A stretch of DNA of 64,000 nucleotides, from positions 434,001 to 498,000 of the forward strand of contig NZ_FWFU01000002.1 of assembly GCF_900172255.1 (NCBI RefSeq), in the 5' to 3' direction. The stretch is from Roseovarius halotolerans (GTDB taxonomy: Bacteria; Pseudomonadota; Alphaproteobacteria; Rhodobacterales; Rhodobacteraceae). Numbering within the stretch: the first letter of the stretch is position 1; every line of letters starts with the position of its first letter. The position numbers and the translations under genes are program-made. Below, piece after piece: positions 1 through 64,000 of the stretch. The notes beneath the pieces are model-generated. The model was not told the DNA's origin, ran no database searches, and was given only the letters and a program-made list of their open reading frames with translations.

Positions 1-1
1 G

Positions 2-328
2 CTGAACGAGGGGCCGGAACTGGCCGCGCTGTTCGCGCAGAACCGCAACATCCTTCGGTCTGACGAGAAGCTGCTCGCCCGCATCGCCGATGTGCTTCAA
101 CATGCCGACCTGCCCGAAGGCGAGGCCGATGTGCTGGGCGAAATGGTCTCGCTCGCCCCCCTGCGCCCGCGGCTGTTGCAACGCCTGATTTCCGCCGTCG
201 TCAGGATCCCGGACAGCGCCGACAAGGCCCGCGCCCTCCTGGCGCTTCACGCCGAACGTTTCCCGACCCGCACCGATTTTCGCGCCCGCGTCGAGAGATC
301 CCTCGACAGCCTCGAAAATCAGCCCTGA
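2..328 (+). CDS. C-terminal part of an unidentified protein (5' end outside window)
   Basis: The frame is open from the first bases of the window and ends with TGA at 326-328, so only the last 108 residues are present. They are rich in Leu, Ala and Arg with a helical look (for example LLQRLISAVVRI and ARALLALHAERF), like a helical-repeat or glycan-related protein, but no family motif is visible. Its last 10 bases overlap, tail to tail, the 3' end of the FkbM methyltransferase gene on the other strand. Upstream sequence would be needed to name it. Confidence 0.6.
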   Translation: MNEGPELAALFAQNRNILRSDEKLLARIADVLQHADLPEGEADVLGEMVSLAPLRPRLLQRLISAVVRIPDSADKARALLALHAERFPTRTDFRARVERSLDSLENQP

Positions 329-1020
329 GAGCTGTCGTCATCCTGATTGATGAAGACCGACCGGCGCACGAAAAGCGCATCGCCCCAGCCGAAACGCTTC
401 AATTCGCAAAAGCCCAGCTCGAACCCCAGCGCCTCGAGGAAGACCACGAAGCGCGACAGCGGCATATCACCATCATATATTCCGCCGATGCTGACCTCGA
501 CCCAGATGAAATCAATTGACTTCAAGCTGTTCAGCGCTCCGGCAATGACATGTTTTTCCGCGCCCTGCGTGTCGATAAACATCATGTCATAGCCATCGGA
601 CTCGATCTCGTGCTCCGGCAGCAGACTGTCCAGAGAGCGCAATGTCATCTCGCGCTTTTCCTCGAAATGAATATCGGGCTTGATCTCGGTATGGCCGCTG
701 GGTTCCAGGAAACTCGAGGATTCCCCGGTATTGCTGGACACGTTGAACGTGACCTGCTTGCCGTCCTCGTCGCCGATCAGCGCCTGGATCGCGACATAGC
801 CGTCCACTTCCGCAACCCGATCGCTCAGCGTGCCGAACGTCTCGTCCAGCGGGTCGATCAACACCGCCTTCTCTACACCCGAACGTGCCATTCTGGGGAC
901 TTCGCGGCCGTTATGGGCCCCGACCTGGATGACTCCGCGCGGAAGCCTCTTGAACCGCGACTTCACGATTTCCACTGCGCGCAGACCGTTCTTGACCTCG
1001 GCCAGACTGTTCTTGTTCAT
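319..1020 (-). CDS. FkbM family methyltransferase
   Basis: 233 residues. FkbM-family enzymes are SAM-dependent O-methyltransferases, often acting on sugars or polyketides. The SAM-binding glycine region is VIQVGAHNGREV (about residues 30-41), followed by the acidic VLIDPLDE and the conserved FMFIDTQGAEKHV-type segment (here MMFIDTQGAEKHVIAG), which is typical of FkbM proteins. It ends a leftward series of surface-carbohydrate genes that begins near 4340. The substrate is unknown; the neighbouring glycosyltransferase and sulfotransferase suggest methylation of a cell-surface glycan (inference). The 5' gap to the next gene (1021-1146) shows nothing recognisable. Confidence 0.85.
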   Translation of the reverse strand: MNKNSLAEVKNGLRAVEIVKSRFKRLPRGVIQVGAHNGREVPRMARSGVEKAVLIDPLDETFGTLSDRVAEVDGYVAIQALIGDEDGKQVTFNVSSNTGESSSFLEPSGHTEIKPDIHFEEKREMTLRSLDSLLPEHEIESDGYDMMFIDTQGAEKHVIAGALNSLKSIDFIWVEVSIGGIYDGDMPLSRFVVFLEALGFELGFCELKRFGWGDALFVRRSVFINQDDDSSQG

Positions 1021-1146
1021 GGGTAATCGTACATCCGCTCCTGGCCGCCGTCGGGTCGATGGCAGCTTGATTTACCAAACGTCCCTGAAAGCCTACCCCA
1101 TCCCCGCGGGCCTTCAAAGCCGTGATCGCGCGACGCGCTCAGTGGA

Positions 1147-2022
1147 TCACCCGGCGTCCTGCTCCGCTCCGGGTTGTCCGGGCACCTTCAGCTTGAAAAG
1201 GTGCGCGGTTTGCGCCGGGTCCACCCCGTGGCGCTTGCAAAGATCGTCAGCATAGGATCCTTCGGGCGGCAGCCCGCCGCTCTGTGCGAATATGTTGCGA
1301 AAGCGCCGGCCATAGAAATGCACCGACAGCGTCTCGTCGGTGATCGAATTCAGCACGCTCTGCTTCAGGTGACGGCGGTGAAACGCGCGTGTACCTGCAA
1401 AAGGCACCGGATACAGCACCGGCCCGTCGAACGCATGTTTCACCTCGCCCGTTTCATGCGCGAAGAAATGCAGCGCCTCGGGTCCGCAAACGCCCCATTG
1501 CATGAGCGACATATGCACGCCTTTTCCGGCCGCTTTCAGCGCGCGCAGCTCTGCCTGCCGCGCCTCCGGTAGCCAGGGGGGAATGGGATATTCGTCCTTC
1601 GTCAGGTCCAGCATCGCCCGCAGGGTCTCGGACCCGTCGGGCAGGCCCAGAACCCCGGAACAGATAATGCGCCGCTTGTCGGTGCCCCATCCGTAAAAGA
1701 ACCCGTGCGGCTGTTTCTCGAATGGCTTGAGGCAATAGGCATCGGTATCGATCCACAGGAAATCCGTCTGCGCCAGCATTCTGAGGCGAAACACGTCCGA
1801 ATGAAACGCGGGGCTGCCGGTGTTGACGTGATAGATGATCTGATCGGTCGGCATGACTTCGCGCGCATCGCGGATTTCGACGCCTTCGGGCACGGATTTC
1901 ACGTCGTCATAGACATAAAGCACAGTGCGATGCCCATGCTCCAGAAAGGACATCAGGCAGATCTGCTCCATCCAGCTCAGCTCGTCCCCGATCCAGAGGC
2001 TTGCGACATCGTAAAGCGCCAT
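1147..2022 (-). CDS. DXD-motif glycosyltransferase-like protein
   Basis: 291 residues from the chosen ATG at 2022. A longer frame starts with GTG at 2058, but the ATG has a good AGGAAG ribosome binding site 6 bases upstream and the protein then begins MALYDVASLWIG, so the shorter start is preferred. FLWIDTDAYCLKPF carries the DXD metal and nucleotide-sugar motif of Gly_transf_sug type enzymes, preceded by SDVFRLRML, the usual helix before DXD. It probably transfers a sugar onto a capsule or lipopolysaccharide component in the cytoplasm. It lies between two FkbM methyltransferase genes, 33 bases downstream of the first, so the three are probably cotranscribed. Confidence 0.8.
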   Translation of the reverse strand: MALYDVASLWIGDELSWMEQICLMSFLEHGHRTVLYVYDDVKSVPEGVEIRDAREVMPTDQIIYHVNTGSPAFHSDVFRLRMLAQTDFLWIDTDAYCLKPFEKQPHGFFYGWGTDKRRIICSGVLGLPDGSETLRAMLDLTKDEYPIPPWLPEARQAELRALKAAGKGVHMSLMQWGVCGPEALHFFAHETGEVKHAFDGPVLYPVPFAGTRAFHRRHLKQSVLNSITDETLSVHFYGRRFRNIFAQSGGLPPEGSYADDLCKRHGVDPAQTAHLFKLKVPGQPGAEQDAG

Positions 2023-2054
2023 CGTGGTCTTCCTTTTTTCGGGTGCCGCGCCGT

Positions 2055-2741
2055 TCACAGCTTGCGGAACAGGACGACACCGCCATGCGACACGCGCTGG
2101 TCGTAATAGAACCCATGTTCGGACAGGGCGTCAAAGCAGGCCTTGATCCCCTTGGGCCGGATATAGCGGGTGTGCAGCTCGACATAGATCTTGCGCACGC
2201 TGCCCAGATCGCCGCCCTTGAAAAGATCGCGTTCGCCGCCTTCGATATCCACGATCAGCGCCGTGGCGCCGGCATCCTTGATCAGGTCCGAAAGGTATTC
2301 CTGCGCGATGTTTTCCACGGCAATGGCATCCCGGCCCGGATCCAGAGAGGAGGACCAGAACGGCTCGCGGATATAGAAGGGCATCGTTTTATCGGGGTTC
2401 AGTTTCGCACCCCCCGGAAGGGCGACGCAATTGCGCACCTCGGTATTCTCGAGCCCCTGCATTTCATGAACGCCGCGGATATAGTCCGCCAGTTTCGGAT
2501 TCGCCTCGACGCAGGTCACATGCGACACGCCGATGACCTTGGCCGCATAGGACGAGATGTAACCAAGCCCCGCCCCAAGCTCCAGAACGCGATCCTCGGG
2601 TTCCAGGAATTTCGGCGTGGCCAGAACCTCGGCCCGCTCATAATTGCCGCGCTTCAGTGATGCCGCGACCTGCGGCGTGATGATCGCGTCGTCATGCGGC
2701 AGGCTCACGCCGTTCAATTCATAAATGACTGGCTTCGACAC
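2055..2741 (-). CDS. FkbM family methyltransferase
   Basis: 228 residues. The SAM-binding motif is DRVLELGAGLGYISSYAA (about residues 51-68), followed by VTCVEANPKL with the acidic residue that binds the SAM ribose. ALIVDIEGGERDLFKGG is the FkbM signature. Unlike the copy at 319-1020 it has an N-terminal stretch before the Rossmann fold, and the two are divergent paralogues rather than a recent duplication. It is the first gene of a three-gene leftward unit (methyltransferase, glycosyltransferase, methyltransferase), with a promoter-like pair about 150 bases upstream. Confidence 0.85.
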   Translation of the reverse strand: MSKPVIYELNGVSLPHDDAIITPQVAASLKRGNYERAEVLATPKFLEPEDRVLELGAGLGYISSYAAKVIGVSHVTCVEANPKLADYIRGVHEMQGLENTEVRNCVALPGGAKLNPDKTMPFYIREPFWSSSLDPGRDAIAVENIAQEYLSDLIKDAGATALIVDIEGGERDLFKGGDLGSVRKIYVELHTRYIRPKGIKACFDALSEHGFYYDQRVSHGGVVLFRKL

Positions 2742-2893
2742 CGGTTGCCCCTGCCTTGAATGCTACATTTACCCACGCCGCGTTCCACCCGGCAAAGAGA
2801 GGGCCGTGGCGCTTCATACTGATCCCTTGCACCCTCTGGTTTCCGGCGGCCTGCGCAAGAGGACAGCGGCGCGCGGGGCATTTTGTTGCGTCG

Positions 2894-2923
2894 GTATAGC
2901 CGATAGGCCACTACATCTGTCAA
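2894..2923 (-). promoter_or_regulatory. Candidate sigma70-type promoter for the FkbM/glycosyltransferase genes
   Basis: Reading leftward, TTGACA (2918-2923) is followed after 18 bases by CTATAC (2894-2899). The pair sits in the 228-base gap upstream of the gene starting at 2741 and leaves a leader of about 145 bases. The -35 is perfect; the -10 matches TATAAT only partly. The rest of the gap shows nothing else recognisable. Confidence 0.45.
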
Positions 2924-2969
2924 TCTGCCTGCAACCTTTTCGCCAGCGCGCGGCCCTTTCCCCGCGCGT

Positions 2970-3656
2970 TCAGGCCGGTTCGGGGGTGGTGTATCCGAAA
3001 TACGCGATCTCGCGCGCAAAGACCGCCTCCACCCGCTTGGCGGCGCCATTGTCCAGATCGGCACCATAGAAGCGCTGCAGCTTGCGCGATTCCCTGGGCC
3101 GGATATCGCCTTTGGCGCGGACGCTGCCGATGGAAATCTCGGGCAGGCCCAGTTTGTCCGTGACCTGCGAAAACTCCTCTGCCAGGTTCTCATAGCGCAG
3201 AACGCGGTCGACCTGGGGCTTGTCCTTTTTCATGTAGAGATCGTAGTCCGAGAAGAAACCCAGCCTTTCGCTCTCGGCGAAGGCCAGGAAGTTCTCCTCC
3301 TCGGTCTTGCTCGTGTCGTGGCCATGCCGCGAAATCCAGAAGAAGAAGGCCGAAATCGCCTTGTCCCACGGGTTGCGCTCCACGCAGAAGCGGAAATATC
3401 CCTTGGTCTCCTTTGCGAAATGATCCGCCACGACACTGTAGGGCAGATGCGGATTTCGCGCCCTCAATGTGGCGTCCTTTTCGCGCAGGATACGGACGAA
3501 TTCCTTTGAATATCTCCGTATGCCGGGCTCGTGTTCCACCAGCGGCGAGGTCAGGTCGCCCGGTTCGAGAAACGGCGCCAGCGCACATTCGATCGAGGTA
3601 CCCGCGGTCTTCTTCGTCTTGACGAAAACAAACTTGCGGCTGTGCGAAATCATCAT
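2970..3656 (-). CDS. Sulfotransferase family protein
   Basis: 228 residues. The N-terminal KFVFVKTKKTAGTSIE (about residues 8-23) is the 5'-phosphosulfate-binding loop of PAPS-dependent sulfotransferases, and CVERNPWDKAISAFFFW (about 110-126) is the 3'-phosphate-binding segment with the conserved Arg-Asn-Pro. It therefore probably moves sulfate from PAPS to a carbohydrate hydroxyl. The ATG at 3656 has AGGTGG 6 bases upstream. The gene belongs to the leftward glycan cluster but is separated by 228 bases and a promoter-like site from the next gene, so it may be its own unit. Marine roseobacters often carry such genes beside FkbM and glycosyltransferase genes. Confidence 0.85.
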   Translation of the reverse strand: MMISHSRKFVFVKTKKTAGTSIECALAPFLEPGDLTSPLVEHEPGIRRYSKEFVRILREKDATLRARNPHLPYSVVADHFAKETKGYFRFCVERNPWDKAISAFFFWISRHGHDTSKTEEENFLAFAESERLGFFSDYDLYMKKDKPQVDRVLRYENLAEEFSQVTDKLGLPEISIGSVRAKGDIRPRESRKLQRFYGADLDNGAAKRVEAVFAREIAYFGYTTPEPA

Positions 3657-3743
3657 TCCGGGCCACCTCTCCTCGCTACCCTACCTTGCGGCGCCGTTGC
3701 CATTAGCACAGTTTGGCGCATCCTATCCAGCCGCCGCGCACCC

Positions 3744-4340
3744 TCAGAACGCATTCGAAAACGCCCCGACGATCTGCGTCAGCCCCTCGCGCGGCAACGC
3801 CTTCTTGCGCAGCTCGAACTTCGCCATGCGCCCGCGCGTCTCGACCGGCTCGATGAACGTCTCGACGCGGTGGTATTTCGGCCGGTTCACATAGTCGTCG
3901 AACAGCACGACCGTATTCTTGGTGCAGCGCAGCATGGCGGCATAGAAACACGCCTCGCGAAACCGCCCGTCGATGAGCACAAGGTCGGGATGGACGAAAT
4001 CGGGATGATCCCAGATCTCGAGCGGATAGAGATGATAGCGCCGGAAACGCGAATTATCGACGGGATGACCCCATTTGCGGGTCTTGCCGACCCCCGCTAG
4101 GTGCAGATGCACCGGCGACTGCGTTCCCGCCTGATCAAGATAGGCCTGCATCGCGCGCAGCCAGCGCCGGTCGTTCTCGACCGAAAAGATCGTCTTGCCC
4201 GGCATTTCCGAGGCCAGCACCGTCGACCCGCCGCTGCCATATTCCAGAATGACCCGCGCCGCCGCGTAATGCTCGCGCACCCAGTCGGCCACCTCGGGCG
4301 AGAAGGTCAGCTCGGGACGCTCCAGGTTCTGTTCACTCAT
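3744..4340 (-). CDS. Rossmann-fold protein, probable SAM-dependent methyltransferase
   Basis: 198 residues. ILEYGSGGSTVLAS (about residues 31-44) is a class I SAM-binding loop, followed by the acidic IFSVENDRRWL and by PDLVLIDGRFREACF, a motif-IV-like strand. VLFDDYVNRPKYHRVE near residues 145-160 is typical of a family of about 200 residues found beside polysaccharide genes in Rhodobacteraceae; I do not know a proven substrate. It is the most upstream gene of the leftward glycan cluster, 87 bases from the sulfotransferase gene. Catalytic activity is inferred from the fold only. Confidence 0.65.
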   Translation of the reverse strand: MSEQNLERPELTFSPEVADWVREHYAAARVILEYGSGGSTVLASEMPGKTIFSVENDRRWLRAMQAYLDQAGTQSPVHLHLAGVGKTRKWGHPVDNSRFRRYHLYPLEIWDHPDFVHPDLVLIDGRFREACFYAAMLRCTKNTVVLFDDYVNRPKYHRVETFIEPVETRGRMAKFELRKKALPREGLTQIVGAFSNAF

Positions 4341-4420
4341 ACCACCCTCTCGATCACTGCCCGACCATTGGACATTCTTGCGTCATTGGTCAAGAAAGCA
4401 ACCAGATTGCCCGTCCTCAG

Positions 4421-4455
4421 GAAACAATACGGCCCCCGGATCGCTCCGGGGGCCG
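4421..4455 (-). terminator. Rho-independent terminator after clpB
   Basis: Read leftward, a perfect 10-bp GC stem (arms 4446-4455 and 4430-4439) with a 6-base loop is followed by TATTGTTTCC. It lies 25 bases beyond the clpB stop codon, in the 139-base gap between clpB and the methyltransferase-like gene. Confidence 0.75.
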
Positions 4456-4479
4456 CTATGCCCGTGCAGGGCGTCGCGA

Positions 4480-7101
4480 TCAGTGAACGACCGCATCCTC
4501 GGGCGGCTGGCGGTCGGAACTGCCAAGCCGCTGCCCGATGATCAGGCCATCGGCGCCGGCACTGACCGGCACCGTCTCGCCGTCCTTGATCTCGCCGGCC
4601 AAAAGCGCCTCGGCCAGCGGGTCCTGCAACGCCTTCTGGATCACCCGCTTGAGCGGGCGCGCGCCATAGACCGGGTCATAACCCTGATCGGCCAGCCATT
4701 TATGCGCCGCCTCGTCCAGCTCCAGCGAGATCTTGCGCCCGGCCAGCCGCTTGAGCAACCGGCGCATCTGGATATCCACGATGCCGTCCATCTGGTCGCG
4801 CGTCAGCCTGTCGAAGATCACGATCTCGTCGAGACGGTTCAGGAACTCGGGCCGGAAATGCGCACGCACCGCGTCCATCACGTCGCGCTTGGCATCGGCG
4901 GCATCCGCGCCCTCGGGCATCTGGCTCAATGCCTGGCTGCCGAGGTTCGACGTCAGGATGATCAGCGTCTGCTTGAAATCCACGGTGCGGCCCTGACCAT
5001 CGGTCAGCACACCGTCGTCAAGCACCTGCAACAGCACGTTGAACACCTCGGGATGCGCCTTTTCGACCTCATCGAACAGCACCACCTGATACGGGCGCCG
5101 GCGCACAGCCTCGGTCAGCACGCCGCCTTCGTCATAGCCCACGTAACCCGGAGGCGCGCCGATCAGGCGGGCGACCGAATGCTTCTCCATGAACTCCGAC
5201 ATGTCGATGCGCACCATCGCGCTGTCATCGTCGAACAGGAACTCGGCAACAGCCTTGGTCAGCTCGGTCTTGCCGACGCCCGTCGGCCCGAGGAACAGGA
5301 ACGACCCCAGCGGGCGGTTCTCGTCGTTCAGGCCGGCACGCGCGCGGCGCACGGCATTGGCCACGGCCTTGACGGCCTGATCCTGACCGATCACGCGGGC
5401 ATGCAGGTTGTCTTCCATCGACAACAGCTTCTCGCGCTCGCCTTCCAGCATCTTGGCCGTGGGAATCCCGGTCCAGCGCTCGACCACCTGTGCGATCTGC
5501 TCGGGGCGCACCGCTTCTTCGACCATCACGCCGCTTTCGTCCTCGGCCTTCTCGGCCTCGGACAGCTGCTTTTCAAGCTGCGGAATGACACCGTAGGAAA
5601 GCTCGCCCGCGCGAGTCAGGTTGCCTTCGCGCTTGGCATGGTCCAGCTCGATGCGGGCGCGGTCCAGCTGCTCCTTGAGATCGCGCGCGCTGGCCAGCTT
5701 GTCACGCTCGGCCTGCCATTGCGCGGTCATCTCGGCGGATTTCTCCTGCAAATCGGCCAGCTCTTTTTCCAGCTTCTCCAGGCGATCCTTGCTGGCGCTG
5801 TCATCTTCCTTGCGCAGCGCCTCGGCCTCGATCTGCTTTTGCAGGATGTCACGATCCAGCGCGTCCAGCTCCTCGGGCTTGGAATCCACTTCCATGCGCA
5901 GGCGGCTCGCGGCCTCGTCCATCAGGTCGATCGCCTTGTCGGGCAGGAACCGGTCGGTGATATAGCGGTTGGACAGCGTCGCCGCCGCCACCAGCGCCGA
6001 GTCCGAGATCCGCACACCGTGGTGCAGCTCGTATTTTTCCTTGATGCCCCGCAGGATCGAGATCGTGTCGTCGACCGTGGGTTCGGAAATCACCAGCGGC
6101 TGGAAACGGCGCGCCAGCGCGGCGTCCTTTTCCACATGCTTGCGGTATTCATCCAGCGTGGTCGCCCCGATGCAGTGCAATTCACCGCGCGCCAGCGCGG
6201 GCTTGATCAGGTTCGCGGCATCCATCGCGCCATCGGCCTTGCCCGCGCCCACCAGCGTGTGCATCTCGTCGATGAACAGGATGATTTCACCGGCGGCCGA
6301 TGTCACCTCGTTCAGAACCGCCTTCAGGCGTTCCTCGAACTCGCCCCGGTATTTCGCACCGGCAATCAGCGCGCCCATGTCCAGCGCCAGCAGGCGCTTG
6401 TTCTGAAGGCTCTCGGGTACGTCGCCATTGACGATACGCAGGGCCAGACCCTCGGCGATGGCGGTCTTGCCGACGCCGGGTTCGCCGATCAGCACCGGGT
6501 TGTTCTTGGTCCGGCGGCTCAACACCTGCATGGCGCGGCGGATTTCGTCGTCGCGCCCGATGATCGGGTCGATCTTGCCCTCTTCGGCGGCCTTGGTCAG
6601 GTCATGGGCGTATTTCTCCAGCGCCTCATAGGTGTCCTCGGCGCTGGCGCTGTCGGCGGTGCGACCCTTGCGCAGGTCGTTGATCGCCTCGTTCAGCTTC
6701 TGCGCGGTGATCTTGCCCTGCTCCAGCGCGTCCTTGGCGGGCGACTTGACGATCGCCAGCGCGGTCAGCATCCGCTCGACAGGCACGAAACTGTCACCCG
6801 CCTTCTGGGCCAGCTTCTCGGCCTCGGCCAGAACCTTGCCGGTCTGCTGGTCCATATAGGTCTGCCCGGCATCGCCGCTCACCTGCGGGATCTTTCCCAG
6901 CGCCAGGTCAAGCGCCTGCACGACACGCGCGGGTTCGCCCCCGGCGCGCTTGATGAGGTTGCTTGCCAGCCCCTCGCTGTCGTCCATCAATGCCTTGAGA
7001 ATATGTTCGGGCGCCAGTTTCTGGTGGCTCTCCCGCATCGCGATCGTCTGCGCGGCCTGGATGAATCCGCGCGACCGCTCCGTGAACTTGTTCAAGTCCA
7101 T
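4480..7101 (-). CDS. clpB: ATP-dependent disaggregase ClpB
   Basis: 873 residues, full length for ClpB. With DnaK it threads proteins out of aggregates after heat or oxidative stress. Domains in order: Clp N-terminal repeats (about 1-145), AAA+ 1 with Walker A GEPGVGKT at 206-213 and [13 protein letters not shown], a long coiled-coil middle domain (about 400-530), AAA+ 2 with GPTGVGKT near 605 and [12 protein letters not shown], and a ClpB D2-small domain. It lacks a ClpP-binding tripeptide, as expected. The start is ATG at 7101 ([13 protein letters not shown]) with AAGGAGA upstream; a longer in-frame start at 7143 would add residues foreign to the family. A sigma32-like promoter lies about 80 bases upstream. 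Confidence 0.97.
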
Positions 7102-7183
7102 GGTCTGTCTCCTTTTTTCACAAGCGTTACCCCGGTTGCGCACCCTCTTGCAGGCATACGGCTGTCGGGAACCTCGCTAATCG

Positions 7184-7212
7184 AAATGGGTAACGCGCGC
7201 GCGATCTTCAAG
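7184..7212 (-). promoter_or_regulatory. Candidate RpoH (sigma32) heat-shock promoter of clpB
   Basis: Read leftward, CTTGAAG (7206-7212) is followed by CCCATTT (7184-7190), leaving 16 bases between CTTGAA and CCCATT. This fits the sigma32 pattern known for proteobacterial heat-shock genes. It leaves a leader of roughly 75 bases before the clpB ATG and sits in the 210-base gap between clpB and divergent pyrF. No promoter for pyrF is equally clear. Confidence 0.55.
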
Positions 7213-7311
7213 TGCTTTGCGCCAAAACCTCCGCCGGACTTGACGACAGCACAAAGCGCCGCGACAAGGGCGCTATCCACGCCCATGACCCAACAACCAG
7301 AGGCCCGCACC

Positions 7312-8004
7312 ATGTCCGATGACCGCCTGATTGTCGCCCTCGATGTTCCCGACGCGCTTCAGGCGCTCAAGCTCAGCGAGATGCTGGGGCAGGACGTGTC
7401 CTTCTACAAGATCGGCCTCGGGATGCTGACCGGTGGCGGTCTGGGACTGGCCAATGAGCTCAAGCAGGAACATGGCAAGCGCATCTTTTTGGACATGAAG
7501 CTCTTTGATATCGGCGCGACAGTGGAAAAGGCGGTGCGCGGGCTGGCGCAGTTCGATCTCGATTTCCTGACCGTGCATGGCGACCCGCATGTCGTGCGCG
7601 CCGCGCGAGAGGGCGCGTCGGGCAGCAACATGAAGATTCTGGCAGTGACGATCCTCACATCGCTCGACCGCGACGATCTCGATGCCGGCCTGATGCGTCC
7701 GGGCCTCGTCCCCGACCTTGTCGCCGAACGCGCCGCGCGCGCTTTCGAGGCCGGGGCCGATGGTGTCATCGCCTCGCCGCAAGAGGCCGCCATGATCCGC
7801 GCCCTGCCCGAATCGGAGAGCCGCCTGATCGTGACGCCGGGCGTGCGCCCCGCCGGGTCCGACCTCGGCGACCAGAAACGCGTGGCGACCCCGGCGCAGG
7901 CAATCGCGGATGGCGCCGATCACATCGTCGTCGGACGTCCGATCTGGGCCGACCCCGACCCCGCCCGCGCCGCCCGCGCGATCCTTGACGAACTGCCCGG
8001 CTGA
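7312..8004 (+). CDS. pyrF: Orotidine 5'-phosphate decarboxylase
   Basis: 230 residues, usual length. It decarboxylates OMP to UMP, the last step of de novo pyrimidine synthesis. The signature FLDMKLFDIGATV holds the catalytic Asp61, Lys63 and Asp66 (Lys-Asp charge network); VTPGVRP and HIVVGRPIW form the phosphate-binding loops near the C terminus. The start chosen is the ATG at 7312 (MSDDRLIVALDVPD) with AGAGG 9 bases upstream. An in-frame ATG at 7285 would add nine residues and has a poorer binding site. The gene is monocistronic and divergent from clpB. The open frame continues far upstream only because it runs antisense to clpB. Confidence 0.95.
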   Translation: MSDDRLIVALDVPDALQALKLSEMLGQDVSFYKIGLGMLTGGGLGLANELKQEHGKRIFLDMKLFDIGATVEKAVRGLAQFDLDFLTVHGDPHVVRAAREGASGSNMKILAVTILTSLDRDDLDAGLMRPGLVPDLVAERAARAFEAGADGVIASPQEAAMIRALPESESRLIVTPGVRPAGSDLGDQKRVATPAQAIADGADHIVVGRPIWADPDPARAARAILDELPG

Positions 8005-8016
8005 ACCCGCTCGCAT

Positions 8017-8038
8017 GAGTATTTGAGGCAAGATGAAG
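8017..8038 (+). repeat. Dispersed repeat 2, short copy (core GAGTATTTGAGGCAAG)
   Basis: A 22-base unit just after pyrF that recurs at 38269-38319 (opposite strand) and 63433-63496. The shared core is GAGTATTTGAGGCAAG followed by ATGAAG. The other copies carry a G/C-rich hairpin on the left side, which is missing here. Confidence 0.6.
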
Positions 8039-8054
8039 CGGGCAGGAAGGGTAT

Positions 8055-8124
8055 CTGTACCAAACTCTTTCCGGCGCGCCCGAATTGCGTACAATAGCGG
8101 CGTACAAAACGTCCGTTTCGTACA
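8055..8124 (-). repeat. Dispersed GTAC palindromic element, copy A
   Basis: Seventy bases, inverted relative to the other two copies. Read leftward it starts with a palindrome of arms GTACGAAACG and CGTTTTGTAC around two bases (8102-8123), then 13 bases ending in GTAC, then 28 bases, then GTACAG. Exactly the same spacing is found at 15462-15531 and 52780-52849. The palindrome ends 16 bases before the dinB start codon, so in this copy it could also affect dinB expression (inference). Confidence 0.8.
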
Positions 8125-8139
8125 GATCCAGAGGCCCGG

Positions 8140-9393
8140 ATGCCTGCTCTCTGTCGCGACTGCATGACCACATTCGAAAGCGGCGCGCGCTGCCCTGACT
8201 GCCGCAGCCCGCGCACGGTTTCCCATGCCGAACTTGGCGAACTTTCCATCGCCCACATGGATTGCGACGCCTTTTATGCCAGCGTCGAGAAACGCGAGAA
8301 CCCGGCGCTGGCGGGATTGCCTGTGATCATCGGCGGCGGACGGCGTGGCGTGGTGTCAACTGCTTGTTATATAGCAAGAATTCGCGGCGTTCGCTCGGCC
8401 ATGCCGATGTTCAAGGCGCTTGATCTGTGCCCCGATGCGGTGGTTCTGAAACCCCGGATGGAGCTATATTCAGAGGTCTCGCGCCAGATCCGCGCCCTGA
8501 TGGAAGAGCTCACGCCGATGGTCGAGCCGCTGTCGCTGGACGAAGCGTTCATGGACCTCTCCGGCACCGCCCGCCTGCACGGCGCCCCACCCGCCGTAAT
8601 GCTGGCCAGACTGGTCAAACGCATGCGCGACGAGTTGGGCGTAACCGGGTCTATCGGTTTGTCTTATAACAAGTTTTTGGCAAAGGTGGCCTCGGATCTG
8701 GATAAGCCGAACGGCTTCTCACTGATCGGCAAGGCCGAGACCGACGCCTTTCTTCGCGACCGTCCCGTCAGCCTGATCTGGGGAGTCGGAGACGCGACCC
8801 GAACCGCATTGGAAAGCGCGGGCATCCGCATATTCGCCGATCTTCTGCGATGGGACCGCCGCGACCTGAGCGCGCGTTTCGGCGCGACGGGCGAGCGGTT
8901 ATGGCATCTCGCCCGCGGCCAGGACCCGCGCCGCATCGCGGCCAACACACCGGTCAAGTCGATCTCGAACGAGACTACTTTTCCTGAGGATACCGGCGAT
9001 TGCGATATCCTTGACGGGCATCTGTGGCGGCTCTCCGAGAAGGTCTCGGACCGCGCCAAGGCGCGCGCCCTCGCGGGTCGTGTGGTGACGCTCAAGCTGA
9101 AGCGCGCGGACCATGCATTGTTAACCCGGCGCATCGCGTTGCGGGACGCAACGCAGATGGCGGACATGATCTATCGCAGCGTGCGCGCCTTGCTCGATCA
9201 GGTTGAAAGCCAGGCGCCTTACCGGTTGATCGGGGTGGGCCTGTCGGAGCTGGTCAATGAGGCTGGCGCGGATCTCTCGGGGGACCTGCTGGACCCCGAG
9301 GCGGTGCGTCGCGGGCAGGCCGAACGGGCGACGGATCGGATTCGCGCAAGGTTCGGTGCGCAGGCGATCCTGAAGGGGCGATCACTTCGCTAG
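8140..9393 (+). CDS. dinB: Y-family DNA polymerase IV with N-terminal zinc ribbon
   Basis: 417 residues. It performs error-prone translesion synthesis. Residues 1-30 form an extra zinc-ribbon-like module with Cys5, Cys8, Cys18 and Cys21 (CxxC-x9-CxxC), not part of the E. coli enzyme. The polymerase follows: HMDCDAFYASVE with metal ligand Asp41, LSLDEAFMD with Asp134 and Glu135, VTGSIGLSYNKFLAKVASD, and a little-finger domain at the C-terminal end. The ATG at 8140 has AGAGG upstream. I searched the leader by eye for a LexA box of the GTTC-N7-GTTC type and found none; instead repeat copy A lies immediately upstream. Confidence 0.92.
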   Translation: MPALCRDCMTTFESGARCPDCRSPRTVSHAELGELSIAHMDCDAFYASVEKRENPALAGLPVIIGGGRRGVVSTACYIARIRGVRSAMPMFKALDLCPDAVVLKPRMELYSEVSRQIRALMEELTPMVEPLSLDEAFMDLSGTARLHGAPPAVMLARLVKRMRDELGVTGSIGLSYNKFLAKVASDLDKPNGFSLIGKAETDAFLRDRPVSLIWGVGDATRTALESAGIRIFADLLRWDRRDLSARFGATGERLWHLARGQDPRRIAANTPVKSISNETTFPEDTGDCDILDGHLWRLSEKVSDRAKARALAGRVVTLKLKRADHALLTRRIALRDATQMADMIYRSVRALLDQVESQAPYRLIGVGLSELVNEAGADLSGDLLDPEAVRRGQAERATDRIRARFGAQAILKGRSLR

Positions 9394-9408
9394 GTGCCGC
9401 GCGCGAGG

Positions 9409-10275
9409 CTACTCGGCAGCGAGCGGTTGCTGAGCCGCAGGGCGTCCGATCGCGGCGATCTCTGCGACGATCCCGTCCAGAATCTTGCGGAACGTGTCGA
9501 AATGGCCGTTGGGGCGGATCAGCTGTTCGTTCATGTAGAGCGCGCGGTCGATCTCGATCTGAACGGCGTGGCGGCCGCGCGACGGGCGGCCGTAATGCTG
9601 GGTCACGAAAGCGCCCGCGAAGGGCGTGTTGCGCGTCACCACGAGGCCTGCCGCGCTGAACGCGGCTTCGACGCGGTCCACGATCTCGGGCGCGGCAGCG
9701 GCACCGAAACGGTCGCCGAGCACCACTTCGGGGCGTCGCACACCGCTCCGGGCGACCGAATCCATCGCCTCATGCGGCATGGAGTGACAATCGACCAGGA
9801 TCGCCTGACCGAACATCAGATGCGCCTGATCCAGCTGTGCCGCGAGGGCCTCATGATAGGGTCGCCAATAGGTGTCGATGCGGCGCGTCGCTTCGGCCAT
9901 GCTGATCTTGCCGGTGTAGATCGCCTGTCCGTTCGCCACCACGCGCGGAATCACCCCGAGGCCAGAGGCCACACGCGGGTTATGGCCGGTGCGGCGCACG
10001 CCTTCGATCAGGGCGGGGTCCAGCTCGTCAGCGCTACGATTGAGATCGACGAATGCCCGCGGCGCCCCGGCCCGGATCAACGGTGCGCCATAGCGCGGTG
10101 CGGGCTCGAACAGCTGATCGACGAAGGCGTCCTCGGAGCTGCGCACGGAGTGTTCGTCGAGATTCGTGCGGCGCAGGAACGACCAGGGATAATCGCGGCC
10201 GCTGTGAGGCGATGCAAACACCACCGAGGTCGTTCGCCGTTGGGGATGACTCAGATGATAGGCGGCTTTCGGCAT
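9409..10275 (-). CDS. N-formylglutamate amidohydrolase family protein
   Basis: 288 residues from the ATG at 10275, which has AGGAGA 5 bases upstream; an in-frame ATG at 10299 lacks this. The family hydrolyses N-formyl-glutamate or related N-acyl amino acids with a metal site. Visible motifs are FASPHSGRDYP near the N terminus, FVDLNRSADELDP, LVDCHSMPHEA, and VQIEIDRALYMNE, all family hallmarks. No other histidine-degradation gene is next to it, so the true substrate is uncertain. The 3' end faces dinB with a 15-base gap and no terminator is seen between them. Confidence 0.85.
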   Translation of the reverse strand: MPKAAYHLSHPQRRTTSVVFASPHSGRDYPWSFLRRTNLDEHSVRSSEDAFVDQLFEPAPRYGAPLIRAGAPRAFVDLNRSADELDPALIEGVRRTGHNPRVASGLGVIPRVVANGQAIYTGKISMAEATRRIDTYWRPYHEALAAQLDQAHLMFGQAILVDCHSMPHEAMDSVARSGVRRPEVVLGDRFGAAAAPEIVDRVEAAFSAAGLVVTRNTPFAGAFVTQHYGRPSRGRHAVQIEIDRALYMNEQLIRPNGHFDTFRKILDGIVAEIAAIGRPAAQQPLAAE

Positions 10276-10421
10276 CGTTTCTCCTGTCGCGGCCATCATA
10301 GAGCGAAATTAGCGTTCTAAAAGCCCTTGATCCCCTTTCCGACTCCTTTTATAGACGCGTCTCACCGGCGCGGACTCCCGCGCCCCTTTTCCTTGGGGCA
10401 TTGGACCGTTTCGGCATTCAT

Positions 10422-10496
10422 GGGCGATTAGCTCAGCGGTAGAGCACTTCGTTGACATCGAAGGGGTCACAAGTTCGAACCTTGTATCGCCCACCA
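10422..10496 (+). tRNA. tRNA-Val (anticodon GAC)
   Basis: Seventy-five bases with a 7-bp acceptor stem (GGGCGAT / ATCGCCC), D arm with AGCTCAGCGGTAGAGC, anticodon stem CTTCG / CGAAG around loop TTGACAT (anticodon GAC at 10454-10456), T arm with GTTCGAACC, and an encoded 3' CCA. It reads GUC and GUU codons. It lies between the divergent amidohydrolase gene and rpmJ. Confidence 0.97.
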
Positions 10497-10577
10497 TGAA
10501 TTCATCGCCCGGCGCCACGGCGCAAGGCACCCGCAACCACAGGCGCTGGCCCGCGCCGCGACAGACAGGAGACGACC

Positions 10578-10703
10578 ATGAAGGTTCGCAATTCGCTCCG
10601 CTCGCTGAAGAACCGGCACCGCGATTGCCGTGTCGTGCGCCGCAAAGGCCGCGTCTACGTCATCAACAAGACGCAGCGTCGCTTCAAAGCCCGCCAGGGC
10701 TGA
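10578..10703 (+). CDS. rpmJ: 50S ribosomal protein L36, zinc-free form
   Basis: 41 residues beginning [14 protein letters not shown], with CAGGAGA 7 bases before the ATG. Only one cysteine remains (in RDCRVV), so the CxxC...C...H zinc site of the classical form is absent; this is the C-minus type usual in alphaproteobacteria. The C terminus [11 protein letters not shown] is the conserved rRNA-binding tail. The gene is too short for most gene finders, lies 81 bases after tRNA-Val and has its own terminator. Confidence 0.95.
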
Positions 10704-10728
10704 ACCGCGCTCAGCAGTGACAGTATCA

Positions 10729-10760
10729 AGGCCCCGCCATCAGGCGGGGTCTTTCGTTTT
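10729..10760 (+). terminator. Rho-independent terminator after rpmJ
   Basis: GCCCCGCC, a 4-base loop ATCA and GGCGGGGT form a G/C-rich hairpin followed by CTTTCGTTTT. It starts 27 bases after the rpmJ stop codon. Confidence 0.85.
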
Positions 10761-10854
10761 GGGACGAACCCGCGCGGCAAGCGACTTCTGCTTGCCCGTC
10801 ATCCGGCGGCGAGTTTAAGTGGCGCATCAGGCAGCCAGTTGGACACGGACCGAA

Positions 10855-12111
10855 ATGACCGCACCCACCAAGATCATCGTTATCGGCGCAGGAATCTGCG
10901 GGCTCAGCGCGGCGATCTGGTTGCGTCGCGCGGGACATGAAGTGACGCTCGTGGATCGCGAAGGTCCGGGGGCGGGGGCGTCCTATGGCAATGCCGGCTT
11001 GCTGGCGCAATGGGCGATGGTGCCGGTCAATACGCCCGATCTGTTGACCACTGGCTTGAAATACCTGGTAAATCCGGGATCGCCCCTGTTCATGCAGTGG
11101 AGTTATCTTCCAAGGCTTGCCCCCTGGTTGGCGCGCTTTGTCGCCAAGGCCAATGCCCGCGATTGCCGACGCGCTATTGAAGCCTTGATCCCGCTGGTGA
11201 CCGACAGCGTCGACCAGCACGTCGCACTGACCAAAGGCACGCGCGCCGAAAAATGGGTGGCGGGCAGCGATTTCGGCTACGCCTACCCGACGCGCGCCGC
11301 GTTTGACGATGACGACTACGCCTGGGGCTTCAAGCGCAGCTGCGGCATGGAACCCGACATTTTCGAGGGCGATGCGGTGCGCGAGATCGAACCGATGCTG
11401 GGGCCGGCAACCCAATGCCTTGCGGTACTGAAGGGGCACGGGCATATCACCGACCCGGGCGCATATATGGCGGACCTTGCCAAGGTGCTCTGCGACGAGG
11501 GCGGGACATACCGGCAGGCCGAGGTCATGGACATTACGCTTTCGGATGGGCGCATCCGGGCCGTGGAAACGGATCAGGGGCCGATTGCCTGCGATCACGC
11601 GGTTCTGGCGGCAGGGATCTGGTCGAAACCACTGATGCGAAAGCTCGGGATCAAGGTGCATCTGGAGGCCGAGCGCGGTTATCACCTGCATTTCAGGAAC
11701 CCGTCGCAAATGCCGCGCAACCCGCTGATGATCTCGCAGGGGAAGTTCGCGGTGAACCCGATGGCGACGGGGCTGCGCTGTGCCGGAACTGTGGAACTGG
11801 GCGGGATCGAGAAAGGGCCGTCGCGTGGACCGATCGAACTGATCCGCAAACATGCCAAGGCGGTGTTTCCCGATCTCCGCTATGACAGCATCAAGGAGTG
11901 GATGGGCTTTCGCCCGACAACCCCCGACAGCCTGCCGCTGATGGGTGAGTTGGGCGGCACGGGCGTCTTTGCCGCCTTCGGGCATCAGCATGTGGGTCTG
12001 ACCGCCGGGCCAAAGACCGGGCGCATCGTGGCGGGACTGATCGGCGGGCAGCGCCCGAACCTTGATATGAAGCCCTATGACGCCAACAGGTTTCAGACCT
12101 CGGCGCGGTAA
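10855..12111 (+). CDS. FAD-dependent D-amino-acid dehydrogenase-like oxidoreductase (DadA family)
   Basis: 418 residues. The N-terminal IIVIGAGICGLSAAIWLRR is the FAD-binding beta-alpha-beta fold, followed by the acidic VTLVDREGPG. The C-terminal part has GFRPTTPDSLPLMGELG and FGHQHVGLTAGPKTGRIV, both typical of the DAO/DadA family, which oxidises D-amino acids and feeds electrons to the respiratory chain. The ATG at 10855 is chosen; a GTG at 10819 would add 12 residues before the dinucleotide-binding strand and has no clear binding site. No alanine racemase is adjacent, so D-alanine specificity is not established. The 3' end overlaps the convergent amidotransferase gene by 19 bases. Confidence 0.85.
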   Translation: MTAPTKIIVIGAGICGLSAAIWLRRAGHEVTLVDREGPGAGASYGNAGLLAQWAMVPVNTPDLLTTGLKYLVNPGSPLFMQWSYLPRLAPWLARFVAKANARDCRRAIEALIPLVTDSVDQHVALTKGTRAEKWVAGSDFGYAYPTRAAFDDDDYAWGFKRSCGMEPDIFEGDAVREIEPMLGPATQCLAVLKGHGHITDPGAYMADLAKVLCDEGGTYRQAEVMDITLSDGRIRAVETDQGPIACDHAVLAAGIWSKPLMRKLGIKVHLEAERGYHLHFRNPSQMPRNPLMISQGKFAVNPMATGLRCAGTVELGGIEKGPSRGPIELIRKHAKAVFPDLRYDSIKEWMGFRPTTPDSLPLMGELGGTGVFAAFGHQHVGLTAGPKTGRIVAGLIGGQRPNLDMKPYDANRFQTSAR

Positions 12112-12848
12112 CGATCGACGAAATTGCGCAGTATGCGCTCGGGCGCGTGCACATCCGCAGCGCGGCACATGGCCACGAGGTCATCTGCGGTTTCGGGCGG
12201 AAAATAACCCCGGTGCCGGTAAATCCTGATGCGGGTCTCGAAACCGGCGGCGTCCGCCTCGGGGTGAAACTGCGTGGCATAGACGTTCTGACCGTGGCGC
12301 ACCATCTGGAAGGGACACGCAGGCGAGGCCACCAGATGCGCGCAGGACTCCGGCAGCGCCTGAAGGGCCTCCTTGTGGCCGACGAACGCCTCGAACCGGT
12401 CGGGAATCCCATCGAGCAAAGGATCGGCGCGGCCTGCTTCGGTGACGGTGCAATCAGAGGTACCGACCGGCTCGCCGTAGCGCGCCTTGCCGACATCGCC
12501 CTTCAGGTGCTTGCCCATGATCCCGATGCCGTAACAACAGCCCAGAAAAGGGAAGTCCCGCTCGGTCACGCGCGGCATTAGGGACAGGACATCGGCCTCG
12601 ATCCGGGCTTCGATCTCGGATTTGTCAGCCGGAGCGTCACTGACGCAGCCCGGTCCGCCGCCCACGATCACACCGGAGAAATCATCCAGCGACAGCGCAT
12701 CGGGCAGGCGTTCCTGATCGAGACGGATCCGTCGGGTCTCGGTCTCGGTCATCCCACCCTTGCGCAGGATCGCCGCGAATTCATCGTCGGCGGCCTCGGC
12801 TTCGGGACGCAGTTGCAGGATCAGAAAGGGCTTGGGCATGGGCGGCAT
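12093..12848 (-). CDS. Class I glutamine amidotransferase (GMP synthase-like)
   Basis: 251 residues. FLGCCYGIGIMG contains the nucleophile elbow (Gly-Cys-Cys-Tyr-Gly, in place of the usual Gly-x-Cys-x-Gly arrangement) and YATQFHPEAD holds the catalytic His and Glu. GVIVGGGPGCVSD supplies the oxyanion loop. Stand-alone proteins of this kind release ammonia from glutamine or act as gamma-glutamyl hydrolases; the substrate cannot be told here. A second ATG three codons in (12839) could also start translation; neither has a clear ribosome binding site. The last 19 bases overlap the end of the DadA-like gene. Confidence 0.8.
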   Translation of the reverse strand: MPPMPKPFLILQLRPEAEAADDEFAAILRKGGMTETETRRIRLDQERLPDALSLDDFSGVIVGGGPGCVSDAPADKSEIEARIEADVLSLMPRVTERDFPFLGCCYGIGIMGKHLKGDVGKARYGEPVGTSDCTVTEAGRADPLLDGIPDRFEAFVGHKEALQALPESCAHLVASPACPFQMVRHGQNVYATQFHPEADAAGFETRIRIYRHRGYFPPETADDLVAMCRAADVHAPERILRNFVDRYRAEV

Positions 12849-12982
12849 CCGGTTGGCGATGGTGTCTGGTGGCGGGTTTTCCCCGCCCCGTCAAGGCACC
12901 CGCGCCGAGCGCGCCATTCGCTTGACCCTGACCTGCAATCGAATACCCTGCGCCGCAGCGCAACCCGGACAAGGATATTCTC

Positions 12983-13225
12983 ATGGCCCAACGCCTGCAC
13001 CTCGTCTTCGGAGGAGAGCTGGTCGATCCCAGCCGCAATGTCTTCAAGGATGTCGACGACCTGCATATTGTCGGGATCTTCCCGGATTATGAATCAGCCT
13101 ATCATGCATGGAAGGCCGAGGCGCAGCGTACCGTCGATAACGCACATATGCGCTATTACATCGCGCATCTGCACCGCCTGCGCGAAGAAGATTCCGAGGC
13201 CTCGTCGACCGAAGAACTGGGGTAA
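12983..13225 (+). CDS. DUF4170 family small protein
   Basis: 80 residues, AAGGA 7 bases before the ATG. The sequence (RLHLVFGGELVDP near the start, then VGIFPDYESAYHAWKA and MRYYIAHLHRL) matches a small conserved alphaproteobacterial family that I know as DUF4170. It has no signal peptide or membrane segment, and its role is unknown. It lies 6 bases before waaA, so the two are almost certainly cotranscribed, which points to lipid A or Kdo metabolism or its control (inference). Confidence 0.8.
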   Translation: MAQRLHLVFGGELVDPSRNVFKDVDDLHIVGIFPDYESAYHAWKAEAQRTVDNAHMRYYIAHLHRLREEDSEASSTEELG

Positions 13226-13231
13226 ACCACG

Positions 13232-14446
13232 ATGCGGCGGTCGCTCAGCCTTGCGGCATATCTCGCGCTTGCGCGCCGAGCGGCTCATGAACCCGCCCCC
13301 CCCGCGACCACGCGCCCCGACGGCGAGCTTGTCTGGGCGCATGCCACCGAACCGGCGCATCTGGACGCGCTCCAACAGCTTGCCGAACGGTTGGCGATGC
13401 ATCGCCCTGGCCTGCACATGCTGATCACGTCGCGCGACTTCAGTGCCGAGCCTCTGAAGTCGAAGATCGTCATGCACGAGGCCCTTCCGCCTGATACGGT
13501 GCCCGCCGCGAAGGCGTTTCTGGATCACTGGCGGCCCGATATCTGCCTGTGGACCGGGGGGGACCTGCAACCGGCCTTCATCACCGAGGCGGACGCCCGC
13601 GATGTGCCGCTTTACCTGATCGACGCCGAGGAAACGCTGTTGGAAAAGTCGTCGTGGCGCTGGTTTCCAGACATGCCTCGCGCGCTGCTTGGGCGCTTTG
13701 CGCTGATCCTGTCGCGCTCGGCGAACACGGCTCGGTTCCTGCGCCGCCTTGGCGTGAAGGATGCCGAAATCTCGGTGACCGGCCCTTTCCAGGAAGGCGC
13801 ACTGGCCTTGCCTTACAGCGAATCCGACCGTGAGGAGCTGGCCACGCTGCTGCGGGGGCGGCCGGTGTGGCTGGCAGCGATGTTGCAGCTACCTGAGCTG
13901 GACGCCGTGCTCGAGGCGCATCAGGCGGTCAGCCGTCTGGCGCATCGGGCGCTTCTGGTGGTCGTGCCGGACGAGCCGGATGACGGCCCGGCCTTCAGGG
14001 ACCGTCTGGAACAAGACGGACGACGCCATGTGGTATGGTCCCAGGGCGCGATGCCCGAGGAGACCACACAGGTTCTGCTGGCGGATACCTATGGTGAAAT
14101 GGGACTCTGGTATCGCCTGGCACCGATCACGTTCATGGGCAGTTCGCTGCAGTCGGGGCAGTGGGGGCGCGACCCCAATGAACCTGCGGCGCATGGGTCG
14201 GCCATTCTTTACGGGCCGTATGTGCGGCGGTATTTGTCGAGCTACACAAGGTTTGCAGAGGCCGGGGCGGCGCGGATCGTGCGGGATGCGGAGACGTTGG
14301 GGACGGCGGTGAAGCGGTTGATCCCGGCGGATCAGTCGGCCGCGATGGCGCATGCCGCGTGGGACGTGGCCTCGCAAAGTGCTGGAGTCACTGACAAAAT
14401 TCTTGATCTCGTCCAGGATACGCTCGACATCATGGAGGCGCGGTGA
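13232..14446 (+). CDS. waaA: 3-deoxy-D-manno-octulosonic acid (Kdo) transferase
   Basis: 404 residues. It attaches Kdo to lipid A at the inner membrane. [17 protein letters not shown] is the N-terminal GT-B glycine/histidine region, [16 protein letters not shown] and [11 protein letters not shown] correspond to the family segment that binds acceptor, and [15 protein letters not shown] followed by FMGSSLQ is the CMP-Kdo-binding signature (classically Asp-Thr-x-Gly-Glu). It is slightly shorter and more divergent than E. coli WaaA, as in other roseobacters. The stop overlaps the lpxK ATG by one base. Confidence 0.9.
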
Positions 14447-15447
14447 TGCGGGCGCCGGGGTTTTGGTTCACGCCAGCCGGGAAACCGGCGCTGATGGCGC
14501 GGATCCTGGCGCCGCTGGGGGCGCTTTACGGTGCCGCAACGGCGAGACGGGTCGCACAGAATCCGGTCTATGCCCCTGATATTCCAGTGATTTGTGTGGG
14601 CAACATCAATGCGGGGGGCACGGGCAAGACGCCGACGGTGATTGCCTTGGTGCAATACCTGCAGAACATGGGCAAAACCGTGCATGTCGTGTCGCGCGGG
14701 CATGGCGGCGCGCTGGAAGGGCCGGTCGAAGTTCTGGAAAAAACCCATACATCTCAAGATGTTGGCGACGAGCCATTGCTGCTCGCGGCGTTCACGCGGG
14801 TCTGGATTGCCAAGGATCGGGCGAAGGCGGCAAAACAGGCGGTCGCGGCCGGGGCGGATGTACTTGTGATGGACGACGGGCACCAGAACCCATTGATCCG
14901 AAAAGATATTTCAATCGTGGTCGTGGATGCCGCGACGGGGTTCGGCAATGGCCGCTGCATTCCGGCGGGACCGCTGAGAGAGCCGGTCGGGGCGGGTCTC
15001 AAGCGTGCCGACATGGTGCTGTCGATCGGAGGCAGCGCGCAGCAGCAGAGCTTCCGCGAGAGCTGGGGCGAGGCCATCGAAGTGCCGCATATGACCGGCC
15101 ATCTTGCGCCTCTGGAGACCGGGATGGACTGGGCCGGAACACGGTTTCTGGCCTTTGCGGGCATTGGCCATCCGGCGAAATTCTTTGCGACATTACAAGG
15201 GCTTGGGGCCGAACTTGCGCGAGCGGAGGCGCTGGAGGATCACCAGCCGCTGACGCAGGCCCTGATGGGGCGGCTGGAGGCGGAGGCGAAGCTGCTGAAG
15301 GCGCAGTTGGTGACCACAGAAAAGGATGCTGTGCGCCTGCCGCAGGGGTTCAGGCAGAAGGTCCTGACCCTGCCCGTGAGGTTGCAGATCGACGATTGGT
15401 CAGCGCTTGACAGCGCGCTGGAACGCGCCGGGCTGAAGCGCGGCTGA
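14446..15447 (+). CDS. lpxK: Tetraacyldisaccharide 4'-kinase
   Basis: 333 residues. It phosphorylates the lipid A precursor DS-1-P at the 4' position. [17 protein letters not shown] is the Walker A loop of the family, [11 protein letters not shown] the DDGxQ catalytic motif, and [11 protein letters not shown] the C-terminal motif. The N-terminal segment [17 protein letters not shown] is the expected membrane-associated helix. The ATG at 14446 overlaps the waaA stop (TGATG) and has GGAGG 7 bases upstream; a GTG one codon earlier is possible. The order DUF4170-waaA-lpxK forms one operon. Confidence 0.95.
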
Positions 15448-15461
15448 GCGGGCCCGACTTA

Positions 15462-15531
15462 TGTACGAAACGTCCGTTTTGTACGGCGGTTTTGCACAGA
15501 AATCCGAGATCGCGCCGGAGATTCCGTACAG
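15462..15531 (+). repeat. Dispersed GTAC palindromic element, copy B
   Basis: Seventy bases: palindrome with arms GTACGAAACG and CGTTTTGTAC (15463-15484), 13 bases ending GCAC (GTAC in other copies), 28 bases, then GTACAG. It lies 15 bases after lpxK in the 125-base gap between two genes that end here tail to tail, so it is not in a promoter position. The frame starting at 15461 reads MYETSVLYGGF and stays open through the element. Confidence 0.85.
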
Positions 15532-15572
15532 AACCCGAAACCCCCCGGATTCCGACGCCCGAAATCCGCGCC

Positions 15573-16685
15573 TCAGCCGTCCTCGTTCAGGCGGGGTGAG
15601 GGACGGTTCAGCGACAGTTCGGCATCCGAGAACCGGAAGGGGGAGCGCACGCCGGGCACCCCGTCGAGATCGACCCGCATCCCGCGGGCCTGAACCTGGG
15701 GATCATCGAAGACCTCGGCGAGGTCGTTGATCGGCCCGGCAGGCACGCCATGCGCCTCGCAGGTGGCGAGGAGGTCGGCCTTGGAAAAGGTCCGCGAACG
15801 GTCTGTCAGGATTTCGTCAAGCTGTTTGCGGTTGGATACCCGTGCGGGATTTGTCGCGTAATCCGGATTGGCGGCCAGATCGGGACATCCCAGAAGATCG
15901 CAGAAGCGCGCGAACTGCGCGTCATTGCCGACCGCGACGATGATGTAGCCGTCAGAGCAGTCGAACACCTGGTAGGGAGAGAGGTTGGGATGGAAATTGC
16001 CAAGGCGCCCCGGCGGCGTGCCAGTGGAAAGGTAGTTCATCGCCTGGTTGGCAGTGACCGAAACCGCCACGTCGAGCAGCGCCATGTCGATATGCTGGCC
16101 GCGACCGGTGCTGGTGCGCTGATGGAGAGCGGCCAGGATCGCGGTGGCGGCATAGACGCCGGTGAACACATCGGTCACGGCGACGCCGACCTTGGTCGGC
16201 TGGCCCTCGGGGTGGCCGGTGATCGACATCAGCCCGGACATGCCCTGAATGATGTAGTCGTAGCCGGCGCGATGGGCATAAGGCCCGTCCTGCCCGAAAC
16301 CGGTGATCGAGCAATAGATGAGGCCGGGATTGATGGCGGCAAGGCTGTCGTAATCGAGCCCGTATTTCGCAAGGCCCCCGACCTTGAAATTCTCGATCAC
16401 GATATCGGCGTCGCGGATCAGGTCGCGCACCTGCGCCTGCCCTTCGGGCGTGCGGAAGTCGATGGCGATGCTGGCCTTGCCGCGATTGGTGGAATGGAAA
16501 TAGGCGGCGGAACGGTCGCCCTCGCGCTCGATGAAGGGCGGCCCCCACTGGCGGGTGTCATCACCAGCGGGGCTTTCGACCTTGATGATTTCGGCCCCCA
16601 GATCGGCGAGGGTCTGACCGGCCCAGGGGCCGGCCAGGATGCGGGCGAGCTCGACCACCTTGAGGCCGGAGAGAGGCGACGTCAT
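15573..16685 (-). CDS. CaiB/BaiF family CoA-transferase
   Basis: 370 residues. Family III CoA-transferases move CoA between carboxylic acids through an aspartyl-CoA intermediate. MTSPLSGLKVVELARILAGP is the standard N terminus, IKVESPAGDDTRQWGPP and FHSTNRGKASIAIDFRTPEG are conserved, and GQHIDMALLDVAVS holds the catalytic Asp. The ATG at 16685 overlaps the stop codon of the DsbA-like gene upstream (TAATG), supporting this start over an in-frame one at 16814. The substrates (formyl, succinyl or another acid) cannot be read from the sequence. Confidence 0.9.
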   Translation of the reverse strand: MTSPLSGLKVVELARILAGPWAGQTLADLGAEIIKVESPAGDDTRQWGPPFIEREGDRSAAYFHSTNRGKASIAIDFRTPEGQAQVRDLIRDADIVIENFKVGGLAKYGLDYDSLAAINPGLIYCSITGFGQDGPYAHRAGYDYIIQGMSGLMSITGHPEGQPTKVGVAVTDVFTGVYAATAILAALHQRTSTGRGQHIDMALLDVAVSVTANQAMNYLSTGTPPGRLGNFHPNLSPYQVFDCSDGYIIVAVGNDAQFARFCDLLGCPDLAANPDYATNPARVSNRKQLDEILTDRSRTFSKADLLATCEAHGVPAGPINDLAEVFDDPQVQARGMRVDLDGVPGVRSPFRFSDAELSLNRPSPRLNEDG

Positions 16686-17347
16686 TACTCGGCCAGCTTC
16701 TCGTCGATGATCGCGCTCAGCTCTGCGTAAGGCATGTTCGAGTATTTCTCGCCATTGATCACCAGCGAGGGGGTCGAATCGATATTGTCCGCATCGGCAT
16801 GTTGCTGGAACCATGCGACAAGGGTCTTGGCCTTGTCCTGATCCGCGAGGCAGGCATCGACCTGCGCGGCGTCAAGCCCCGCGACCTTGCCGATCTTGCG
16901 CAGGCGTTCGGCGATGCCGACGGCGTCGCCCGAGCCGATCCAGTCCTTCTGCTGGTCGTAGATCATCGAGATGATCCCGAAAAAGCGGTCCTTGCCGCCG
17001 CAGCGCGCGACCATCGAGGCCCAGAGGCCGAAGCGGTCGAAATAGACATCGCGGTGGATGAAGTTGATCTTGCCGCTGTCGATATAGTTCGCCTTGAGCT
17101 GCTTGAACTGGTTGGCGTGGAAGTCGGCGCAGTGCGGACAGGTGAAGGAAGCGTATTCGATCACCGTGACCGGCGCGTCGGGATTGCCGAGATTCATCTC
17201 GACGATAGAGGAGGTGTCGACATCGGCGTCCTGCGCATTGGCGGCGAAGGGCAGGTCGGGCGCCTTGGCGGAACCTGCGGTGAGCCAGTAGGCGCCACCG
17301 GCGACAAGAACAAGGCAGAGGGCCGCGATTGCGGTCAGTCGGGTCAT
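16685..17347 (-). CDS. DsbA family thioredoxin-fold protein, exported
   Basis: 220 residues. TRLTAIAALCLVLVAGGAYWL is a signal peptide or N-terminal anchor, so the protein acts in the periplasm. IEYASFTCPHCADFH contains the CPHC redox site, and STPSLVINGEKY the cis-proline loop (Thr-Pro). It probably forms or isomerises disulfides in exported proteins, like the Com1/DsbA-type proteins of other alphaproteobacteria. The ATG at 17347 has AGGGGA 6 bases upstream; a longer frame to 17449 would hide the signal peptide. It is 20 bases from the DciA-like gene, so the two may be cotranscribed. Confidence 0.88.
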   Translation of the reverse strand: MTRLTAIAALCLVLVAGGAYWLTAGSAKAPDLPFAANAQDADVDTSSIVEMNLGNPDAPVTVIEYASFTCPHCADFHANQFKQLKANYIDSGKINFIHRDVYFDRFGLWASMVARCGGKDRFFGIISMIYDQQKDWIGSGDAVGIAERLRKIGKVAGLDAAQVDACLADQDKAKTLVAWFQQHADADNIDSTPSLVINGEKYSNMPYAELSAIIDEKLAE

Positions 17348-17366
17348 GGTGATCCCCTTTTGAGTG

Positions 17367-17876
17367 TCAGCGTTTCGTCTTGGATAGAACGTTCCGCCCG
17401 AGGGCTTCAAGCGCCGTTCTGAGGCCCGTGTCGCCGATCGGGGCGACAAGCGAATGCGCGCGGGTCTGCGTTTCGGGGTCGGGCGCGGGCGGCGCGGCGG
17501 ATTTCGGGCGGTGGTCGAAGCTGGCCTGGCCTTCGGAAAATCCGGTGGGCGCGGTCTGCGTCACACGGATGCGGGAGATGGCGTTGTAGCCGTAAACCGT
17601 GTTCACCTTGTCGCGCAGGGTCTGTTTCTGCATTTCCAGCATCGGCGCCTGGGCGCCGGTGGTCAGCACGGTCAGCACCGCGCCAAGCCCCTGCCGCCCG
17701 TAGGATATGTTGACGGGCCGGGCGATGGCGGCGATATCGTCGCCGACGATTTCGGGCCAATGGGTGAGAAGGCGCGATTGCGCGAAGCCACGCGATTCAG
17801 AGGCGCGGCGCACCCGGCCCTGCACAAGCTGGGCGGTGCGCTTGAAACCCCGTGTGGTGCTTTCGCGCTTTGGCAT
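17367..17876 (-). CDS. DUF721 / DciA-like protein
   Basis: 169 residues. The N-terminal half (RGFAQSRLLTHWPEIVGDDIA and later LRDKVNTVYGYNAISRIRVT) is the DUF721 domain. In bacteria without DnaC or DnaI, DUF721 proteins of the DciA type help load the DnaB helicase, but alphaproteobacterial members are not all proven loaders. The C-terminal third is proline- and alanine-rich and probably disordered. It is divergent from mutY, with an 81-base intergenic region. Confidence 0.75.
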   Translation of the reverse strand: MPKRESTTRGFKRTAQLVQGRVRRASESRGFAQSRLLTHWPEIVGDDIAAIARPVNISYGRQGLGAVLTVLTTGAQAPMLEMQKQTLRDKVNTVYGYNAISRIRVTQTAPTGFSEGQASFDHRPKSAAPPAPDPETQTRAHSLVAPIGDTGLRTALEALGRNVLSKTKR

Positions 17877-17957
17877 GGTGGCATCCTCGAATTGGCGCCT
17901 ATCTTAGGGCATGTGGCGGGCCATGCCAGAGCGAAAACCGTCCGAGGGGGATAAAGA

Positions 17958-19019
17958 ATGTGTGAGCAGGCCGGGGCGGCGGAGATCCTGGAATGGTATG
18001 ACAGGCATGCACGCGACCTGCCCTGGCGGGTGGGGCCGGGCGCGCGTGCGGCCGGTGTGCGGCCCGACCCGTATCGCGTGTGGTTGTCCGAGGTGATGCT
18101 GCAACAGACCACCGTGGCCGCCGTGATCGGATATTTCGAGAGGTTCACCGCGCTTTGGCCCGATGTGCGGGCCCTGGCGGATGCGCCCGAGGCGCAGGTG
18201 ATGGGGGAATGGGCGGGGCTTGGATATTACGCGCGCGCCCGCAACCTCGTGAAATGCGCCCGCGTGGTGGCGCATGAGCTGGGCGGGGTGTTCCCGCAGG
18301 AGCGCGCAGCGCTGGAGGGTTTGCCGGGGATCGGCCCCTATACGGGGGCGGCGATCGCGGCGATCGCCTTTGATGCGCCCGAGGTGGTGGTGGATGGCAA
18401 TGTGGAACGGGTGATGGCGCGGGTGCACGACATCCGCACGCCGCTGCCCGCCGCCAAGCCCGAGATCAGGGCGGCCGCGGCGGCGATGACGCCCGAGGCG
18501 CGGCCTGGCTGCTATGCGCAGGCGGTGATGGATCTGGGGGCGACGATCTGCACCCCGCGCACGCCGGCCTGCGGGATCTGTCCCTGGCGCGCGCCCTGTG
18601 CGGCCCGCGCGGCCGGGGTGCAGGGGGACCTGCCGCGCAAGGCGGCAAAGAAGCCAAGGCCGGTGCGCCACGGGATCGCCTATGTGGCGCGGCGGGCGGA
18701 TGGAGCGTTGCTGCTGGAGCGGCGGCCCGACAAGGGGTTGCTCGGGGGGATGCTGGGCTGGCCGGGAAGCGAGTGGAACGACGCGCCCGAACCCGCGCCG
18801 CCGCTGGACGCGGACTGGCAGGAGCTGCCCGAGGAGGCGCGCCATGTGTTCACCCATTTCGAGCTGCGGCTGAAGGTCTGCGTGGCGGATGTGCCCGAGG
18901 GGCGGACGGCGGTGCGCGGCGAATTCCACCCGGCTGCGGCGTTTCGCCCCTCGGATCTGCCGACGGTGATGCGCAAGGTATTTGACCTTGCCCGAGGAAG
19001 GTTGGAGAATGCGCGCTGA
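17958..19019 (+). CDS. mutY: A/G-specific adenine DNA glycosylase
   Basis: 353 residues. It removes adenine mispaired with 8-oxoguanine. WLSEVMLQQTTVAAV contains the catalytic Glu, LEGLPGIGPYTGAAI is the helix-hairpin-helix motif, VVDGNVERVMARV holds the catalytic Asp, and CTPRTPACGICPWRAPC has the four iron-sulfur ligands (C-x6-C-x2-C-x5-C). A C-terminal NUDIX-like domain (about 225-345) reads the 8-oxoG strand. The ATG at 17958 has AGGGGGA upstream. alkB follows 42 bases later on the same strand. Confidence 0.96.
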   Translation: MCEQAGAAEILEWYDRHARDLPWRVGPGARAAGVRPDPYRVWLSEVMLQQTTVAAVIGYFERFTALWPDVRALADAPEAQVMGEWAGLGYYARARNLVKCARVVAHELGGVFPQERAALEGLPGIGPYTGAAIAAIAFDAPEVVVDGNVERVMARVHDIRTPLPAAKPEIRAAAAAMTPEARPGCYAQAVMDLGATICTPRTPACGICPWRAPCAARAAGVQGDLPRKAAKKPRPVRHGIAYVARRADGALLLERRPDKGLLGGMLGWPGSEWNDAPEPAPPLDADWQELPEEARHVFTHFELRLKVCVADVPEGRTAVRGEFHPAAAFRPSDLPTVMRKVFDLARGRLENAR

Positions 19020-19061
19020 AACGTGCGCCAGATGTGTCAATGCCTCACGGGAGACCAGTGC

Positions 19062-20210
19062 ATGATTCCGTCCGATCAAGTTGCCAAGTTCCGCAATGCC
19101 GCGCCGTTCTGGATGTCGCTGATCCTTGTGCCCGTGGCGATCTTCGCCGCGCTCTACGGGGGCTGGACGGTGATCCTGTTGCCGGTGGTTACGTGGTACC
19201 TGTTCTCGATCCTCGATGCGTTCCTGGGGCTGAACCTGGAGAATGCGGACCTCGAGACCGGCGAGGACCAGTTGAGCTGGTACAAGGCGATCACGATCAT
19301 CTGGGCGCCGGTGCAGTTCGCGCTGCTGTTCTGGATGATCTGGTATGTGACCGGGCCGGGGGATGCGCATCTGTCGCCGCTGGAAACCATCGTGCTGTTC
19401 TTCGGCGTCGGGGTGATCACCGGGACGGTCGGGATCGTCTACAGCCACGAACTGATGCATCAGAAGGACCGGGGCGAGCGGTTCCTGGGCGATGCGCTGC
19501 TGTCGATGGTGCTCTATTCGCATTTCCGTTCGGAACATCTGAGGGTGCATCATCCCTATGTGGGCACCTCCCGCGATGCGGTGACGGCGCGCTATAACGA
19601 GGGGTTCCACCGCTATTTCCTGCGTGTGCTGCGCGAGTCGCCGATCTCGGCGTTCCGCTCGGAAAAGGCGATGCTGGCGCGCAAGGGCAAGCATTGGAGC
19701 GCGCCTGAAAACCCGTTCTGGCGCTACCTGGGCCTGCAGGCCTTCATGCTGCTGCTGGCGCTGCTGGTGGGGGGCTGGACGGGGCTGCTGCTGTTCCTGT
19801 GGCAGGCGGGCGCTGCGATCTGGCAGCTTGAGCTGGTCAATTACGTCGAGCATTACGCGCTGACGCGCAAGCATCTGGGGGATGGCAAATACGAGCATGT
19901 CAAACCGCATCACAGCTGGAACGCGGCGCATAAGGCGTCGAACTGGCTGCTGATCAACCTGCAGCGCCACTCGGACCACCATTACAAGCCCGACCGCCGC
20001 TTTCCGCTGTTGCAGAACTATGACGAGAGCGAAGCCCCGCAACTGCCCTATGGCTATCCGATCATGACGATGGCGGCGATGATCCCGCCGGTCTGGCGGC
20101 GGGTGATGAACCCGAGGGTGCGCGAGTGGCGCAAGACCTATTATCCCGAGATCACCGACTGGGCACCCTATAACAAGGCGCGGCTGCCGATGCCGCGCGG
20201 GTCGGCGTGA
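19062..20210 (+). CDS. alkB: AlkB-type alkane 1-monooxygenase (membrane di-iron)
   Basis: 382 residues. It hydroxylates the terminal carbon of n-alkanes in the inner membrane. The histidine motifs are present: YSHELMHQ, SEHLRVHHPYVG, NYVEHYAL and LQRHSDHHYKPDRRF. At least five hydrophobic segments are visible (for example WMSLILVPVAIFAALYGGW and AFMLLLALLVGGWTGLLLFL). The ATG at 19062 has GGGAGA 9 bases upstream; an earlier in-frame start at 19023 adds a Cys-rich stretch without hydrophobic character. No rubredoxin or rubredoxin reductase gene, needed to deliver electrons, lies in the window. Related fatty-acid hydroxylase activity is possible. Confidence 0.9.
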   Translation: MIPSDQVAKFRNAAPFWMSLILVPVAIFAALYGGWTVILLPVVTWYLFSILDAFLGLNLENADLETGEDQLSWYKAITIIWAPVQFALLFWMIWYVTGPGDAHLSPLETIVLFFGVGVITGTVGIVYSHELMHQKDRGERFLGDALLSMVLYSHFRSEHLRVHHPYVGTSRDAVTARYNEGFHRYFLRVLRESPISAFRSEKAMLARKGKHWSAPENPFWRYLGLQAFMLLLALLVGGWTGLLLFLWQAGAAIWQLELVNYVEHYALTRKHLGDGKYEHVKPHHSWNAAHKASNWLLINLQRHSDHHYKPDRRFPLLQNYDESEAPQLPYGYPIMTMAAMIPPVWRRVMNPRVREWRKTYYPEITDWAPYNKARLPMPRGSA

Positions 20211-20271
20211 GCAACGCGGGCGCGCGACGCGGCCTTGCCTTGGACACGCGCGGGGGCTAAGCCCATGCGCC

Positions 20272-21093
20272 ATGAGCGATGCATCCAGATCCCACGGCCG
20301 CAAATCCATCCGCGCCAGCCTGCAGCCGCAGGAGCTGATGGACCACAACCCGCGCCTTGCGCGGGCGTGGCGCGCGCAGGTGATCACCCTGTTTCCGCAG
20401 GCCTTTCCCGGTGTGCTGGGCGAAAGCCTGACCGGGAGGGCGCTGAAGGACGGGCTGTGGCAGCTTGAAACGACCGATCTGCGCCAGTTCGGCGAAGGCC
20501 GGCACCGCAATGTCGACGACACGCCCGCAGGCGGCGGCGCGGGCATGGTGCTGCGCCCCGACGTGATGGGGCGCGCGATCGAGAAGGCGATGAGCGAGGC
20601 ACCCGAGGGCGCGCCGATCCTGTATCTGAGCCCGCGCGGGCGGCGGTTCGATCAGGCGATGGCGCAGCGCCTTTCCGAGGCCCCCGGCGTCACGCTGATC
20701 TGCGGGCGTTTCGAGGGCATGGACGAACGCGTGATCGAACATTACGGCATCGAGGAGGTCTCATTGGGCGATTTCGTCCTTACGGGGGGCGAGATCGCCG
20801 CTCAGGCCTTGATTGATGCGACAGTCCGACTTATACCGCGCGTGCTTGGGAATCAGGCATCGACGGAAGAGGAGTCCTTTTCCGAAGGTCTGCTTGAACA
20901 TCCCCAGTATACGCGACCAGCCGTCTGGAAGGGCCTGCCGATCCCCGAGATTCTTCTTTCGGGTCATCACGGGCATATCACCTCCTGGCGGCGCGCAATG
21001 GCCGAAAGGCTGACAAAGGAACGACGACCTGATCTCTGGCGGGCTTATCGTGATACACATGGTAGGGACCCGGACGAAGACCGAGAGCTCTGA
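20272..21093 (+). CDS. trmD: tRNA (guanine37-N1)-methyltransferase
   Basis: 273 residues. It methylates G37 next to the anticodon to prevent frameshifting. LYLSPRGRRFDQAMAQ, LICGRFEGMDERVIEHY and SLGDFVLTGGEIAAQALID form the deep trefoil-knot SAM site; the C-terminal domain follows. The first about 35 residues (with DHNPRLARAWRAQVITLFP) extend beyond the usual start near VITLFP. The gene precedes rplS and rpmE as in the standard rpsP-rimM-trmD-rplS order, but rpsP and rimM are not upstream here; alkB is. Confidence 0.95.
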   Translation: MSDASRSHGRKSIRASLQPQELMDHNPRLARAWRAQVITLFPQAFPGVLGESLTGRALKDGLWQLETTDLRQFGEGRHRNVDDTPAGGGAGMVLRPDVMGRAIEKAMSEAPEGAPILYLSPRGRRFDQAMAQRLSEAPGVTLICGRFEGMDERVIEHYGIEEVSLGDFVLTGGEIAAQALIDATVRLIPRVLGNQASTEEESFSEGLLEHPQYTRPAVWKGLPIPEILLSGHHGHITSWRRAMAERLTKERRPDLWRAYRDTHGRDPDEDREL

Positions 21094-21144
21094 GGCGGCA
21101 CCAAACTTTGCGGATAAAACCGCAAGCAGATAGGAGACATGGCG

Positions 21145-21531
21145 ATGGACCTGATCGCTCAACTGGATGCCGAGCAAATCGCAGAGCTTGGCAAGACCAT
21201 CCCGGATTTCAAGGCCGGTGACACGATCCGTGTCGGTTACAAAGTCACGGAAGGCACACGTTCGCGCGTGCAGAACTTTGAAGGCGTCTGCATCAGCCGC
21301 AAGAACGGCGCCGGCATCGCCGGCAGCTTTACCGTGCGCAAGATTTCCTTCGGTGAAGGCGTGGAACGCGTGTTCCCGCTCTATTCGACGAATATCGACA
21401 GCATCGAGGTGGTGCGCCGTGGCCGCGTCCGCCGTGCCAAGCTGTATTACCTGCGCTCGCGCCGGGGCAAGTCGGCCCGGATCGCCGAGGACAGCACTTA
21501 CAAGCCCAAGAAAACCGACAAGTCGGCATAA
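21145..21531 (+). CDS. rplS: 50S ribosomal protein L19
   Basis: 128 residues. L19 sits at the 30S-50S interface. [52 protein letters not shown] and [19 protein letters not shown] are the family signature. The ATG at 21145 ([11 protein letters not shown]) is chosen because it matches other alphaproteobacterial L19 starts and has AGGAG about 8 bases upstream; an ATG two codons earlier (21139) is too close to that site. It is followed by rpmE after 11 bases. Confidence 0.96.
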
Positions 21532-21542
21532 GGAGTGGCACG

Positions 21543-21764
21543 ATGAAAAACGACATCCATCCCGATTATCACCTCATCGACGTCAAGCTGACCGATGGCA
21601 CCGTTGTGCAGATGCGCTCGACCTATGGCGCGGAAGGCGACACCCTGTCGCTGGACATCGACCCGTCGGTACACCCGGCCTGGACGGGCGGCACCTCGCG
21701 CCTGATGGACACCGGCGGCCGCGTGTCGAAGTTCAAGAACAAGTATTCGGGCCTCGGCTTCTGA
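21543..21764 (+). CDS. rpmE: 50S ribosomal protein L31, zinc-free form
   Basis: 73 residues, AAGGAG 7 bases before the ATG. It begins [19 protein letters not shown] and ends [15 protein letters not shown]. No cysteine is present, so this is the C-minus form that does not bind zinc. It closes the trmD-rplS-rpmE unit and is followed by a strong terminator. Confidence 0.95.
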
Positions 21765-21790
21765 AGCCGGAGAATCCGTTGCAAGATCGG

Positions 21791-21820
21791 ACGCCGTCCC
21801 GCACCGGGACGGCGTTTTTC
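21791..21820 (+). terminator. Rho-independent terminator after rpmE
   Basis: ACGCCGTCCCG and CGGGACGGCGT form a perfect 11-bp stem around a 3-base loop, followed by a run of T. It starts 27 bases after the rpmE stop. Confidence 0.9.
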
Positions 21821-21967
21821 GTTCCGCGGGACAAAGGCGCGGCAGCTATGCCACAAGGGCCGCAACACGCGGCGGCGCGGCAACACAGTCTTTGCAAAAC
21901 CGTCCCTCGCGGATAGAGTGCGTTCAATCAAAAACGGCCCCGAGCAGGGACAGAGGAACCAGGACAC

Positions 21968-22777
21968 ATGGCCCATATCATCGTCGTCGGCAACGAGAAG
22001 GGCGGCGCAGGCAAATCCACCGTTTCGATGCATGTCGCCACGGCACTGGCACGGATGGGCCACAAGGTCAGCGCGCTGGACCTGGACCTGCGCCAGAAGA
22101 CATTCGGCAGCTATGCGGCGAACCGCAAGCGGTTCCTGGAAAAGTCCGGCCTGTCCCTGCCCAGCCCCTATTACCACGATCTGCCCGAGGTCGATCAGGA
22201 CAGCCTGAAGCCCGGCGAGAACGTCTATGACCGGCGCCTGTCGGCGGCGGTGGCCGAGCTGGAGCCGGACAGCGATTTCATCGTGATCGACTGCCCCGGA
22301 TCGCATACGAGGCTGAGCCAGGTGGCGCACAGCCTGGCCGATACGCTGATTACGCCGCTCAATGACAGTTTCGTGGATTTCGACCTGTTGGCGCATGTGG
22401 ACAGCGACGGGAAGCGCATCCTTGGCCCCTCGGTCTATTCCGAGATGGTCTGGAATGCCCGCCAGCTGCGCGCCCAGGCGGGGCTGAAGCCGATCGACTG
22501 GGTCGTCGTGCGCAACCGGCTTGGGGCGCAGCAGATGGTCAACAAGAAGAAGATGGGCGATGCGCTGGACAATCTGGCGAAGCGCATCGGATTCCGCACC
22601 GCGCCGGGGTTCAACGAGCGGGTGATTTTCCGCGAGCTGTTTCCGAGGGGGCTGACCCTTCTGGATCTCAAGGACGTGGGCGTTAAGCAGCTCAACATCT
22701 CGAATGTCGCCGCCCGCCAGGAGCTGCGCGACCTGATCCGGGCGCTGAACCTGCCCGGTGTCGACGCGAGTTTCTGA
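21968..22777 (+). CDS. mipZ: Division-plane positioning ATPase MipZ
   Basis: 269 residues. MipZ is a ParA/MinD-type ATPase that forms a polar gradient in alphaproteobacteria and keeps FtsZ at midcell. VVGNEKGGAGKSTVSMH is the deviant Walker A loop with Lys11 and Lys16; LDLDLRQKTFGSY and FIVIDCPGSHTRLS are Walker A' and B. FNERVIFRELFPRGLTLLDL is a MipZ-type C-terminal segment. The ATG has AGGA just upstream. It is a single gene with its promoter in the 147 bases after the rpmE terminator, and mobB-mobA converge on it. Confidence 0.92.
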   Translation: MAHIIVVGNEKGGAGKSTVSMHVATALARMGHKVSALDLDLRQKTFGSYAANRKRFLEKSGLSLPSPYYHDLPEVDQDSLKPGENVYDRRLSAAVAELEPDSDFIVIDCPGSHTRLSQVAHSLADTLITPLNDSFVDFDLLAHVDSDGKRILGPSVYSEMVWNARQLRAQAGLKPIDWVVVRNRLGAQQMVNKKKMGDALDNLAKRIGFRTAPGFNERVIFRELFPRGLTLLDLKDVGVKQLNISNVAARQELRDLIRALNLPGVDASF

Positions 22778-22795
22778 ACAGGGATTAGGCGGCGC

Positions 22796-23287
22796 TTAAA
22801 GCCCGACCTCGGACAGGATGAAATCGGCGATTGCGCCGGTGTCGTCGAGGTCGAAGACCGGGCGGTCAAGCATCAGCGGCGTATCACTGGCCACCGCGCG
22901 GATGGTGGGATCGTCCGGCGCGATCAGGGGATTGCCGTTGATCGCGCGATGGGCCTCGATCTTGGGATGGGCATCGCGCTTGTAGCCTTCGATCAGGACC
23001 AGATCGACCGGCGACAGCCTGTCGAGCAGCGCGGCAAGCGGCGGCTCGGGCGTATCGCGCAATTCATGCATCAAGGCGAAGCGGTTGCGCGAGGCCAGAA
23101 GCACCTCGGTCGCCCCGGCGACGCGGTGGCGGTGGCTGTCCTTGCCGGGGTGGTCCACGTCGAAGGTGTGATGGGCGTGCTTGACGGTGGAGACGCTGAA
23201 GCCACGACCAGCGATCTCGGTGACGAGCCGTTCCATCAGCCCGGTCTTGCCCGCGTTCTTCCAGCCGACGACACCGTAGATATTCAT
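22796..23287 (-). CDS. mobB: Molybdopterin-guanine dinucleotide biosynthesis adaptor MobB
   Basis: 163 residues. YGVVGWKNAGKTGLMERLV is a P-loop for GTP; VKHAHHTFDVDHPGKDSHRHR and VDLVLIEGYKRDAHPKIEAH are the family motifs. MobB helps MobA and the transfer of molybdenum cofactor to target enzymes such as DMSO reductase-family proteins. Its ATG overlaps the mobA stop by 4 bases (ATGA), so the two are translationally coupled. Confidence 0.93.
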   Translation of the reverse strand: MNIYGVVGWKNAGKTGLMERLVTEIAGRGFSVSTVKHAHHTFDVDHPGKDSHRHRVAGATEVLLASRNRFALMHELRDTPEPPLAALLDRLSPVDLVLIEGYKRDAHPKIEAHRAINGNPLIAPDDPTIRAVASDTPLMLDRPVFDLDDTGAIADFILSEVGL

Positions 23288-23928
23288 GTGCCGGTCTCCG
23301 TCATGGCCTGTGCAAGGGCAAGGTCCTCGGGTGTGTTGACGTTGAAGAAGGGATCGCCCGGCGTATCGAACAGCGCCAGGCGGGCGTCATGGGTGTCGGC
23401 CCAGAGAGCCACCTTGCGCAGCCCGCCCGCAAGCGCCGCGCGCAGATCGTCGCGCAGCGCCACGGGCCAGAGCCCGAAGGTCGGGTGACGCAGGAGGCCC
23501 GAGCGGGTCATGGAGCGGGTGCTTTCGCCCTCGGGGCGGGGCGTGGCGGCCAGCGCGAGCGGATGGGTCATGCCCTCGGCGGCGAGCAGCAGGCGCGCGA
23601 CGAGATCGCAGGGAAAGAAGGGCGTGTCGGCAGCGACGGTGACGATGGTTTCGGCCCCCTGCCCCGCCGCCCAGTCGAGCCCGGCCAGGACACCCGCCAG
23701 TGGGCCGGGATGACCGGCGATGCTGTCGGGCAGGATTGGCAGGGCAAAGCGCGAAAGGCGCGCCGGATCGCCATTGGCATTGAGCGCCATGCCCGCCACC
23801 TGCGGTTCGAGCCGCTCGATCACATGATCGAGGATGGTCTGCCCGCCAAGGGGCAGAAGCCCCTTGTCGCCGCCGCCCATGCGGCTGGCCCGCCCACCGG
23901 CCAGGATCACACCAGGCGGCTGGATCAT
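23284..23928 (-). CDS. mobA: Molybdenum cofactor guanylyltransferase MobA
   Basis: 214 residues. It adds GMP to molybdopterin to give the MGD cofactor. VILAGGRASRMGGGDKGLLP is the nucleotide-binding loop; VTVAADTPFFPCDLVARLL holds the metal-binding Asp. HPTFGLWPVALRDDLRAAL and FFNVNTPEDLALA are conserved. It is the first gene of mobA-mobB. The 124 bases upstream, shared with divergent azlC, hold no recognisable gene or promoter. Confidence 0.93.
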   Translation of the reverse strand: MIQPPGVILAGGRASRMGGGDKGLLPLGGQTILDHVIERLEPQVAGMALNANGDPARLSRFALPILPDSIAGHPGPLAGVLAGLDWAAGQGAETIVTVAADTPFFPCDLVARLLLAAEGMTHPLALAATPRPEGESTRSMTRSGLLRHPTFGLWPVALRDDLRAALAGGLRKVALWADTHDARLALFDTPGDPFFNVNTPEDLALAQAMTETGT

Positions 23929-24052
23929 GCGCGGCCACGCATGGCCCGGCGGCCCGACGGATCGGGCGCGATCATGTCGCCGGATCTCGTCAATTGCATC
24001 TCCCTTGGGTTCGGTCTAGGCGGGTGTCATGCGGGCAATCTAGGACGTAGAC

Positions 24053-24775
24053 GTGGCGACGGAAACCTCGAAATCCATCTTCTGGCAGGGTGTGCGGGAC
24101 GGCTCGCCCTTCATCCTCGTGATCGTGCCGTTCTCGACCCTGTTCGGGGTGGTGGCGACCGAGGCGGGGCTCAATGTGTTCGAGACGGTGGCGTTCTCGT
24201 TCCTGGTGATCGCGGGGGCGGCGCAGTTCACGGCGATCGAGCTGATGCGCAACGATGCCCCGACCCTGATCGTGATGGTCTCGGCGCTGGCGGTCAATCT
24301 TCGCATGGCGATGTATTCGGCCTCGCTGACGCCCTATCTGGGCGAGGCGACATTGGCGCAGCGGGCCTGGGCGGCCTATTTCACAGTCGATCAGACCTAT
24401 GCCTGTTCGGTGCTGAAATTCGACGAGCGGCGCGACTGGACCATCGGGCAGCGGCTGACCTATTTCTTCGGGGTGGCGGCACCGATCTGCCCGCCCTGGT
24501 ACCTGTTCACCGGGGTCGGCGCGATGATCGGCACGGCCATTCCCGAGGGGCTGGCGCTGGATTTCGCGATTCCGATCACATTCCTTGCGCTGATCGGGCC
24601 GATGATGCGCACCCGCGCCCATGTGGCGGCGGGCTTCGTTTCGGTTCTGAGCGCGCTGGTTTTCGCGTTCCTGCCGTTCAACCTTGGCCTGCTGGTGGCG
24701 GGGGTGCTGGGCATGATGACGGGCGCGCAGGTCGAGCTGATCGACAAGCGCAGGGCGGAAAGGCGCGCGGCATGA
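24053..24775 (+). CDS. azlC: AzlC family branched-chain amino acid exporter subunit
   Basis: 240 residues with about five hydrophobic segments (FILVIVPFSTLFGVV, FLVIAGAAQFTAIELM, LIVMVSALAVNLRMAMYS, and a C-terminal pair). LAVNLRMAMYSASL and FTVDQTYA are AzlC hallmarks. AzlC forms the large subunit of an exporter of branched-chain amino acids with AzlD. The start is GTG at 24053, with AGGA 7 bases upstream. The azlD ATG overlaps the stop by 4 bases. Confidence 0.88.
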   Translation: MATETSKSIFWQGVRDGSPFILVIVPFSTLFGVVATEAGLNVFETVAFSFLVIAGAAQFTAIELMRNDAPTLIVMVSALAVNLRMAMYSASLTPYLGEATLAQRAWAAYFTVDQTYACSVLKFDERRDWTIGQRLTYFFGVAAPICPPWYLFTGVGAMIGTAIPEGLALDFAIPITFLALIGPMMRTRAHVAAGFVSVLSALVFAFLPFNLGLLVAGVLGMMTGAQVELIDKRRAERRAA

Positions 24776-25098
24776 TCGACAAGGGCGAATTGTGGCTGGT
24801 GATGATCGTGCTGGGGCTGGGCAGTTTCGGGCTGCGCTTCGTGTTCACCGGGTTGATCGGGGACCGGCCCTTGCCCTCCTGGATCCTGCGGCACCTGCGC
24901 TATACGGCGGTGGCGGTCCTGCCGGGGCTGGTGGCACCGCTGGTGGTCTGGCCGCAGGCGACAGGCGGCGCGCCCGATGCGCCGCGCCTTGCGGCAGCGC
25001 TGGTCACCATCACCGCGGGCGTTCTGACGCGCAACATGCTGCTGGCGATCTTTCTGGGCGCATCCACGCTTTATGGCGGGCTTTACCTGCTGGGATAG
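24772..25098 (+). CDS. azlD: AzlD family exporter small subunit
   Basis: 108 residues with four hydrophobic segments. It begins MIDKGELWLVMIVLGLGSF and contains the conserved RFVFTGLIGDRPLPSWI and LRYTAVAVLPGLVAPL; the C-terminal TRNMLLAIFLGASTLYG is also conserved. It starts at the ATG overlapping the azlC stop (ATGA), so the two subunits are coupled. The frame is open far upstream only because it runs through azlC out of phase. Confidence 0.88.
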   Translation: MIDKGELWLVMIVLGLGSFGLRFVFTGLIGDRPLPSWILRHLRYTAVAVLPGLVAPLVVWPQATGGAPDAPRLAAALVTITAGVLTRNMLLAIFLGASTLYGGLYLLG

Positions 25099-25135
25099 GG
25101 CCGAAGCGTTGACCGGGGCCGCGCGGGCCGGGAGA

Positions 25136-25762
25136 TCAGCCGCCCGCTGCTGCCGCCTTGGCGACGCGGTTCGGATCCCAGTCGTCCAGCACCTTGCTGT
25201 TATCGTCGCTGTCATATTCACGCAGCACCCGTCCGGTGACGCCGGGCAGGGTGGCGAAGGATTCCGACAGGCGGATCGGTGACCATGTGGTCGATATCGA
25301 CTCGGGGTAAATCTGTGCGAGCAGGGTCGAGGTGGCGCGCGCGCAATGCGCCGAAGGGACCGGGCCGTTAGTCTTGGCCAGCTGCAACACGCGTTCGGCG
25401 GTGGCGGGACTGACATCGAGCTTCTGGACATGGACGCGGAAGGTCTCACGCGCGTGATAGCGGGTATAGACATCCTCGACCTGGGGGGTGATGCCATAGA
25501 CCACGTCGTTCCGTTCGGGCAGTGTTTCATGCTTGAACGACCCGGCGGGATCGAAGATCACCCGCTCGGAGGCGTTGACCATCAGCGAGCTGTGCGCTCC
25601 GGCGCCGGTGCGGTTGTTGATCATCGTGTAGAGGGTCAGGCGCGGCGGCCCGTCGTGCTGGTAGCTGGCTTTCGCCACGGCCTCGTCAGGTGCCCAGACT
25701 TCGGCCGCGGTGCAGCCCGACAACCCCAGCGCAGCACAAACCGCAAAAACCCAACCACGCAT
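25136..25762 (-). CDS. Putative lipoprotein, unknown function
   Basis: 208 residues. MRGWVFAVCAALGLSGCTA is a lipoprotein signal with lipobox LSGC, so the mature protein starts at Cys17 and is membrane-anchored. The rest (LTLYTMINNRTGAGAHSSLM, GSFKHETLPERNDVVYGITP, NGPVPSAHCARATSTLL) matches a conserved Rhodobacteraceae family without a known role. The ATG at 25762 has AAGGGGA 5 bases upstream. The frame stays open to 25894, across a small cytochrome oxidase gene, but that part is not used. It is downstream of the cytochrome oxidase subunit IV gene on the same strand. Confidence 0.75.
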   Translation of the reverse strand: MRGWVFAVCAALGLSGCTAAEVWAPDEAVAKASYQHDGPPRLTLYTMINNRTGAGAHSSLMVNASERVIFDPAGSFKHETLPERNDVVYGITPQVEDVYTRYHARETFRVHVQKLDVSPATAERVLQLAKTNGPVPSAHCARATSTLLAQIYPESISTTWSPIRLSESFATLPGVTGRVLREYDSDDNSKVLDDWDPNRVAKAAAAGG

Positions 25763-25765
25763 CAC

Positions 25766-25813
25766 TATCCCCTTGCCCGCGCCGGTCACGGTGCCCTTAC
25801 CAGTGCCGGTGAC
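25766..25813 (-). repeat. Imperfect 24-base tandem duplication in the coxIV-lipoprotein spacer
   Basis: Two adjacent 24-base units (25790-25813 and 25766-25789) match at 17 of 24 positions. Each contains ACCGGC followed by AAGGG. The proximal unit supplies the ribosome binding site of the lipoprotein gene. The first unit also overlaps a small hairpin (GCCGGTG / CACCGGC) without a T run. Confidence 0.5.
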
Positions 25814-25829
25814 GGCACCGGCGGTTTCA

Positions 25830-25964
25830 TCAGCCGTTGACGAGGGCCAGGAAGACCAGGAAGCCGATGATCCCGACGCAGGACCAGGCAACAATCCTGA
25901 CGAAACCGTCGAAGGTTTTTTCCTGCACTTCGATGTTCATATCGCCATGCTTGTGTTCAGCCAT
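25830..25964 (-). CDS. aa3-type cytochrome c oxidase subunit IV
   Basis: 44 residues, below the size limit of many gene finders. It begins MAEHKHGDMNIEVQEKTFDG and ends in one transmembrane helix (FVRIVAWSCVGIIGFLVFL) and ALVNG. This is the bacterial cytochrome c oxidase subunit IV family of alphaproteobacteria, a single-helix accessory subunit of the aa3 oxidase. The large oxidase subunits are not in this window. The order downstream is the lipoprotein gene after a 67-base spacer with a tandem duplication. Confidence 0.88.
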   Translation of the reverse strand: MAEHKHGDMNIEVQEKTFDGFVRIVAWSCVGIIGFLVFLALVNG

Positions 25965-26067
25965 GTTTCCCGTGTCCTTCATGTTCGCCGTTGCGATGAA
26001 AATCAGCAAGTTGGATACTGCATTTCTTGAGGGCTGTCACCCTCCAAGCTGACGCGGGCGAGAGGCC

Positions 26068-26514
26068 TTATGCGAGATCCTCGAAAAGGCGGAAACCGAT
26101 GCGGCGCGGTGGATCCTGCTCCACCCGTTTGGGCAGGGCGCGCAGCATCACATTGAGTTGGCTGACATGCTGCACAAGCTGGTTGCGCGCACCGCTGGCA
26201 TCGGTGCCGTAGAAGGTCACGATATCGGGCTCAAAATAGCCCATCCCCTCGATGCGCAGCACGCCCGCGTCGCCGCCGGTGAAGCCCATTGCCACCTCAT
26301 GCGCGTTGTCGAGCTGTTCCTCGAAATTCTTGATGTAGAGAATCAGGCGCTCATAGGCCCATTCGGCGGGGCTTTTCTGTTCGAGGGATTTGCGGCGCAT
26401 ACCTTCGGGCAGGTCTTCGCAGGGCGGGGTGTCCGGGTCGGAATGGACCTCGTGACGGCGCGGCAGCGCGTCGCTTTCGTGATATTCCGCCGAGGTTCGG
26501 ATCTCGTCATCCAT
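26068..26514 (-). CDS. DUF6173 family protein
   Basis: 148 residues. The N-terminal third is charged and probably disordered; the conserved part starts at SPAEWAYERLILYIKNFEEQ and includes EVAMGFTGGDAGVLRIEGMG, PDIVTFYGTDASGARNQLVQ and HVSQLNVMLRALPK. I recognise this as the DUF6173 family; function unknown. It has no signal peptide. It starts only 7 bases after the MBL hydrolase gene ends, so it is probably the last gene of the acyl-CoA dehydrogenase/MBL unit. The 103 bases after it hold a weak hairpin (26026-26048). Confidence 0.75.
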   Translation of the reverse strand: MDDEIRTSAEYHESDALPRRHEVHSDPDTPPCEDLPEGMRRKSLEQKSPAEWAYERLILYIKNFEEQLDNAHEVAMGFTGGDAGVLRIEGMGYFEPDIVTFYGTDASGARNQLVQHVSQLNVMLRALPKRVEQDPPRRIGFRLFEDLA

Positions 26515-26520
26515 ATGCGC

Positions 26521-27567
26521 CTATCCTTTCGCCTGCCAGAGCCACGCGCCATCGGCGGCGCGCGTGCTGCGTGTCACTTCGCCAGCGTGATACAGGTGAT
26601 TGAGATGCGCAACCGACTCGACCAGCGCCAGCCCGTAGGTGCCTTCGTCGATTCGGCGCTTGAAGAGGGGCGCGAAGCATTCGGCGGCGGTTTTGGGGCT
26701 GGCGAGATGCAGGCGCAGGCGATCCAGCGCGCCGTGGTGGTTTTCGATCAGCTGGCGCATCCGCACGGGAAGGCCGGTGAACGGCAGTTTATGGCCCGAG
26801 AGCACGAGGTGATCCTCATGCGCGAGCGCCGCCAGCCGGCCACAGGATTCGAGCCATTCGCCCACCGGGTCGGCATCGGGCTCGGTCGGATAGACACCCA
26901 GATTGGGACTGATCGAGGCGATGATCTGATCGCCGGCGATCACGAGATTGTCATCCCGACTCCAGAGGGTCAGGTGCTCTGGCGCGTGGCCGTGACCGAT
27001 GTGAACATCCCAGGCGCGCCCGCCCGCGCGCAGGGTGTCGCCCTGTTTCACGCGGGTATAGCCCACCGGGATCGGGTGGCAGCTATCGGCGAAATTGAAC
27101 GGTCGCGCGGATTTGCGCGCCTCGTAGATCGCGGGGTCCATTCCGGCGCGGCGCCAGTAGGCCAGCGCCTGATCGCTGGGGCGTTGCTCGACATCGAGGA
27201 TGAGCATCCGCGCCAGAAGCCAGGCGGTGCGGGTGGCTACGAGTTCGGCGCCGAAACGCTCCATCAGCCAGCCCGCCATGCCGATATGGTCGGGGTGGTG
27301 GTGGGTCAGGATCACGCGCGACACGGGCCGCCCCTGAAGCGGGCCGGTCAGCAGTTTTTCCCAGAGAGCGGTGCTGCGGGCGGACTGGATTCCGGTATCG
27401 ACGACGGTCCAGCTGTCGCCCTCGTCGAGGGCGTAGACATTGACGTGATCGAGCGCCATCGGCAACGGCAGGCGAATCCACAGCACGCCGGGGGCGACGG
27501 TGATCGCCTCGCCCTCGTCCGGGGACTCGCGCCAGGGGTAGCGCAGGGGTTCCGCGGCGCCATCCAT
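26521..27567 (-). CDS. Metallo-beta-lactamase-fold hydrolase
   Basis: 348 residues. VILTHHHPDHIGMAGW is the HxHxDH zinc motif, preceded by WTVVDTGIQS; IGHGHAPEHLTLWS and LVIAGDQIIASISPN give further metal ligands. A C-terminal winged helix-like region (FKRRIDEGTYGLALVESVAHLNHLY) follows. The domain arrangement resembles LACTB2-like or hydroxyacyl thioester hydrolases. The ATG at 27567 overlaps the stop of the acyl-CoA dehydrogenase gene by one base (TGATG), so the pair is coupled, and a thioester or lactone substrate is likely (inference). Confidence 0.88.
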   Translation of the reverse strand: MDGAAEPLRYPWRESPDEGEAITVAPGVLWIRLPLPMALDHVNVYALDEGDSWTVVDTGIQSARSTALWEKLLTGPLQGRPVSRVILTHHHPDHIGMAGWLMERFGAELVATRTAWLLARMLILDVEQRPSDQALAYWRRAGMDPAIYEARKSARPFNFADSCHPIPVGYTRVKQGDTLRAGGRAWDVHIGHGHAPEHLTLWSRDDNLVIAGDQIIASISPNLGVYPTEPDADPVGEWLESCGRLAALAHEDHLVLSGHKLPFTGLPVRMRQLIENHHGALDRLRLHLASPKTAAECFAPLFKRRIDEGTYGLALVESVAHLNHLYHAGEVTRSTRAADGAWLWQAKG

Positions 27568-29285
27568 CAGGCCGAAAGATCCTCTGGCGAAAGCGCATAG
27601 AGCCCGTCGGCGCCGGAGGTGGCATGGGCCAGCAGGCCCTGATGTTCGGGCAGGAGGCGGGTGATGTAGAATCGCGCGAGATGCGTTCGTGCGCCGGCGC
27701 TGTCCTCGGCCATCGCGGCGGCAAGGTGGTAATGCCCGCCGAGCACCCGGGCGAAACCGGCAAGGAAGGGCGTGGCCCCGGCGAAACGCTGGTTGGGATC
27801 GGTGGCCGCAAGCATCCAGTCGAGCGCCTCGCGCAGGGTTTCGGAGGCCTGCCAAACCGGCTCGGCAAGGTCGGGAAGGCGGGCGCGGGCGGCTTCTGCG
27901 CGCGCTTCGATCTCGTCGAGAAGCGCATGCGCGGCCTCGCCATCGTCCATCAGCTTGCGGGCGACAAGGTCCATCGCCTGAATCCCGTTGGTGCCCTCGT
28001 AGATCGCGGTGACGCGCACATCGCGCAGATACTGCGCGGCGCCGGTTTCCTCGATATAGCCCATGCCGCCATGCACCTGCACGCCAAGATCGGCGACCTT
28101 GATGCCGGTATCGGTACCGAAGGCCTTGGCGATGGGGGTGAGAAGCGCCGCGCGCGCCGCCCATTCGGGCGCCTCGGTAGCGGTTTCCATGTCGATGGCG
28201 ACGGCGCAATCGAGCGCAATGGCGCGCGCGGCGAAGGTTTCGGCCTTCATCACCGTCAGCATCCGGCGGATATCGGCGTGGTCGATGATCGTGCCGGTGC
28301 CGTCCTCGATCGGGCTGCGGCCCTGCCTGCGCTCCTGCGCATAGGCCAGGGCGTGCTGGAAGGCGGCTTCGGCGACGCCGATGCCCTGCCCGCCCACCCC
28401 AAGGCGGGCGTTGTTCATCATGGTGAACATGGCGCGCATCCCGTCATGTTCGCGCCCCACCAGCCAGCCGGTCGCGCCGTCATACTGCATCACGCAGGTC
28501 GGGCTGCCATGCAGGCCCATCTTGTGTTCGAGGCTGACGACCGAAAGGTCATTGGCGCGCCCCGGCGCGCCGTTTTCATCGGGAATGAACTTGGGCACCA
28601 GAAAGAGGCTGATCCCCTTGGTTCCAGGCGCGCCCCCCGGAAGGCGGGCCAGCACGAGGTGGCAGACATTCTCGCAAAAGTCGTTGTCGCCCCAGCTGAT
28701 ATAGATTTTCTGCCCGGTGATCGCGTGGCTGCCATCGCCATTCGGTTCGGCCCGCGTGGCGAGCGCGCCGACATCCGACCCGGCCTGAGATTCGGTCAGG
28801 TTCATGGTGCCGGCCCATTCGCCGCTGACCAGTTTGGGCAGGTAGAGCGCCTTCAACTCGTCGCTGGCGTGATGCTCCAGCGCCTCGATCTGGCCCTGGG
28901 TCATCAGCGGGTGAAGTTGCAGCGACAGGCAGGCGGCGCTCATCATTTCGTTGACCGAGGCGGTGAGGGCCATCGGCAGGCCCATGCCGCCATATTCAGG
29001 GTCGGCGGCGATCGACACCCAGCCGCCTTCGGCGATGGCCTTGTAGCCCTCGGCGAAACCCGGCGAGCTGCGCAGGACGCCGTTCTCGAGCCGCGCCGGG
29101 TGAAGATCGCCTGCGCGCTGCAGTGGCGCGAGAACGGTATCGCACATGCGGCCCGCCTCGGTCAGAATGGCGGCGGTCATGTCAGGTGTGGCCTCGGCAA
29201 AGCGGTCCGTGGCGGCGACCCGCGAGAGGCCGACGACGTGATCGAGAATGAACTGGTAATCCTGAACGGGTGCGCGATATGGCAT
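27567..29285 (-). CDS. Acyl-CoA dehydrogenase (long form with C-terminal domain)
   Basis: 572 residues. An FAD-dependent enzyme that introduces a trans-2 double bond in acyl-CoA. Conserved parts: MPYRAPVQDYQFILDHVV (the N-terminal extension of this subfamily), MNLTESQAGSDVGALATRAE, GMRAMFTMMNNARLGVGGQG, and VQVHGGMGYIEETGAAQYLRD followed by AIYEGTNGIQAMDL with the catalytic Glu. A C-terminal helical domain follows. ATG at 29285 has GGAGG 7 bases upstream; a GTG sits one codon earlier. It is the first gene of a unit with the MBL hydrolase and DUF6173 genes. Confidence 0.93.
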   Translation of the reverse strand: MPYRAPVQDYQFILDHVVGLSRVAATDRFAEATPDMTAAILTEAGRMCDTVLAPLQRAGDLHPARLENGVLRSSPGFAEGYKAIAEGGWVSIAADPEYGGMGLPMALTASVNEMMSAACLSLQLHPLMTQGQIEALEHHASDELKALYLPKLVSGEWAGTMNLTESQAGSDVGALATRAEPNGDGSHAITGQKIYISWGDNDFCENVCHLVLARLPGGAPGTKGISLFLVPKFIPDENGAPGRANDLSVVSLEHKMGLHGSPTCVMQYDGATGWLVGREHDGMRAMFTMMNNARLGVGGQGIGVAEAAFQHALAYAQERRQGRSPIEDGTGTIIDHADIRRMLTVMKAETFAARAIALDCAVAIDMETATEAPEWAARAALLTPIAKAFGTDTGIKVADLGVQVHGGMGYIEETGAAQYLRDVRVTAIYEGTNGIQAMDLVARKLMDDGEAAHALLDEIEARAEAARARLPDLAEPVWQASETLREALDWMLAATDPNQRFAGATPFLAGFARVLGGHYHLAAAMAEDSAGARTHLARFYITRLLPEHQGLLAHATSGADGLYALSPEDLSA

Positions 29286-29415
29286 CACCCTTCCTCCTGT
29301 CCTTGTGCGTTGGGGCGGCTTGGCATAAATGCTGCGCCCCTATATGCATTGCGTCCGAGCCTAGCCTACCCGCGCCGCCTCTGCCAGCAACCCGAACGCC
29401 ACGTCAGAAAATCGC

Positions 29416-30381
29416 ATGAGCCCGATCACCGAACTCCTTGCCCCCGACGAGACCGGCCATGCGCGCGCCGCCGAGATTCTGCGCGATGGCGGGCTGGTCG
29501 CGTTTCCGACCGAGACGGTTTACGGGCTGGGCGGGGATGCGCGCAACGACCGCGCCGTGGCCGGTATCTTCGAGGCAAAGGGGCGGCCACGGTTCAATCC
29601 GCTGATCGTGCATGTGAACAGCGCCGAGACCGCGCGGACCTATGTGGAATGGCCCGAACACGCGGCGCGGCTGGCAAAGGCGTTCTGGCCGGGGCCGCTG
29701 ACGCTGGTGTTGCCGCTCAGGGCGGGTTCCGGGTTGTCGCCGCTGGTGACGGCGGAGCTTGCGACGCTGGCGATCAGGGTGCCCGCGCATCCGGTGGCGC
29801 GCGATCTGCTGAAGGCTTTCGGCGGGCCGGTGGCCGCGCCTTCGGCCAATCCGTCGGGGCGGATCAGCCCGACCTGTGCGCGGCATGTGGCCGAGGGGCT
29901 GAGCGGGCGGATCGAGGCGATCATGGATGGCGGGGCCTGCGGGGTCGGCGTGGAATCGACGATCCTGGGGTTCAGGGACGGGCCGGATGGCACGACGCAG
30001 GCCGTGGTGCTGCGTCCCGGCGGCATCGCCAGCGAGGAGATCGAAGCGGTTCTGGGCGCGCCGGTGCTGCGGGGCGAAGCCGACGGCAAGATCAGCGCGC
30101 CGGGACAGTTGGCATCGCATTATGCGCCGGGAGCCGGGGTGCGGCTCAATGCAGACGACAGGCGCGAGGGCGAGCTGCTGTTGGGTTTCGGCCCGGTCGA
30201 GTGTGATCTGAACCTGTCGGAAACCGGCGATCTGCGCGAGGCGGCGGCGAACCTGTTTCATCACCTGCACGCGCTCGATGCGCGCGGCGCGACGGTGATC
30301 GCGGTGTCGCCGATCCCGCAGACCGGGCTCGGTGCCGCGATCAATGACCGGCTCAGCCGCGCGGCCGCACCGCGGGACTGA
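29416..30381 (+). CDS. tsaC: L-threonylcarbamoyladenylate synthase (Sua5 type)
   Basis: 321 residues, the long Sua5-type form with a C-terminal extension. It makes threonylcarbamoyl-AMP for the universal t6A37 modification of ANN-reading tRNAs. LVAFPTETVYGLGGDA, FEAKGRPRFNPLIVH, FWPGPLTLVLPL and APSANPSGRISPT are the YrdC signature; SAPGQLASHYAPG begins the Sua5 domain. Divergent from the acyl-CoA dehydrogenase gene across 130 bases, in which I see no clear promoter. Confidence 0.94.
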   Translation: MSPITELLAPDETGHARAAEILRDGGLVAFPTETVYGLGGDARNDRAVAGIFEAKGRPRFNPLIVHVNSAETARTYVEWPEHAARLAKAFWPGPLTLVLPLRAGSGLSPLVTAELATLAIRVPAHPVARDLLKAFGGPVAAPSANPSGRISPTCARHVAEGLSGRIEAIMDGGACGVGVESTILGFRDGPDGTTQAVVLRPGGIASEEIEAVLGAPVLRGEADGKISAPGQLASHYAPGAGVRLNADDRREGELLLGFGPVECDLNLSETGDLREAAANLFHHLHALDARGATVIAVSPIPQTGLGAAINDRLSRAAAPRD

Positions 30382-30405
30382 GCGGGCCGGAATGACGGCA
30401 GAACG

Positions 30406-30933
30406 CTACTGACAGCGTTTCTGGGCTTCTTCCATCGCGGCGGTATATCCCAGAAGCGAGAACGTATCCTTGGTGGTCGTCCCGCGCGATGAGCGCGCCG
30501 TAAGCACCGCATCCGCGCCACGTTTCATTGCGGCGATGATCTTGGCGTCATCGGAGGTGTTGGCGGGCCAGGCCCATTCGCCCTCGGTGAACATCTCGAA
30601 TTCGGCGCCGTCCACGGTGACGGTGACGGTGGAGCCGCCCGCGAAGGGATAACCGCCGGTGAAGGCCACCTGGCCGTTCACCCCTGCCTCGGGGCGAAAG
30701 AAGGTCATCAGAAGGATGTCGCCACGCCGGACCGCAACGACGCGGCCGTCCTTGGTGTTCACCGTTTCAGTGGGGGACGAGACCGCCCAGCATTCGCGCG
30801 GATCGTTATCTTCAAACACGCTCCAGGCCGTTTCGGCGGCGACCTGATTGGTGCTTTCCTGCTGCGCCCATACGCCGGTTGCCGCCAGCGTGAGAAATGC
30901 GCCAGCGCAGCCGCATGCGATACGTGATACCAT
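30406..30933 (-). CDS. Invasion-associated locus B (IalB) family exported protein
   Basis: 175 residues. A signal peptide (SRIACGCAGAFLTLAATGVWAQ) is followed by AWSVFEDNDPRECWAVSSPTET, DILLMTFFRPEAGVNGQVAF and a C-terminal SLLGYTAAMEEAQKRC, the pattern of the IalB family. The family name comes from Bartonella; in free-living bacteria its role is not known. The ATG at 30933 has GGAGG 7 bases upstream. It converges with tsaC, 24 bases away, and is divergent from the asparaginase gene. Confidence 0.8.
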   Translation of the reverse strand: MVSRIACGCAGAFLTLAATGVWAQQESTNQVAAETAWSVFEDNDPRECWAVSSPTETVNTKDGRVVAVRRGDILLMTFFRPEAGVNGQVAFTGGYPFAGGSTVTVTVDGAEFEMFTEGEWAWPANTSDDAKIIAAMKRGADAVLTARSSRGTTTKDTFSLLGYTAAMEEAQKRCQ

Positions 30934-31109
30934 ATGTCCAGCCTCCAAGCTGTCCTAGCCTCAAATTGCGGACGTGCGACCCTCCGTTGGTGGAGTTGTG
31001 CCTTGCACCGCCCTTTCCTACTCGACATAGCAATATTAGCCTGAAACAGGCGAGACATGAAAGACGCAATTGGCGGAAAACCGCACAGACCAAGCGACCG
31101 GAGGCCCAG

Positions 31110-32105
31110 ATGACCGACCCAGTTGAAATGACCGAAGTTCTGCGCGGTCCGTTGGTGGAAAGCATCCATCGCGGCCATGCGGTGATCTGCGACGCTGCGG
31201 GCGAGGTCGTGGAGGCCTGGGGCGACCCGGATGCGGTGATCTATCCGCGCAGTTCGGCCAAGATGATACAGGCGCTGCCGCTGGTGGAAAGCGGCGCGGC
31301 GAAGGCGCGCGGTCTGACATCGGAGCATCTGGCGCTGGCCTGCGCGTCGCATAACGGCGCGGCGATCCATACCGACCGGGTGAATGCGTGGCTGGCGGAC
31401 CTGGGCCTGAGCGATGATGATTTCCGCTGCGGCGCGCATATGCCCAAGGACGAACCGGCGCGGGACGCCCTGATCCGCGCTTATGCGCAACCCTGCCAGG
31501 TGCATAACAACTGTTCGGGCAAACATGCCGGGTTCCTGACGCTGACGCAGCATATGGGCTGGGGGCCGGATTACGTGGAGCCCGACCACCCGATGCAGCG
31601 TGCCTGCCTCGAGGCCTTCGAGGATGTGACCGCCGAGACCAGCCCCTGTTTCGGGATCGACGGCTGTTCGGCGCCCAATTTCGCGACCTCGCTCAAGGGT
31701 ATGGCCCGCGCGATGGCGTGGTTCGCCAGTGCACAAGAGGATGGCGGCTCGCGCGAGAACGCGGCGGTGCAGCTGTGGCAGGCGATGGTGAAGCATCCCG
31801 AGCTGGTGGCGGGAGAAGCCCGCGCCTGCACCGAATTGATGCGCGCCTGCAAGGAGCCGGTCGCGCTCAAGACCGGGGCCGAGGGATTCTTTATCGCGAT
31901 CATACCGGGGCGCAAGCTGGGCGTGGCGATGAAATGCGCCGATGGCGGCACCCGCGCGGCGGAATGCACGATCACGGCGATCCTGTCGCGGCTCGGGGTT
32001 CTGGACGCCGACCATCCGGCGGCACGCACATTCATGAATGCGCCGATCCTCAACTGCCGGGGAATCGAAACCGGCACGATCAGGCCCGTCGCCGGCCTGT
32101 TCTGA
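31110..32105 (+). CDS. Asparaginase (Rhizobium-type AsnA II family)
   Basis: 331 residues. Conserved: VLRGPLVESIHRGHAVICDA, YPRSSAKMIQALPLVESGA with the Ser-Ser-Ala-Lys motif, ACASHNGAAIHTD, HNNCSGKHAGFLTL, GIDGCSAPNFATSL and the C-terminal NCRGIETGTIRP. This is the R. etli-type asparaginase fold, unrelated to E. coli AnsB; it hydrolyses L-asparagine to aspartate and ammonia. The ATG at 31110 has GGAGG 6 bases upstream; the frame is open further upstream across the divergent gene but without a binding site. The following 286 bases hold only weak inverted repeats. Confidence 0.9.
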   Translation: MTDPVEMTEVLRGPLVESIHRGHAVICDAAGEVVEAWGDPDAVIYPRSSAKMIQALPLVESGAAKARGLTSEHLALACASHNGAAIHTDRVNAWLADLGLSDDDFRCGAHMPKDEPARDALIRAYAQPCQVHNNCSGKHAGFLTLTQHMGWGPDYVEPDHPMQRACLEAFEDVTAETSPCFGIDGCSAPNFATSLKGMARAMAWFASAQEDGGSRENAAVQLWQAMVKHPELVAGEARACTELMRACKEPVALKTGAEGFFIAIIPGRKLGVAMKCADGGTRAAECTITAILSRLGVLDADHPAARTFMNAPILNCRGIETGTIRPVAGLF

Positions 32106-32391
32106 GTCGGCGCGCGGCGCGCGGCAGGTTCCCGCCTGTCACGCCGCGGCGGAGAGTCTGCGGGTCCTTGCGCAAAAGCGCCCTTGCGCCGGGCGGGTTC
32201 CCGCCGCTGCCGTGCGACGGCATGGTCAGTGGCGGTAAGGTGCTGATCGCAAGCGATGATTCCGGCCTGTTTCCGCAGATTTCGGGGGCGAAGCACGCAG
32301 CACGCAGACATATGGCCCGCCCGGCCCCACGTTGCATGGCAGAGGGCAATCGCGCCCTCGTCAATGACAACGTGAAAGAAGGACATTTCCC

Positions 32392-32643
32392 ATGTTCAAG
32401 ACAACGACCGCAGCAACCTTCGCTCTCGCTCTCGCACTGCCGGGCGCCGCACTGGCCAACATGGCCGACATGGATGCCGATGGCGACGGTGCCGTGACCA
32501 TGTCGGAATTCCAGCAGGCCTATCCCGATGCGGAGGCCGGCACGTTCTCGGCGGTCGACACGAATGCCGATGGCAGCCTGACCGAAGAAGAGCTGACCGC
32601 CGCCATGGAAGCAGGCAAGCTGCCCGAGAAATCGGGCGGGTAA
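32392..32643 (+). CDS. Small exported EF-hand protein
   Basis: 83 residues. A signal peptide (FKTTTAATFALALALPGAALA) is followed by two EF-hand loops: DMDADGDGAVTMSEF and DTNADGSLTEEEL, each with Asp at positions 1, 3, 5 and Glu at 12. It should bind calcium in the periplasm or outside the cell. Small EF-hand proteins of this kind are frequent in roseobacters; no specific role is known. A long G/C hairpin follows at 32664. Confidence 0.85.
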   Translation: MFKTTTAATFALALALPGAALANMADMDADGDGAVTMSEFQQAYPDAEAGTFSAVDTNADGSLTEEELTAAMEAGKLPEKSGG

Positions 32644-32663
32644 TCCCCGGCCCGCCCGAGAAG

Positions 32664-32694
32664 GGCGCGCGCGCATCCCTTCCGCGCGCGCGCC
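32664..32694 (+). terminator. Strong GC hairpin after the EF-hand gene (possible terminator)
   Basis: GGCGCGCGCGC and GCGCGCGCGCC form a perfect 11-bp stem around a 9-base loop, 20 bases after the stop codon. No T run follows, so it may act as a Rho-linked or mRNA-stabilising hairpin rather than a classical terminator. Confidence 0.5.
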
Positions 32695-32792
32695 GCTTCG
32701 ACGATCCCCCGCGCCCGTGTCGCCCCTGGTGACGCGGGCGTTTCACGTCATGCGCCTTGCCAGCGCGTGGCTTTGCTGAAATGATCGGTGCT

Positions 32793-32950
32793 GTTCTCAG
32801 GGCGGGGTGAAATTCCCCACCGGCGGTAAGAGGCGCGCCAACCGGCGCATCCCGAGCCCGCGAGCGCCCCGGTATCATGGATCATGTCCGGGGGTCAGCA
32901 GATCTGGTGTGACTCCAGAGCCGACGGTTACAGTCCGGATGGAAGAGAAC
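32793..32950 (+). promoter_or_regulatory. FMN riboswitch (RFN element)
   Basis: Closing stem GTTCTC (32793-32798) pairs with GAGAAC (32945-32950). Between them lie the RFN landmarks: AGGGCGGGGTGAAATTCCCC, ACCGGCGGTAA, GAGCCCGCGAGCGC, GGTCAGCAGATCTGGTGT, and GAGCCGACGGTTACAGTCCG with GGATGGAAGAGAAC. FMN binding in such leaders reduces flavin synthesis or uptake. Here it precedes ribH by about 90 bases. Confidence 0.95.
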
Positions 32951-32960
32951 GTCAGGACCG

Positions 32961-32984
32961 GCGGGGCAATCATGCGCGCCCCGC
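32961..32984 (+). promoter_or_regulatory. Candidate expression-platform hairpin of the riboswitch
   Basis: GCGGGGC (32961-32967) and GCCCCGC (32978-32984) form a perfect 7-bp stem 10 bases after the aptamer. No T run follows and the ribH binding site is 40 bases further on, so whether it works as an attenuator is uncertain. Confidence 0.4.
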
Positions 32985-33041
32985 GCCTTCCTGTCGTGCT
33001 GCGCCTTGGGTGAGACGTGTCGACAAGGAAAGGGACCTGCC

Positions 33042-33479
33042 ATGACACACACCCGCTATGCATTCATCAAGGCCAATTGGCATGCCGATATCGTGGACCG
33101 CGCGCTTGAGGGGTTTCATGACCTCATCGCGCCCGAACAGGTGGATGTCTTCGATGTGCCCGGCGCGTTCGAGATGCCGCTGCTGGCGCGGGATCTGGCG
33201 TCAACCGGGCGCTATGGCGCGGTGGTGGCGGCGGCGCTGGTCGTGGATGGCGGCATTTATCGCCATGACTTCGTGGCGCAGGCCGTGGTGGACGGGCTGA
33301 TGCGCGCGGGGCTGGACAGTGGCGTGCCGGTCTTGTCGGTGTCGCTGACGCCGCATCAATACCAGGATACGGCGCATCACAACGCCGTCTTCGCCGCGCA
33401 TTTCGCCCAGAAGGGACGAGAGGCCGCCGAGGCGGCGCTGGCGATCGGGCGCACCCGCGCGGCGCTGAACGCCGCCTGA
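33042..33479 (+). CDS. ribH: 6,7-dimethyl-8-ribityllumazine synthase
   Basis: 145 residues. It condenses the ribityl-uracil intermediate with dihydroxybutanone phosphate, the step before riboflavin. YAFIKANWHADIVDRALEGF, DVFDVPGAFEMPLLARDL and VSLTPHQYQ with the shortened His loop place it with the RibH2-type (Brucella-like) isozyme rather than classical RibH. The ATG at 33042 has AAGGAAAGGGA upstream. It is a single gene under the FMN riboswitch; the other rib genes are elsewhere, so this is probably a second, flavin-repressed copy (inference). Confidence 0.9.
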   Translation: MTHTRYAFIKANWHADIVDRALEGFHDLIAPEQVDVFDVPGAFEMPLLARDLASTGRYGAVVAAALVVDGGIYRHDFVAQAVVDGLMRAGLDSGVPVLSVSLTPHQYQDTAHHNAVFAAHFAQKGREAAEAALAIGRTRAALNAA

Positions 33480-33501
33480 GGCCTGCCCCTGACTTTGCGG
33501 G

Positions 33502-33873
33502 TCAGTCCGGTTTCTGGAGCATCCGTCCCAGAGGGCGGCCCGCAAGGATATGGACATGCAGGTGCGGCACTTCCTGAACACCGGCCTCGCCCGCGTTCGC
33601 GATCATGCGAAAGCCGCCTTCGGCCACGCCCTTCATCCGGCACACCTCGCCGATGGCGCGGGTGAAATCGAGGATCTCGGCATCCGAGGCCTCTTGCGCG
33701 AAATGATCGTAGCAGACATAGGGCCCGCGCGGGATCACCAGCACATGCACCGGCGCCTGGGGCTCGATGTCGTTGAAGGCAAGGCTGTGCTCGGTTTCAA
33801 GGACGGTATCGTTGGGGATCTCGCCACGCAGGATCCTGGCAAAGATGTTCTGGTCGTCATAGGCATAGGGCAT
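33502..33873 (-). CDS. HIT family (HinT-like) nucleotide hydrolase
   Basis: 123 residues. EVPHLHVHILAGRP is the His-x-His-x-His triad of the family; IFARILRGEIPNDTVLETE and AFNDIEPQAPVHVLVIPRG are typical of the HinT branch. These small enzymes hydrolyse adenosine phosphoramidates and aminoacyl-adenylates. It starts 12 bases after the GT14 glycosyltransferase gene ends and converges on ribH. Confidence 0.9.
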   Translation of the reverse strand: MPYAYDDQNIFARILRGEIPNDTVLETEHSLAFNDIEPQAPVHVLVIPRGPYVCYDHFAQEASDAEILDFTRAIGEVCRMKGVAEGGFRMIANAGEAGVQEVPHLHVHILAGRPLGRMLQKPD

Positions 33874-33885
33874 GGCGTCGGTTCC

Positions 33886-35463
33886 TCAGTCGGCAAAGAG
33901 ATGCTCGCTTCGGGCAACCTCTAGCGCCTTGTCGGGGGAGATATCAAGAAAGCGCGCGATCAGGCTGGCATGCTGTTCGGGCTGATCGCCCTCGCGCAGG
34001 ATCATCAGGTTGTCGAATTCGGCGTCGCGGATGCGGTCGCTTTCGAAATTGATGTCGCCGCGGATGGTGGGCAACAGGCGTTCCAGCGTCTCGGCCGGGG
34101 TCTGTTCACCGGCAAGGCCGACGCGCGTGGCATGGCCGGTCAGGAATTCATCCGAGAAATTGCACTGCACCTCGAGCATCTTCGTGGTCGAGCGGTCGCT
34201 GGCGAAATCATGCAGCAGATCGAGGCTGGCCGGGTCGATGCAGACGATCAGCCGGTCGGTATCGTAATAGTCGAACAGCATCCGCATCAGCGCCCGGCGG
34301 TGGCGCGTGCGCTTTTCAAGGCTGGCCTGAATGCCGCCGAGATCGGGCAAGGCGGTGTTCTCCTCGTTGAACAGGTATTCGATGGCGGGGACATTGGTGA
34401 CCTTGCGCATCCGGTCGACCAGCCGCTTGGCGACATGCCATTTCTTGCACACCACGATCATCAGTTCACGATCGCGCCCAAGGGTGCTTTCGGTTTCCCA
34501 GAAGCGGCTGGCGAAGCGCCGTCCGATCCGGCCGCGCCCGGTCAGGAACTTGAACAGGCTGCGCCCCTCGTCCGATATCTGGAAACGCGCGGTGTCGTCT
34601 GCATAGAGCGCGCCGAGGCGCGATTTGAGCTCGACTGCCTCGGGGCTGATCTTGCGGGCAAAGAGCGCGTCCTGGCTGAGCAGCAGATCGTAATGGTCGT
34701 TATAGAAATTCACCGGCATCCCGTAATCGGTGAACATGAGAAAGGTCAGCGTGCGGGTGCGAATCTCGTTCTCGGGGACAAGGTGGCGCACCACGGTCTG
34801 AAAGAATGTCTCGTCGGGAATCCATGTGGTGCGGAAAAACCGCATCACGTCGCGCCGGGTGCGGGTGAAATTGAGGATCCATTCCACCGTGCGGCGGCGC
34901 AGGCACCACCATTGGCTGCCGATCTGCACCTGTATGTCATGCGGGATCGCCCGCGTCAGGCCCAGCCATTTCTGCAGCGCGAACGTGGCGTAGTATCGTT
35001 TGGGCTGCCGGCGTTCGTTGAAGAAATGCCGGTAGATCAGCCGCTCTTCCTTGATCCCGGTCTTGATCCAGTCGCTTTCGAAGTAATCGAAGCTCTCGAT
35101 GTAGTCGACATCGTGTGAATCAAGGAAATCATGGGTATAGGCGGCCGATTTGATCGCCGCGCAATCGCCCGAGAGCATGTAGAAATGGGTGGCGCGCGGA
35201 AAGGCGTCGATCGCCGCCTCGAGCGCGTTCAGCGTGGCCTGCACGAGCGACCACTCGCCCCAGCCGCAGCGGATACGCTTGCGGGCAAAGGTCACGTTGG
35301 GATTGTCGGCAAGCGCCGCCTTGATGCGGGCGAAATGCTCGGGTTTGGCGCGGGCGTCGAAATGGATCGACATGTAGTCCCCGGCCGCCGTCAGCATCCG
35401 GGCCTGTCCAATGATCGCGTCCGGATCCTTGTGACACAGAAGTATGAACGCGATTTTTGCCAT
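33886..35463 (-). CDS. GT14 (core-2/I-branching type) glycosyltransferase with C-terminal DUF5928-like domain
   Basis: 525 residues. The N-terminal part (IAFILLCHKDPDAIIGQARML, SIHFDARAKPEH, FYMLSGDCAAIKSAAY, IGSQWWCLRRRTVEWIL and TTWIPDETFFQTVV) matches the Branch family of beta-1,6-N-acetylglucosaminyltransferases. The C-terminal 250 residues are a separate domain conserved in Rhodobacteraceae that I associate with DUF5928. Probably builds branches on a surface or exported glycan. Divergent from a sulfotransferase gene across 147 bases, suggesting one glycan pathway (inference). Confidence 0.82.
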   Translation of the reverse strand: MAKIAFILLCHKDPDAIIGQARMLTAAGDYMSIHFDARAKPEHFARIKAALADNPNVTFARKRIRCGWGEWSLVQATLNALEAAIDAFPRATHFYMLSGDCAAIKSAAYTHDFLDSHDVDYIESFDYFESDWIKTGIKEERLIYRHFFNERRQPKRYYATFALQKWLGLTRAIPHDIQVQIGSQWWCLRRRTVEWILNFTRTRRDVMRFFRTTWIPDETFFQTVVRHLVPENEIRTRTLTFLMFTDYGMPVNFYNDHYDLLLSQDALFARKISPEAVELKSRLGALYADDTARFQISDEGRSLFKFLTGRGRIGRRFASRFWETESTLGRDRELMIVVCKKWHVAKRLVDRMRKVTNVPAIEYLFNEENTALPDLGGIQASLEKRTRHRRALMRMLFDYYDTDRLIVCIDPASLDLLHDFASDRSTTKMLEVQCNFSDEFLTGHATRVGLAGEQTPAETLERLLPTIRGDINFESDRIRDAEFDNLMILREGDQPEQHASLIARFLDISPDKALEVARSEHLFAD

Positions 35464-35610
35464 ATTGAAAACAGATTACCGAAAGCTGCCAGAACCGTTT
35501 ACATTGATAGACGTGAACGGGAATTGAATAAACAGGCTTTCTCTGCTTTTTTGAACGGGTTAGTAACAGGCGCGGCGATACGTTGGCCGCATGGTTTGGA
35601 GACGGCTGGC

Positions 35611-36429
35611 ATGGGATTTCCCGGAACATGGATGACCGAAAGCGAAAGCGTGGTCTACCGAGTGGTGCCCAAATGCGCCTGCTCAACCATCGGTCAGATC
35701 ATGTATTATTCGGATCACGGGGCATTCTTCGACGGCGACATCCATGACGCCACCGAGGGGCTGCACAAGTGGTCGCGCGACGAAAGCCAGCCGCTGATAA
35801 GCGCCAATGTGAAGACCCACAGTTCCTATGCGTTCACCTGCGTGCGCAATCCCTATACCCGCATCCTGTCCAGCTTTTTCGACAAGATCTGCGGGATTCA
35901 GCGCAACGGCAAACGCTATCGCGGCAAGCTGGTGCCGCTGTTGATCCAGAAATACGGGATCGAGGTTGGCGGAGATGACGGCAAGCAGGAATTCGACCAG
36001 ATCAAGAGCTTCCGCCGCTTCCTGCTGTTCACGCGCGACACCATCCGCTGGCGTCGCCCGATGGAGCCCGATATCCATTGGTCAGCCATGTCGGGCCATG
36101 TGTCGACCTTCATCGTGAATGGCGGCAAGTATGACCGGATCGTCTGGACCGAGAGTTTCAACGACGGCATGCAGCAGGTTCTCGATGCGCTCAACACCCC
36201 GCACAAGGTCGACCTGAAGAAGATCCCGCGTTTCAACGAATCCGAAGGCCACGGCCCCAAGCGCGCGCACCCGGTCGAGGATTATTTCGACGATCTCTCG
36301 ATGCACCTCATGCGCGAGATCTATCACCGCGATTTCAACCTGTTCAAATACGATTTCGACGACCCCTCCAACAAGATGCCGATCGGCGAGATCGACCTTG
36401 ACGAGGTACACGCGAAACTGGGCGAGTAG
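35611..36429 (+). CDS. Carbohydrate sulfotransferase-like protein
   Basis: 272 residues. VVYRVVPKCACSTIGQIMYY holds the 5'-phosphosulfate loop (PKCACST, the pattern of the sulfotransfer_2 family), and FTCVRNPYTRILSSFFDKI the 3'-phosphate-binding Arg-Asn-Pro with a Ser. It is expected to transfer sulfate from PAPS to a sugar. The ATG at 35611 (MGFPGTWMTES) has GGAGA 8 bases upstream; the frame is open further upstream only through the divergent glycosyltransferase gene. Paired with the GT14 gene on the other strand. Confidence 0.82.
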   Translation: MGFPGTWMTESESVVYRVVPKCACSTIGQIMYYSDHGAFFDGDIHDATEGLHKWSRDESQPLISANVKTHSSYAFTCVRNPYTRILSSFFDKICGIQRNGKRYRGKLVPLLIQKYGIEVGGDDGKQEFDQIKSFRRFLLFTRDTIRWRRPMEPDIHWSAMSGHVSTFIVNGGKYDRIVWTESFNDGMQQVLDALNTPHKVDLKKIPRFNESEGHGPKRAHPVEDYFDDLSMHLMREIYHRDFNLFKYDFDDPSNKMPIGEIDLDEVHAKLGE

Positions 36430-36449
36430 GCGCAGCAACCCGGCCTGTT

Positions 36450-37229
36450 TCAGCGCTTGCCGCGATCCTGGAGCAGCGTCTCGATCCGCTCGAGGCGGGC
36501 GAAGACCTCATCGCGATAGCTGTCGGTTTTCTCGGCGTCTTCCGCGTGGTGGGCATCCTGCATCGAATTGACGATCAGGCCGACAACAAGGTTCACCACC
36601 GCAAAGGTCGTCACGAGGATGAACGGCACGAAGAACAGCCAGGCGTGGGGGTAGACCTCCATCACCGGGCGCACGATGCCCATCGACCAGCTTTCCAGCG
36701 TCATGATCTGAAACAGCGAGTAGCCCGAACGCCCCAGCGTGCCGAACCATTCGGGGAAGGTCGCGCCGAACAGCTTGGTCGCCATGACCGAGGCGATATA
36801 GAAGATGATCCCCATCAGAAGGAAAACCGAGCCCATGCCGGGCAATGCGCTCATCAGCCCCTCGACCACGCGCCGCAGCGAGGGCGTGACCGACAGCACC
36901 CGCAAAAGACGCAGGATGCGCAGGGCGCGCAAGACGCTGAGGCCCTGTGCCGCGGGTATGAGCGAGATGCCGACGATCACGAAATCGAAGATGCCCCAGC
37001 CGCTGCGGAAGAAACCGGCGCCGCGGGCATAGATCTTGGCGGCGATCTCGATCACGAAGATGGCAAGGCAGATCGTGTCCAGGGTGACGATCAGCGGTCC
37101 GGCGACGGCCATGATCTCGTCCGAGGTCTCCATCCCCAGGATGGCGGCGTTGAACAGGATCACGGCAAGGATGAAATTCTGGACGCCGCGCTTGTCGATC
37201 AGGGCGCCGATCTTCTGTCGTGATGTCAT
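36450..37229 (-). CDS. Voltage-gated ion channel of the NavBac family
   Basis: 259 residues, one six-helix unit. S1-S4 occupy about residues 15-120; S4 reads LRALRILRLLRVLSV with an Arg every third position. The pore has IMTLESWSMGIVRPV, and Thr-Leu-Glu-Ser-Trp-Ser is the sodium-selective filter of bacterial NaChBac-type channels. A hydrophilic C-terminal tail with a predicted coiled coil (DEVFARLERIETLLQD) would assemble the tetramer. The ATG at 37229 is chosen; a frame to 37295 adds a basic stretch. It ends 20 bases from the convergent sulfotransferase gene. Confidence 0.88.
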   Translation of the reverse strand: MTSRQKIGALIDKRGVQNFILAVILFNAAILGMETSDEIMAVAGPLIVTLDTICLAIFVIEIAAKIYARGAGFFRSGWGIFDFVIVGISLIPAAQGLSVLRALRILRLLRVLSVTPSLRRVVEGLMSALPGMGSVFLLMGIIFYIASVMATKLFGATFPEWFGTLGRSGYSLFQIMTLESWSMGIVRPVMEVYPHAWLFFVPFILVTTFAVVNLVVGLIVNSMQDAHHAEDAEKTDSYRDEVFARLERIETLLQDRGKR

Positions 37230-37307
37230 GGTTGCCTGACTGCCTGCCTGAGTTCCGGTTGTCGCCCATATGGGGCGGCGCGCGGCCCGCCGCAAGCGGC
37301 GCGCCCG

Positions 37308-38180
37308 TCAGATGCCGACAAAGCCGTCGCGCGCATAGCCCTGAAGATAGAGCAGCGCCGTCAGATCGCCGTGATTGATGCGGATGTCGCATTGCGCCGC
37401 GACCGAGGGTTTCGCATGCAGCGCGACCCCGGTGCCCGCCAGGCCCAGCATCCCCAGGTCGTTCGCCCCGTCCCCCACCGCGATCACATCGGCATGGCCG
37501 ATGCCGCGCCGCGCGCTGATGGCGCGCAATGCGTCGATCTTGGCCTCGCGCCCGAGGATCGGCCTCGCGACCTCGCCGGTCAGGCGGCCCGCTTCGATCA
37601 GCAATGTGTTGGCGCGGTTCTCGTCAAACCCGAGATCGGCGGCGACCTTTGCGGTAAACGCCGTGAACCCGCCCGACACCAGAACGCAATGCGCGCCATT
37701 GGCCTGCATCGTCGCCACCAGGGCCTTGCCGCCGGGCATGTAGGAGATGCGCGACGCCAGGACCTCGTCGATCATGCCCGCATCCAGCCCCTTCAGAAGC
37801 GCCACGCGTTCGATCAGCGCGCCCTCGAAATCAAGCTCGCCATTCATGGCGCGCGCGGTGATCTCCCTGACATGCGTGCCGGCACCGGCGACCTCGGCCA
37901 GCTCGTCGATGCATTCCTGCTCGATCATGGTGCTGTCCATATCCGCCAGCAGCATGGATTTGCGCCGCCCCTCGGCGGGCTGGACCACCAGGTCGACCTG
38001 TTGCTGCTGAAGGTCGGACCAGACATCCCAGCGGTTCGCAGGGATCACCGCCATCGCGAATTCCGCCGCCTCGTCGGGCGCAAGCCATTGCGCATCCCCC
38101 CCGCCCCATGCGTTGCGCAGCGAGTCGACAAGGGCGGGATCAAGCGCGCCCGCGGGCGCGATCAGCGTGGCGATATACAT
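37308..38180 (-). CDS. serB: Phosphoserine phosphatase
   Basis: 290 residues. It completes serine synthesis by removing phosphate from L-phosphoserine. LLADMDSTMIEQECIDELA holds the HAD nucleophile Asp80 and Asp82; VLVSGGFTAFTAKVA is motif II and VIAVGDGANDLGMLGLAG motif III. The N-terminal 75 residues are an ACT-like regulatory region. The ATG at 38180 has AGAGG 5 bases upstream. It is divergent from serC-serA, which places the whole phosphorylated serine pathway together. Confidence 0.95.
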   Translation of the reverse strand: MYIATLIAPAGALDPALVDSLRNAWGGGDAQWLAPDEAAEFAMAVIPANRWDVWSDLQQQQVDLVVQPAEGRRKSMLLADMDSTMIEQECIDELAEVAGAGTHVREITARAMNGELDFEGALIERVALLKGLDAGMIDEVLASRISYMPGGKALVATMQANGAHCVLVSGGFTAFTAKVAADLGFDENRANTLLIEAGRLTGEVARPILGREAKIDALRAISARRGIGHADVIAVGDGANDLGMLGLAGTGVALHAKPSVAAQCDIRINHGDLTALLYLQGYARDGFVGI

Positions 38181-38268
38181 GGCGGCCTCTGGATTGCGAT
38201 GCGGCTTTGGCATAGCGCAGCGCCGCCCAAGGTTCCAGCTTCAAAGAAGACGACGTGCCCGCCCGCCC

Positions 38269-38319
38269 CTTCATCTGGCCTCAAATACCTCGGGGGGTCC
38301 CGGGGGGCTGGCCCCCCGG
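38269..38319 (-). repeat. Dispersed repeat 2, long copy
   Basis: Read leftward: a G/C hairpin (CCGGGGGGCCAGCCCCCCGG) then ACCCCCCGAGGTATTTGAGG and CCAGATGAAG. It shares the core with 8017-8038 and 63433-63496. It lies between serB and serC, about 170 bases before the serC start. Confidence 0.65.
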
Positions 38320-38446
38320 CCTCGGCCCGGAGCACAGGTTTCCGATAATAGCCGCACGCGTCGCATTTAATCGCCCAAGCGGCGCGGATGCGTCATTTCT
38401 GCACTTGCGAAGCGCCCCCCCTGGCCGTATCTCCGTGCGTGGGACA

Positions 38447-38484
38447 CCCCTCCCCAACGAGGGGCGCTTATCTGGAAGGATAGC
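38447..38484 (+). promoter_or_regulatory. serC leader structure (candidate serC RNA motif)
   Basis: Two hairpins directly before serC: CCCCTC-CCCAAC-GAGGGG (38447-38464) and GCTTATC-TGGAAG-GATAGC (38466-38484). The second places the GGAAGGA Shine-Dalgarno in its loop and 3' arm, ending 4 bases before the ATG. A conserved serC leader RNA is known from alphaproteobacteria (Corbino and co-workers, 2005); the position and the enclosed binding site agree, but I cannot align it here. Confidence 0.5.
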
Positions 38485-38488
38485 ACAA

Positions 38489-39643
38489 ATGGCTATGCAA
38501 CAACCGGCGACGCGGCCGGCCAATCCGCGTTTTTCCTCTGGCCCCTGCGCCAAACCCCCCGCATTCGCACTGGACAAGCTGGCAGACGCGCCCCTGGGCC
38601 GCAGCCACCGCGCCGCCGTCGGCAAGGCCAAGCTGAAGGCCGCCATCGAGGGCACGCGCGAAGTCCTCGGCATTCCCGACGACTACCGGATCGCAATCGT
38701 TCCGGCTTCGGATACGGGCGCCATGGAAATGGCGATGTGGAACCTGCTGGGCGCACGCAAGGCCGAGATGCTGGCCTGGGAAAGTTTCGGCGCGGGCTGG
38801 GTCACCGACGTGGTCAAGCAGCTGAAGCTCGATGCCGAGGTAAAAGAGGCCCCCTATGGCGAGATCGTCGATCTTGACGGGGTCGATACGGATAATGACG
38901 TGGTGTTCACCTGGAACGGCACCACCAGCGGCGCGCGCGTGCCCAATGGCGACTGGATCAAACCCGACCGCGAGGGGCTGACGATCTGCGACGCCACCTC
39001 GGCGGCCTTCGCCCAGCGCCTGCCCTGGGACAAGCTGGATGTGACCACCTTCAGCTGGCAGAAGGTTCTGGGCGGCGAAGCGGCGCATGGGATGCTGGTG
39101 CTCAGCCCCCGCGCGGTCGAGCGGCTGGAGACCTACACCCCGGCATGGCCCCTGCCCAAGATCTTCCGCCTGACCAAGGGCGGCAAGCTGATCGAGGGGA
39201 TTTTCGTGGGCGAGACGATCAACACGCCGTCGATGCTGGCGGTCGAGGATTACCTGCTCGCGCTGGACTGGGCGCGCGAGGTCGGCGGGCTTGAGGGGCT
39301 GCGCGAACGCGCCTATGCCAACCTGGCCGCCGTGCAGGCCTTCGTTGCGGAAAACGAGTGGCTGGCCTTCCTGGTCGAACAGCCGGAATACCGCTCGAAC
39401 ACCAGCGTCTGCCTCAAGTTCACCGATGATCGGATCACCGATGGCGCGGCTTTCGCCAAGGCCGTGGTCAAGCGGCTGGACGCCGAAGGCGTGGCATATG
39501 ACATCGGTGCCTATCGCGATGCGCCTCCGGGTCTGCGGATCTGGTGCGGCGGCACGGTGGAAGCCAGCGATGTCGCGGCGCTGATGCCCTGGATCAAATG
39601 GGCCTTCGAGACCGAGATCGAGGCTTTGGCCGACGCCGCGTGA
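38489..39643 (+). CDS. serC: Phosphoserine aminotransferase
   Basis: 384 residues. A PLP enzyme that converts 3-phosphohydroxypyruvate to phosphoserine. [17 protein letters not shown] and [20 protein letters not shown] are the alphaproteobacterial N terminus; [20 protein letters not shown] holds the PLP lysine. The ATG at 38489 has AAGGA 8 bases upstream, inside a leader hairpin; a second ATG two codons later is less likely. serA follows after 96 bases with an intervening hairpin. Confidence 0.96.
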
Positions 39644-39683
39644 GGCGCAGCCGAAGGGCTCTTCGGACGTGATCAGACTTCAG

Positions 39684-39706
39684 GGCGCGCGGTTGTTCCG
39701 CGCGCC
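39684..39706 (+). promoter_or_regulatory. Perfect hairpin in the serC-serA spacer
   Basis: GGCGCGCGG, loop TTGTT, CCGCGCGCC: a perfect 9-bp stem between serC and serA, followed by C-rich rather than T-rich sequence. It may stabilise the serC part of the message or reduce read-through. Confidence 0.45.
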
Positions 39707-39739
39707 ACCCCCCTCCCAAATTTTCAAAGGACCAGGAAA

Positions 39740-41335
39740 ATGGCTCCCAAGGTACTCGTCTCCGACAAACTCTCCGAAACCGCCGTCCAGATCTTTCGTG
39801 ACCGTGGCATCGACGTGGATTTCATGCCCGATCTGGGCAAGGACAAGGAAAAGCTGGCCGAGGTGATCGGCCAGTATGACGGCCTTGCCATCCGCTCGGC
39901 CACCAAGGTCACGCCGACCATCCTCGAGGCTGCGACCAATCTCAAGGTGGTGGGCCGCGCCGGGATCGGCACCGACAACGTGGACAAGGACGCGGCCAGC
40001 AAGAAGGGCGTGATCGTGATGAACACGCCTTTCGGCAACATGATCACCACCGCAGAACATGCCATCGCGATGATGTTCGCCGTGGCGCGCCAGATCCCCG
40101 AGGCCAGCGTCTCGACTCAGGCCGGCAAGTGGGAGAAATCCAAGTTCATGGGCACCGAGCTGACCGGCAAGACCCTGGGCGTGATCGGTGCGGGCAATAT
40201 CGGCGGCATCGTCTGTGATCGCGCGCGCGGTCTCAAGATGAAGGTCGTGGCCTATGATCCCTTCCTCGGGCAGGAGAAGGCCGACAAGATGGGCGTGGAA
40301 AAGGTGGAGCTGGACGAACTGCTGGCGCGCGCCGATTTCATCACGCTGCATGTGCCGCTGACCGATCAGACCCGCAACATCCTGAGCCGTGAGAACCTTG
40401 AAAAGACCAAGAAGGGCGTGCGGATCATCAACTGCGCACGTGGCGGACTGGTCGATGAAGAGGCGCTGGCCGATCTGCTGAAATCCGGCCATGTGGCCGG
40501 GGCCGGTTTCGACGTCTTCGCCGTGGAACCCGCCACCGAGAACCCGCTTTTCGGCTTGCCCAACGTGGTCTGCACCCCGCATCTGGGCGCGGCCACCACG
40601 GAGGCGCAGGAGAACGTCGCGCTGCAGGTGGCCGAGCAGATGTCGGATTACCTGCTGACCGGCGCCGTGACCAATGCCCTCAACATGCCCTCGGTCACCG
40701 CCGAAGAGGCCAAGGTGATGGGCCCCTGGATCAAGCTTTCAGATCATCTGGGCAATTTCATCGGTCAGATGACGGACGAGCCGATCAAGGCGATCAACAT
40801 CCTTTATGACGGTGTCGTTTCGGAGATGAACCTTGAGGCGCTGACCTGTTCCGCCATTGCCGGGATCATGAAATCGGTCAACCCGGACGTGAACATGGTG
40901 TCGGCCCCGGTCGTCGCCAAGGAGCGCGGCGTCAAGATCAGCACCACCAAGCAGGACAAGTCGGGCGCCTTCGAGGGCTATATCAAGCTCACGGTCGTGA
41001 CCGACAAGCGCGAGCGCTCGATCGGTGGCACGGTGTTCAGCGACGGCAAGCCGCGCTTCATCCAGATCAAGGGCATCAACATCGATGCCGAGATCGGGGC
41101 GCATATGCTTTATACCACCAACCGCGACGAGCCGGGGATCATCGGCACGCTTGGCCAGTTGATGGGCGAGCGCGGCGTGAACATCGCGAACTTCACGCTT
41201 GGGCGCTCGAATGCGGGCGGCGAGGCGATCGCGCTGCTGTATGTCGATGCGCCGATTGACGCGACGATCATCAAGACGCTGGAAGATACCGGCAAGTTCC
41301 AACAGGTACGCCCGCTGGAATTCGACGTGGGCTGA
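39740..41335 (+). CDS. serA: D-3-phosphoglycerate dehydrogenase
   Basis: 531 residues, the long form. It oxidises 3-phosphoglycerate with NAD as the first step of serine synthesis. LGVIGAGNIGGIVCDRARG is the NAD-binding loop, IINCARGGLVDEEALADLL and TPHLGAATTEAQENVALQVA hold catalytic residues. An intervening domain (about 320-450) and a C-terminal ACT domain (YTTNRDEPGIIGTLGQLMGE) follow, typical of serine-regulated enzymes. AAGGACCAGGA precedes the ATG. A terminator ends the serC-serA operon. Confidence 0.96.
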   Translation: MAPKVLVSDKLSETAVQIFRDRGIDVDFMPDLGKDKEKLAEVIGQYDGLAIRSATKVTPTILEAATNLKVVGRAGIGTDNVDKDAASKKGVIVMNTPFGNMITTAEHAIAMMFAVARQIPEASVSTQAGKWEKSKFMGTELTGKTLGVIGAGNIGGIVCDRARGLKMKVVAYDPFLGQEKADKMGVEKVELDELLARADFITLHVPLTDQTRNILSRENLEKTKKGVRIINCARGGLVDEEALADLLKSGHVAGAGFDVFAVEPATENPLFGLPNVVCTPHLGAATTEAQENVALQVAEQMSDYLLTGAVTNALNMPSVTAEEAKVMGPWIKLSDHLGNFIGQMTDEPIKAINILYDGVVSEMNLEALTCSAIAGIMKSVNPDVNMVSAPVVAKERGVKISTTKQDKSGAFEGYIKLTVVTDKRERSIGGTVFSDGKPRFIQIKGINIDAEIGAHMLYTTNRDEPGIIGTLGQLMGERGVNIANFTLGRSNAGGEAIALLYVDAPIDATIIKTLEDTGKFQQVRPLEFDVG

Positions 41336-41358
41336 GGCCTTTCGGAACCCGATTGAAG

Positions 41359-41390
41359 ACGGCCCGGCCCGCTTGGTCCGGGCCGTTTTT
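41359..41390 (+). terminator. Rho-independent terminator after serA
   Basis: ACGGCCCGG (41359-41367) and CCGGGCCGT (41378-41386) form a perfect 9-bp stem followed by TTTTCC. It starts 23 bases after the serA stop. Confidence 0.9.
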
Positions 41391-41428
41391 CCTTTGCAAC
41401 CCGGCAGTGGCTGCGCGATGCTCGACCG

Positions 41429-42166
41429 ATGAACGCAGCGGTTTACGTCATCGGAGACATTCACGGTCAGAGGGCCATGCTGGAAGAGGCCCTGACCCGT
41501 ATCGACGCCGATGGCGGCGCGGGAGCGAAGGTGGTGTTCCTGGGCGACCTGGTGGATCGCGGGCCCGACAGCCGGGGTGTGATCGACATCATCATCGAAG
41601 GGATCGCGCAGGGCCGGGACTGGATCGTGCTCAAGGGCAATCACGATGATTACGTGAGCCGGTTTCTCGATCAGGGGGATGCCCATGCCAGCAAGGGTCA
41701 TCCCGGACTGCCGTGGTTCGACCCGCGGCTGGGCGGCGATGCAACGATGGCGAGCTATGGTGTCGCGACCGCGGAGCGCAAGATCGCCGACATTCTAGAG
41801 GATGCCTGCGCGGCGGTGCCAAGGGCGCATCGCGAGTTCATCGCCGGGCTGCCGCTCTGGCATGAGTCGGGCGGGTTGTTGTTCGTGCATGCGGGCATCC
41901 GCCCCGGCGTGCCGCTGGCCAAGCAGAGCACCGAGGACCTGATGTGGATCCGCGAGCCCTTTCTGAGCTGGCCAGAGCGCCACCCGTGGCTGGTGGTGCA
42001 CGGTCACACCGCGCTGGATTTCCCGCATCACTACGGCAACCGTGTCAATCTTGACGGCGGTGCCGGGTGGGGCCGCCCTTTGTTTCCGGCGGTGTTCGAG
42101 GGGCGCGAATGCTGCCTTCTGAGCGGCGGCGGGCGGATGCGCCTGCCCGCCAATCCCGAGGTCTGA
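41429..42166 (+). CDS. Metallophosphoesterase, serine/threonine phosphatase-like
   Basis: 245 residues. YVIGDIHGQRAMLEEAL, VFLGDLVDRGPDSRGVIDII and VLKGNHDDYVSRFL are the GDxHG, GDxxDRG and GNHE-like motifs of PPP-type enzymes; LFVHAGIRPG and WLVVHGHTALD give the late histidines. Related to bacterial PrpA/PrpB and ApaH-like phosphatases; the substrate is not known. Short gap after the serA terminator; no strong ribosome binding site is visible. Confidence 0.88.
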   Translation: MNAAVYVIGDIHGQRAMLEEALTRIDADGGAGAKVVFLGDLVDRGPDSRGVIDIIIEGIAQGRDWIVLKGNHDDYVSRFLDQGDAHASKGHPGLPWFDPRLGGDATMASYGVATAERKIADILEDACAAVPRAHREFIAGLPLWHESGGLLFVHAGIRPGVPLAKQSTEDLMWIREPFLSWPERHPWLVVHGHTALDFPHHYGNRVNLDGGAGWGRPLFPAVFEGRECCLLSGGGRMRLPANPEV

Positions 42167-42243
42167 CGGGACGTCCCGGTTGCCATTCGCGCGCCCGCAC
42201 CGATAGGGTCGGGACAGGATTTCATCACAGCAGGGACGACACC

Positions 42244-43419
42244 ATGACCGAGATCGTGATTCTGGATGGTGCGCGCAGCGCGATAGGCACATTCGGCGGA
42301 TCGCTGGCGGGCACCCCGCCCAGCCAATTGGGCGCAACCGTGGTCCGCGCGGCAATGGAGCGCGCGGGCGTCGAGCCGGACCAGATCGGCCATGTGGTCT
42401 TTGGCCATGTGATCAACACCGAGCCCAAAGACATGTATCTGAGCCGGGTCGCCGCCATCGACGCGGGCATCCCCGACACGACACCGGCGATGAACGTGAA
42501 CCGGCTGTGCGGGTCAGGCGCGCAGGCCATCGTCTCGGCGGCGCAGTCGCTGATGCTGGGTGATGCGGATTTCGCACTGGCGGGGGGCGCCGAGAACATG
42601 AGCCGATCGCCTTTCATCGTCCCCGACCAACGCTGGGGCGCCAAGATGGGCGATGTGCGCACGCTCGACATGATGCTGGGCGCGCTCAACTGTCCGTTCG
42701 GCACCGGGCATATGGGCGTCACCGCCGAGAATGTCGCCGCCGAGCATGACATCGACCGCGCGGCGCAGGACGCGTTTGCGCTGGAAAGCCAGACGCGCGC
42801 GGCGGCGGCTATCGAGGCGGGTCATTTCAAGGACCAGATCGTCCCGATCGAGGTGCGCGTGAAGCGCGACACCGTCGCTTTTGACACCGACGAACACCCC
42901 AAGTCGACCACCGCCGAGGCTCTGGCCGGGCTGCGTCCCGCCTTTCAGAAGGACGGCACGGTCACGGCGGGCAATGCCAGCGGCATCAATGACGGCGCGG
43001 CGGCGATGGTGCTGGCCCGCGCCGAGGCGGCCGAGGCCTCCGGGTTGAAACCGCGCGCGCGAATCCTGGGTTATGCCACGGCCGGCGTGCGCCCTGAGGT
43101 AATGGGCATCGGCCCCGTGCCTGCGGTCGAGAAGCTACTGGAACGCACCGGACTGAGCGCCGGGGATTTCGACGTGATCGAATCGAACGAGGCTTTCGCG
43201 GCGCAGGCATTGGCGGTGAACAAGGCGCTTGGTCTCGATGGCGCGCGGGTCAATCCCAATGGCGGTGCCATCGCGCTTGGCCATCCGGTCGGCGCGACCG
43301 GCGCGATCATCACCATCAAGGCGCTTTACGAGCTTGAGCGCATCGGCGGCAAGCGGGCGCTTGTGACCATGTGCATTGGCGGCGGTCAGGGGATCGCGCT
43401 GGCGCTGGAGCGGATCTGA
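42244..43419 (+). CDS. Acetyl-CoA acetyltransferase / beta-ketothiolase
   Basis: 391 residues. It condenses or cleaves acyl-CoA at the beta-keto position. NVNRLCGSGAQAIVSAAQ holds nucleophile Cys89; NPNGGAIALGHPVGATGA and LVTMCIGGGQGIALALE hold the catalytic His and second Cys. The sequence resembles BktB-like thiolases of Rhodobacteraceae, which accept 3-ketovaleryl-CoA as well as acetoacetyl-CoA, but specificity is not readable here. It is not next to phaB or phaC genes. The frame is open upstream into the phosphatase gene but the ATG at 42244 is the family start. Confidence 0.93.
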   Translation: MTEIVILDGARSAIGTFGGSLAGTPPSQLGATVVRAAMERAGVEPDQIGHVVFGHVINTEPKDMYLSRVAAIDAGIPDTTPAMNVNRLCGSGAQAIVSAAQSLMLGDADFALAGGAENMSRSPFIVPDQRWGAKMGDVRTLDMMLGALNCPFGTGHMGVTAENVAAEHDIDRAAQDAFALESQTRAAAAIEAGHFKDQIVPIEVRVKRDTVAFDTDEHPKSTTAEALAGLRPAFQKDGTVTAGNASGINDGAAAMVLARAEAAEASGLKPRARILGYATAGVRPEVMGIGPVPAVEKLLERTGLSAGDFDVIESNEAFAAQALAVNKALGLDGARVNPNGGAIALGHPVGATGAIITIKALYELERIGGKRALVTMCIGGGQGIALALERI

Positions 43420-43427
43420 GGGCCGGT

Positions 43428-44000
43428 TCAGGCGGGTTCGACCGTGCCTTCCCAAAGGCCGGGATAGAGCGTGACAAAGCCCGATGAGTCCACATCGAGG
43501 TGGAATGAACTGCCGGTCTGCTCTGCCTGGTAGAGCACATGCGCCAGCGTGCCGCCCGCGGAATAGGTCTGATCGAGCGGTTCGAGCCGGGTTCCGGGAT
43601 AGAGCAGCCATGCGGCGCGGGTCGTCAGGCTGGGCGCGCTTTGCTCGGCGAGGCGCCGCAGGGGCATGAGGTTCGTGGCCGGAGTAAAGGACAGGTCGAG
43701 GTCCCAGGCCTGCCCTACCTGGGGCTGGGCTTCGCCGTTCATGAGCCAGTGGCCCTTGTCGCATTCCAGCTGAATGCGGATTTCGCGACCTTCATGGACC
43801 CCGGCGATATCGGCGCTCTGGGTCTGCCAGCCGCGATCGCAGCGCAGGATGTAATCGAGAGCCGCAAAGCCGGATTCATCGCGAAACCGCGCATGGCCCA
43901 GAAGAACCCAGCCGTGATCGGTCTGCGAGAGGGTGCATTTGTCCTCGCCCTCGCCATCGAGCGCGCGCCAATGGGCGGTGGCCACCTGCTGACCTGTCAT
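43428..44000 (-). CDS. Putative glycolipid-binding domain protein
   Basis: 190 residues. AHWRALDGEGEDKCTLSQTD, FAALDYILRCDRGWQTQSAD, QLECDKGHWLMNGEAQPQ and LDLSFTPATNLMPLRRL match the putative glycolipid-binding family (PF06475). WLLYPGTRLEPLDQTYSAGG and the C-terminal FHLDVDSSGFVTLYPGLWEG are also conserved. No signal peptide is present. Its function is not established. It converges with the thiolase gene (9-base gap) and is divergent from the histidine kinase gene. Confidence 0.75.
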   Translation of the reverse strand: MTGQQVATAHWRALDGEGEDKCTLSQTDHGWVLLGHARFRDESGFAALDYILRCDRGWQTQSADIAGVHEGREIRIQLECDKGHWLMNGEAQPQVGQAWDLDLSFTPATNLMPLRRLAEQSAPSLTTRAAWLLYPGTRLEPLDQTYSAGGTLAHVLYQAEQTGSSFHLDVDSSGFVTLYPGLWEGTVEPA

Positions 44001-44158
44001 TGCTTGCGCGCCTCCTGCGAATGATTGGTTGCACCACAGGTTAGGCCGCGAGAGGGGGCGGCATCAAGCCCGCGCGGAGGGCGCGATTTAACAGGATTTT
44101 CACCATAGTGGCAGATGCTCTGCCTGTTCTCGGGTGACAGGGTTGACGGAGATAAGGC

Positions 44159-46363
44159 ATGAGCCTTGCCAACAAACTGGCGGAAGAGCGCCGCGCGCGG
44201 CTGGCGGCGCAGCGGCTTCTGGAGCAGAAGCAGGCCGAGCTCCAGGCCGCCAACCGCAAACTTGGCAAGCATGCGATGCGGCTTTCGGACGAGATCGTCT
44301 CGACCCGTGCAGAGGTCGAAACCGTGCGCGACGAGAACCGCCGCGTGAAATCCGACCTGACCGCCGCCAACCAGAAGGTCGAGATCGCCGAGCGCCGTCT
44401 GTGGCATTCGATCCAGGCGTTCCAGGACGGGTTCGCCGTGTTCGATGCCGAAAGCCTGCTGATCGCGGCCAACCACGCCTGGCTGTCGGTGTTCGACGGT
44501 CTCGAGGCGGTGCGCCCCGGCATCCGCTATGTCGAGATCCTTCAGATCCTGACCGAGGAAGGTATTGTCGATATCGGCAAGACCGACCCGGCAGAGTGGC
44601 GCGAAAGGATGCTGGACCGCTGGCAAGGCAACGACCCCGCGCCCGAGGTGATCCGCTTGTGGAACGGCGCCTATATCAAGCTGATCGACGAGCGCGGGCA
44701 GGATGGCGACGTGGTGAACCTGGCGCTGAACATCACCGACACGATCCGCTACGAAAAGGAACTGAAGGAAGCACGGCGCAGGGCCGAGGATTCGAGCCGG
44801 GCGAAATCCTCGTTCCTGGCGAATATGAGCCATGAGATCCGCACGCCGATGAATGGCGTGGTGGGCATGGCCGAACTGCTGATGGAAACCGGACTGACGG
44901 CGGAACAACGGCTTTACGCCGACACGATCCGCAATTCGGGCGAAGCGCTGTTGGTGATCATCAACGATGTGCTGGATTACTCCAAGATCGAGGCCGGCAA
45001 GCTGGTTCTGCACCAGGAAGCGTTCGACCTGGAACGCGCGGTGCTGGAACTGGTGATGCTGATGCAGGCCAATGCGCGAAGCAAGGGGCTGGACCTGCTG
45101 GTGGATTACGACATGTTCCTGCCCTCGCGCTTTACCGGCGATCCGGGGCGTATCCGGCAGGTGCTGACCAACCTCATGGGCAACGCGATGAAGTTCACCA
45201 GCGAGGGTCATGTTCTGGTCCGGGTGGTCGGCATGCCCTTCGAGGCGGACGGACAGGCGAAGCTGCACATCACGGTCGAGGATACCGGCATCGGGATCGC
45301 GCCCGACAAGGTCCAGCACATATTCGGCGAATTCAACCAGGTCGAGGATGCCCAGAACCGCAAGTTCGAGGGCACGGGGCTGGGTCTTTCGATCTCGAAG
45401 AAGCTGGTGGCGTTGATGGGCGGCGATATCTGGGTGGAATCGACCGAGGGGTGCGGATCGAGCTTTGGTATCGCGCTGACCCTGCCCGTCGAGACGCCGC
45501 TCGATACCGAATTGCTGCGCGTCCCGCCGGGAATCAGGCGGGTGCTGATCGTGGAGCCGAACGAGACCAGCCGGGCAGTTCTGGAAAAGCAGCTTGGGGT
45601 GCTCGGGCTTGAGACGGTCGCCTGCGCCAGTGCCGCAGCGGCGCTGGAGCGGCTGGAAGAGGTCGACCTGGTGCTGAGCGATCATCACATGCGGGAGATG
45701 GACGGGATGGAACTGGCCGAGGCGCTGCGCGAGGGCGGTCACGACATGCCGGTCATCGTGCTGAGCGCATCCATCGGCAGCGCCGAGCAGGACCCCGCGC
45801 GGCGGTTCGTGCAGGCCGTGGTGCAAAAACCGGTTTCGCGCCCGGACCTGTTGGCGGCGCTGCAATCGGTGGCACCCGAGGTGGCGGAGGAGGCCGAAGC
45901 GTCGCGCGCGATGCGGGTGCTGGCTGCCGAGGACAACCGCACCAACCGACTGGTCTTTTCAAAGATGGTGCAGGCGCTGGATATCGAGCTGGAATTCGCC
46001 GAGGACGGGGCGCAGGCGGTGGCGCTTTTCCAGTCGTTCCGGCCCGATATCGTTTTCATGGACATCTCGATGCCGGGGATGGACGGCAAGGAGGCAACCG
46101 CGCATATCCGCGCCATCGAGGAACGTGGCGGCGGGCATGTGCCCATCGTGGCGATGACGGCGCATGCGATGGACGGGGACGAGGCCGGGATCATCGGTGC
46201 CGGACTCGATCATTACCTGACGAAGCCGCTGCGCAAGGAAGCGATCCTGGGCCAGATCCGCGAGGCGCGCCCGAAGGCGGCACGCCCGCCCGAGATGCCG
46301 GATCAATCCGACGGGGCGCGCAGGAATACCGGCCTTGCGGGTGAGGACATGGCGGCGACGTAG
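44159..46363 (+). CDS. Hybrid sensor histidine kinase with two receiver domains
   Basis: 734 residues, no membrane segment, so a soluble sensor. Order: N-terminal coiled coil (about 1-75), PAS-like domain (about 85-205), HisKA with SFLANMSHEIRTPMNGVVG, HATPase with NLMGNAMKFTSEG, DTGIGIAPDKVQHIFGEF and GTGLGLSISKKLV, receiver 1 (about 460-570) and receiver 2 (about 580-700). Receiver 1 has LVLSDHHMREMDG and VVQKPVS but VEPNE where two acidic residues are usual. Receiver 2 is canonical (AAEDN, VFMDISMPGMDG, LTKPLR). GGAGATAAGG precedes the ATG. The input signal is unknown. The last 61 bases overlap yaaA on the other strand. Confidence 0.9.
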   Translation: MSLANKLAEERRARLAAQRLLEQKQAELQAANRKLGKHAMRLSDEIVSTRAEVETVRDENRRVKSDLTAANQKVEIAERRLWHSIQAFQDGFAVFDAESLLIAANHAWLSVFDGLEAVRPGIRYVEILQILTEEGIVDIGKTDPAEWRERMLDRWQGNDPAPEVIRLWNGAYIKLIDERGQDGDVVNLALNITDTIRYEKELKEARRRAEDSSRAKSSFLANMSHEIRTPMNGVVGMAELLMETGLTAEQRLYADTIRNSGEALLVIINDVLDYSKIEAGKLVLHQEAFDLERAVLELVMLMQANARSKGLDLLVDYDMFLPSRFTGDPGRIRQVLTNLMGNAMKFTSEGHVLVRVVGMPFEADGQAKLHITVEDTGIGIAPDKVQHIFGEFNQVEDAQNRKFEGTGLGLSISKKLVALMGGDIWVESTEGCGSSFGIALTLPVETPLDTELLRVPPGIRRVLIVEPNETSRAVLEKQLGVLGLETVACASAAAALERLEEVDLVLSDHHMREMDGMELAEALREGGHDMPVIVLSASIGSAEQDPARRFVQAVVQKPVSRPDLLAALQSVAPEVAEEAEASRAMRVLAAEDNRTNRLVFSKMVQALDIELEFAEDGAQAVALFQSFRPDIVFMDISMPGMDGKEATAHIRAIEERGGGHVPIVAMTAHAMDGDEAGIIGAGLDHYLTKPLRKEAILGQIREARPKAARPPEMPDQSDGARRNTGLAGEDMAAT

Positions 46364-47064
46364 CGATAACCGCCAGTGTCGAAATCGCAAAGCGCCTCGG
46401 GGTCCGTCAGGCGGTGCTGGATGATGAAGCGGGCCATCGCGCCGCGGGCGCGCTTGGCATAGAAGCTGACGATCTTGGGGCCGCCCGGTTTTTCCTCCAT
46501 GAAGACCGGGGTGATCACGCGCAGCTTCAGCGCATCCAGATCGACGGCGCCGAAATATTCCTGGCTGGCGCAGTTCACGAGCACGTCCGAGCGCACCGCT
46601 TGGGCCTGTTCATTGAGCGCCCCGGCAATCCTGTCGCCCCAGTAATCATAGAGCGTCCTGCCCTTTTCGGTTTTCAGGCGGCTGCCCATTTCCAGCCGGT
46701 AGGGGCGGATCGCGTCAAGCGGGCGAAGAATGCCGTAGAGGCCCGACAGGATGCGGAAATGATCCTGCGCCCAGGCAAGTTCATCGGCATCGAGCGAGGA
46801 GGCCTCGAGCCCCAGATAGGTGTCGCCCGCAAAGGTCAGAGCGGCGGGTTTCTCGGGCAGGTCCTCAAAGCCGCAGAACCTGTCACGGTTGAGACGGGCG
46901 AGGTTCTCGCTGATCTTCATCAGCTTTCGCAGGTCATCGACCGATAGCCCTTGCGCCACCTCGGCCAGTTCATCGGCCTGCGCCTGAAAGGCGGGGCGCG
47001 TGGGTTCGATCCCCGGAACGGGATCGGTGTTCATCTTCTTGGCAGGCGAGACGACGACCAGCAT
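46303..47064 (-). CDS. yaaA: Peroxide stress protein YaaA
   Basis: 253 residues. MLVVVSPAKKMN is the canonical N terminus; LMKISENLARLNRDRF, GDTYLGLEASSLDADELAW, FRILSGLYGILRPLDAIRPYR (the most conserved block) and FYAKRARGAMARFII follow. In E. coli YaaA limits free iron and protects DNA under hydrogen peroxide. The ATG at 47064 is the family start; the frame is open further upstream into recQ. Its 3' end overlaps the hybrid kinase gene by 61 bases, tail to tail, with a full-length C terminus. Confidence 0.93.
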   Translation of the reverse strand: MLVVVSPAKKMNTDPVPGIEPTRPAFQAQADELAEVAQGLSVDDLRKLMKISENLARLNRDRFCGFEDLPEKPAALTFAGDTYLGLEASSLDADELAWAQDHFRILSGLYGILRPLDAIRPYRLEMGSRLKTEKGRTLYDYWGDRIAGALNEQAQAVRSDVLVNCASQEYFGAVDLDALKLRVITPVFMEEKPGGPKIVSFYAKRARGAMARFIIQHRLTDPEALCDFDTGGYRYVAAMSSPARPVFLRAPSD

Positions 47065-47098
47065 GTTGGGGTTTCCTGTGTTTCGGTTCGGGGCTGAT

Positions 47099-49138
47099 TT
47101 AGTCCGCCCCGTGGAGAACGTCCAGAAAGGCGGGGCCGAAACGTTCGGCGCGCCGTTCTCCAAGGATGCGGGCCAGCCCTTCGAGATCGCTTGGGCGCGA
47201 GGAGGCGACACGCGCCAGCACCGAGGCCGAGCAGCTGAGCGGCTTGTCGATGCCCGCCTCGCCACGCGACAGATCGGCCTGCACTTCCAGCAGGCGATCA
47301 TAGAGCGAGCCCGCGGCGCGACCTGCCAGCTTGCGGCGGGTCGGGTGCATGGCGGCGGCCTCGCCATTGATGACCGTGAGGAAGGCATCGCCATAGCGTT
47401 CGAGCTTCTTGGCGCCCACGCCGCTGATGCGGGCCATCTCGTCAAGGCTGGCGGGGCGGGTTTCGGCCATCTCGATCAGAGTGCGGTCGTTGAAGACCAC
47501 GTAGGCGGGCACCTTGGCGGCCTCGGCCAAAGCGCGGCGCTTGGCCTTGAGCGCCGAAAGAAGCGGCGCGTCCTCGTCCGAGACAAGCGCCTTGGCGGCA
47601 GGGCGCTGCGATTTCGACACCAGCGTGTCGCGGCGCAAGGTGATGGAGTCTTCGTCACGCAGGATCGGGCGGGCGCGGTCGGTCATCCGCAGCGCGCCGT
47701 GGCGTTCTGGGTCGGGGCGCACGAGATCATGGCCCATCATCTGGCGGAACACGCCCTGCCATGTGCGCCGGTCCAGATCGCGCCCGACCCCGAAGGTGGG
47801 CAGTGAATCATGGCCCCGGTCACGCACCTTGTCGGTCTCGTTGCCGGTCAGGATGTCGATCAGGTGCCCGGCGCCGAAACGTTCCTCGGTGCGCAGGATC
47901 GCCGAAAGCGCCTTGCGCACCGCCAGCGTGCCGTCGAAGGTTTCGGGCGGGGTGTCACACAGATCGCAATTGCCACAGGGCGTGGCTGTTTCGCCGAAAT
48001 AGCGCAGCAACGTGGCGCGGCGGCATTCCAGCGCCTCGGCCAGACCCAGAAGCGCGTTGAGGCGGCCATGATCGGCCATACGGCGTTCGGGGGGCGCCAG
48101 CCCCTCGTCGATCTGGGCGCGGCGCAGGCGGATATCGTCGGGGCCGAACAGCGTCAGGGTTTCGGCCGGTGCGCCATCGCGCCCGGCGCGGCCGATTTCC
48201 TGGTAATAAGCCTCGATCGATTTGGGCAGGTCGGCATGGGCCACCCAGCGGATATCGGGCTTGTCCACGCCCATACCGAAGGCAACCGTAGCAACCACGA
48301 TCAGCCCGTCATCGGTGTTGAACCGGGTTTCCACGTCGCGCCTGTCCTGCGGCTCCATCCCGCCGTGATAGTGGCAGGCGTTGTGGCCGGATTGGCGCAG
48401 TGCGGTTGCAAGGCTTTCGGTGCGCGCGCGGGTGCCGCAATAGACAATGCCGGACTGGCCCTTGCGGGCGGCGGCGAAATCCATGATCTGCTTGCGGGGG
48501 CTGTCCTTGGGCGCGAAGGCAAGGTGGATGTTGGGGCGGTCGAACCCGCGCAGGAAGCTCTGGGGCGGCTGGCCATCGAACAGCTTTTCGACGATCTCGA
48601 CCTGGGTTTCGGCATCGGCAGTGGCGGTGAAGGCCGCCAGCGGCACATCGAGCGCGCGGCGCAACTCGCCGATCCTGAGGTAATCGGGGCGGAAATCATG
48701 GCCCCATTGGCTGACGCAATGCGCCTCGTCCACAGCAATGAGGCTGACGCCGATCCGGCGGAGCATCCCCATCGCGGACCCGGCGGCCAGGCGTTCGGGC
48801 GCGATGTAGAGCAGCTTGAGCCGGCCTGCCTCCAGCGCCTCCCAGACCGCGGCGGTTTCCTCTTCGGTATTGCCCGAGGTGAGCGCGCCGGCCTCGACCC
48901 CGGCCTCGCGCAGGGCGCGCACCTGGTCGCGCATCAGCGCGATCAGCGGCGATATCACCACGGTCACACCGTCGCGCAAAAGCGCCGGAAGCTGGAAACA
49001 CAGAGATTTGCCGCCGCCCGTGGGCATGATCGCCAGCACGTTTTCACCGCGCGCCACGGCCGTCACGATGTCTTCCTGCCCGGGGCGGAAGGCATCGAAT
49101 CCGAACACGTCGCGCAAAAGCGTGGCAGCGCCTGGCAT
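47099..49138 (-). CDS. recQ: ATP-dependent DNA helicase RecQ
   Basis: 679 residues. LAIMPTGGGKSLCFQLPAL is Walker A, LIAVDEAHCVSQWGHDFRPD the DEAH box, and FGMGVDKPDIRWVAHADLP motif V. The zinc domain has CRRATLLRYF and CGNCDLC (four Cys), followed by a winged helix and an HRDC domain (YVVFNDRTLIEMAETRP). A second helix-rich repeat near the C terminus ends the protein. RecQ unwinds DNA at stalled or broken forks in the RecF pathway. It lies just upstream of yaaA, 34 bases apart. Confidence 0.96.
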   Translation of the reverse strand: MPGAATLLRDVFGFDAFRPGQEDIVTAVARGENVLAIMPTGGGKSLCFQLPALLRDGVTVVISPLIALMRDQVRALREAGVEAGALTSGNTEEETAAVWEALEAGRLKLLYIAPERLAAGSAMGMLRRIGVSLIAVDEAHCVSQWGHDFRPDYLRIGELRRALDVPLAAFTATADAETQVEIVEKLFDGQPPQSFLRGFDRPNIHLAFAPKDSPRKQIMDFAAARKGQSGIVYCGTRARTESLATALRQSGHNACHYHGGMEPQDRRDVETRFNTDDGLIVVATVAFGMGVDKPDIRWVAHADLPKSIEAYYQEIGRAGRDGAPAETLTLFGPDDIRLRRAQIDEGLAPPERRMADHGRLNALLGLAEALECRRATLLRYFGETATPCGNCDLCDTPPETFDGTLAVRKALSAILRTEERFGAGHLIDILTGNETDKVRDRGHDSLPTFGVGRDLDRRTWQGVFRQMMGHDLVRPDPERHGALRMTDRARPILRDEDSITLRRDTLVSKSQRPAAKALVSDEDAPLLSALKAKRRALAEAAKVPAYVVFNDRTLIEMAETRPASLDEMARISGVGAKKLERYGDAFLTVINGEAAAMHPTRRKLAGRAAGSLYDRLLEVQADLSRGEAGIDKPLSCSASVLARVASSRPSDLEGLARILGERRAERFGPAFLDVLHGAD

Positions 49139-49213
49139 TTAAGTCCTGCAATTCTTGTCAATCTGCTCTGGGCAGGACTTTTTCACAGTCGGATTCGGGG
49201 AACAAGGGTTCTG

Positions 49214-49501
49214 TCAGTAAAACGCCATCATGTTGTTCGTCAGGATGATGCGCAGGGCATAGACCGCGATCAGCGCGACCAGCGGCGCAAGGTCGATCCC
49301 CGACATAGGCGGCAGGATGCGCCGGATGGGCCGGTAGAGGGGCTCGAGCAGGCGGTTAAGCATGTCCCAGATGCGCGCCACGAATTCCTGATGCAGGTTG
49401 AGCACCTGGAAATTGATCAGCCAGCTCATGATCACATGCGCGATGATGAAGAACCACAGCACGTCGAGGATCAGCATCAGGATCTGGAAAATGGATTGCA
49501 T
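49214..49501 (-). CDS. YggT family membrane protein
   Basis: 95 residues from the ATG at 49501 (MQSIFQILMLILDVLWFF), with GGG 7 bases upstream; an in-frame start at 49519 is possible. Two hydrophobic segments flank the family motif RLLEPLYRPIRRILPPMSGIDLAPLV. YggT proteins are linked to osmotic tolerance and cell-envelope placement of division or photosynthetic proteins; exact role unknown. It is 75 bases upstream of recQ on the same strand. Confidence 0.88.
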   Translation of the reverse strand: MQSIFQILMLILDVLWFFIIAHVIMSWLINFQVLNLHQEFVARIWDMLNRLLEPLYRPIRRILPPMSGIDLAPLVALIAVYALRIILTNNMMAFY

Positions 49502-49630
49502 CGGCTTGCCCTTCGTCACGAAACGCCCAAGACGTAAGCGCGCCCGCCCGAAAGCGCAAGTCTGACGCGGGGTTGCGGTTGACGCCGCCGCCCGTGACGA
49601 TGAAAACCCCGATCAGCAAGGAGAGCTTTC

Positions 49631-50167
49631 ATGTATCCGTTTCTGCGCATGGTCTGGCAGATGTTCAAACATCGCAACGACCCGCCGCTTCCGCTGACCG
49701 GCACCCACGAGTCGCGCCATATCTGCATGCCCTGGGATATCGACCTGTGGATGGAGCTGAACAACGGGCGCACCCTGACGCTGTTCGATCTGGGGCGCAT
49801 TCCACTCGCGCAACGCGTCGGGCTGATCCCGGCGCTCAGACGCAAGGCCTGGGGGCTGGTGGTGGCGGGCGGATCGGTGCGTTACCGGCGCCGCATCCGC
49901 GCGTTCGAGACGATCGACATGCGATCGCGCGCCGTTTGGTGGGACGACAAGTTCATCTATATCGAGCAATCCATGTGGAAAGCCTCGGGGGAATGCGCGA
50001 ACCACATCCTGCTGCGCACCGCCGTGACCGGTCGTGACGGGATCGTTCCACCGCAGGACGTCATGGCCGAAACCGGTCAGGAGGCCGCCTGTCCCGAAGT
50101 GCCGGACTGGGTGCGCGCCTGGATCGAGGCGGACAACACGCGGCCCTGGCCGCCGATGCAGGAATAG
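49631..50167 (+). CDS. Thioesterase family protein (4HBT-like)
   Basis: 178 residues, GGAG 8 bases before the ATG. MPWDIDLWMELNNGRTLTLFDLGR corresponds to the hot-dog fold N-terminal helix with Asp and Asn at the active site (WDIDLWMELNNG); RRIRAFETIDMRSRAVWWDD and FIYIEQSMWKASGECANHIL are the central strands. It is close to the THEM6-like acyl-CoA thioesterase group. Substrate unknown. Divergent from the YggT gene. Confidence 0.8.
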   Translation: MYPFLRMVWQMFKHRNDPPLPLTGTHESRHICMPWDIDLWMELNNGRTLTLFDLGRIPLAQRVGLIPALRRKAWGLVVAGGSVRYRRRIRAFETIDMRSRAVWWDDKFIYIEQSMWKASGECANHILLRTAVTGRDGIVPPQDVMAETGQEAACPEVPDWVRAWIEADNTRPWPPMQE

Positions 50168-50218
50168 CTTGCAAGCCCGCGCGCCAGCCTGTCATATCGG
50201 CACCAACGAGGGTTGAGT

Positions 50219-51604
50219 ATGCCGGGCATTTCACAGCGTAAGCGTATCTGGGGGTGGTTCTTTTTCGATTGGGCCAGCCAGCCTTATCACACCCTGCTTG
50301 TGACCTTCATCTTCGGACCGTTCTTTGCCGCGACAGCGGCCGAGTATTTCATGAATACGGGGCTGAGCGAGAACATCGCGGATGCCCGCGCGCAAAGTCT
50401 CTGGTCGCTTTGCCTGACGATAACGGGGCTGGTGATCGGGCTTGGCGCACCGATGATGGGGGCGCTTGCGGATACCACCGGTCGGCGCCTGCCCTGGATC
50501 GTCGCATTCTCGGGGCTTTACGTGATCGGAGCCACGGGGCTTTGGTGGACGCTGCCGGACGGGTCGAACATGTGGTGGGCGCTTACCGCTTTCGGGATCG
50601 GCTTCATCGGGGCGGAATACGCGCTGATCTTCATCAACTCGCAATTGCCGTCGCTGGGGTCGGACGAGGAGGTCGGCGCGCTGTCGGGTTCGGGCTTTGC
50701 ATTCGGCTATGCCGGGGGCGTCCTGTCGCTGGCGATCATGCTGCTTCTGTTAGTCGAGCAGCCCTCGGGCAAGACGCTGATCGGGCTGGATCCGGCCTTT
50801 GGCTTTGACGCCGCGCAGAAGGAGGGCACGCGCTTCGTCGGCCCCTTCGTGGCGCTGTGGTATGCGCTGTTCATGATCCCCTATTTCCTCTGGGTACGCG
50901 ATGTCGGCCCGCCCGCGCAGGGCAAGGGCGTGGGCGACGCGGTGCGCCTGCTGGTCAAGTCGGTGAAGGCGCTGCGCAAGCGGGTGAGCCTTTCGGCCTA
51001 TCTGGGATCGTCGATGATGTATCGCGATGCGCTGAACGGGCTGTACGGCTTTGGCGGCACCTATGCGGTGCTGGTGTTGAACTGGAATATCGTTTCGGTC
51101 GGGATATTCGGGATCGTCGGGGCAATCTCGGCGGCGCTGTTCAGCTGGGTCGGCGGGCTGGCGGACCGCGCCTTTGGCCCCAAGCCGGTGATCATCACCG
51201 CCATCTGGGCCCTGATCGCGGTGTGCGTCACCGTGGTGGGCATGGATCGCAGCCAGATCTTCGGACTCTCGCTGGAGGCGGGATCACGCCTGCCTGACAT
51301 GGTGTTCTTTGGCTGTGGCGTGCTGATCGGCGGTTTCGGCGGCACGCTTCAGGCGGCCAGCAGATCATTGATGGTGCGCCATACTGACCCCGCCGCCCCG
51401 ACCGAGAGTTTCGGGCTTTATGGATTGTCGGGGCGCGCCACGGCCTTTGTCGCGCCGGCGCTGATCGGGACGGTGACGGCCATGAGTGGAAGTGCGCGCA
51501 TCGGAGTGTCTCCGGTGATCGGGCTTTTCCTGATCGGCCTTGTGTTGTTAATCTGGGTGAAATCGGAAGGGGACAAGGAAACATGGTCCGTTACCTCAGA
51601 CTGA
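50219..51604 (+). CDS. MFS transporter of the UMF1 / ATG22-like family
   Basis: 461 residues with about 12 hydrophobic segments. IWGWFFFDWASQPYHTLLVTF is the UMF1 family N terminus and GAPMMGALADTTGRRLPWI an MFS loop 2-3 motif. FGLYGLSGRATAFVAPALIG near the end is the characteristic conserved block. The yeast relative exports amino acids from the vacuole; bacterial substrates are unknown. The ATG at 50219 has GAGGG 6 bases upstream; a TTG two codons earlier is possible. mepA overlaps the end by 22 bases. Confidence 0.87.
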   Translation: MPGISQRKRIWGWFFFDWASQPYHTLLVTFIFGPFFAATAAEYFMNTGLSENIADARAQSLWSLCLTITGLVIGLGAPMMGALADTTGRRLPWIVAFSGLYVIGATGLWWTLPDGSNMWWALTAFGIGFIGAEYALIFINSQLPSLGSDEEVGALSGSGFAFGYAGGVLSLAIMLLLLVEQPSGKTLIGLDPAFGFDAAQKEGTRFVGPFVALWYALFMIPYFLWVRDVGPPAQGKGVGDAVRLLVKSVKALRKRVSLSAYLGSSMMYRDALNGLYGFGGTYAVLVLNWNIVSVGIFGIVGAISAALFSWVGGLADRAFGPKPVIITAIWALIAVCVTVVGMDRSQIFGLSLEAGSRLPDMVFFGCGVLIGGFGGTLQAASRSLMVRHTDPAAPTESFGLYGLSGRATAFVAPALIGTVTAMSGSARIGVSPVIGLFLIGLVLLIWVKSEGDKETWSVTSD

Positions 51605-52512
51605 TCGCCGCGGGGCTGGTTCTTGCCGGGTGCAGCGCGCCGCCCGCACAGCAACAGACCGGCGCCACCCGGCAGGTCGTGTCCACCCAGAACATCCCGC
51701 CCGCCATGATCGGCGTCCACGCCAAGCAGCTGTTCGGCAAGCAGGGCCGGTCCTCGCGCCAGGGGGCGGAACCCTTCGGAACCTATGCCAACGGCTGCCT
51801 TGCAGGGGGCGCCCAGCTGGCCGAGAGCGGCCCCACCTGGCAGGCGATGCGCCTTAGCCGGAACCGCAACTGGGGGCATCCTGAAACAATTGATTTCATT
51901 GAAAAACTATCGCGCGCCGCAGCCGCACAACCGGGCTGGAGCGGGCTATACGTGGGCGATATGAGCCAGCCGCGGGGCGGGCCGATGCTGACCGGGCATG
52001 CCAGCCACCAGATCGGGATGGATGTGGATATCTGGATGCTTCCGGCCAAACGGTTGAACCTGAGCCGGGCGGAGCGGGAATCGATCTCGTCGATCTCGAT
52101 GCGGCGGGCGAAGGGGGCCTTCACCAATGACAGCTGGACCCGCGCGCATCATGAGATCCTGAAGGCGGCGGCGCAGGATCCGCGCACGGCGCGGATCTTC
52201 GTTTTCCCCGGCGCAAAGGTCAGGATGTGCAAGGACGAGACCGGCGACAAGAGCTGGCTGCGCAAGGTTCGCCCCTGGTACGGGCATCACTATCATTTCC
52301 ATGTCAGGCTGAAATGTCCCGACAATGCAAGGGGTTGCGTCAATCAGGACCCGCCGCCGCCGGGCGATGGCTGTGCCGATGCGCAGGAATGGGTGGACAA
52401 TATCCTGAACCCGCCGCCGCCCGATCCGAACGCCCCCAAGCCCAAACCGCGCCGGGAACTGACCATGAAGGACCTGCCCGCGCAATGCGTGGCGGTCTTG
52501 CAGGCAGAGTAA
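51583..52512 (+). CDS. mepA: Penicillin-insensitive murein endopeptidase
   Basis: 309 residues. VRYLRLIAAGLVLAGCSA is a lipoprotein signal (lipobox LAGC), unlike the soluble periplasmic E. coli enzyme. The LAS-type zinc motif is present: GHASHQIGMDVDIWM (His...Asp) and YGHHYHFHVRLKC (His-x-His). It cuts D-Ala-mDAP cross-bridges in peptidoglycan. The proline-rich tail (PPPPDPNAPKPKPRR) is not structured. It starts inside the MFS gene, so the two are coupled. Confidence 0.93.
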   Translation: MVRYLRLIAAGLVLAGCSAPPAQQQTGATRQVVSTQNIPPAMIGVHAKQLFGKQGRSSRQGAEPFGTYANGCLAGGAQLAESGPTWQAMRLSRNRNWGHPETIDFIEKLSRAAAAQPGWSGLYVGDMSQPRGGPMLTGHASHQIGMDVDIWMLPAKRLNLSRAERESISSISMRRAKGAFTNDSWTRAHHEILKAAAQDPRTARIFVFPGAKVRMCKDETGDKSWLRKVRPWYGHHYHFHVRLKCPDNARGCVNQDPPPPGDGCADAQEWVDNILNPPPPDPNAPKPKPRRELTMKDLPAQCVAVLQAE

Positions 52513-52555
52513 CCATATGCTGCGGAAAAATCCGCGCGGACCACTTCATTTTGTT

Positions 52556-52584
52556 TTGACAAACAAAAAATCTGTGTCACGCTG
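52556..52584 (+). promoter_or_regulatory. Candidate promoter of the small RNA unit
   Basis: TTGACA (52556-52561) is a perfect -35. The -10, 16 to 17 bases later, would be CACGCT or ACGCTG, a poor match. The AT-rich spacer (AAACAAAAAATCTG) stands out in this GC-rich region. Confidence 0.4.
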
Positions 52585-52619
52585 AAGGTGAGTTCAACAA
52601 AGCGAAAGGAGGTGGTCCA

Positions 52620-52676
52620 GTGTCTATAAAGGGATTGGAGCGAGGTGCCGGGACAGTTCGGGAGGTTGCGACCTAG
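52620..52676 (+). CDS. Possible 18-residue leader peptide
   Basis: GTG start 7 bases after AAAGGAGGTGG, a near-perfect complement to the 16S rRNA end. The frame reads MSIKGLERGAGTVREVAT and ends TAG. The strength of the ribosome binding site is the only coding evidence; it could instead be the 5' arm of an RNA helix. Confidence 0.3.
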   Translation: MSIKGLERGAGTVREVAT

Positions 52677-52744
52677 GGCAGACCCTGGGGAGATGACCCC
52701 ACGAATTGGTGAGTCTAACCGGCCCACCTCCGCTAGCCTTTAGG

Positions 52745-52773
52745 GGGCCGTTCCGGGATCGGAACGGCCCTTT
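52745..52773 (+). terminator. Rho-independent terminator of the small RNA unit
   Basis: GGGCCGTTCC (52745-52754) and GGAACGGCCC (52761-52770) form a perfect 10-bp stem with a 6-base loop, followed by TTT. It is 7 bases before repeat copy C. Confidence 0.75.
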
Positions 52774-52779
52774 GAGTTG

Positions 52780-52849
52780 TGTACGATTTGTCCGTTTTGT
52801 ACGCTGGTTTTGTACCCTTTTCGGGGCAACGGGCAGATAATCTGTACAA
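52780..52849 (+). repeat. Dispersed GTAC palindromic element, copy C
   Basis: Seventy bases with the same spacing as copies A and B: palindrome-like unit with arms GTACGATTTG and CGTTTTGTAC (52781-52802), 13 bases ending GTAC (52812-52815), 28 bases, then GTACAA. The left arm is the most degenerate of the three. It ends 27 bases before the arfB start. Confidence 0.8.
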
Positions 52850-52876
52850 ACCCCGGAATCGAGGGCCAAAAGCGCG

Positions 52877-53296
52877 ATGAAAGTCACCGACCAGATCGAG
52901 ATCGAGGACTGGGAACTGACCGAACAGTTCGTCCGGGCCAGCGGCCCCGGCGGGCAGAACGTGAACAAGGTGTCCACGGCGGTGGAGCTGCGTTTCGAGG
53001 CGGAGCGTTCGCCGCATTTACCGGATGCTGTCAAACGGCGGTTAAGACGGATCGCGGGACGGCGATGGACCAAGGATGGCGCCTTGGTGATCCAGGTCGA
53101 GGAGACGCGCAGCCAGGCACGCAACCGCGAGATCGCCCGCGAGCGGCTGGCCGAGCTGATCCGCAAGGCGCTGGAGAAACCCAAGCGGCGGGTGCCGACG
53201 CGCCCGACTCTCGGGTCGAAGAAACGGCGGCTCAAGGCCAAGAAGGTGCGCGGCGAGGTGAAAGCGCTGCGCGGCAAGGTGGATGGCGAGGAGTGA
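52877..53296 (+). CDS. arfB: Alternative ribosome-rescue peptidyl-tRNA hydrolase ArfB (YaeJ)
   Basis: 139 residues. FVRASGPGGQNVNKVSTAVE contains the GGQ catalytic motif (residues 25-27) of release-factor domain I. The long basic C-terminal tail (KPKRRVPTRPTLGSKKRRL, KAKKVRGEVKALRGK) inserts in the empty mRNA channel of stalled ribosomes. It releases peptides on non-stop ribosomes, a backup for tmRNA. It has no domain to recognise stop codons. No strong Shine-Dalgarno is seen; repeat copy C lies just upstream. Confidence 0.94.
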   Translation: MKVTDQIEIEDWELTEQFVRASGPGGQNVNKVSTAVELRFEAERSPHLPDAVKRRLRRIAGRRWTKDGALVIQVEETRSQARNREIARERLAELIRKALEKPKRRVPTRPTLGSKKRRLKAKKVRGEVKALRGKVDGEE

Positions 53297-53354
53297 GGTT
53301 GCGGGGTGTCGGGCTGAAGTCCGCCCTTAGGGTGTGATGGGCAGATTGAACGAG

Positions 53355-53371
53355 ATACCAAGGATTGGTAT
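53355..53371 (+). promoter_or_regulatory. Candidate ParD operator palindrome
   Basis: ATACCAA-GGA-TTGGTAT, a perfect inverted repeat with 7-base arms, 24 bases before the parD start codon. ParD-type antitoxins repress their own operons by binding such sites. Confidence 0.55.
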
Positions 53372-53395
53372 ATTCCCGCGCAAAGGAGACTGCCC

Positions 53396-53653
53396 ATGGC
53401 GCGCAACACCTCGGTCGTGCTGAGCGATCATTTTAACGAATTCATAACCAAGGCGGTGGAGAGTGGCCGTTACAGTTCGGCCAGTGATGTTGTGCGCGCG
53501 GGGTTGCGGATGTTGGAGCGGCAGGAAATGGAGCTTGAGTTCAACCGGCTGAAAGCCAGCCTCGAAGAGGCGGACCGACAGGCCGGGGCCGGTGAAACGG
53601 TGGATGTCGAGCTTGAAGGCTTCCTTGCGTCCAGGCGCGACAAGCCGACGTGA
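53396..53653 (+). CDS. parD: Type II antitoxin, ParD/CC2985 family
   Basis: 85 residues, AAGGAGA 7 bases before the ATG. MARNTSVVLSDHFNEFITKAV is the ribbon of the ribbon-helix-helix DNA-binding fold; SGRYSSASDVVRAGLRMLER is the conserved helix pair. The C-terminal half (LKASLEEADRQAGAGE) would wrap around the ParE toxin. It represses its own operon. The parE start overlaps the parD stop by 4 bases (GTGA). Confidence 0.9.
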   Translation: MARNTSVVLSDHFNEFITKAVESGRYSSASDVVRAGLRMLERQEMELEFNRLKASLEEADRQAGAGETVDVELEGFLASRRDKPT

Positions 53654-53958
53654 CACGGTATCGCCTGACGCGACAGGCGAAGGCGGATCTGGACGGGATT
53701 TGGGATTATTCCAGCGCACGATGGGGGCCGGACCAGGCCGACAGGTATGTCGGCAATCTGTTCGCCTGTTTCGCGCGGGCGGTTGAAACGCCCGAGGCGG
53801 GGCGTGATCGGTCGGGTTTCGTGCCGGGGGTGTGATCCATGCAATCAGGGGGGCACCTGGTATTCTATCGGCAAACGGAACAGGGCGTCGTGATCCTGCG
53901 GATCGTCCATGAGGCGCGGAACTGGGCGGCGCTTCGGTTCGCGGATGGGTTGGGGTGA
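53650..53958 (+). pseudogene. parE: ParE family toxin broken by an in-frame TGA
   Basis: From GTG at 53650 the frame reads YRLTRQAKADLDGIWDYSSA with the ParE/RelE fold and reaches TGA at 53833-53835 after VPGV. The same frame then continues SMQSGGHLVFYRQTEQGVVI and LRIVHEARNW to a second stop at 53958. GxHLVFYR is the conserved C-terminal ParE motif, and the residue at the stop is an Arg (CGA or CGG) in intact relatives, so one C-to-T change would explain it. The product lacks the last strands and is probably inactive. Confidence 0.8.
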
Positions 53959-54024
53959 TGGGGCAGGGGTGCGCCGCCTACGCCCCCGCGCTGCGCGTGA
54001 CAGTTGGTGAGAGGCGGCCCCTGC

Positions 54025-55317
54025 CTAAACCACAACCTCCATCGCTTCCTGCTCCCCTACCCCGAACACACGTTTGTAGCGGGCGATCTCGTCCTCTGGT
54101 CCCATGGCCTTGCGCGGGTTGTCGGAGAGTTTGACGGTGGGGCGGCCTTCGGCGGCGACGGCCTTGCAGACGAGGGAGAAGGGCGCGAGCGCGTCGCCGG
54201 TCGTGAGGCCGCGGAAATCGTTGGTCAGCAGCGTCCCCCAGCCGAAGCTGAGTTTGACGCGGCCGTGGAACTGGCGGTGGAGGTCGATGATCTTTTCCTC
54301 ATCAAGCCCGTCGGAGAAGATGATCAGTTTCTCGCGCGGATCCTCGCCGCGGTCCTGCCACCAGCGGATCGCCACCTCGGCGCCGGTGGCCGGGTCGCCT
54401 GAATCGATGCGGATCCCTGTCCAGCCGGCCAGCCAGTCGGGGGCGTTCCGCAGGAAGCCTTCGGTGCCGTAGGTGTCGGGGAGGATGATGCGCAGGTTGC
54501 CCGAATGCTCGTCCTGCCAGTCGGCCAGCACCTTGTAGGGGGCCTCGGCCAGTTCGGCGTCGTCCTGGGCCAGTGCGGCGTAGATCATGGGCAGTTCATG
54601 GGCGTTGGTGCCGATCGCCTCGAGGTCGCGGTTCTTGGCGATGAGGCAGTTGGAGGTGCCGACGAAGCCCTTGCCCAGCCCCTCGCGCATGGCCTGCACG
54701 CACCAGTCCTGCCAGAGGAAGGAATGCCGCCGCCGCGTGCCGAAATCGGCGATGCGCAGCCCGTCGAGCGGGCGCAGGCGTTCGACCTTTTCCCAGAGCT
54801 TGGTCATGGCGCGGGCATAGAGCACCTGAAGCTCGAATTTCTTCATGTCGCCCAGCACGGCGCGGGCGCGCAGTTCCATCAGCACGGCGAGGGCTGGAAT
54901 TTCCCAGAGCATGACCTCGGGCCAGGCGCCCTCGAAGGTCAGCTCGTATTGGCCATCGCGGGTTTCGAGATGATAGGGCGGCAGGCGGAGGGCCTCGAAC
55001 CATTCCATGAATTCGGGCGTGAACATCTGGCGCTTGCCATAGAAGGTGTTGCCCCTGAGCCAGGTGGATTCGCCGCGCGTGAGCGAGAGCGAGCGGATAT
55101 GGTCGAGCTGTTCGCGCAGTTCGCCCTCGTCCACCAGCTCGGCGAGGCGGACCGATTTGCTGCGGTTGATGAGGCTGAAGGTGACCTGCGTGTCGGGCTT
55201 GTTGCGAAACACCGACTGGCACATCAGCAGCTTGTAGAAATCGGTGTCGATCAGGGAGCGGACGATCGGGTCCATCTTCCAGCGGTGGTTATAGACGCGG
55301 GTGGCGATGTCGACCAT
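54025..55317 (-). CDS. pncB: Nicotinate phosphoribosyltransferase
   Basis: 430 residues. It makes nicotinate mononucleotide in NAD salvage. [15 protein letters not shown] and [13 protein letters not shown] form the N terminus; [34 protein letters not shown] with the His/Asn site, and [13 protein letters not shown] are catalytic or phosphate-binding blocks. The ATG at 55317 has GGAGG 5 bases upstream; an open frame to 55377 adds a Pro-rich run. The gene faces the parDE module. Confidence 0.95.
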
Positions 55318-55417
55318 GCCGGCCTCCGGGGCAAAAGGGTTCCGGGGGGTTAAAGCAAAGGGGGGGAGGGCTGGCAAGGGGCGGCGGGTGACCGCGCGCC
55401 CCGTGGCCGGTGCCGGA

Positions 55418-56413
55418 TCAGGCGGCGGCGCAGCCGGAAAAGGCGTGGCGGCGGACCTGATCGGGCATCTGGCCGTATTTGCGGTGGAACCACTTTTTCA
55501 TCAGCGTGACGTTGGAGAAGCCGCAGGCGACCGAGACTTCGTTCATCGGCAACGAGGTCTGCGCCAGCAGGCTGTGAGCCCGGTCAAGGCGCAGGTCGCG
55601 ATAGACCTTGAGCGGCGTCTGGCGCAAGAGGTCGCTGAAGCCGCGCTCGAGCTTGCGGGGCGAGACCGCGAGGATATCGGCGATCTGGCCGACGGTCAGG
55701 GTGTCTTCGAGGTGGTCGAGCATGATCTGGAGCGCGTCCGAGATCACCTCGTCGCCCTGGGCCATGCGCTTGTAGCGCCAGTGTTCGCCGACAAGGGCCT
55801 CGGCCTCGGGTTCGCTAAGGCCGAGATAGCGCGAGAGGGCGGCGCGGGTGAATTCGCCGTCGCGCGCGCCCACCAGTTCGACCATCATGCGGATCGCGGC
55901 CGCCGGGCTGATGGCGCTGGAGAGGGCCTTGTGATGGCAGGTGGCGCTGCTGCTGAGGTCCAGGCCGCGGCCCAGTTCCTCGACACCGGGGCGGAAATTG
56001 GGATGCACGACAAGGCGGCGCGCACCGAGGACACCGGCGGCAAGGGGCACGAAGACGGCGGAGCCGACGACGCAGACACGCGCGGCGTTGCGGATGCAGG
56101 CGCGCAGCGCATCGAGGCGGAGCGTATCGGGGCGCCAGGGGGTTTCGGTGCCGCCGATCAGCACGAGCGTCTGATCGGGGCCGCAGATCGGGCCGTCCAT
56201 CGGGCTGCGCTCGCTGGCGCAGATATGGGACCAGCCATAGCTGTCCTGCCCGAGAAGCCGGTTGGCGGAGCGCAGCACGTCGATACAGGCCTCGGCGGCG
56301 AAGGCGACCGAGGAATCCTGACTGAGGAACACGAATTCACCCGACAGGCTGCGGCGGGCATTGAGCGGGCCGGAAACGGCAGGCTGGGCGGTCTCAAGGT
56401 TTTCAAGATACAT
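55418..56413 (-). CDS. GlxA/AraC family transcriptional regulator
   Basis: 331 residues. An N-terminal DJ-1/PfpI-like domain without catalytic Cys ([37 protein letters not shown]) precedes an AraC HTH pair ([21 protein letters not shown] and [21 protein letters not shown]). This architecture is used by regulators of glycine betaine, sarcosine and carnitine catabolism (GbdR/SouR/CdhR group). It lies 57 bases after soxG on the same strand, so it may be the last gene of the sarcosine oxidase operon. Confidence 0.85.
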
Positions 56414-56470
56414 GGATGATCTTCCTTTCCCTTATATGACACGGAGCCCTGAATCCGCGTGGTTTCCTGT

Positions 56471-57037
56471 TCAGATCGTGTTTTCGATCGAGGTTTCGAC
56501 GGCATGGAGGAACGATCCTGCCGAGGAACTGGCCGACAGGAGCAGGAAGCTGTCCTGCCCCGTGCGGATGATGAGAACGCCCAGATGCTCCATCGCGGTG
56601 CGCGCCGCATCATCGACGGCGAAGGCGCTGTCATGGAGGTCAAGCGGGCAGATGCGCTCGAGCGCGGCGCGGGCGGGCGGGCCGGTCAGTTCCAGCCCGG
56701 TCCAGACATCGGTCTGGTCGGTGGTATAGGCCGCGCCATTCAAGCGGTCGGCGACGACGCGCTCGGCATCGGGTGTGGCGTGGGTGAAGATCACCATCCC
56801 CGCATCCGGGCCAAGGCGCACCAGCCGCGCGCCGTCCTTGGTGCAAACCGATTTGCCCGGTGCGGGCAGTGCCGCACCATAAGCGGATTTGATCGCCTTT
56901 TGCGCGGCGTCCTCGCCGCCGAGCGGGAGCGCCAGCGACACCAGCGCAAGATCGGCGGGCGAGGTCAGGCGCAGATCGCCGAAGGTCTTGTCGTGGCCTG
57001 CCAGCGGCGGGGCGGATGTGAGGGTGAAATCAGGCAC
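56471..57037 (-). CDS. soxG: Sarcosine oxidase subunit gamma
   Basis: 188 residues. Family features: LRLTSPADLALVSLALPLGG, VVADRLNGAAYTTDQTDVW (the conserved run before the acidic DQT site), LELTGPPARAALERICPLDL and SFLLLSASSSAGSFLHAVE. The subunit is a GcvT-like partner that stabilises the tetrahydrofolate-binding alpha subunit. The start overlaps the soxA stop by 8 bases. It has diverged at the N terminus. Confidence 0.88.
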   Translation of the reverse strand: MPDFTLTSAPPLAGHDKTFGDLRLTSPADLALVSLALPLGGEDAAQKAIKSAYGAALPAPGKSVCTKDGARLVRLGPDAGMVIFTHATPDAERVVADRLNGAAYTTDQTDVWTGLELTGPPARAALERICPLDLHDSAFAVDDAARTAMEHLGVLIIRTGQDSFLLLSASSSAGSFLHAVETSIENTI

Positions 57038-59981
57038 GCAGACGCTCTCCTTCGGGGTCGATGAAGTGGGCGGAGACGATCTCGACCTCGATCTCGCCGG
57101 TCTTGAGGGGATTGACGGCGCGGATGATCTCGCCCTGCCGGGTGTCGCCGCTTTTTACGAAGCCGAGGCCGATGGAATGACCGAGCGAGGGCGAATAGGC
57201 GACGGAGGTCATCCAGCCCTGATCGTTATCCATGGTGGCATCATCGCCGCGATTGATGAAATGCGACCCCGCAATCAGCTTGTCGGCGCTGTTCACCGGG
57301 CGCAGGCCCACGAGCTTAACCGCGTCGTCGCGGATCATTTCGGGGCGCTGGCTGAGGACGTTGCCGATGCATTCCTTTTTCTGGCTGACCATGCGGCCCA
57401 TGCCGAGGTTATGCGCCGTTGTCTGGCCGTTGAGTTCATTGCCCGCCGCGTGGCCCTTTTCGATGCGCATGACGCCCAGCGCCTCGGTGCCGTATGGCAC
57501 GGCGTCGAATTCGCGGCCCGCCTCCATCAGCACATCCATCATGGAATGGCCAAAGCGTGCGGGCACGGCGATTTCAAAGGCCAGTTCCCCGGAAAAGGAT
57601 ATGCGGAACAGCCGCGCGGGCGTACCGCCGCAGACGGTGATCTCGGCGCAGCCCATGAAGGGGAATGCCTCGTTCGAGATGTCGTGATCGCTATCCACCA
57701 CCTTGCGCAGGAGGGCGCGCGAGTTCGGCCCGGCGACGGCGAATTGCGCCCAGCCGTCGGTGGTCGAGATGAGATGCACATCCATGTCCGGCCAGAGGCA
57801 CTGGCGCGCGAATTCGAGTCGGCGGAAGACCAGCACCGCGTTGGCGGTGGTGGTGGTCATGACATAGTGGTTTTCCGCAAGCCGCGCCGTGGTGCCATCG
57901 TCATATGCGATGCCGTCTTCGCGCAGCATGAGGCCATAGCGCACCTTGCCCACGGCGAGCGTCGCAAAGCCGTTGCAATAGACCTTGTTGAGGAATGCGC
58001 CCGCGTCGCGGCCCTGGATGTCGATCTTGCCGAGGGTGGTCACGTCGCAGATACCGACCGATTGCCGGGTCATCAGCACTTCGCGGTCGACGCTGTCGCG
58101 CCAGCCCTGTTCGCCGGGGCGCGCATACCACTGGGCGCGCAGCCAGTTGCCCGCCTCGACGAAGGTGGCGCCGTTGGACCTGGCCCATTCATGCGAGGGG
58201 GTGAGGCGGAAGGGGCGGAAATCGCGCCCGCGCGCGCGCCCTGCCAGCGCCCCGAGCGGCACGGGGGTATAGGGCGGGCGAAAGATCGTGGTGCCGGTTT
58301 CCGGGATCGTCTTGCCGGTGCATTCAGCCATGATCGCAAGCGCCGGGATATTGGCGGTCTTGCCCTGATCGGTGGCCATGCCGAGAGTGGTGTAGCGCTT
58401 GAGATGCTCGACCGAGCGGAAGCCCTCCTGATGGGAGAGTTTCACGTCCTTCACGGTCACGTCGTTCTGCTGGTCGAGCCAGGCGCGCTTGGTGCTTTCG
58501 CGCACATACCAGAACGGGGCGCTTTCGCGCGGTTCGTCCTCGGCGCGCGGGGCGGCGGCCCGGACGGGCTTGAAGCCCAGTTCCTTGATCTGCGCATTGG
58601 CGGTGGCGCGGCCCTCGGCCAATGCGGCCGCCAGTGTCAGCGCGCCATTGGCGGCGCCGGCCACGGCCATGCCGGGGGGCAGCGTGCCGCCGGGCACGAA
58701 AGCGTTGATGTCGTCGCGCCATGCGGGGCGGCCGCGCTGATGGCAGGTGAGGTGGACATTGGGGTTCCAGCCGCCCGAGACCGCAAGGCCATCGACCGGG
58801 ATCATCTGGCCGTCGGTCAGGGTGACGGATCTGACCCCCTTGCGCCCCGCCGTATCGACAACGCCCGCGGCGCGGATGTGGCGGATACCAGGCAGGTCGA
58901 TCGGGGGAAGGGCATCGCGGCTGTCGATCACGGCGGGCACGTCGATACCGGCGGCGGACAGGTCGGCGGCGGTGCGCCAGCCATCGTCGTTATTGGTGAA
59001 GACCGCGATCCGCTGGCCGGGCGCCACGGCGAAGCGGTTGACATAGGCGCGCACGGCCCCCGCCAGCATGATGCCGGGGCGGTCATTGTTGCCAAAAGCG
59101 ATGGGGCGTTCGGTGGATCCGGCGGTCAGCACGGCACGGCGCGAATAGATCCGCCAGAGCACCTGGCGCGGTTTGCCGCCCGGATCGAACAGGTGATCGG
59201 TGCAGCGTTCCAGCACGCCATAGACCCCGTGATCATAGGCGCCATAGACCGTGCTGCGCGTCATCAGGCGCACGTTGTCCATCGCGCCGAGTCGGGCGAC
59301 GGCCTCGGCCGCCCAGTCTGCGCCGGGCTTGTCGTCAATGGAGAGCGTTTCGGCGTTGAGCCTGCCGCCGGGGGTGAAATCCTCGTCCGCGAGGATCACC
59401 CGCGCGCCCGCGCGCCCCGCCGCCAGCGCCGCTTCGAGCCCGGCAGGCCCGGCGCCGATCACCAAGAGGTCGCAATGGAGAAAGCCCTTGTCGTAGCGGT
59501 CGGGATCTTCCTGCATCGAGAGGCGGCCAAGCCCCGCCGAGGCGCGGATCACCGGCTCATACAGCTTTTCCCAGAAGGCGCGCGGCCACATGAAGGTCTT
59601 GTAATAGAAGCCCGCCGCAAGGAAGGGCGACAGAAGGTCGGTGGCGGCCATCAGGTCGAATTCGAGCGAACCGCGGTGGTTCTGGCTGGTGGCGGAGAGA
59701 CCCTCGAAAAGCTCGGCCGTGGTGGCGCGGGTGTTGGGCTCCTGATGGGCGCCCGAGCGCAGTTGCACGAGCGCGTTGGGTTCCTCGGACCCCGCCGTCA
59801 GGATGCCGCGCGGGCGGTGGTATTTGAACGAGCGCCCGACAAGGCGCTGACCATTGGCCAGGAGCGCCGAGGCGAGCGTGTCGCCGGGGTGGCCCTTCAT
59901 CGCCTTGCCGTTGAAGGTGAAGGTGATGTCGGTGCCGCGGTCGATCTGGCCGCCGTCCTTGATTCGGTGTTGCTGGGTCAT
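57030..59981 (-). CDS. soxA: Sarcosine oxidase subunit alpha
   Basis: 983 residues, full length. An N-terminal ferredoxin-like domain (TFTFNGKAMKGHPGDTLASA) precedes an NAD(P)-binding oxidoreductase part (LLVIGAGPAGLEAALAAGR, ILADEDFTPGG, WNPNVHLTCHQRG) and a C-terminal GcvT-type aminomethyltransferase domain (SVGICDVTTLGKIDIQGRDA, GWAQFAVAGPNSRALL, MDVLMEAGREF). It transfers the N-methyl group of sarcosine to tetrahydrofolate, giving 5,10-methylene-THF and glycine. The order soxB-D-A-G is canonical; it overlaps soxD by 4 bases. Confidence 0.95.
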   Translation of the reverse strand: MTQQHRIKDGGQIDRGTDITFTFNGKAMKGHPGDTLASALLANGQRLVGRSFKYHRPRGILTAGSEEPNALVQLRSGAHQEPNTRATTAELFEGLSATSQNHRGSLEFDLMAATDLLSPFLAAGFYYKTFMWPRAFWEKLYEPVIRASAGLGRLSMQEDPDRYDKGFLHCDLLVIGAGPAGLEAALAAGRAGARVILADEDFTPGGRLNAETLSIDDKPGADWAAEAVARLGAMDNVRLMTRSTVYGAYDHGVYGVLERCTDHLFDPGGKPRQVLWRIYSRRAVLTAGSTERPIAFGNNDRPGIMLAGAVRAYVNRFAVAPGQRIAVFTNNDDGWRTAADLSAAGIDVPAVIDSRDALPPIDLPGIRHIRAAGVVDTAGRKGVRSVTLTDGQMIPVDGLAVSGGWNPNVHLTCHQRGRPAWRDDINAFVPGGTLPPGMAVAGAANGALTLAAALAEGRATANAQIKELGFKPVRAAAPRAEDEPRESAPFWYVRESTKRAWLDQQNDVTVKDVKLSHQEGFRSVEHLKRYTTLGMATDQGKTANIPALAIMAECTGKTIPETGTTIFRPPYTPVPLGALAGRARGRDFRPFRLTPSHEWARSNGATFVEAGNWLRAQWYARPGEQGWRDSVDREVLMTRQSVGICDVTTLGKIDIQGRDAGAFLNKVYCNGFATLAVGKVRYGLMLREDGIAYDDGTTARLAENHYVMTTTTANAVLVFRRLEFARQCLWPDMDVHLISTTDGWAQFAVAGPNSRALLRKVVDSDHDISNEAFPFMGCAEITVCGGTPARLFRISFSGELAFEIAVPARFGHSMMDVLMEAGREFDAVPYGTEALGVMRIEKGHAAGNELNGQTTAHNLGMGRMVSQKKECIGNVLSQRPEMIRDDAVKLVGLRPVNSADKLIAGSHFINRGDDATMDNDQGWMTSVAYSPSLGHSIGLGFVKSGDTRQGEIIRAVNPLKTGEIEVEIVSAHFIDPEGERLRA

Positions 59982-60265
59982 GCGCTGCGCCCCCGGCTGC
60001 GGGCCACGTCACGGGCCAGTTCGACGGCGGTGATTTCATGCGTGGTGGTGTCGCGGGTCACGACCAGCCACGATCTGTCGCCCTGCTCGTGATACCAGAG
60101 CTCCTTGTGAGGCCCTGCGGGGTTGTCGCGCAGGTAGCCGTAATCGTGGAAGGCGGTGAGCGCGTCCTCGGCCTGCCAGTCGGGGCGGTCGATCAGCGCG
60201 GCATCGCCGAGATAGACGAATTCGGCGGCGTCGCGGGGGCCAAGAAGAGGGTGGGGAATGATCAT
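59978..60265 (-). CDS. soxD: Sarcosine oxidase subunit delta, without zinc-ligand cysteines
   Basis: 95 residues. It aligns with SoxD by FVYLGDAALIDRP, YLRDNPAGPHKELWYHEQGD, WLVVTRDTTTHEI. The usual start is a CPYC zinc knuckle; here it reads MIIPHPLLGPRDAAEF, and no Cys occurs anywhere, so the zinc site of the canonical delta subunit appears lost. The gene position between soxB and soxA is standard. Overlaps soxA by 4 bases (ATGA). Confidence 0.88.
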   Translation of the reverse strand: MIIPHPLLGPRDAAEFVYLGDAALIDRPDWQAEDALTAFHDYGYLRDNPAGPHKELWYHEQGDRSWLVVTRDTTTHEITAVELARDVARSRGRSA

Positions 60266-60278
60266 CGGTGATGCCTTC

Positions 60279-61544
60279 TCAATGCAGGTTGGGCTGGTTG
60301 CCCTGCCCCTTCTCGTCGATCAGGTTGCCGGTCATGAACCGGTCGAGGCGCATCTGGCTGGCGGTGGGATGCGGCACGTCGCGCGCCAGCAGATGCGCGT
60401 AGCAGAAGCCGCTGGCCGGCGTGGCCTTGAAGCCGCCATAGCACCAGCCGCCGTTGAAATAGAGCCCGTCGATATGGGTCTTGTCGATGAAAGGGGAGCC
60501 GTCCATCGACATGTCCATGACGCCGCCCCAGCTGCGCAGGAGGCGGGCGCGGCCGATCATCGGCATGATCGCCATGCCGCCTTCGGCCACGTCCTCGACC
60601 ACGGGCAGGTTGCCGCGCTGCGCATAGGTGTTGTAGCCGTCGATATCGCCGCCGAAGACCAGCCCGCCCTTGTCGGACTGGCTGACATAGAAATGCCCCG
60701 CGCCAAAGGTGACGACGCCGGGCAGAACGGGTTTCAGCCCTTCGGTGACGAAGGCCTGGAGCACATGGGATTCGATCGGCAGGCGCATACCGGCCTGTGC
60801 CATCACCCGCCCCGAAGAGCCGGCGACGCAGACCGCGACCTTGCGCGCGCGGATCGCGCCGCGGCTGGTCTGGACGCCGGTGCAGGTGCCGTTCTCGATA
60901 TCGAAGCCCGTCACCTCGCAGTTCTGGATGATGTCGACGCCGCGGGAATCGGCGCCGCGGGCATAGCCCCAGGCCACGGCATCATGGCGCACGGTGCCGC
61001 CGCGACGCTGGTAGAGCCCGCCCTTGATCGGAAAGCGGGCATTGTCGAAATCGAGGAAGGGCAGTTCGGCGCGCAGCTGCTCGGCATCGGCAAGTTCGGC
61101 ATCCGCCCCGGCGAGGATCATCGCGTTGCCGCGCCGCACATAGGCGTCGCGCTGCGCGTCGGAGTGAAACAGGTTCAGGATCGACCGCTGGCTGACCATC
61201 GCATTGTAGTTGAAATCCTGCTCGAGCCCCTCCCAGAGCTTGAGCGAAAGTTCATAAAAGGGTTCGTTGCCGGGCAGGAGATAGTTCGAGCGGATGATCG
61301 TGGTGTTGCGCCCGATATTGCCCGAGCCGAGCCAGCCCTTTTCCAGCACCGCCACATTGGTCAGGCCGAATTCCTTCGCGAGGTAATAGGCCGTGGCCAG
61401 CCCGTGCCCGCCGCCGCCGACGATGACGATGTCGTATTCGGGCTTCGGATCGGGCTCGCGCCAGACGGGTTTCCAGCCCTTGTTGCCGGTCAGCCCCTCG
61501 CGGAGGATGCGGAAAGCGGAGTAGCGCATTGGCATGAATCCCAT
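60279..61544 (-). CDS. soxB: Sarcosine oxidase subunit beta
   Basis: 421 residues. DIVIVGGGGHGLATAYYLAKE is the FAD-binding fold, LEKGWLGSGNIGRNTTIIR the second flavin block, and RRGGTVRHDAVAWGYARGAD carries the His that binds FMN covalently in characterised enzymes. It oxidises sarcosine to the imine with O2 as final acceptor. ATGs at 61544, 61535 and 61529 all precede the conserved RYSAFRILREG; the exact start is uncertain as none has a strong binding site. It is the first gene of the operon. Confidence 0.94.
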   Translation of the reverse strand: MGFMPMRYSAFRILREGLTGNKGWKPVWREPDPKPEYDIVIVGGGGHGLATAYYLAKEFGLTNVAVLEKGWLGSGNIGRNTTIIRSNYLLPGNEPFYELSLKLWEGLEQDFNYNAMVSQRSILNLFHSDAQRDAYVRRGNAMILAGADAELADAEQLRAELPFLDFDNARFPIKGGLYQRRGGTVRHDAVAWGYARGADSRGVDIIQNCEVTGFDIENGTCTGVQTSRGAIRARKVAVCVAGSSGRVMAQAGMRLPIESHVLQAFVTEGLKPVLPGVVTFGAGHFYVSQSDKGGLVFGGDIDGYNTYAQRGNLPVVEDVAEGGMAIMPMIGRARLLRSWGGVMDMSMDGSPFIDKTHIDGLYFNGGWCYGGFKATPASGFCYAHLLARDVPHPTASQMRLDRFMTGNLIDEKGQGNQPNLH

Positions 61545-61602
61545 TGCTCGCGTTCAGTCCAGCCTGACGGCAACGGCGCAATTGGACTTTTCTGAAATGG
61601 AC

Positions 61603-61614
61603 GGATACATATCC
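61603..61614. promoter_or_regulatory. Palindrome in the soxB / glxA divergent region
   Basis: GGATACATATCC, symmetric except for the centre, lies 3 bases before the chosen regulator start. TGGAC occurs three times around it (61583, 61598, 61619). It could be a binding site for one of the GlxA regulators. Confidence 0.3.
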
Positions 61615-61617
61615 AGA

Positions 61618-62595
61618 ATGGACGAAATCAGCGCGAAACCGACAAAACCCACCCCGAGCGCGGTCACGCGGCGAATCGGTGTGCTGCCGGTCCCCGGATT
61701 CGCGATGATGTCCTATGCGTCGCTGGTGGAGCCGATGCGCGCGGCGAACCTGCTGGCGGGGCGGACTCTTTACGACATGGTGAATTTTGCCACCTCCGCG
61801 GCCCCGGTACCGAGTTCCGGCGCGGCGGTGGTGATGCCGCAGGCGATGGTGGGCGATGCGCAGCAGCTCGATTACCTTTTCGTGGTCGCCGGGGGCGATC
61901 CGACACGCTACGCCGACCGGGCGGTGATGAACTGGCTAGCAAGGCTCGCGCGCGAGGGCGTGCCGCTGGGCGGTGTCTCCGGCGGGCCGATCATCCTGGC
62001 GCGCACGGGGCTGATGGCGGGGCGGCGGATGACGGTGCATTGGGAACATGCCGCGGCGCTGGCGGAGATCTCGCCGCACCTGGCGATCGAGCGCACGCTT
62101 TACGTCATCGACCGGGACCGCGTGACCTGCGCCGGGGGCACCGCGGCGATCGACCTCATGCATGCGCTGATCACGCAGCATCACGGCGCGGATTTTGCCC
62201 GCCAGGTCAGCGACTGGTTCATGCATACGGATGTGCGCCCCTCTGTCGGGCCGCAGCGCGCCGGGCTGGTCGAGCGTGTCGGCACGACGGCGCCCGCCAT
62301 CCTGGACGCGGTGGCGGCGATGGAGGCGCATGTGGGCGAGCCGCTGACGCTGGCGCGGCTGGCGGGGTTCGCCAGCCTGTCGCCGCGCCAGCTCAATCGG
62401 CTGTTCACCGAGAAGCTGGGCCGCTCGACCATGCGCTATTACCGGGAGCTGCGACTGGACAAGGCGCAGAGCCTGTTGCGCAATTCGCCGCTGAGCCTGA
62501 CCGAGATCGCGCTGGCGACGGGATTCGCCAGCTCGTCGCATTTCTCGCGCGCCTATTCGGAGCGCTACGGGCGCTCGCCCTCGTCCTATCGCTAG
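61618..62595 (+). CDS. GlxA/AraC family transcriptional regulator of the sox region
   Basis: 325 residues. DJ-1-like domain first (RRIGVLPVPGFAMMSYASLV, YLFVVAGGDPTRYADRAV, VSGGPIILARTGLMAGRR, VTCAGGTAAIDLMHALI), then an AraC HTH domain (LTLARLAGFASLSPRQLNRLF, LTEIALATGFASSSHFSRAYS). Divergent from soxB, so probably the main controller of the sarcosine oxidase operon. In-frame starts also exist at 61534 and 61597; all lack a good Shine-Dalgarno, and 61618 (MDEISAKPT) is the shortest that keeps the whole domain. Confidence 0.85.
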   Translation: MDEISAKPTKPTPSAVTRRIGVLPVPGFAMMSYASLVEPMRAANLLAGRTLYDMVNFATSAAPVPSSGAAVVMPQAMVGDAQQLDYLFVVAGGDPTRYADRAVMNWLARLAREGVPLGGVSGGPIILARTGLMAGRRMTVHWEHAAALAEISPHLAIERTLYVIDRDRVTCAGGTAAIDLMHALITQHHGADFARQVSDWFMHTDVRPSVGPQRAGLVERVGTTAPAILDAVAAMEAHVGEPLTLARLAGFASLSPRQLNRLFTEKLGRSTMRYYRELRLDKAQSLLRNSPLSLTEIALATGFASSSHFSRAYSERYGRSPSSYR

Positions 62596-62704
62596 TGCGA
62601 ATCCGGCATCGCGCGCGTGGTTTGCGCAAGGCCGAGAGCGGGCGCTTGCCGCCGCGCGGCGGCGGCCCTAGGCTTGGCGAAACCTGAGCCGAAGGAGGCC
62701 ACGC

Positions 62705-63424
62705 ATGCGCATTCTGGTCCTGCAACACGCCACAACCGAACATCCCGGTATCTTCCGCAGGTTCCTGGCCGAGGATGGCCACGACTGGGACGCGGTGGAA
62801 CTGGACAAGGGCGCGGCCCTGCCCGACATCGACGGCTATGACGCGCTTTGGGTGATGGGGGGTCCGATGGACACCTGGCAGGAGGATGCGCATCCCTGGC
62901 TGGCGGAGGAGAAGGCGTTTATCCGCGTGGCGGTGGAGGAGCGCGGCCTGCCCTATCTGGGCCTGTGCCTTGGGCATCAGTTGCTGGCCGAGGCGCTTGG
63001 CGGCGCGGTCGGCCCGGCCGAAAACCCCGAGGTGGGGGTGATGGATGTGCACCTGACCGAAGCCGGGGCGAGCGGCGTGCTGTTCGACGGGCTGCCAGAG
63101 GTCTTTCCGGCGTTGCAATGGCATGGTGCGGAAGTGACTGCCCTGCCGCCCGGCGCGCAGGTGCTGGCGACATCGCCCGCCTGCCCGGTGCAGGCGATGA
63201 AATGGGGCACGCGGGCCTATTCGACGCAGTTTCACATCGAGGTCGAGCCCGACACGGTGGAGAACTGGGTGGCGATCCCGGAATATGCCGAGGCGCTGGA
63301 AAGCACGCTTGGCGCCGGTGCCGCGGAGCGGCTGAGCGCGGATTGCGACGCGCGCATGGAGCGGTTCAACGAGATGGCCGAGCGGCTTTATATCAACTGG
63401 CTTCAGGCGACGGCGAAAACCTGA
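62705..63424 (+). CDS. Class I glutamine amidotransferase
   Basis: 239 residues. LGLCLGHQLLAEALGG holds the nucleophile Cys in the usual Gly-x-Cys-x-Gly context; TQFHIEVEPDTVENW holds the catalytic His and Glu; DALWVMGGPMDTWQED the oxyanion loop. GGAGG lies 6 bases before the ATG. Stand-alone members include gamma-glutamylpolyamine or gamma-glutamyl hydrolases; the substrate is unknown. It is a more regular relative of the protein at 12093. Confidence 0.85.
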   Translation: MRILVLQHATTEHPGIFRRFLAEDGHDWDAVELDKGAALPDIDGYDALWVMGGPMDTWQEDAHPWLAEEKAFIRVAVEERGLPYLGLCLGHQLLAEALGGAVGPAENPEVGVMDVHLTEAGASGVLFDGLPEVFPALQWHGAEVTALPPGAQVLATSPACPVQAMKWGTRAYSTQFHIEVEPDTVENWVAIPEYAEALESTLGAGAAERLSADCDARMERFNEMAERLYINWLQATAKT

Positions 63425-63432
63425 GAGGGATG

Positions 63433-63496
63433 CGGGGGGCGCTGCCCCCGTCGCCGCAGACGGCGACTCCCCCGGAGTATTTCGGGCAAGATGAAG
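63433..63496 (+). repeat. Dispersed repeat 2, long copy
   Basis: G/C hairpins (GGGGGCGCTGCCCCC and GTCGCCGCAGACGGCGAC) followed by TCCCCCGGAGTATTTCGGGC and AAGATGAAG. The right part matches the copies at 8017 and 38269. It lies between the amidotransferase gene and zapE, which end tail to tail. Confidence 0.65.
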
Positions 63497-63499
63497 GGT

Positions 63500-64000
63500 T
63501 CAGTCCTGCGCCCAGTCGGCGGATTGCATTTCACGCAAGCGGCTGGCGGTGCGTTCGAATTCAAAGCTGCCCTCGCCTTCGACATAAAGATATTCGGGTT
63601 CGGCGGCGGCCGAGCAGATCAGGCGCACGCGCGCCTCGTAGAGCGCATCGATGAGGGTGACGAAGCGTTTGGCCTCGTTGAAGTTGGAGCGCCCGAGCCG
63701 GGGGATGTTTTCAAGCATGAGCACACGGGCGGCATCGGCCAGGGCGAGGTAATCGGCGGGGCCGAGCGGGCGGCCGCAGAGATCATAGAAGCTGGCGCGC
63801 GCCACGCCGTTACGGAAGGCGGGGATTTCGACCGCGCGTTTCTGCACATGAAGCACATGGGGCGGCGTGTCCTGGCCATCGGTGAGGTCGTCCCAGAGCG
63901 CCTGCATCTGCTCGCGCGTTTCGGGGCCGAGGGGCGTGAACCAGGTGGGGCTGCCGGCCAGCCTGTCCTGCCGGTAATCCGTGGGGCTGTTAATCTCATG
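63500..64000 (-). CDS. zapE: Cell division protein ZapE / AFG1-like ATPase (C-terminal part)
   Basis: The gene continues beyond the window; 166 residues are present, in one frame from 64000 to the stop at 63500. They start HEINSPTDYRQDRLAGSPTW and include FYDLCGRPLGPADYLALAD, LMLENIPRLGRSNFNEAKRF and VTLIDALYEARVRLICSAAA, the C-terminal lid of AFG1/ZapE ATPases. The Walker motifs are outside. ZapE acts at the FtsZ ring in E. coli. Confidence 0.88.
   Translation of the reverse strand, partial: HEINSPTDYRQDRLAGSPTWFTPLGPETREQMQALWDDLTDGQDTPPHVLHVQKRAVEIPAFRNGVARASFYDLCGRPLGPADYLALADAARVLMLENIPRLGRSNFNEAKRFVTLIDALYEARVRLICSAAAEPEYLYVEGEGSFEFERTASRLREMQSADWAQD

Follow-up and report, generated by a model that had tools for sequence, protein, structure and literature searches.

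Composite GTAC-box sites dispersed along Roseovarius chromosomes: possible binding sites of a chromosome-organising protein

Three composite sites and their neighbours

The window considered here is a stretch of 64,000 nucleotides from the 3.7 Mb genome of Roseovarius halotolerans (designated G000 below), in which an earlier note had described three copies of a palindromic element; their positions and strands, as first given, are confirmed by direct reading. Copy A (8047–8124, minus strand; R1, 54.7 bits) lies between pyrF (plus strand, 7312–8004) and dinB (plus strand, from 8140), as assigned by Pfam searches on the neighbours, and stops 15 bp short of the dinB start codon. Copy B (15462–15539, plus strand; R1, 61.5 bits) begins 14 bp past the stop codon of lpxK and is followed by a convergent CoA-transferase gene, such that it does sit between two gene ends, as the earlier note had stated. 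Copy C (52780–52857, plus strand; R1, 53.6 bits) begins approximately 10 bp past a CC2171-like sRNA and is followed by arfB (plus strand, 52877). The sRNA itself (52596–52770, plus strand) is probably homologous to CC2171 of Caulobacter (46.7 bits against a gathering score of 75), with a folding z of -6.0 and a strong terminal hairpin ending approximately 10 bp before copy C; directly after arfB lies a gene for a ParD-type ribbon-helix-helix antitoxin (53396–53653, plus strand).

Each copy is built from 4-bp ‘boxes’, which we number such that position 1 is the base preceding the first GTAC (8124 in copy A, 15462 in copy B and 52780 in copy C). Read directly, the left block of copy A (8102–8123, minus strand) comprises GTAC at 8120–8123, GGAC at 8111–8114 and GTAC at 8102–8105, and its right block (8057–8092, minus strand) GTAC at 8089–8092, 28 bases, and GTAC at 8057–8060. 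The left block of copy B (15463–15484, plus strand) has GTAC at 15463–15466, GTCC at 15472–15475 and GTAC at 15481–15484; here the right block (15494–15529, plus strand) opens with GCAC at 15494–15497, followed by 28 bases and GTAC at 15526–15529. In copy C the corresponding elements are GTAC at 52781–52784, GTCC at 52790–52793 and GTAC at 52799–52802 (left block, 52781–52802, plus strand), then GTAC at 52812–52815, 28 bases, and GTAC at 52844–52847 (right block, 52812–52847, plus strand). The arrangement GTAC-N14-GTAC-N9-GTAC, with at most one mismatch, has three matches in the window against 0.01 expected from shuffled sequence, and 28 bases separate the third box from the final GTACA in all three copies, bearing out the identical spacing originally reported. 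A ‘loose CCC’ that had been listed as a further landmark is of little informative value, as positions 73–76 carry approximately 0.2–0.4 bits across 49 copies from the same genome.

More generally, the site is approximately 75–85 bp long, with boxes (mostly GTAC) at positions 2, 11, 20, 33 and 65 and, in some species, at 74. The box at 11–14, which reads GTCC or GGAC in G000 and GTAC in most other species, places the left boxes on a 9-bp grid. The ‘anchor’ boxes at 2, 33 and 65 lie 31 and 32 bp apart, steps that would each correspond to about three helical turns.

Family size, distribution and species dialects

A search of G000 with the 36-bp left part, allowing up to three mismatches, gave 43 matches, a refined pattern 47 and a looser pattern 52, with none for the reversed-pattern control in any search; the supposed three copies are therefore members of a genomic set of approximately 52. 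Their neighbours are mixed, mostly housekeeping-looking genes (roles judged by eye), so what is found is neither a trio of loose matches nor a single regulon. ‘Dispersed’ is thus an apt part of the initial description as a dispersed small palindromic element, with the copies lying beside unrelated housekeeping genes; ‘palindromic’, in the sense of a REP or hairpin element, is weakened by the results given below.

Beyond this genome, the looser pattern matched 20 of the 84 genomes of the genus (G000 included), 12 of them with at least 15 copies and several of the others with one to six matches each, some doubtful; its reversed control gave one match across the 84, in G061. The remaining 64 genomes have zero matches to this pattern, so the site system is either missing there or has diverged beyond recognition. 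When 295 family genomes from 294 genera were scanned with a stricter profile at E 0.001, matches came only from G000 and from G379, which belongs to another genus and has 14; in the latter (L321–L335) a related box array sits inside a repeated composite of approximately 230 bp, which carries TGTGCAAATTGCACA and GTTAAC motifs and occupies long intergenic regions. Searching the genome and its relatives thus yields a family extending to one other genus. Counts of 110 and 137 obtained in such searches are of hits rather than sites, as weak antisense echoes accompany each site (in the window, three sites give nine hits).

Searches with blastn gave no real match for three sites in a plasmid collection or for one site in a phage collection, a single 28-bp match to Halobellus (E 0.06) not being taken as real; in viral contigs one pattern match was judged to be chance on reading and a second pattern had none. 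No description of these sites in Roseovarius was found in a literature search whose scope left out most subscription journals, and the text of PMC12306157 and PMC3733652 open to a term search makes no mention of Roseovarius.

The fixed geometry is best judged from a set of 127 copies, which also underlies the conservation profile and the swapped-halves pairing comparison described below, and which omits 12 loci (L131, L133, L137, L139, L140, L144, L150, L153 and L156–L159) as duplicates or matches judged doubtful. As the search pattern fixes the left four boxes but does not reach position 65, the last box provides an independent test: either GTAC or GTCCAT (the form seen in G034) begins exactly at position 65 in 100 of the 127 copies, and the only other right-box matches within positions 41–100 are at 74 (11 copies) and 76 (one copy). 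Sixty of these copies, from several species (one third of those from G000 and from its sister species G057, half of those from G034 and all others), form a gap-free alignment of 85 columns, L015, whose last box is farther off, having been removed by hand.

Within this grid each species has its own wording. G000 and G057 share the ‘dialect’ YGTACRAAACGTCCGTTTTGTACG...GTACARAACC, and in G034 the form is TTTYGTACRAAACGTACGAWGTGTACGCGGGTTTTGTACGAAA...GTCCATSATGGACGCAAA, with near-identical 36-mers. The right block of G007 copies, and also of those in G030 and G047, is GTACRASTCGTACGAAA; further dialects occur in G028, G040, G046 and G052, a GTAAG form in G041, and other species again combine different boxes and linkers with the same grid. 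G007 has in addition a second class (type II) that lacks the box at 20, with boxes at 0, 9, 31 and 63 in 16 of 17 copies (18 loci) and one at 62 in the other; this class is more uniform and younger-looking than type I and, at L302, L304 and L305, sits approximately 6–18 bp ahead of a type I copy that looks older and is oriented the same way. At four G034 loci (L045, L056, L060 and L061) the site is found inside a non-coding repeat of approximately 375–510 bp that is 82–94% identical between copies.

Constraint, position relative to genes, and spacing

Each of the G057 sites that were read (30 of 53, mainly the better matches) has an adjacent gene in common with a site of G000. Across 29 such pairs, ungapped identity is 0.93 at positions 1–36, 0.957 at the box at 65–68, 0.675 across the 28-base stretch, 0.563 downstream of the site and 0.752 in the 15 bases upstream, which are often the ends of coding sequences; because positions 1–36 were selected by the pattern, it is the figure for 65–68 that offers a fair test of constraint. 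The 28-base stretch has indeed diverged, as the earlier note had it, yet not throughout, since AAA-TCGG at 39–45 and a T at 62 are conserved, and the proposal that geometry rather than sequence is conserved does not hold, box sequence being conserved too. Of the 25 G034 loci read (from 75 sites), nine group with a G000 site according to their adjacent gene, but in the other dialect.

Could the constraint be on a folded structure, that is, a hairpin element of RNA or single-stranded DNA serving as an mRNA 3' stabiliser, a REP hairpin or an attC-like fold? The 22-bp palindrome is able to fold, and L015, L073 and L083 have strong hairpins in their 28-base stretches. For two stems taken together, however, 79.3% of cells are paired against 78.6% in shuffled alignments, 33 of 500 shuffles being as high, and of five pairing measures two exceed the shuffles by a little (7 and 14 of 500) and three do not, two of these being at or below them. 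Within the 28-base stretch, pairing of a copy's own halves is no better than that of swapped halves in any of four groups (P 0.54, 0.99, 0.24 and 0.35). The search for compensatory stem changes that had been proposed thus leaves hairpin covariation weak or absent, and neither the three window copies nor 15 retrieved loci have an Rfam family at the site. With pairing close to that of shuffles, and no better than that of swapped halves, a folded element is unlikely, and we regard this explanation as highly improbable.

The sites also favour convergent gene ends. According to our own simple gene finder, the 49 G000 sites (of approximately 52) for which locus sequence was used comprise 25 between convergent genes, 18 between tandem genes, three between divergent genes, one inside ispDF and two unclassed; the convergent share is thus 25 of 46, compared with 24 of 159 neighbouring gene pairs over 173 kb of G000, a background that includes the window and seven stretches chosen for sites or ParB-type genes. 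At 30 of the 49 loci a same-strand gene has its stop codon 1–15 bp before the site begins. This avoidance of promoter regions tells against ordinary operators, the regulon of a TetR-type repressor, an alternative suggested originally by the TetR-like look of the 22-bp palindrome and by copy A, which lies just before dinB. The palindrome makes up just the opening third of a longer fixed composite, the conserved unit being approximately three times its length, and with three of 46 sites between divergent genes and a mixed set of housekeeping neighbours, we think it very unlikely that the sites are operators of this kind.

Sites are mostly single and tens of kilobases apart, with 52 to 75 of them, and mean gaps of 44–67 kb, in the three best-studied species. 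Compared with simulated uniform placement, they are spaced more evenly than expected. In G034, 59 of the 75 sites, on nine contigs, have a coefficient of variation (CV) of 0.584 against 0.913 at random (P 5e-5); in G000, for 52 sites from the union of four genome searches, the values are 0.712 and 0.961 (P 0.01; for 51 sites, P 0.014); and in G007, for 62 loci among the matches listed of 137 hits, after merging of tandem pairs, they are 0.62 and 0.975, none of 20,000 simulations being as even. Divided into twelve 240-kb bins, contig C1 of G007 has 3–6 loci per bin, with a largest gap of 155 kb, again among the matches listed. When restricted to the 24 sites that match the pattern on the large contig, the spacing in G007 is not even (CV 0.84, P 0.30), so the evenness in this species depends on the type II sites. 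A KOPS-like polarity is not apparent, as 27 of 50 contig C1 loci among the matches listed are co-directional with the replication fork, taking parB as a proxy for the origin.

Placement behind genes might also be explained by a protein ‘roadblock’ that stops transcription, chiefly between convergent genes, and both the 30 sites just past a same-strand stop codon and the convergent excess would be consistent with this. A terminator acting gene by gene would not, however, be expected to recur at regular intervals of 44–67 kb, and approximately 52 sites would serve few of the gene ends in a 3.7 Mb genome. Copy C is, moreover, already preceded by an sRNA with a strong terminal hairpin, the copy at L016 by a hairpin and T run (judged by eye), and the ispD site lies within a gene; taken together, these points make the roadblock improbable in our view.

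Change in place, insertion, and a putative organising protein

The ispD site allows a comparison of relatives with and without boxes in coding sequence. The closest named relative of the G000 IspDF protein comes from Roseovarius sp. EGI FJ00037 (91%). Boxes lie antisense in the ispD coding sequence of G000, G057, G034, G007, G047, G030, G040, G021, G036 and G065, with partial forms in G082, G014 and G050 and a GTAA form in G024, G019 and G041; box-less relatives have ordinary ispD sequence of the same length at that place, and no gap or indel is seen in the aligned stretch. The 28-base stretch of the site is native ispD sequence, encoding the IHDVAR region, whilst the right box is of each species' own type (ATACATGATGGACG in G034, GTACGAGTC in G007 and GTACGAGTCGTACGA in G047 and G030). 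The lack of an indel, combined with species-own right boxes, favours rewriting in place over insertion at ispD. Tyrosines at every third residue of the protein (AYxxYxxY) stem from the 9-bp GTAC grid, which suggests that selection for a DNA site has here reshaped a protein.

The lpxK locus points the other way. Among 30 loci, the site follows the gene in G000, G057, G034 and G052 and is degenerate in G021 and G073; of the 24 site-less loci, 14 have the same convergent neighbour (by eye). The distance from lpxK to the next called gene is 125 bp in G000 and G057, 102 bp in G034 and 94 bp in G021, compared with -10 to 68 bp in 12 of those 14 site-less loci, the others being G045 (110 bp) and G008, which falls outside the measurement; relatives with an empty site look strongly diverged at the lpxK junctions. 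Given the shorter site-less regions, either the site mostly accompanies added DNA here, or the other species have lost it.

This length difference is good evidence for what we consider the main rival, a non-autonomous mobile element of the REPIN or MITE kind, in which a putative transposase would read the boxes, copies would spread in bursts, and gene ends would be the places where insertion is tolerated. REPINs are reported to be mostly extragenic, with conserved ends at a fixed distance and a less conserved spacer (PMC3116915, from the part of that text drawn on here). Roseovarius sites match them in the fixed distance between conserved ends, in the variable spacer and in being extragenic save for one of the 49 G000 loci (ispDF), but differ in their asymmetric box order, their little or no hairpin covariation, a spacing more regular than random and the one site in coding sequence. 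Uniform, species-specific expansions (the near-identical 36-mers of G034 and the type II class of G007), the tandem placement of type II just upstream of older-looking type I sites, and the carriage of the site by the G034 non-coding repeats are all as expected of an element that spreads. Target immunity of the kind known for Mu or Tn7 would account for regular spacing, so that transposition could also produce even placement.

Against mobility stand the ispD site, with no indel and a native 28-base stretch, and the sharing of all 30 sampled sites between G000 and G057, that is, zero turnover in the sample; the site-less G045 lpxK region is also long, at 110 bp, and the plasmid (three sites) and phage (one site) collections hold no real match. 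A Y1 transposase match is absent in G000 and G007: for the RAYT family (PF01797) neither genome has a match, G034, G057, G047, G030 and G040 are not among the matches listed, G036 has a match, G028 has one at the cut-off and G046 one below it. On balance we consider a mobile origin doubtful, if still a serious contender. The ends of Mu- and Tn7-like transposons likewise carry several transposase boxes in fixed order, and Tn7 inserts behind a gene end; the several ordered boxes are common to both, but nothing of that kind was encountered at the sites that were read, and the ispD site again lacks an indel.

Synthesising these findings, our best reading, which we put forward tentatively and as somewhat short of probable, is that the sites are bound by a putative, fast-evolving chromosome-organising protein; that some protein binds them we consider likely. 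In a speculative model, a sequence-specific protein, probably made up of several cooperating subunits, would contact the 4-bp boxes at 2/11/20, 33 and 65/74, with the subunits sitting on one face of the helix and the anchor boxes about three turns apart. Some 52–75 such sites would be kept round the chromosome, mostly just past gene ends and sparing promoters, and the most likely role would be in nucleoid organisation, for example in bridging, anchoring or marking chromosome segments. We further speculate that the specificity of the protein drifts between species and that the set of sites follows, a co-evolution that would give rise to species dialects on one grid.

Several observations sit less comfortably with an organising protein: evenness is lost for the 24 pattern-matched G007 sites, the P value for G000 is only 0.01 and, as elsewhere, against uniform placement, 64 of the 84 genus genomes have no pattern match, and no cognate protein was found among PF02195 matches in 12 genomes or, by eye, among neighbouring genes. 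A ParB/Noc paralogue was tried as the cognate protein and rejected: each of the 12 genomes has one strong PF02195 match, and the varied weaker ones do not follow the sites. The genes around clustered sites, read by eye for a candidate binding protein, showed nothing recurrent.

In its presumed working, an organising protein of this kind would resemble the dispersed site systems of Noc (Bacillus) and SlmA (Escherichia), with tens of sequence-specific sites, in similar number, on one chromosome, although the features that define those systems were not found here. Noc has approximately 70 sequence-specific sites round the Bacillus chromosome, which are single palindromes and are absent from the terminus region (PMC4331003, from those parts of the paper used here). 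The Roseovarius site is instead a 75–85 bp multi-box composite, no G007 gap exceeds 155 kb among the matches listed, such that no site-free terminus is seen, and no ParB paralogue tracks the sites in the 12 genomes. Unlike integron attC sites, which form arrays of cassettes, the Roseovarius sites are mostly single and tens of kilobases apart. DNA uptake sequences of Neisseria resemble the present sites in being dispersed, in having species dialects and in often lying behind genes, but are 10–12 bp long and number in the thousands, against approximately 50 long composite sites here.

A stronger form of the organising-protein reading would be a lineage-specific system, in which a multi-subunit protein of rapidly evolving specificity is served by approximately 50–75 regularly spaced composite sites, rewritten in place even within coding sequence and with a dialect for each Roseovarius species; we see this as possible, if rather less than probable. 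Were it true, it would amount to a bacterial analogue of insulator or loop-anchor codes and, if the sites mark regular segments, would permit a direct test of the division of the nucleoid into domains. The dialects on one grid would also provide a natural series for following the co-evolution of a DNA-binding protein with some fifty sites.

Lastly, RNA elements were recorded away from the three copies and at one G034 locus. The window contains an FMN riboswitch (32789–32954, plus strand) and a serC leader (38437–38488, plus strand), both above the gathering score, and in the metK-trmB region of G034 a SAM/SAH riboswitch occupies positions 208–256 of L047.
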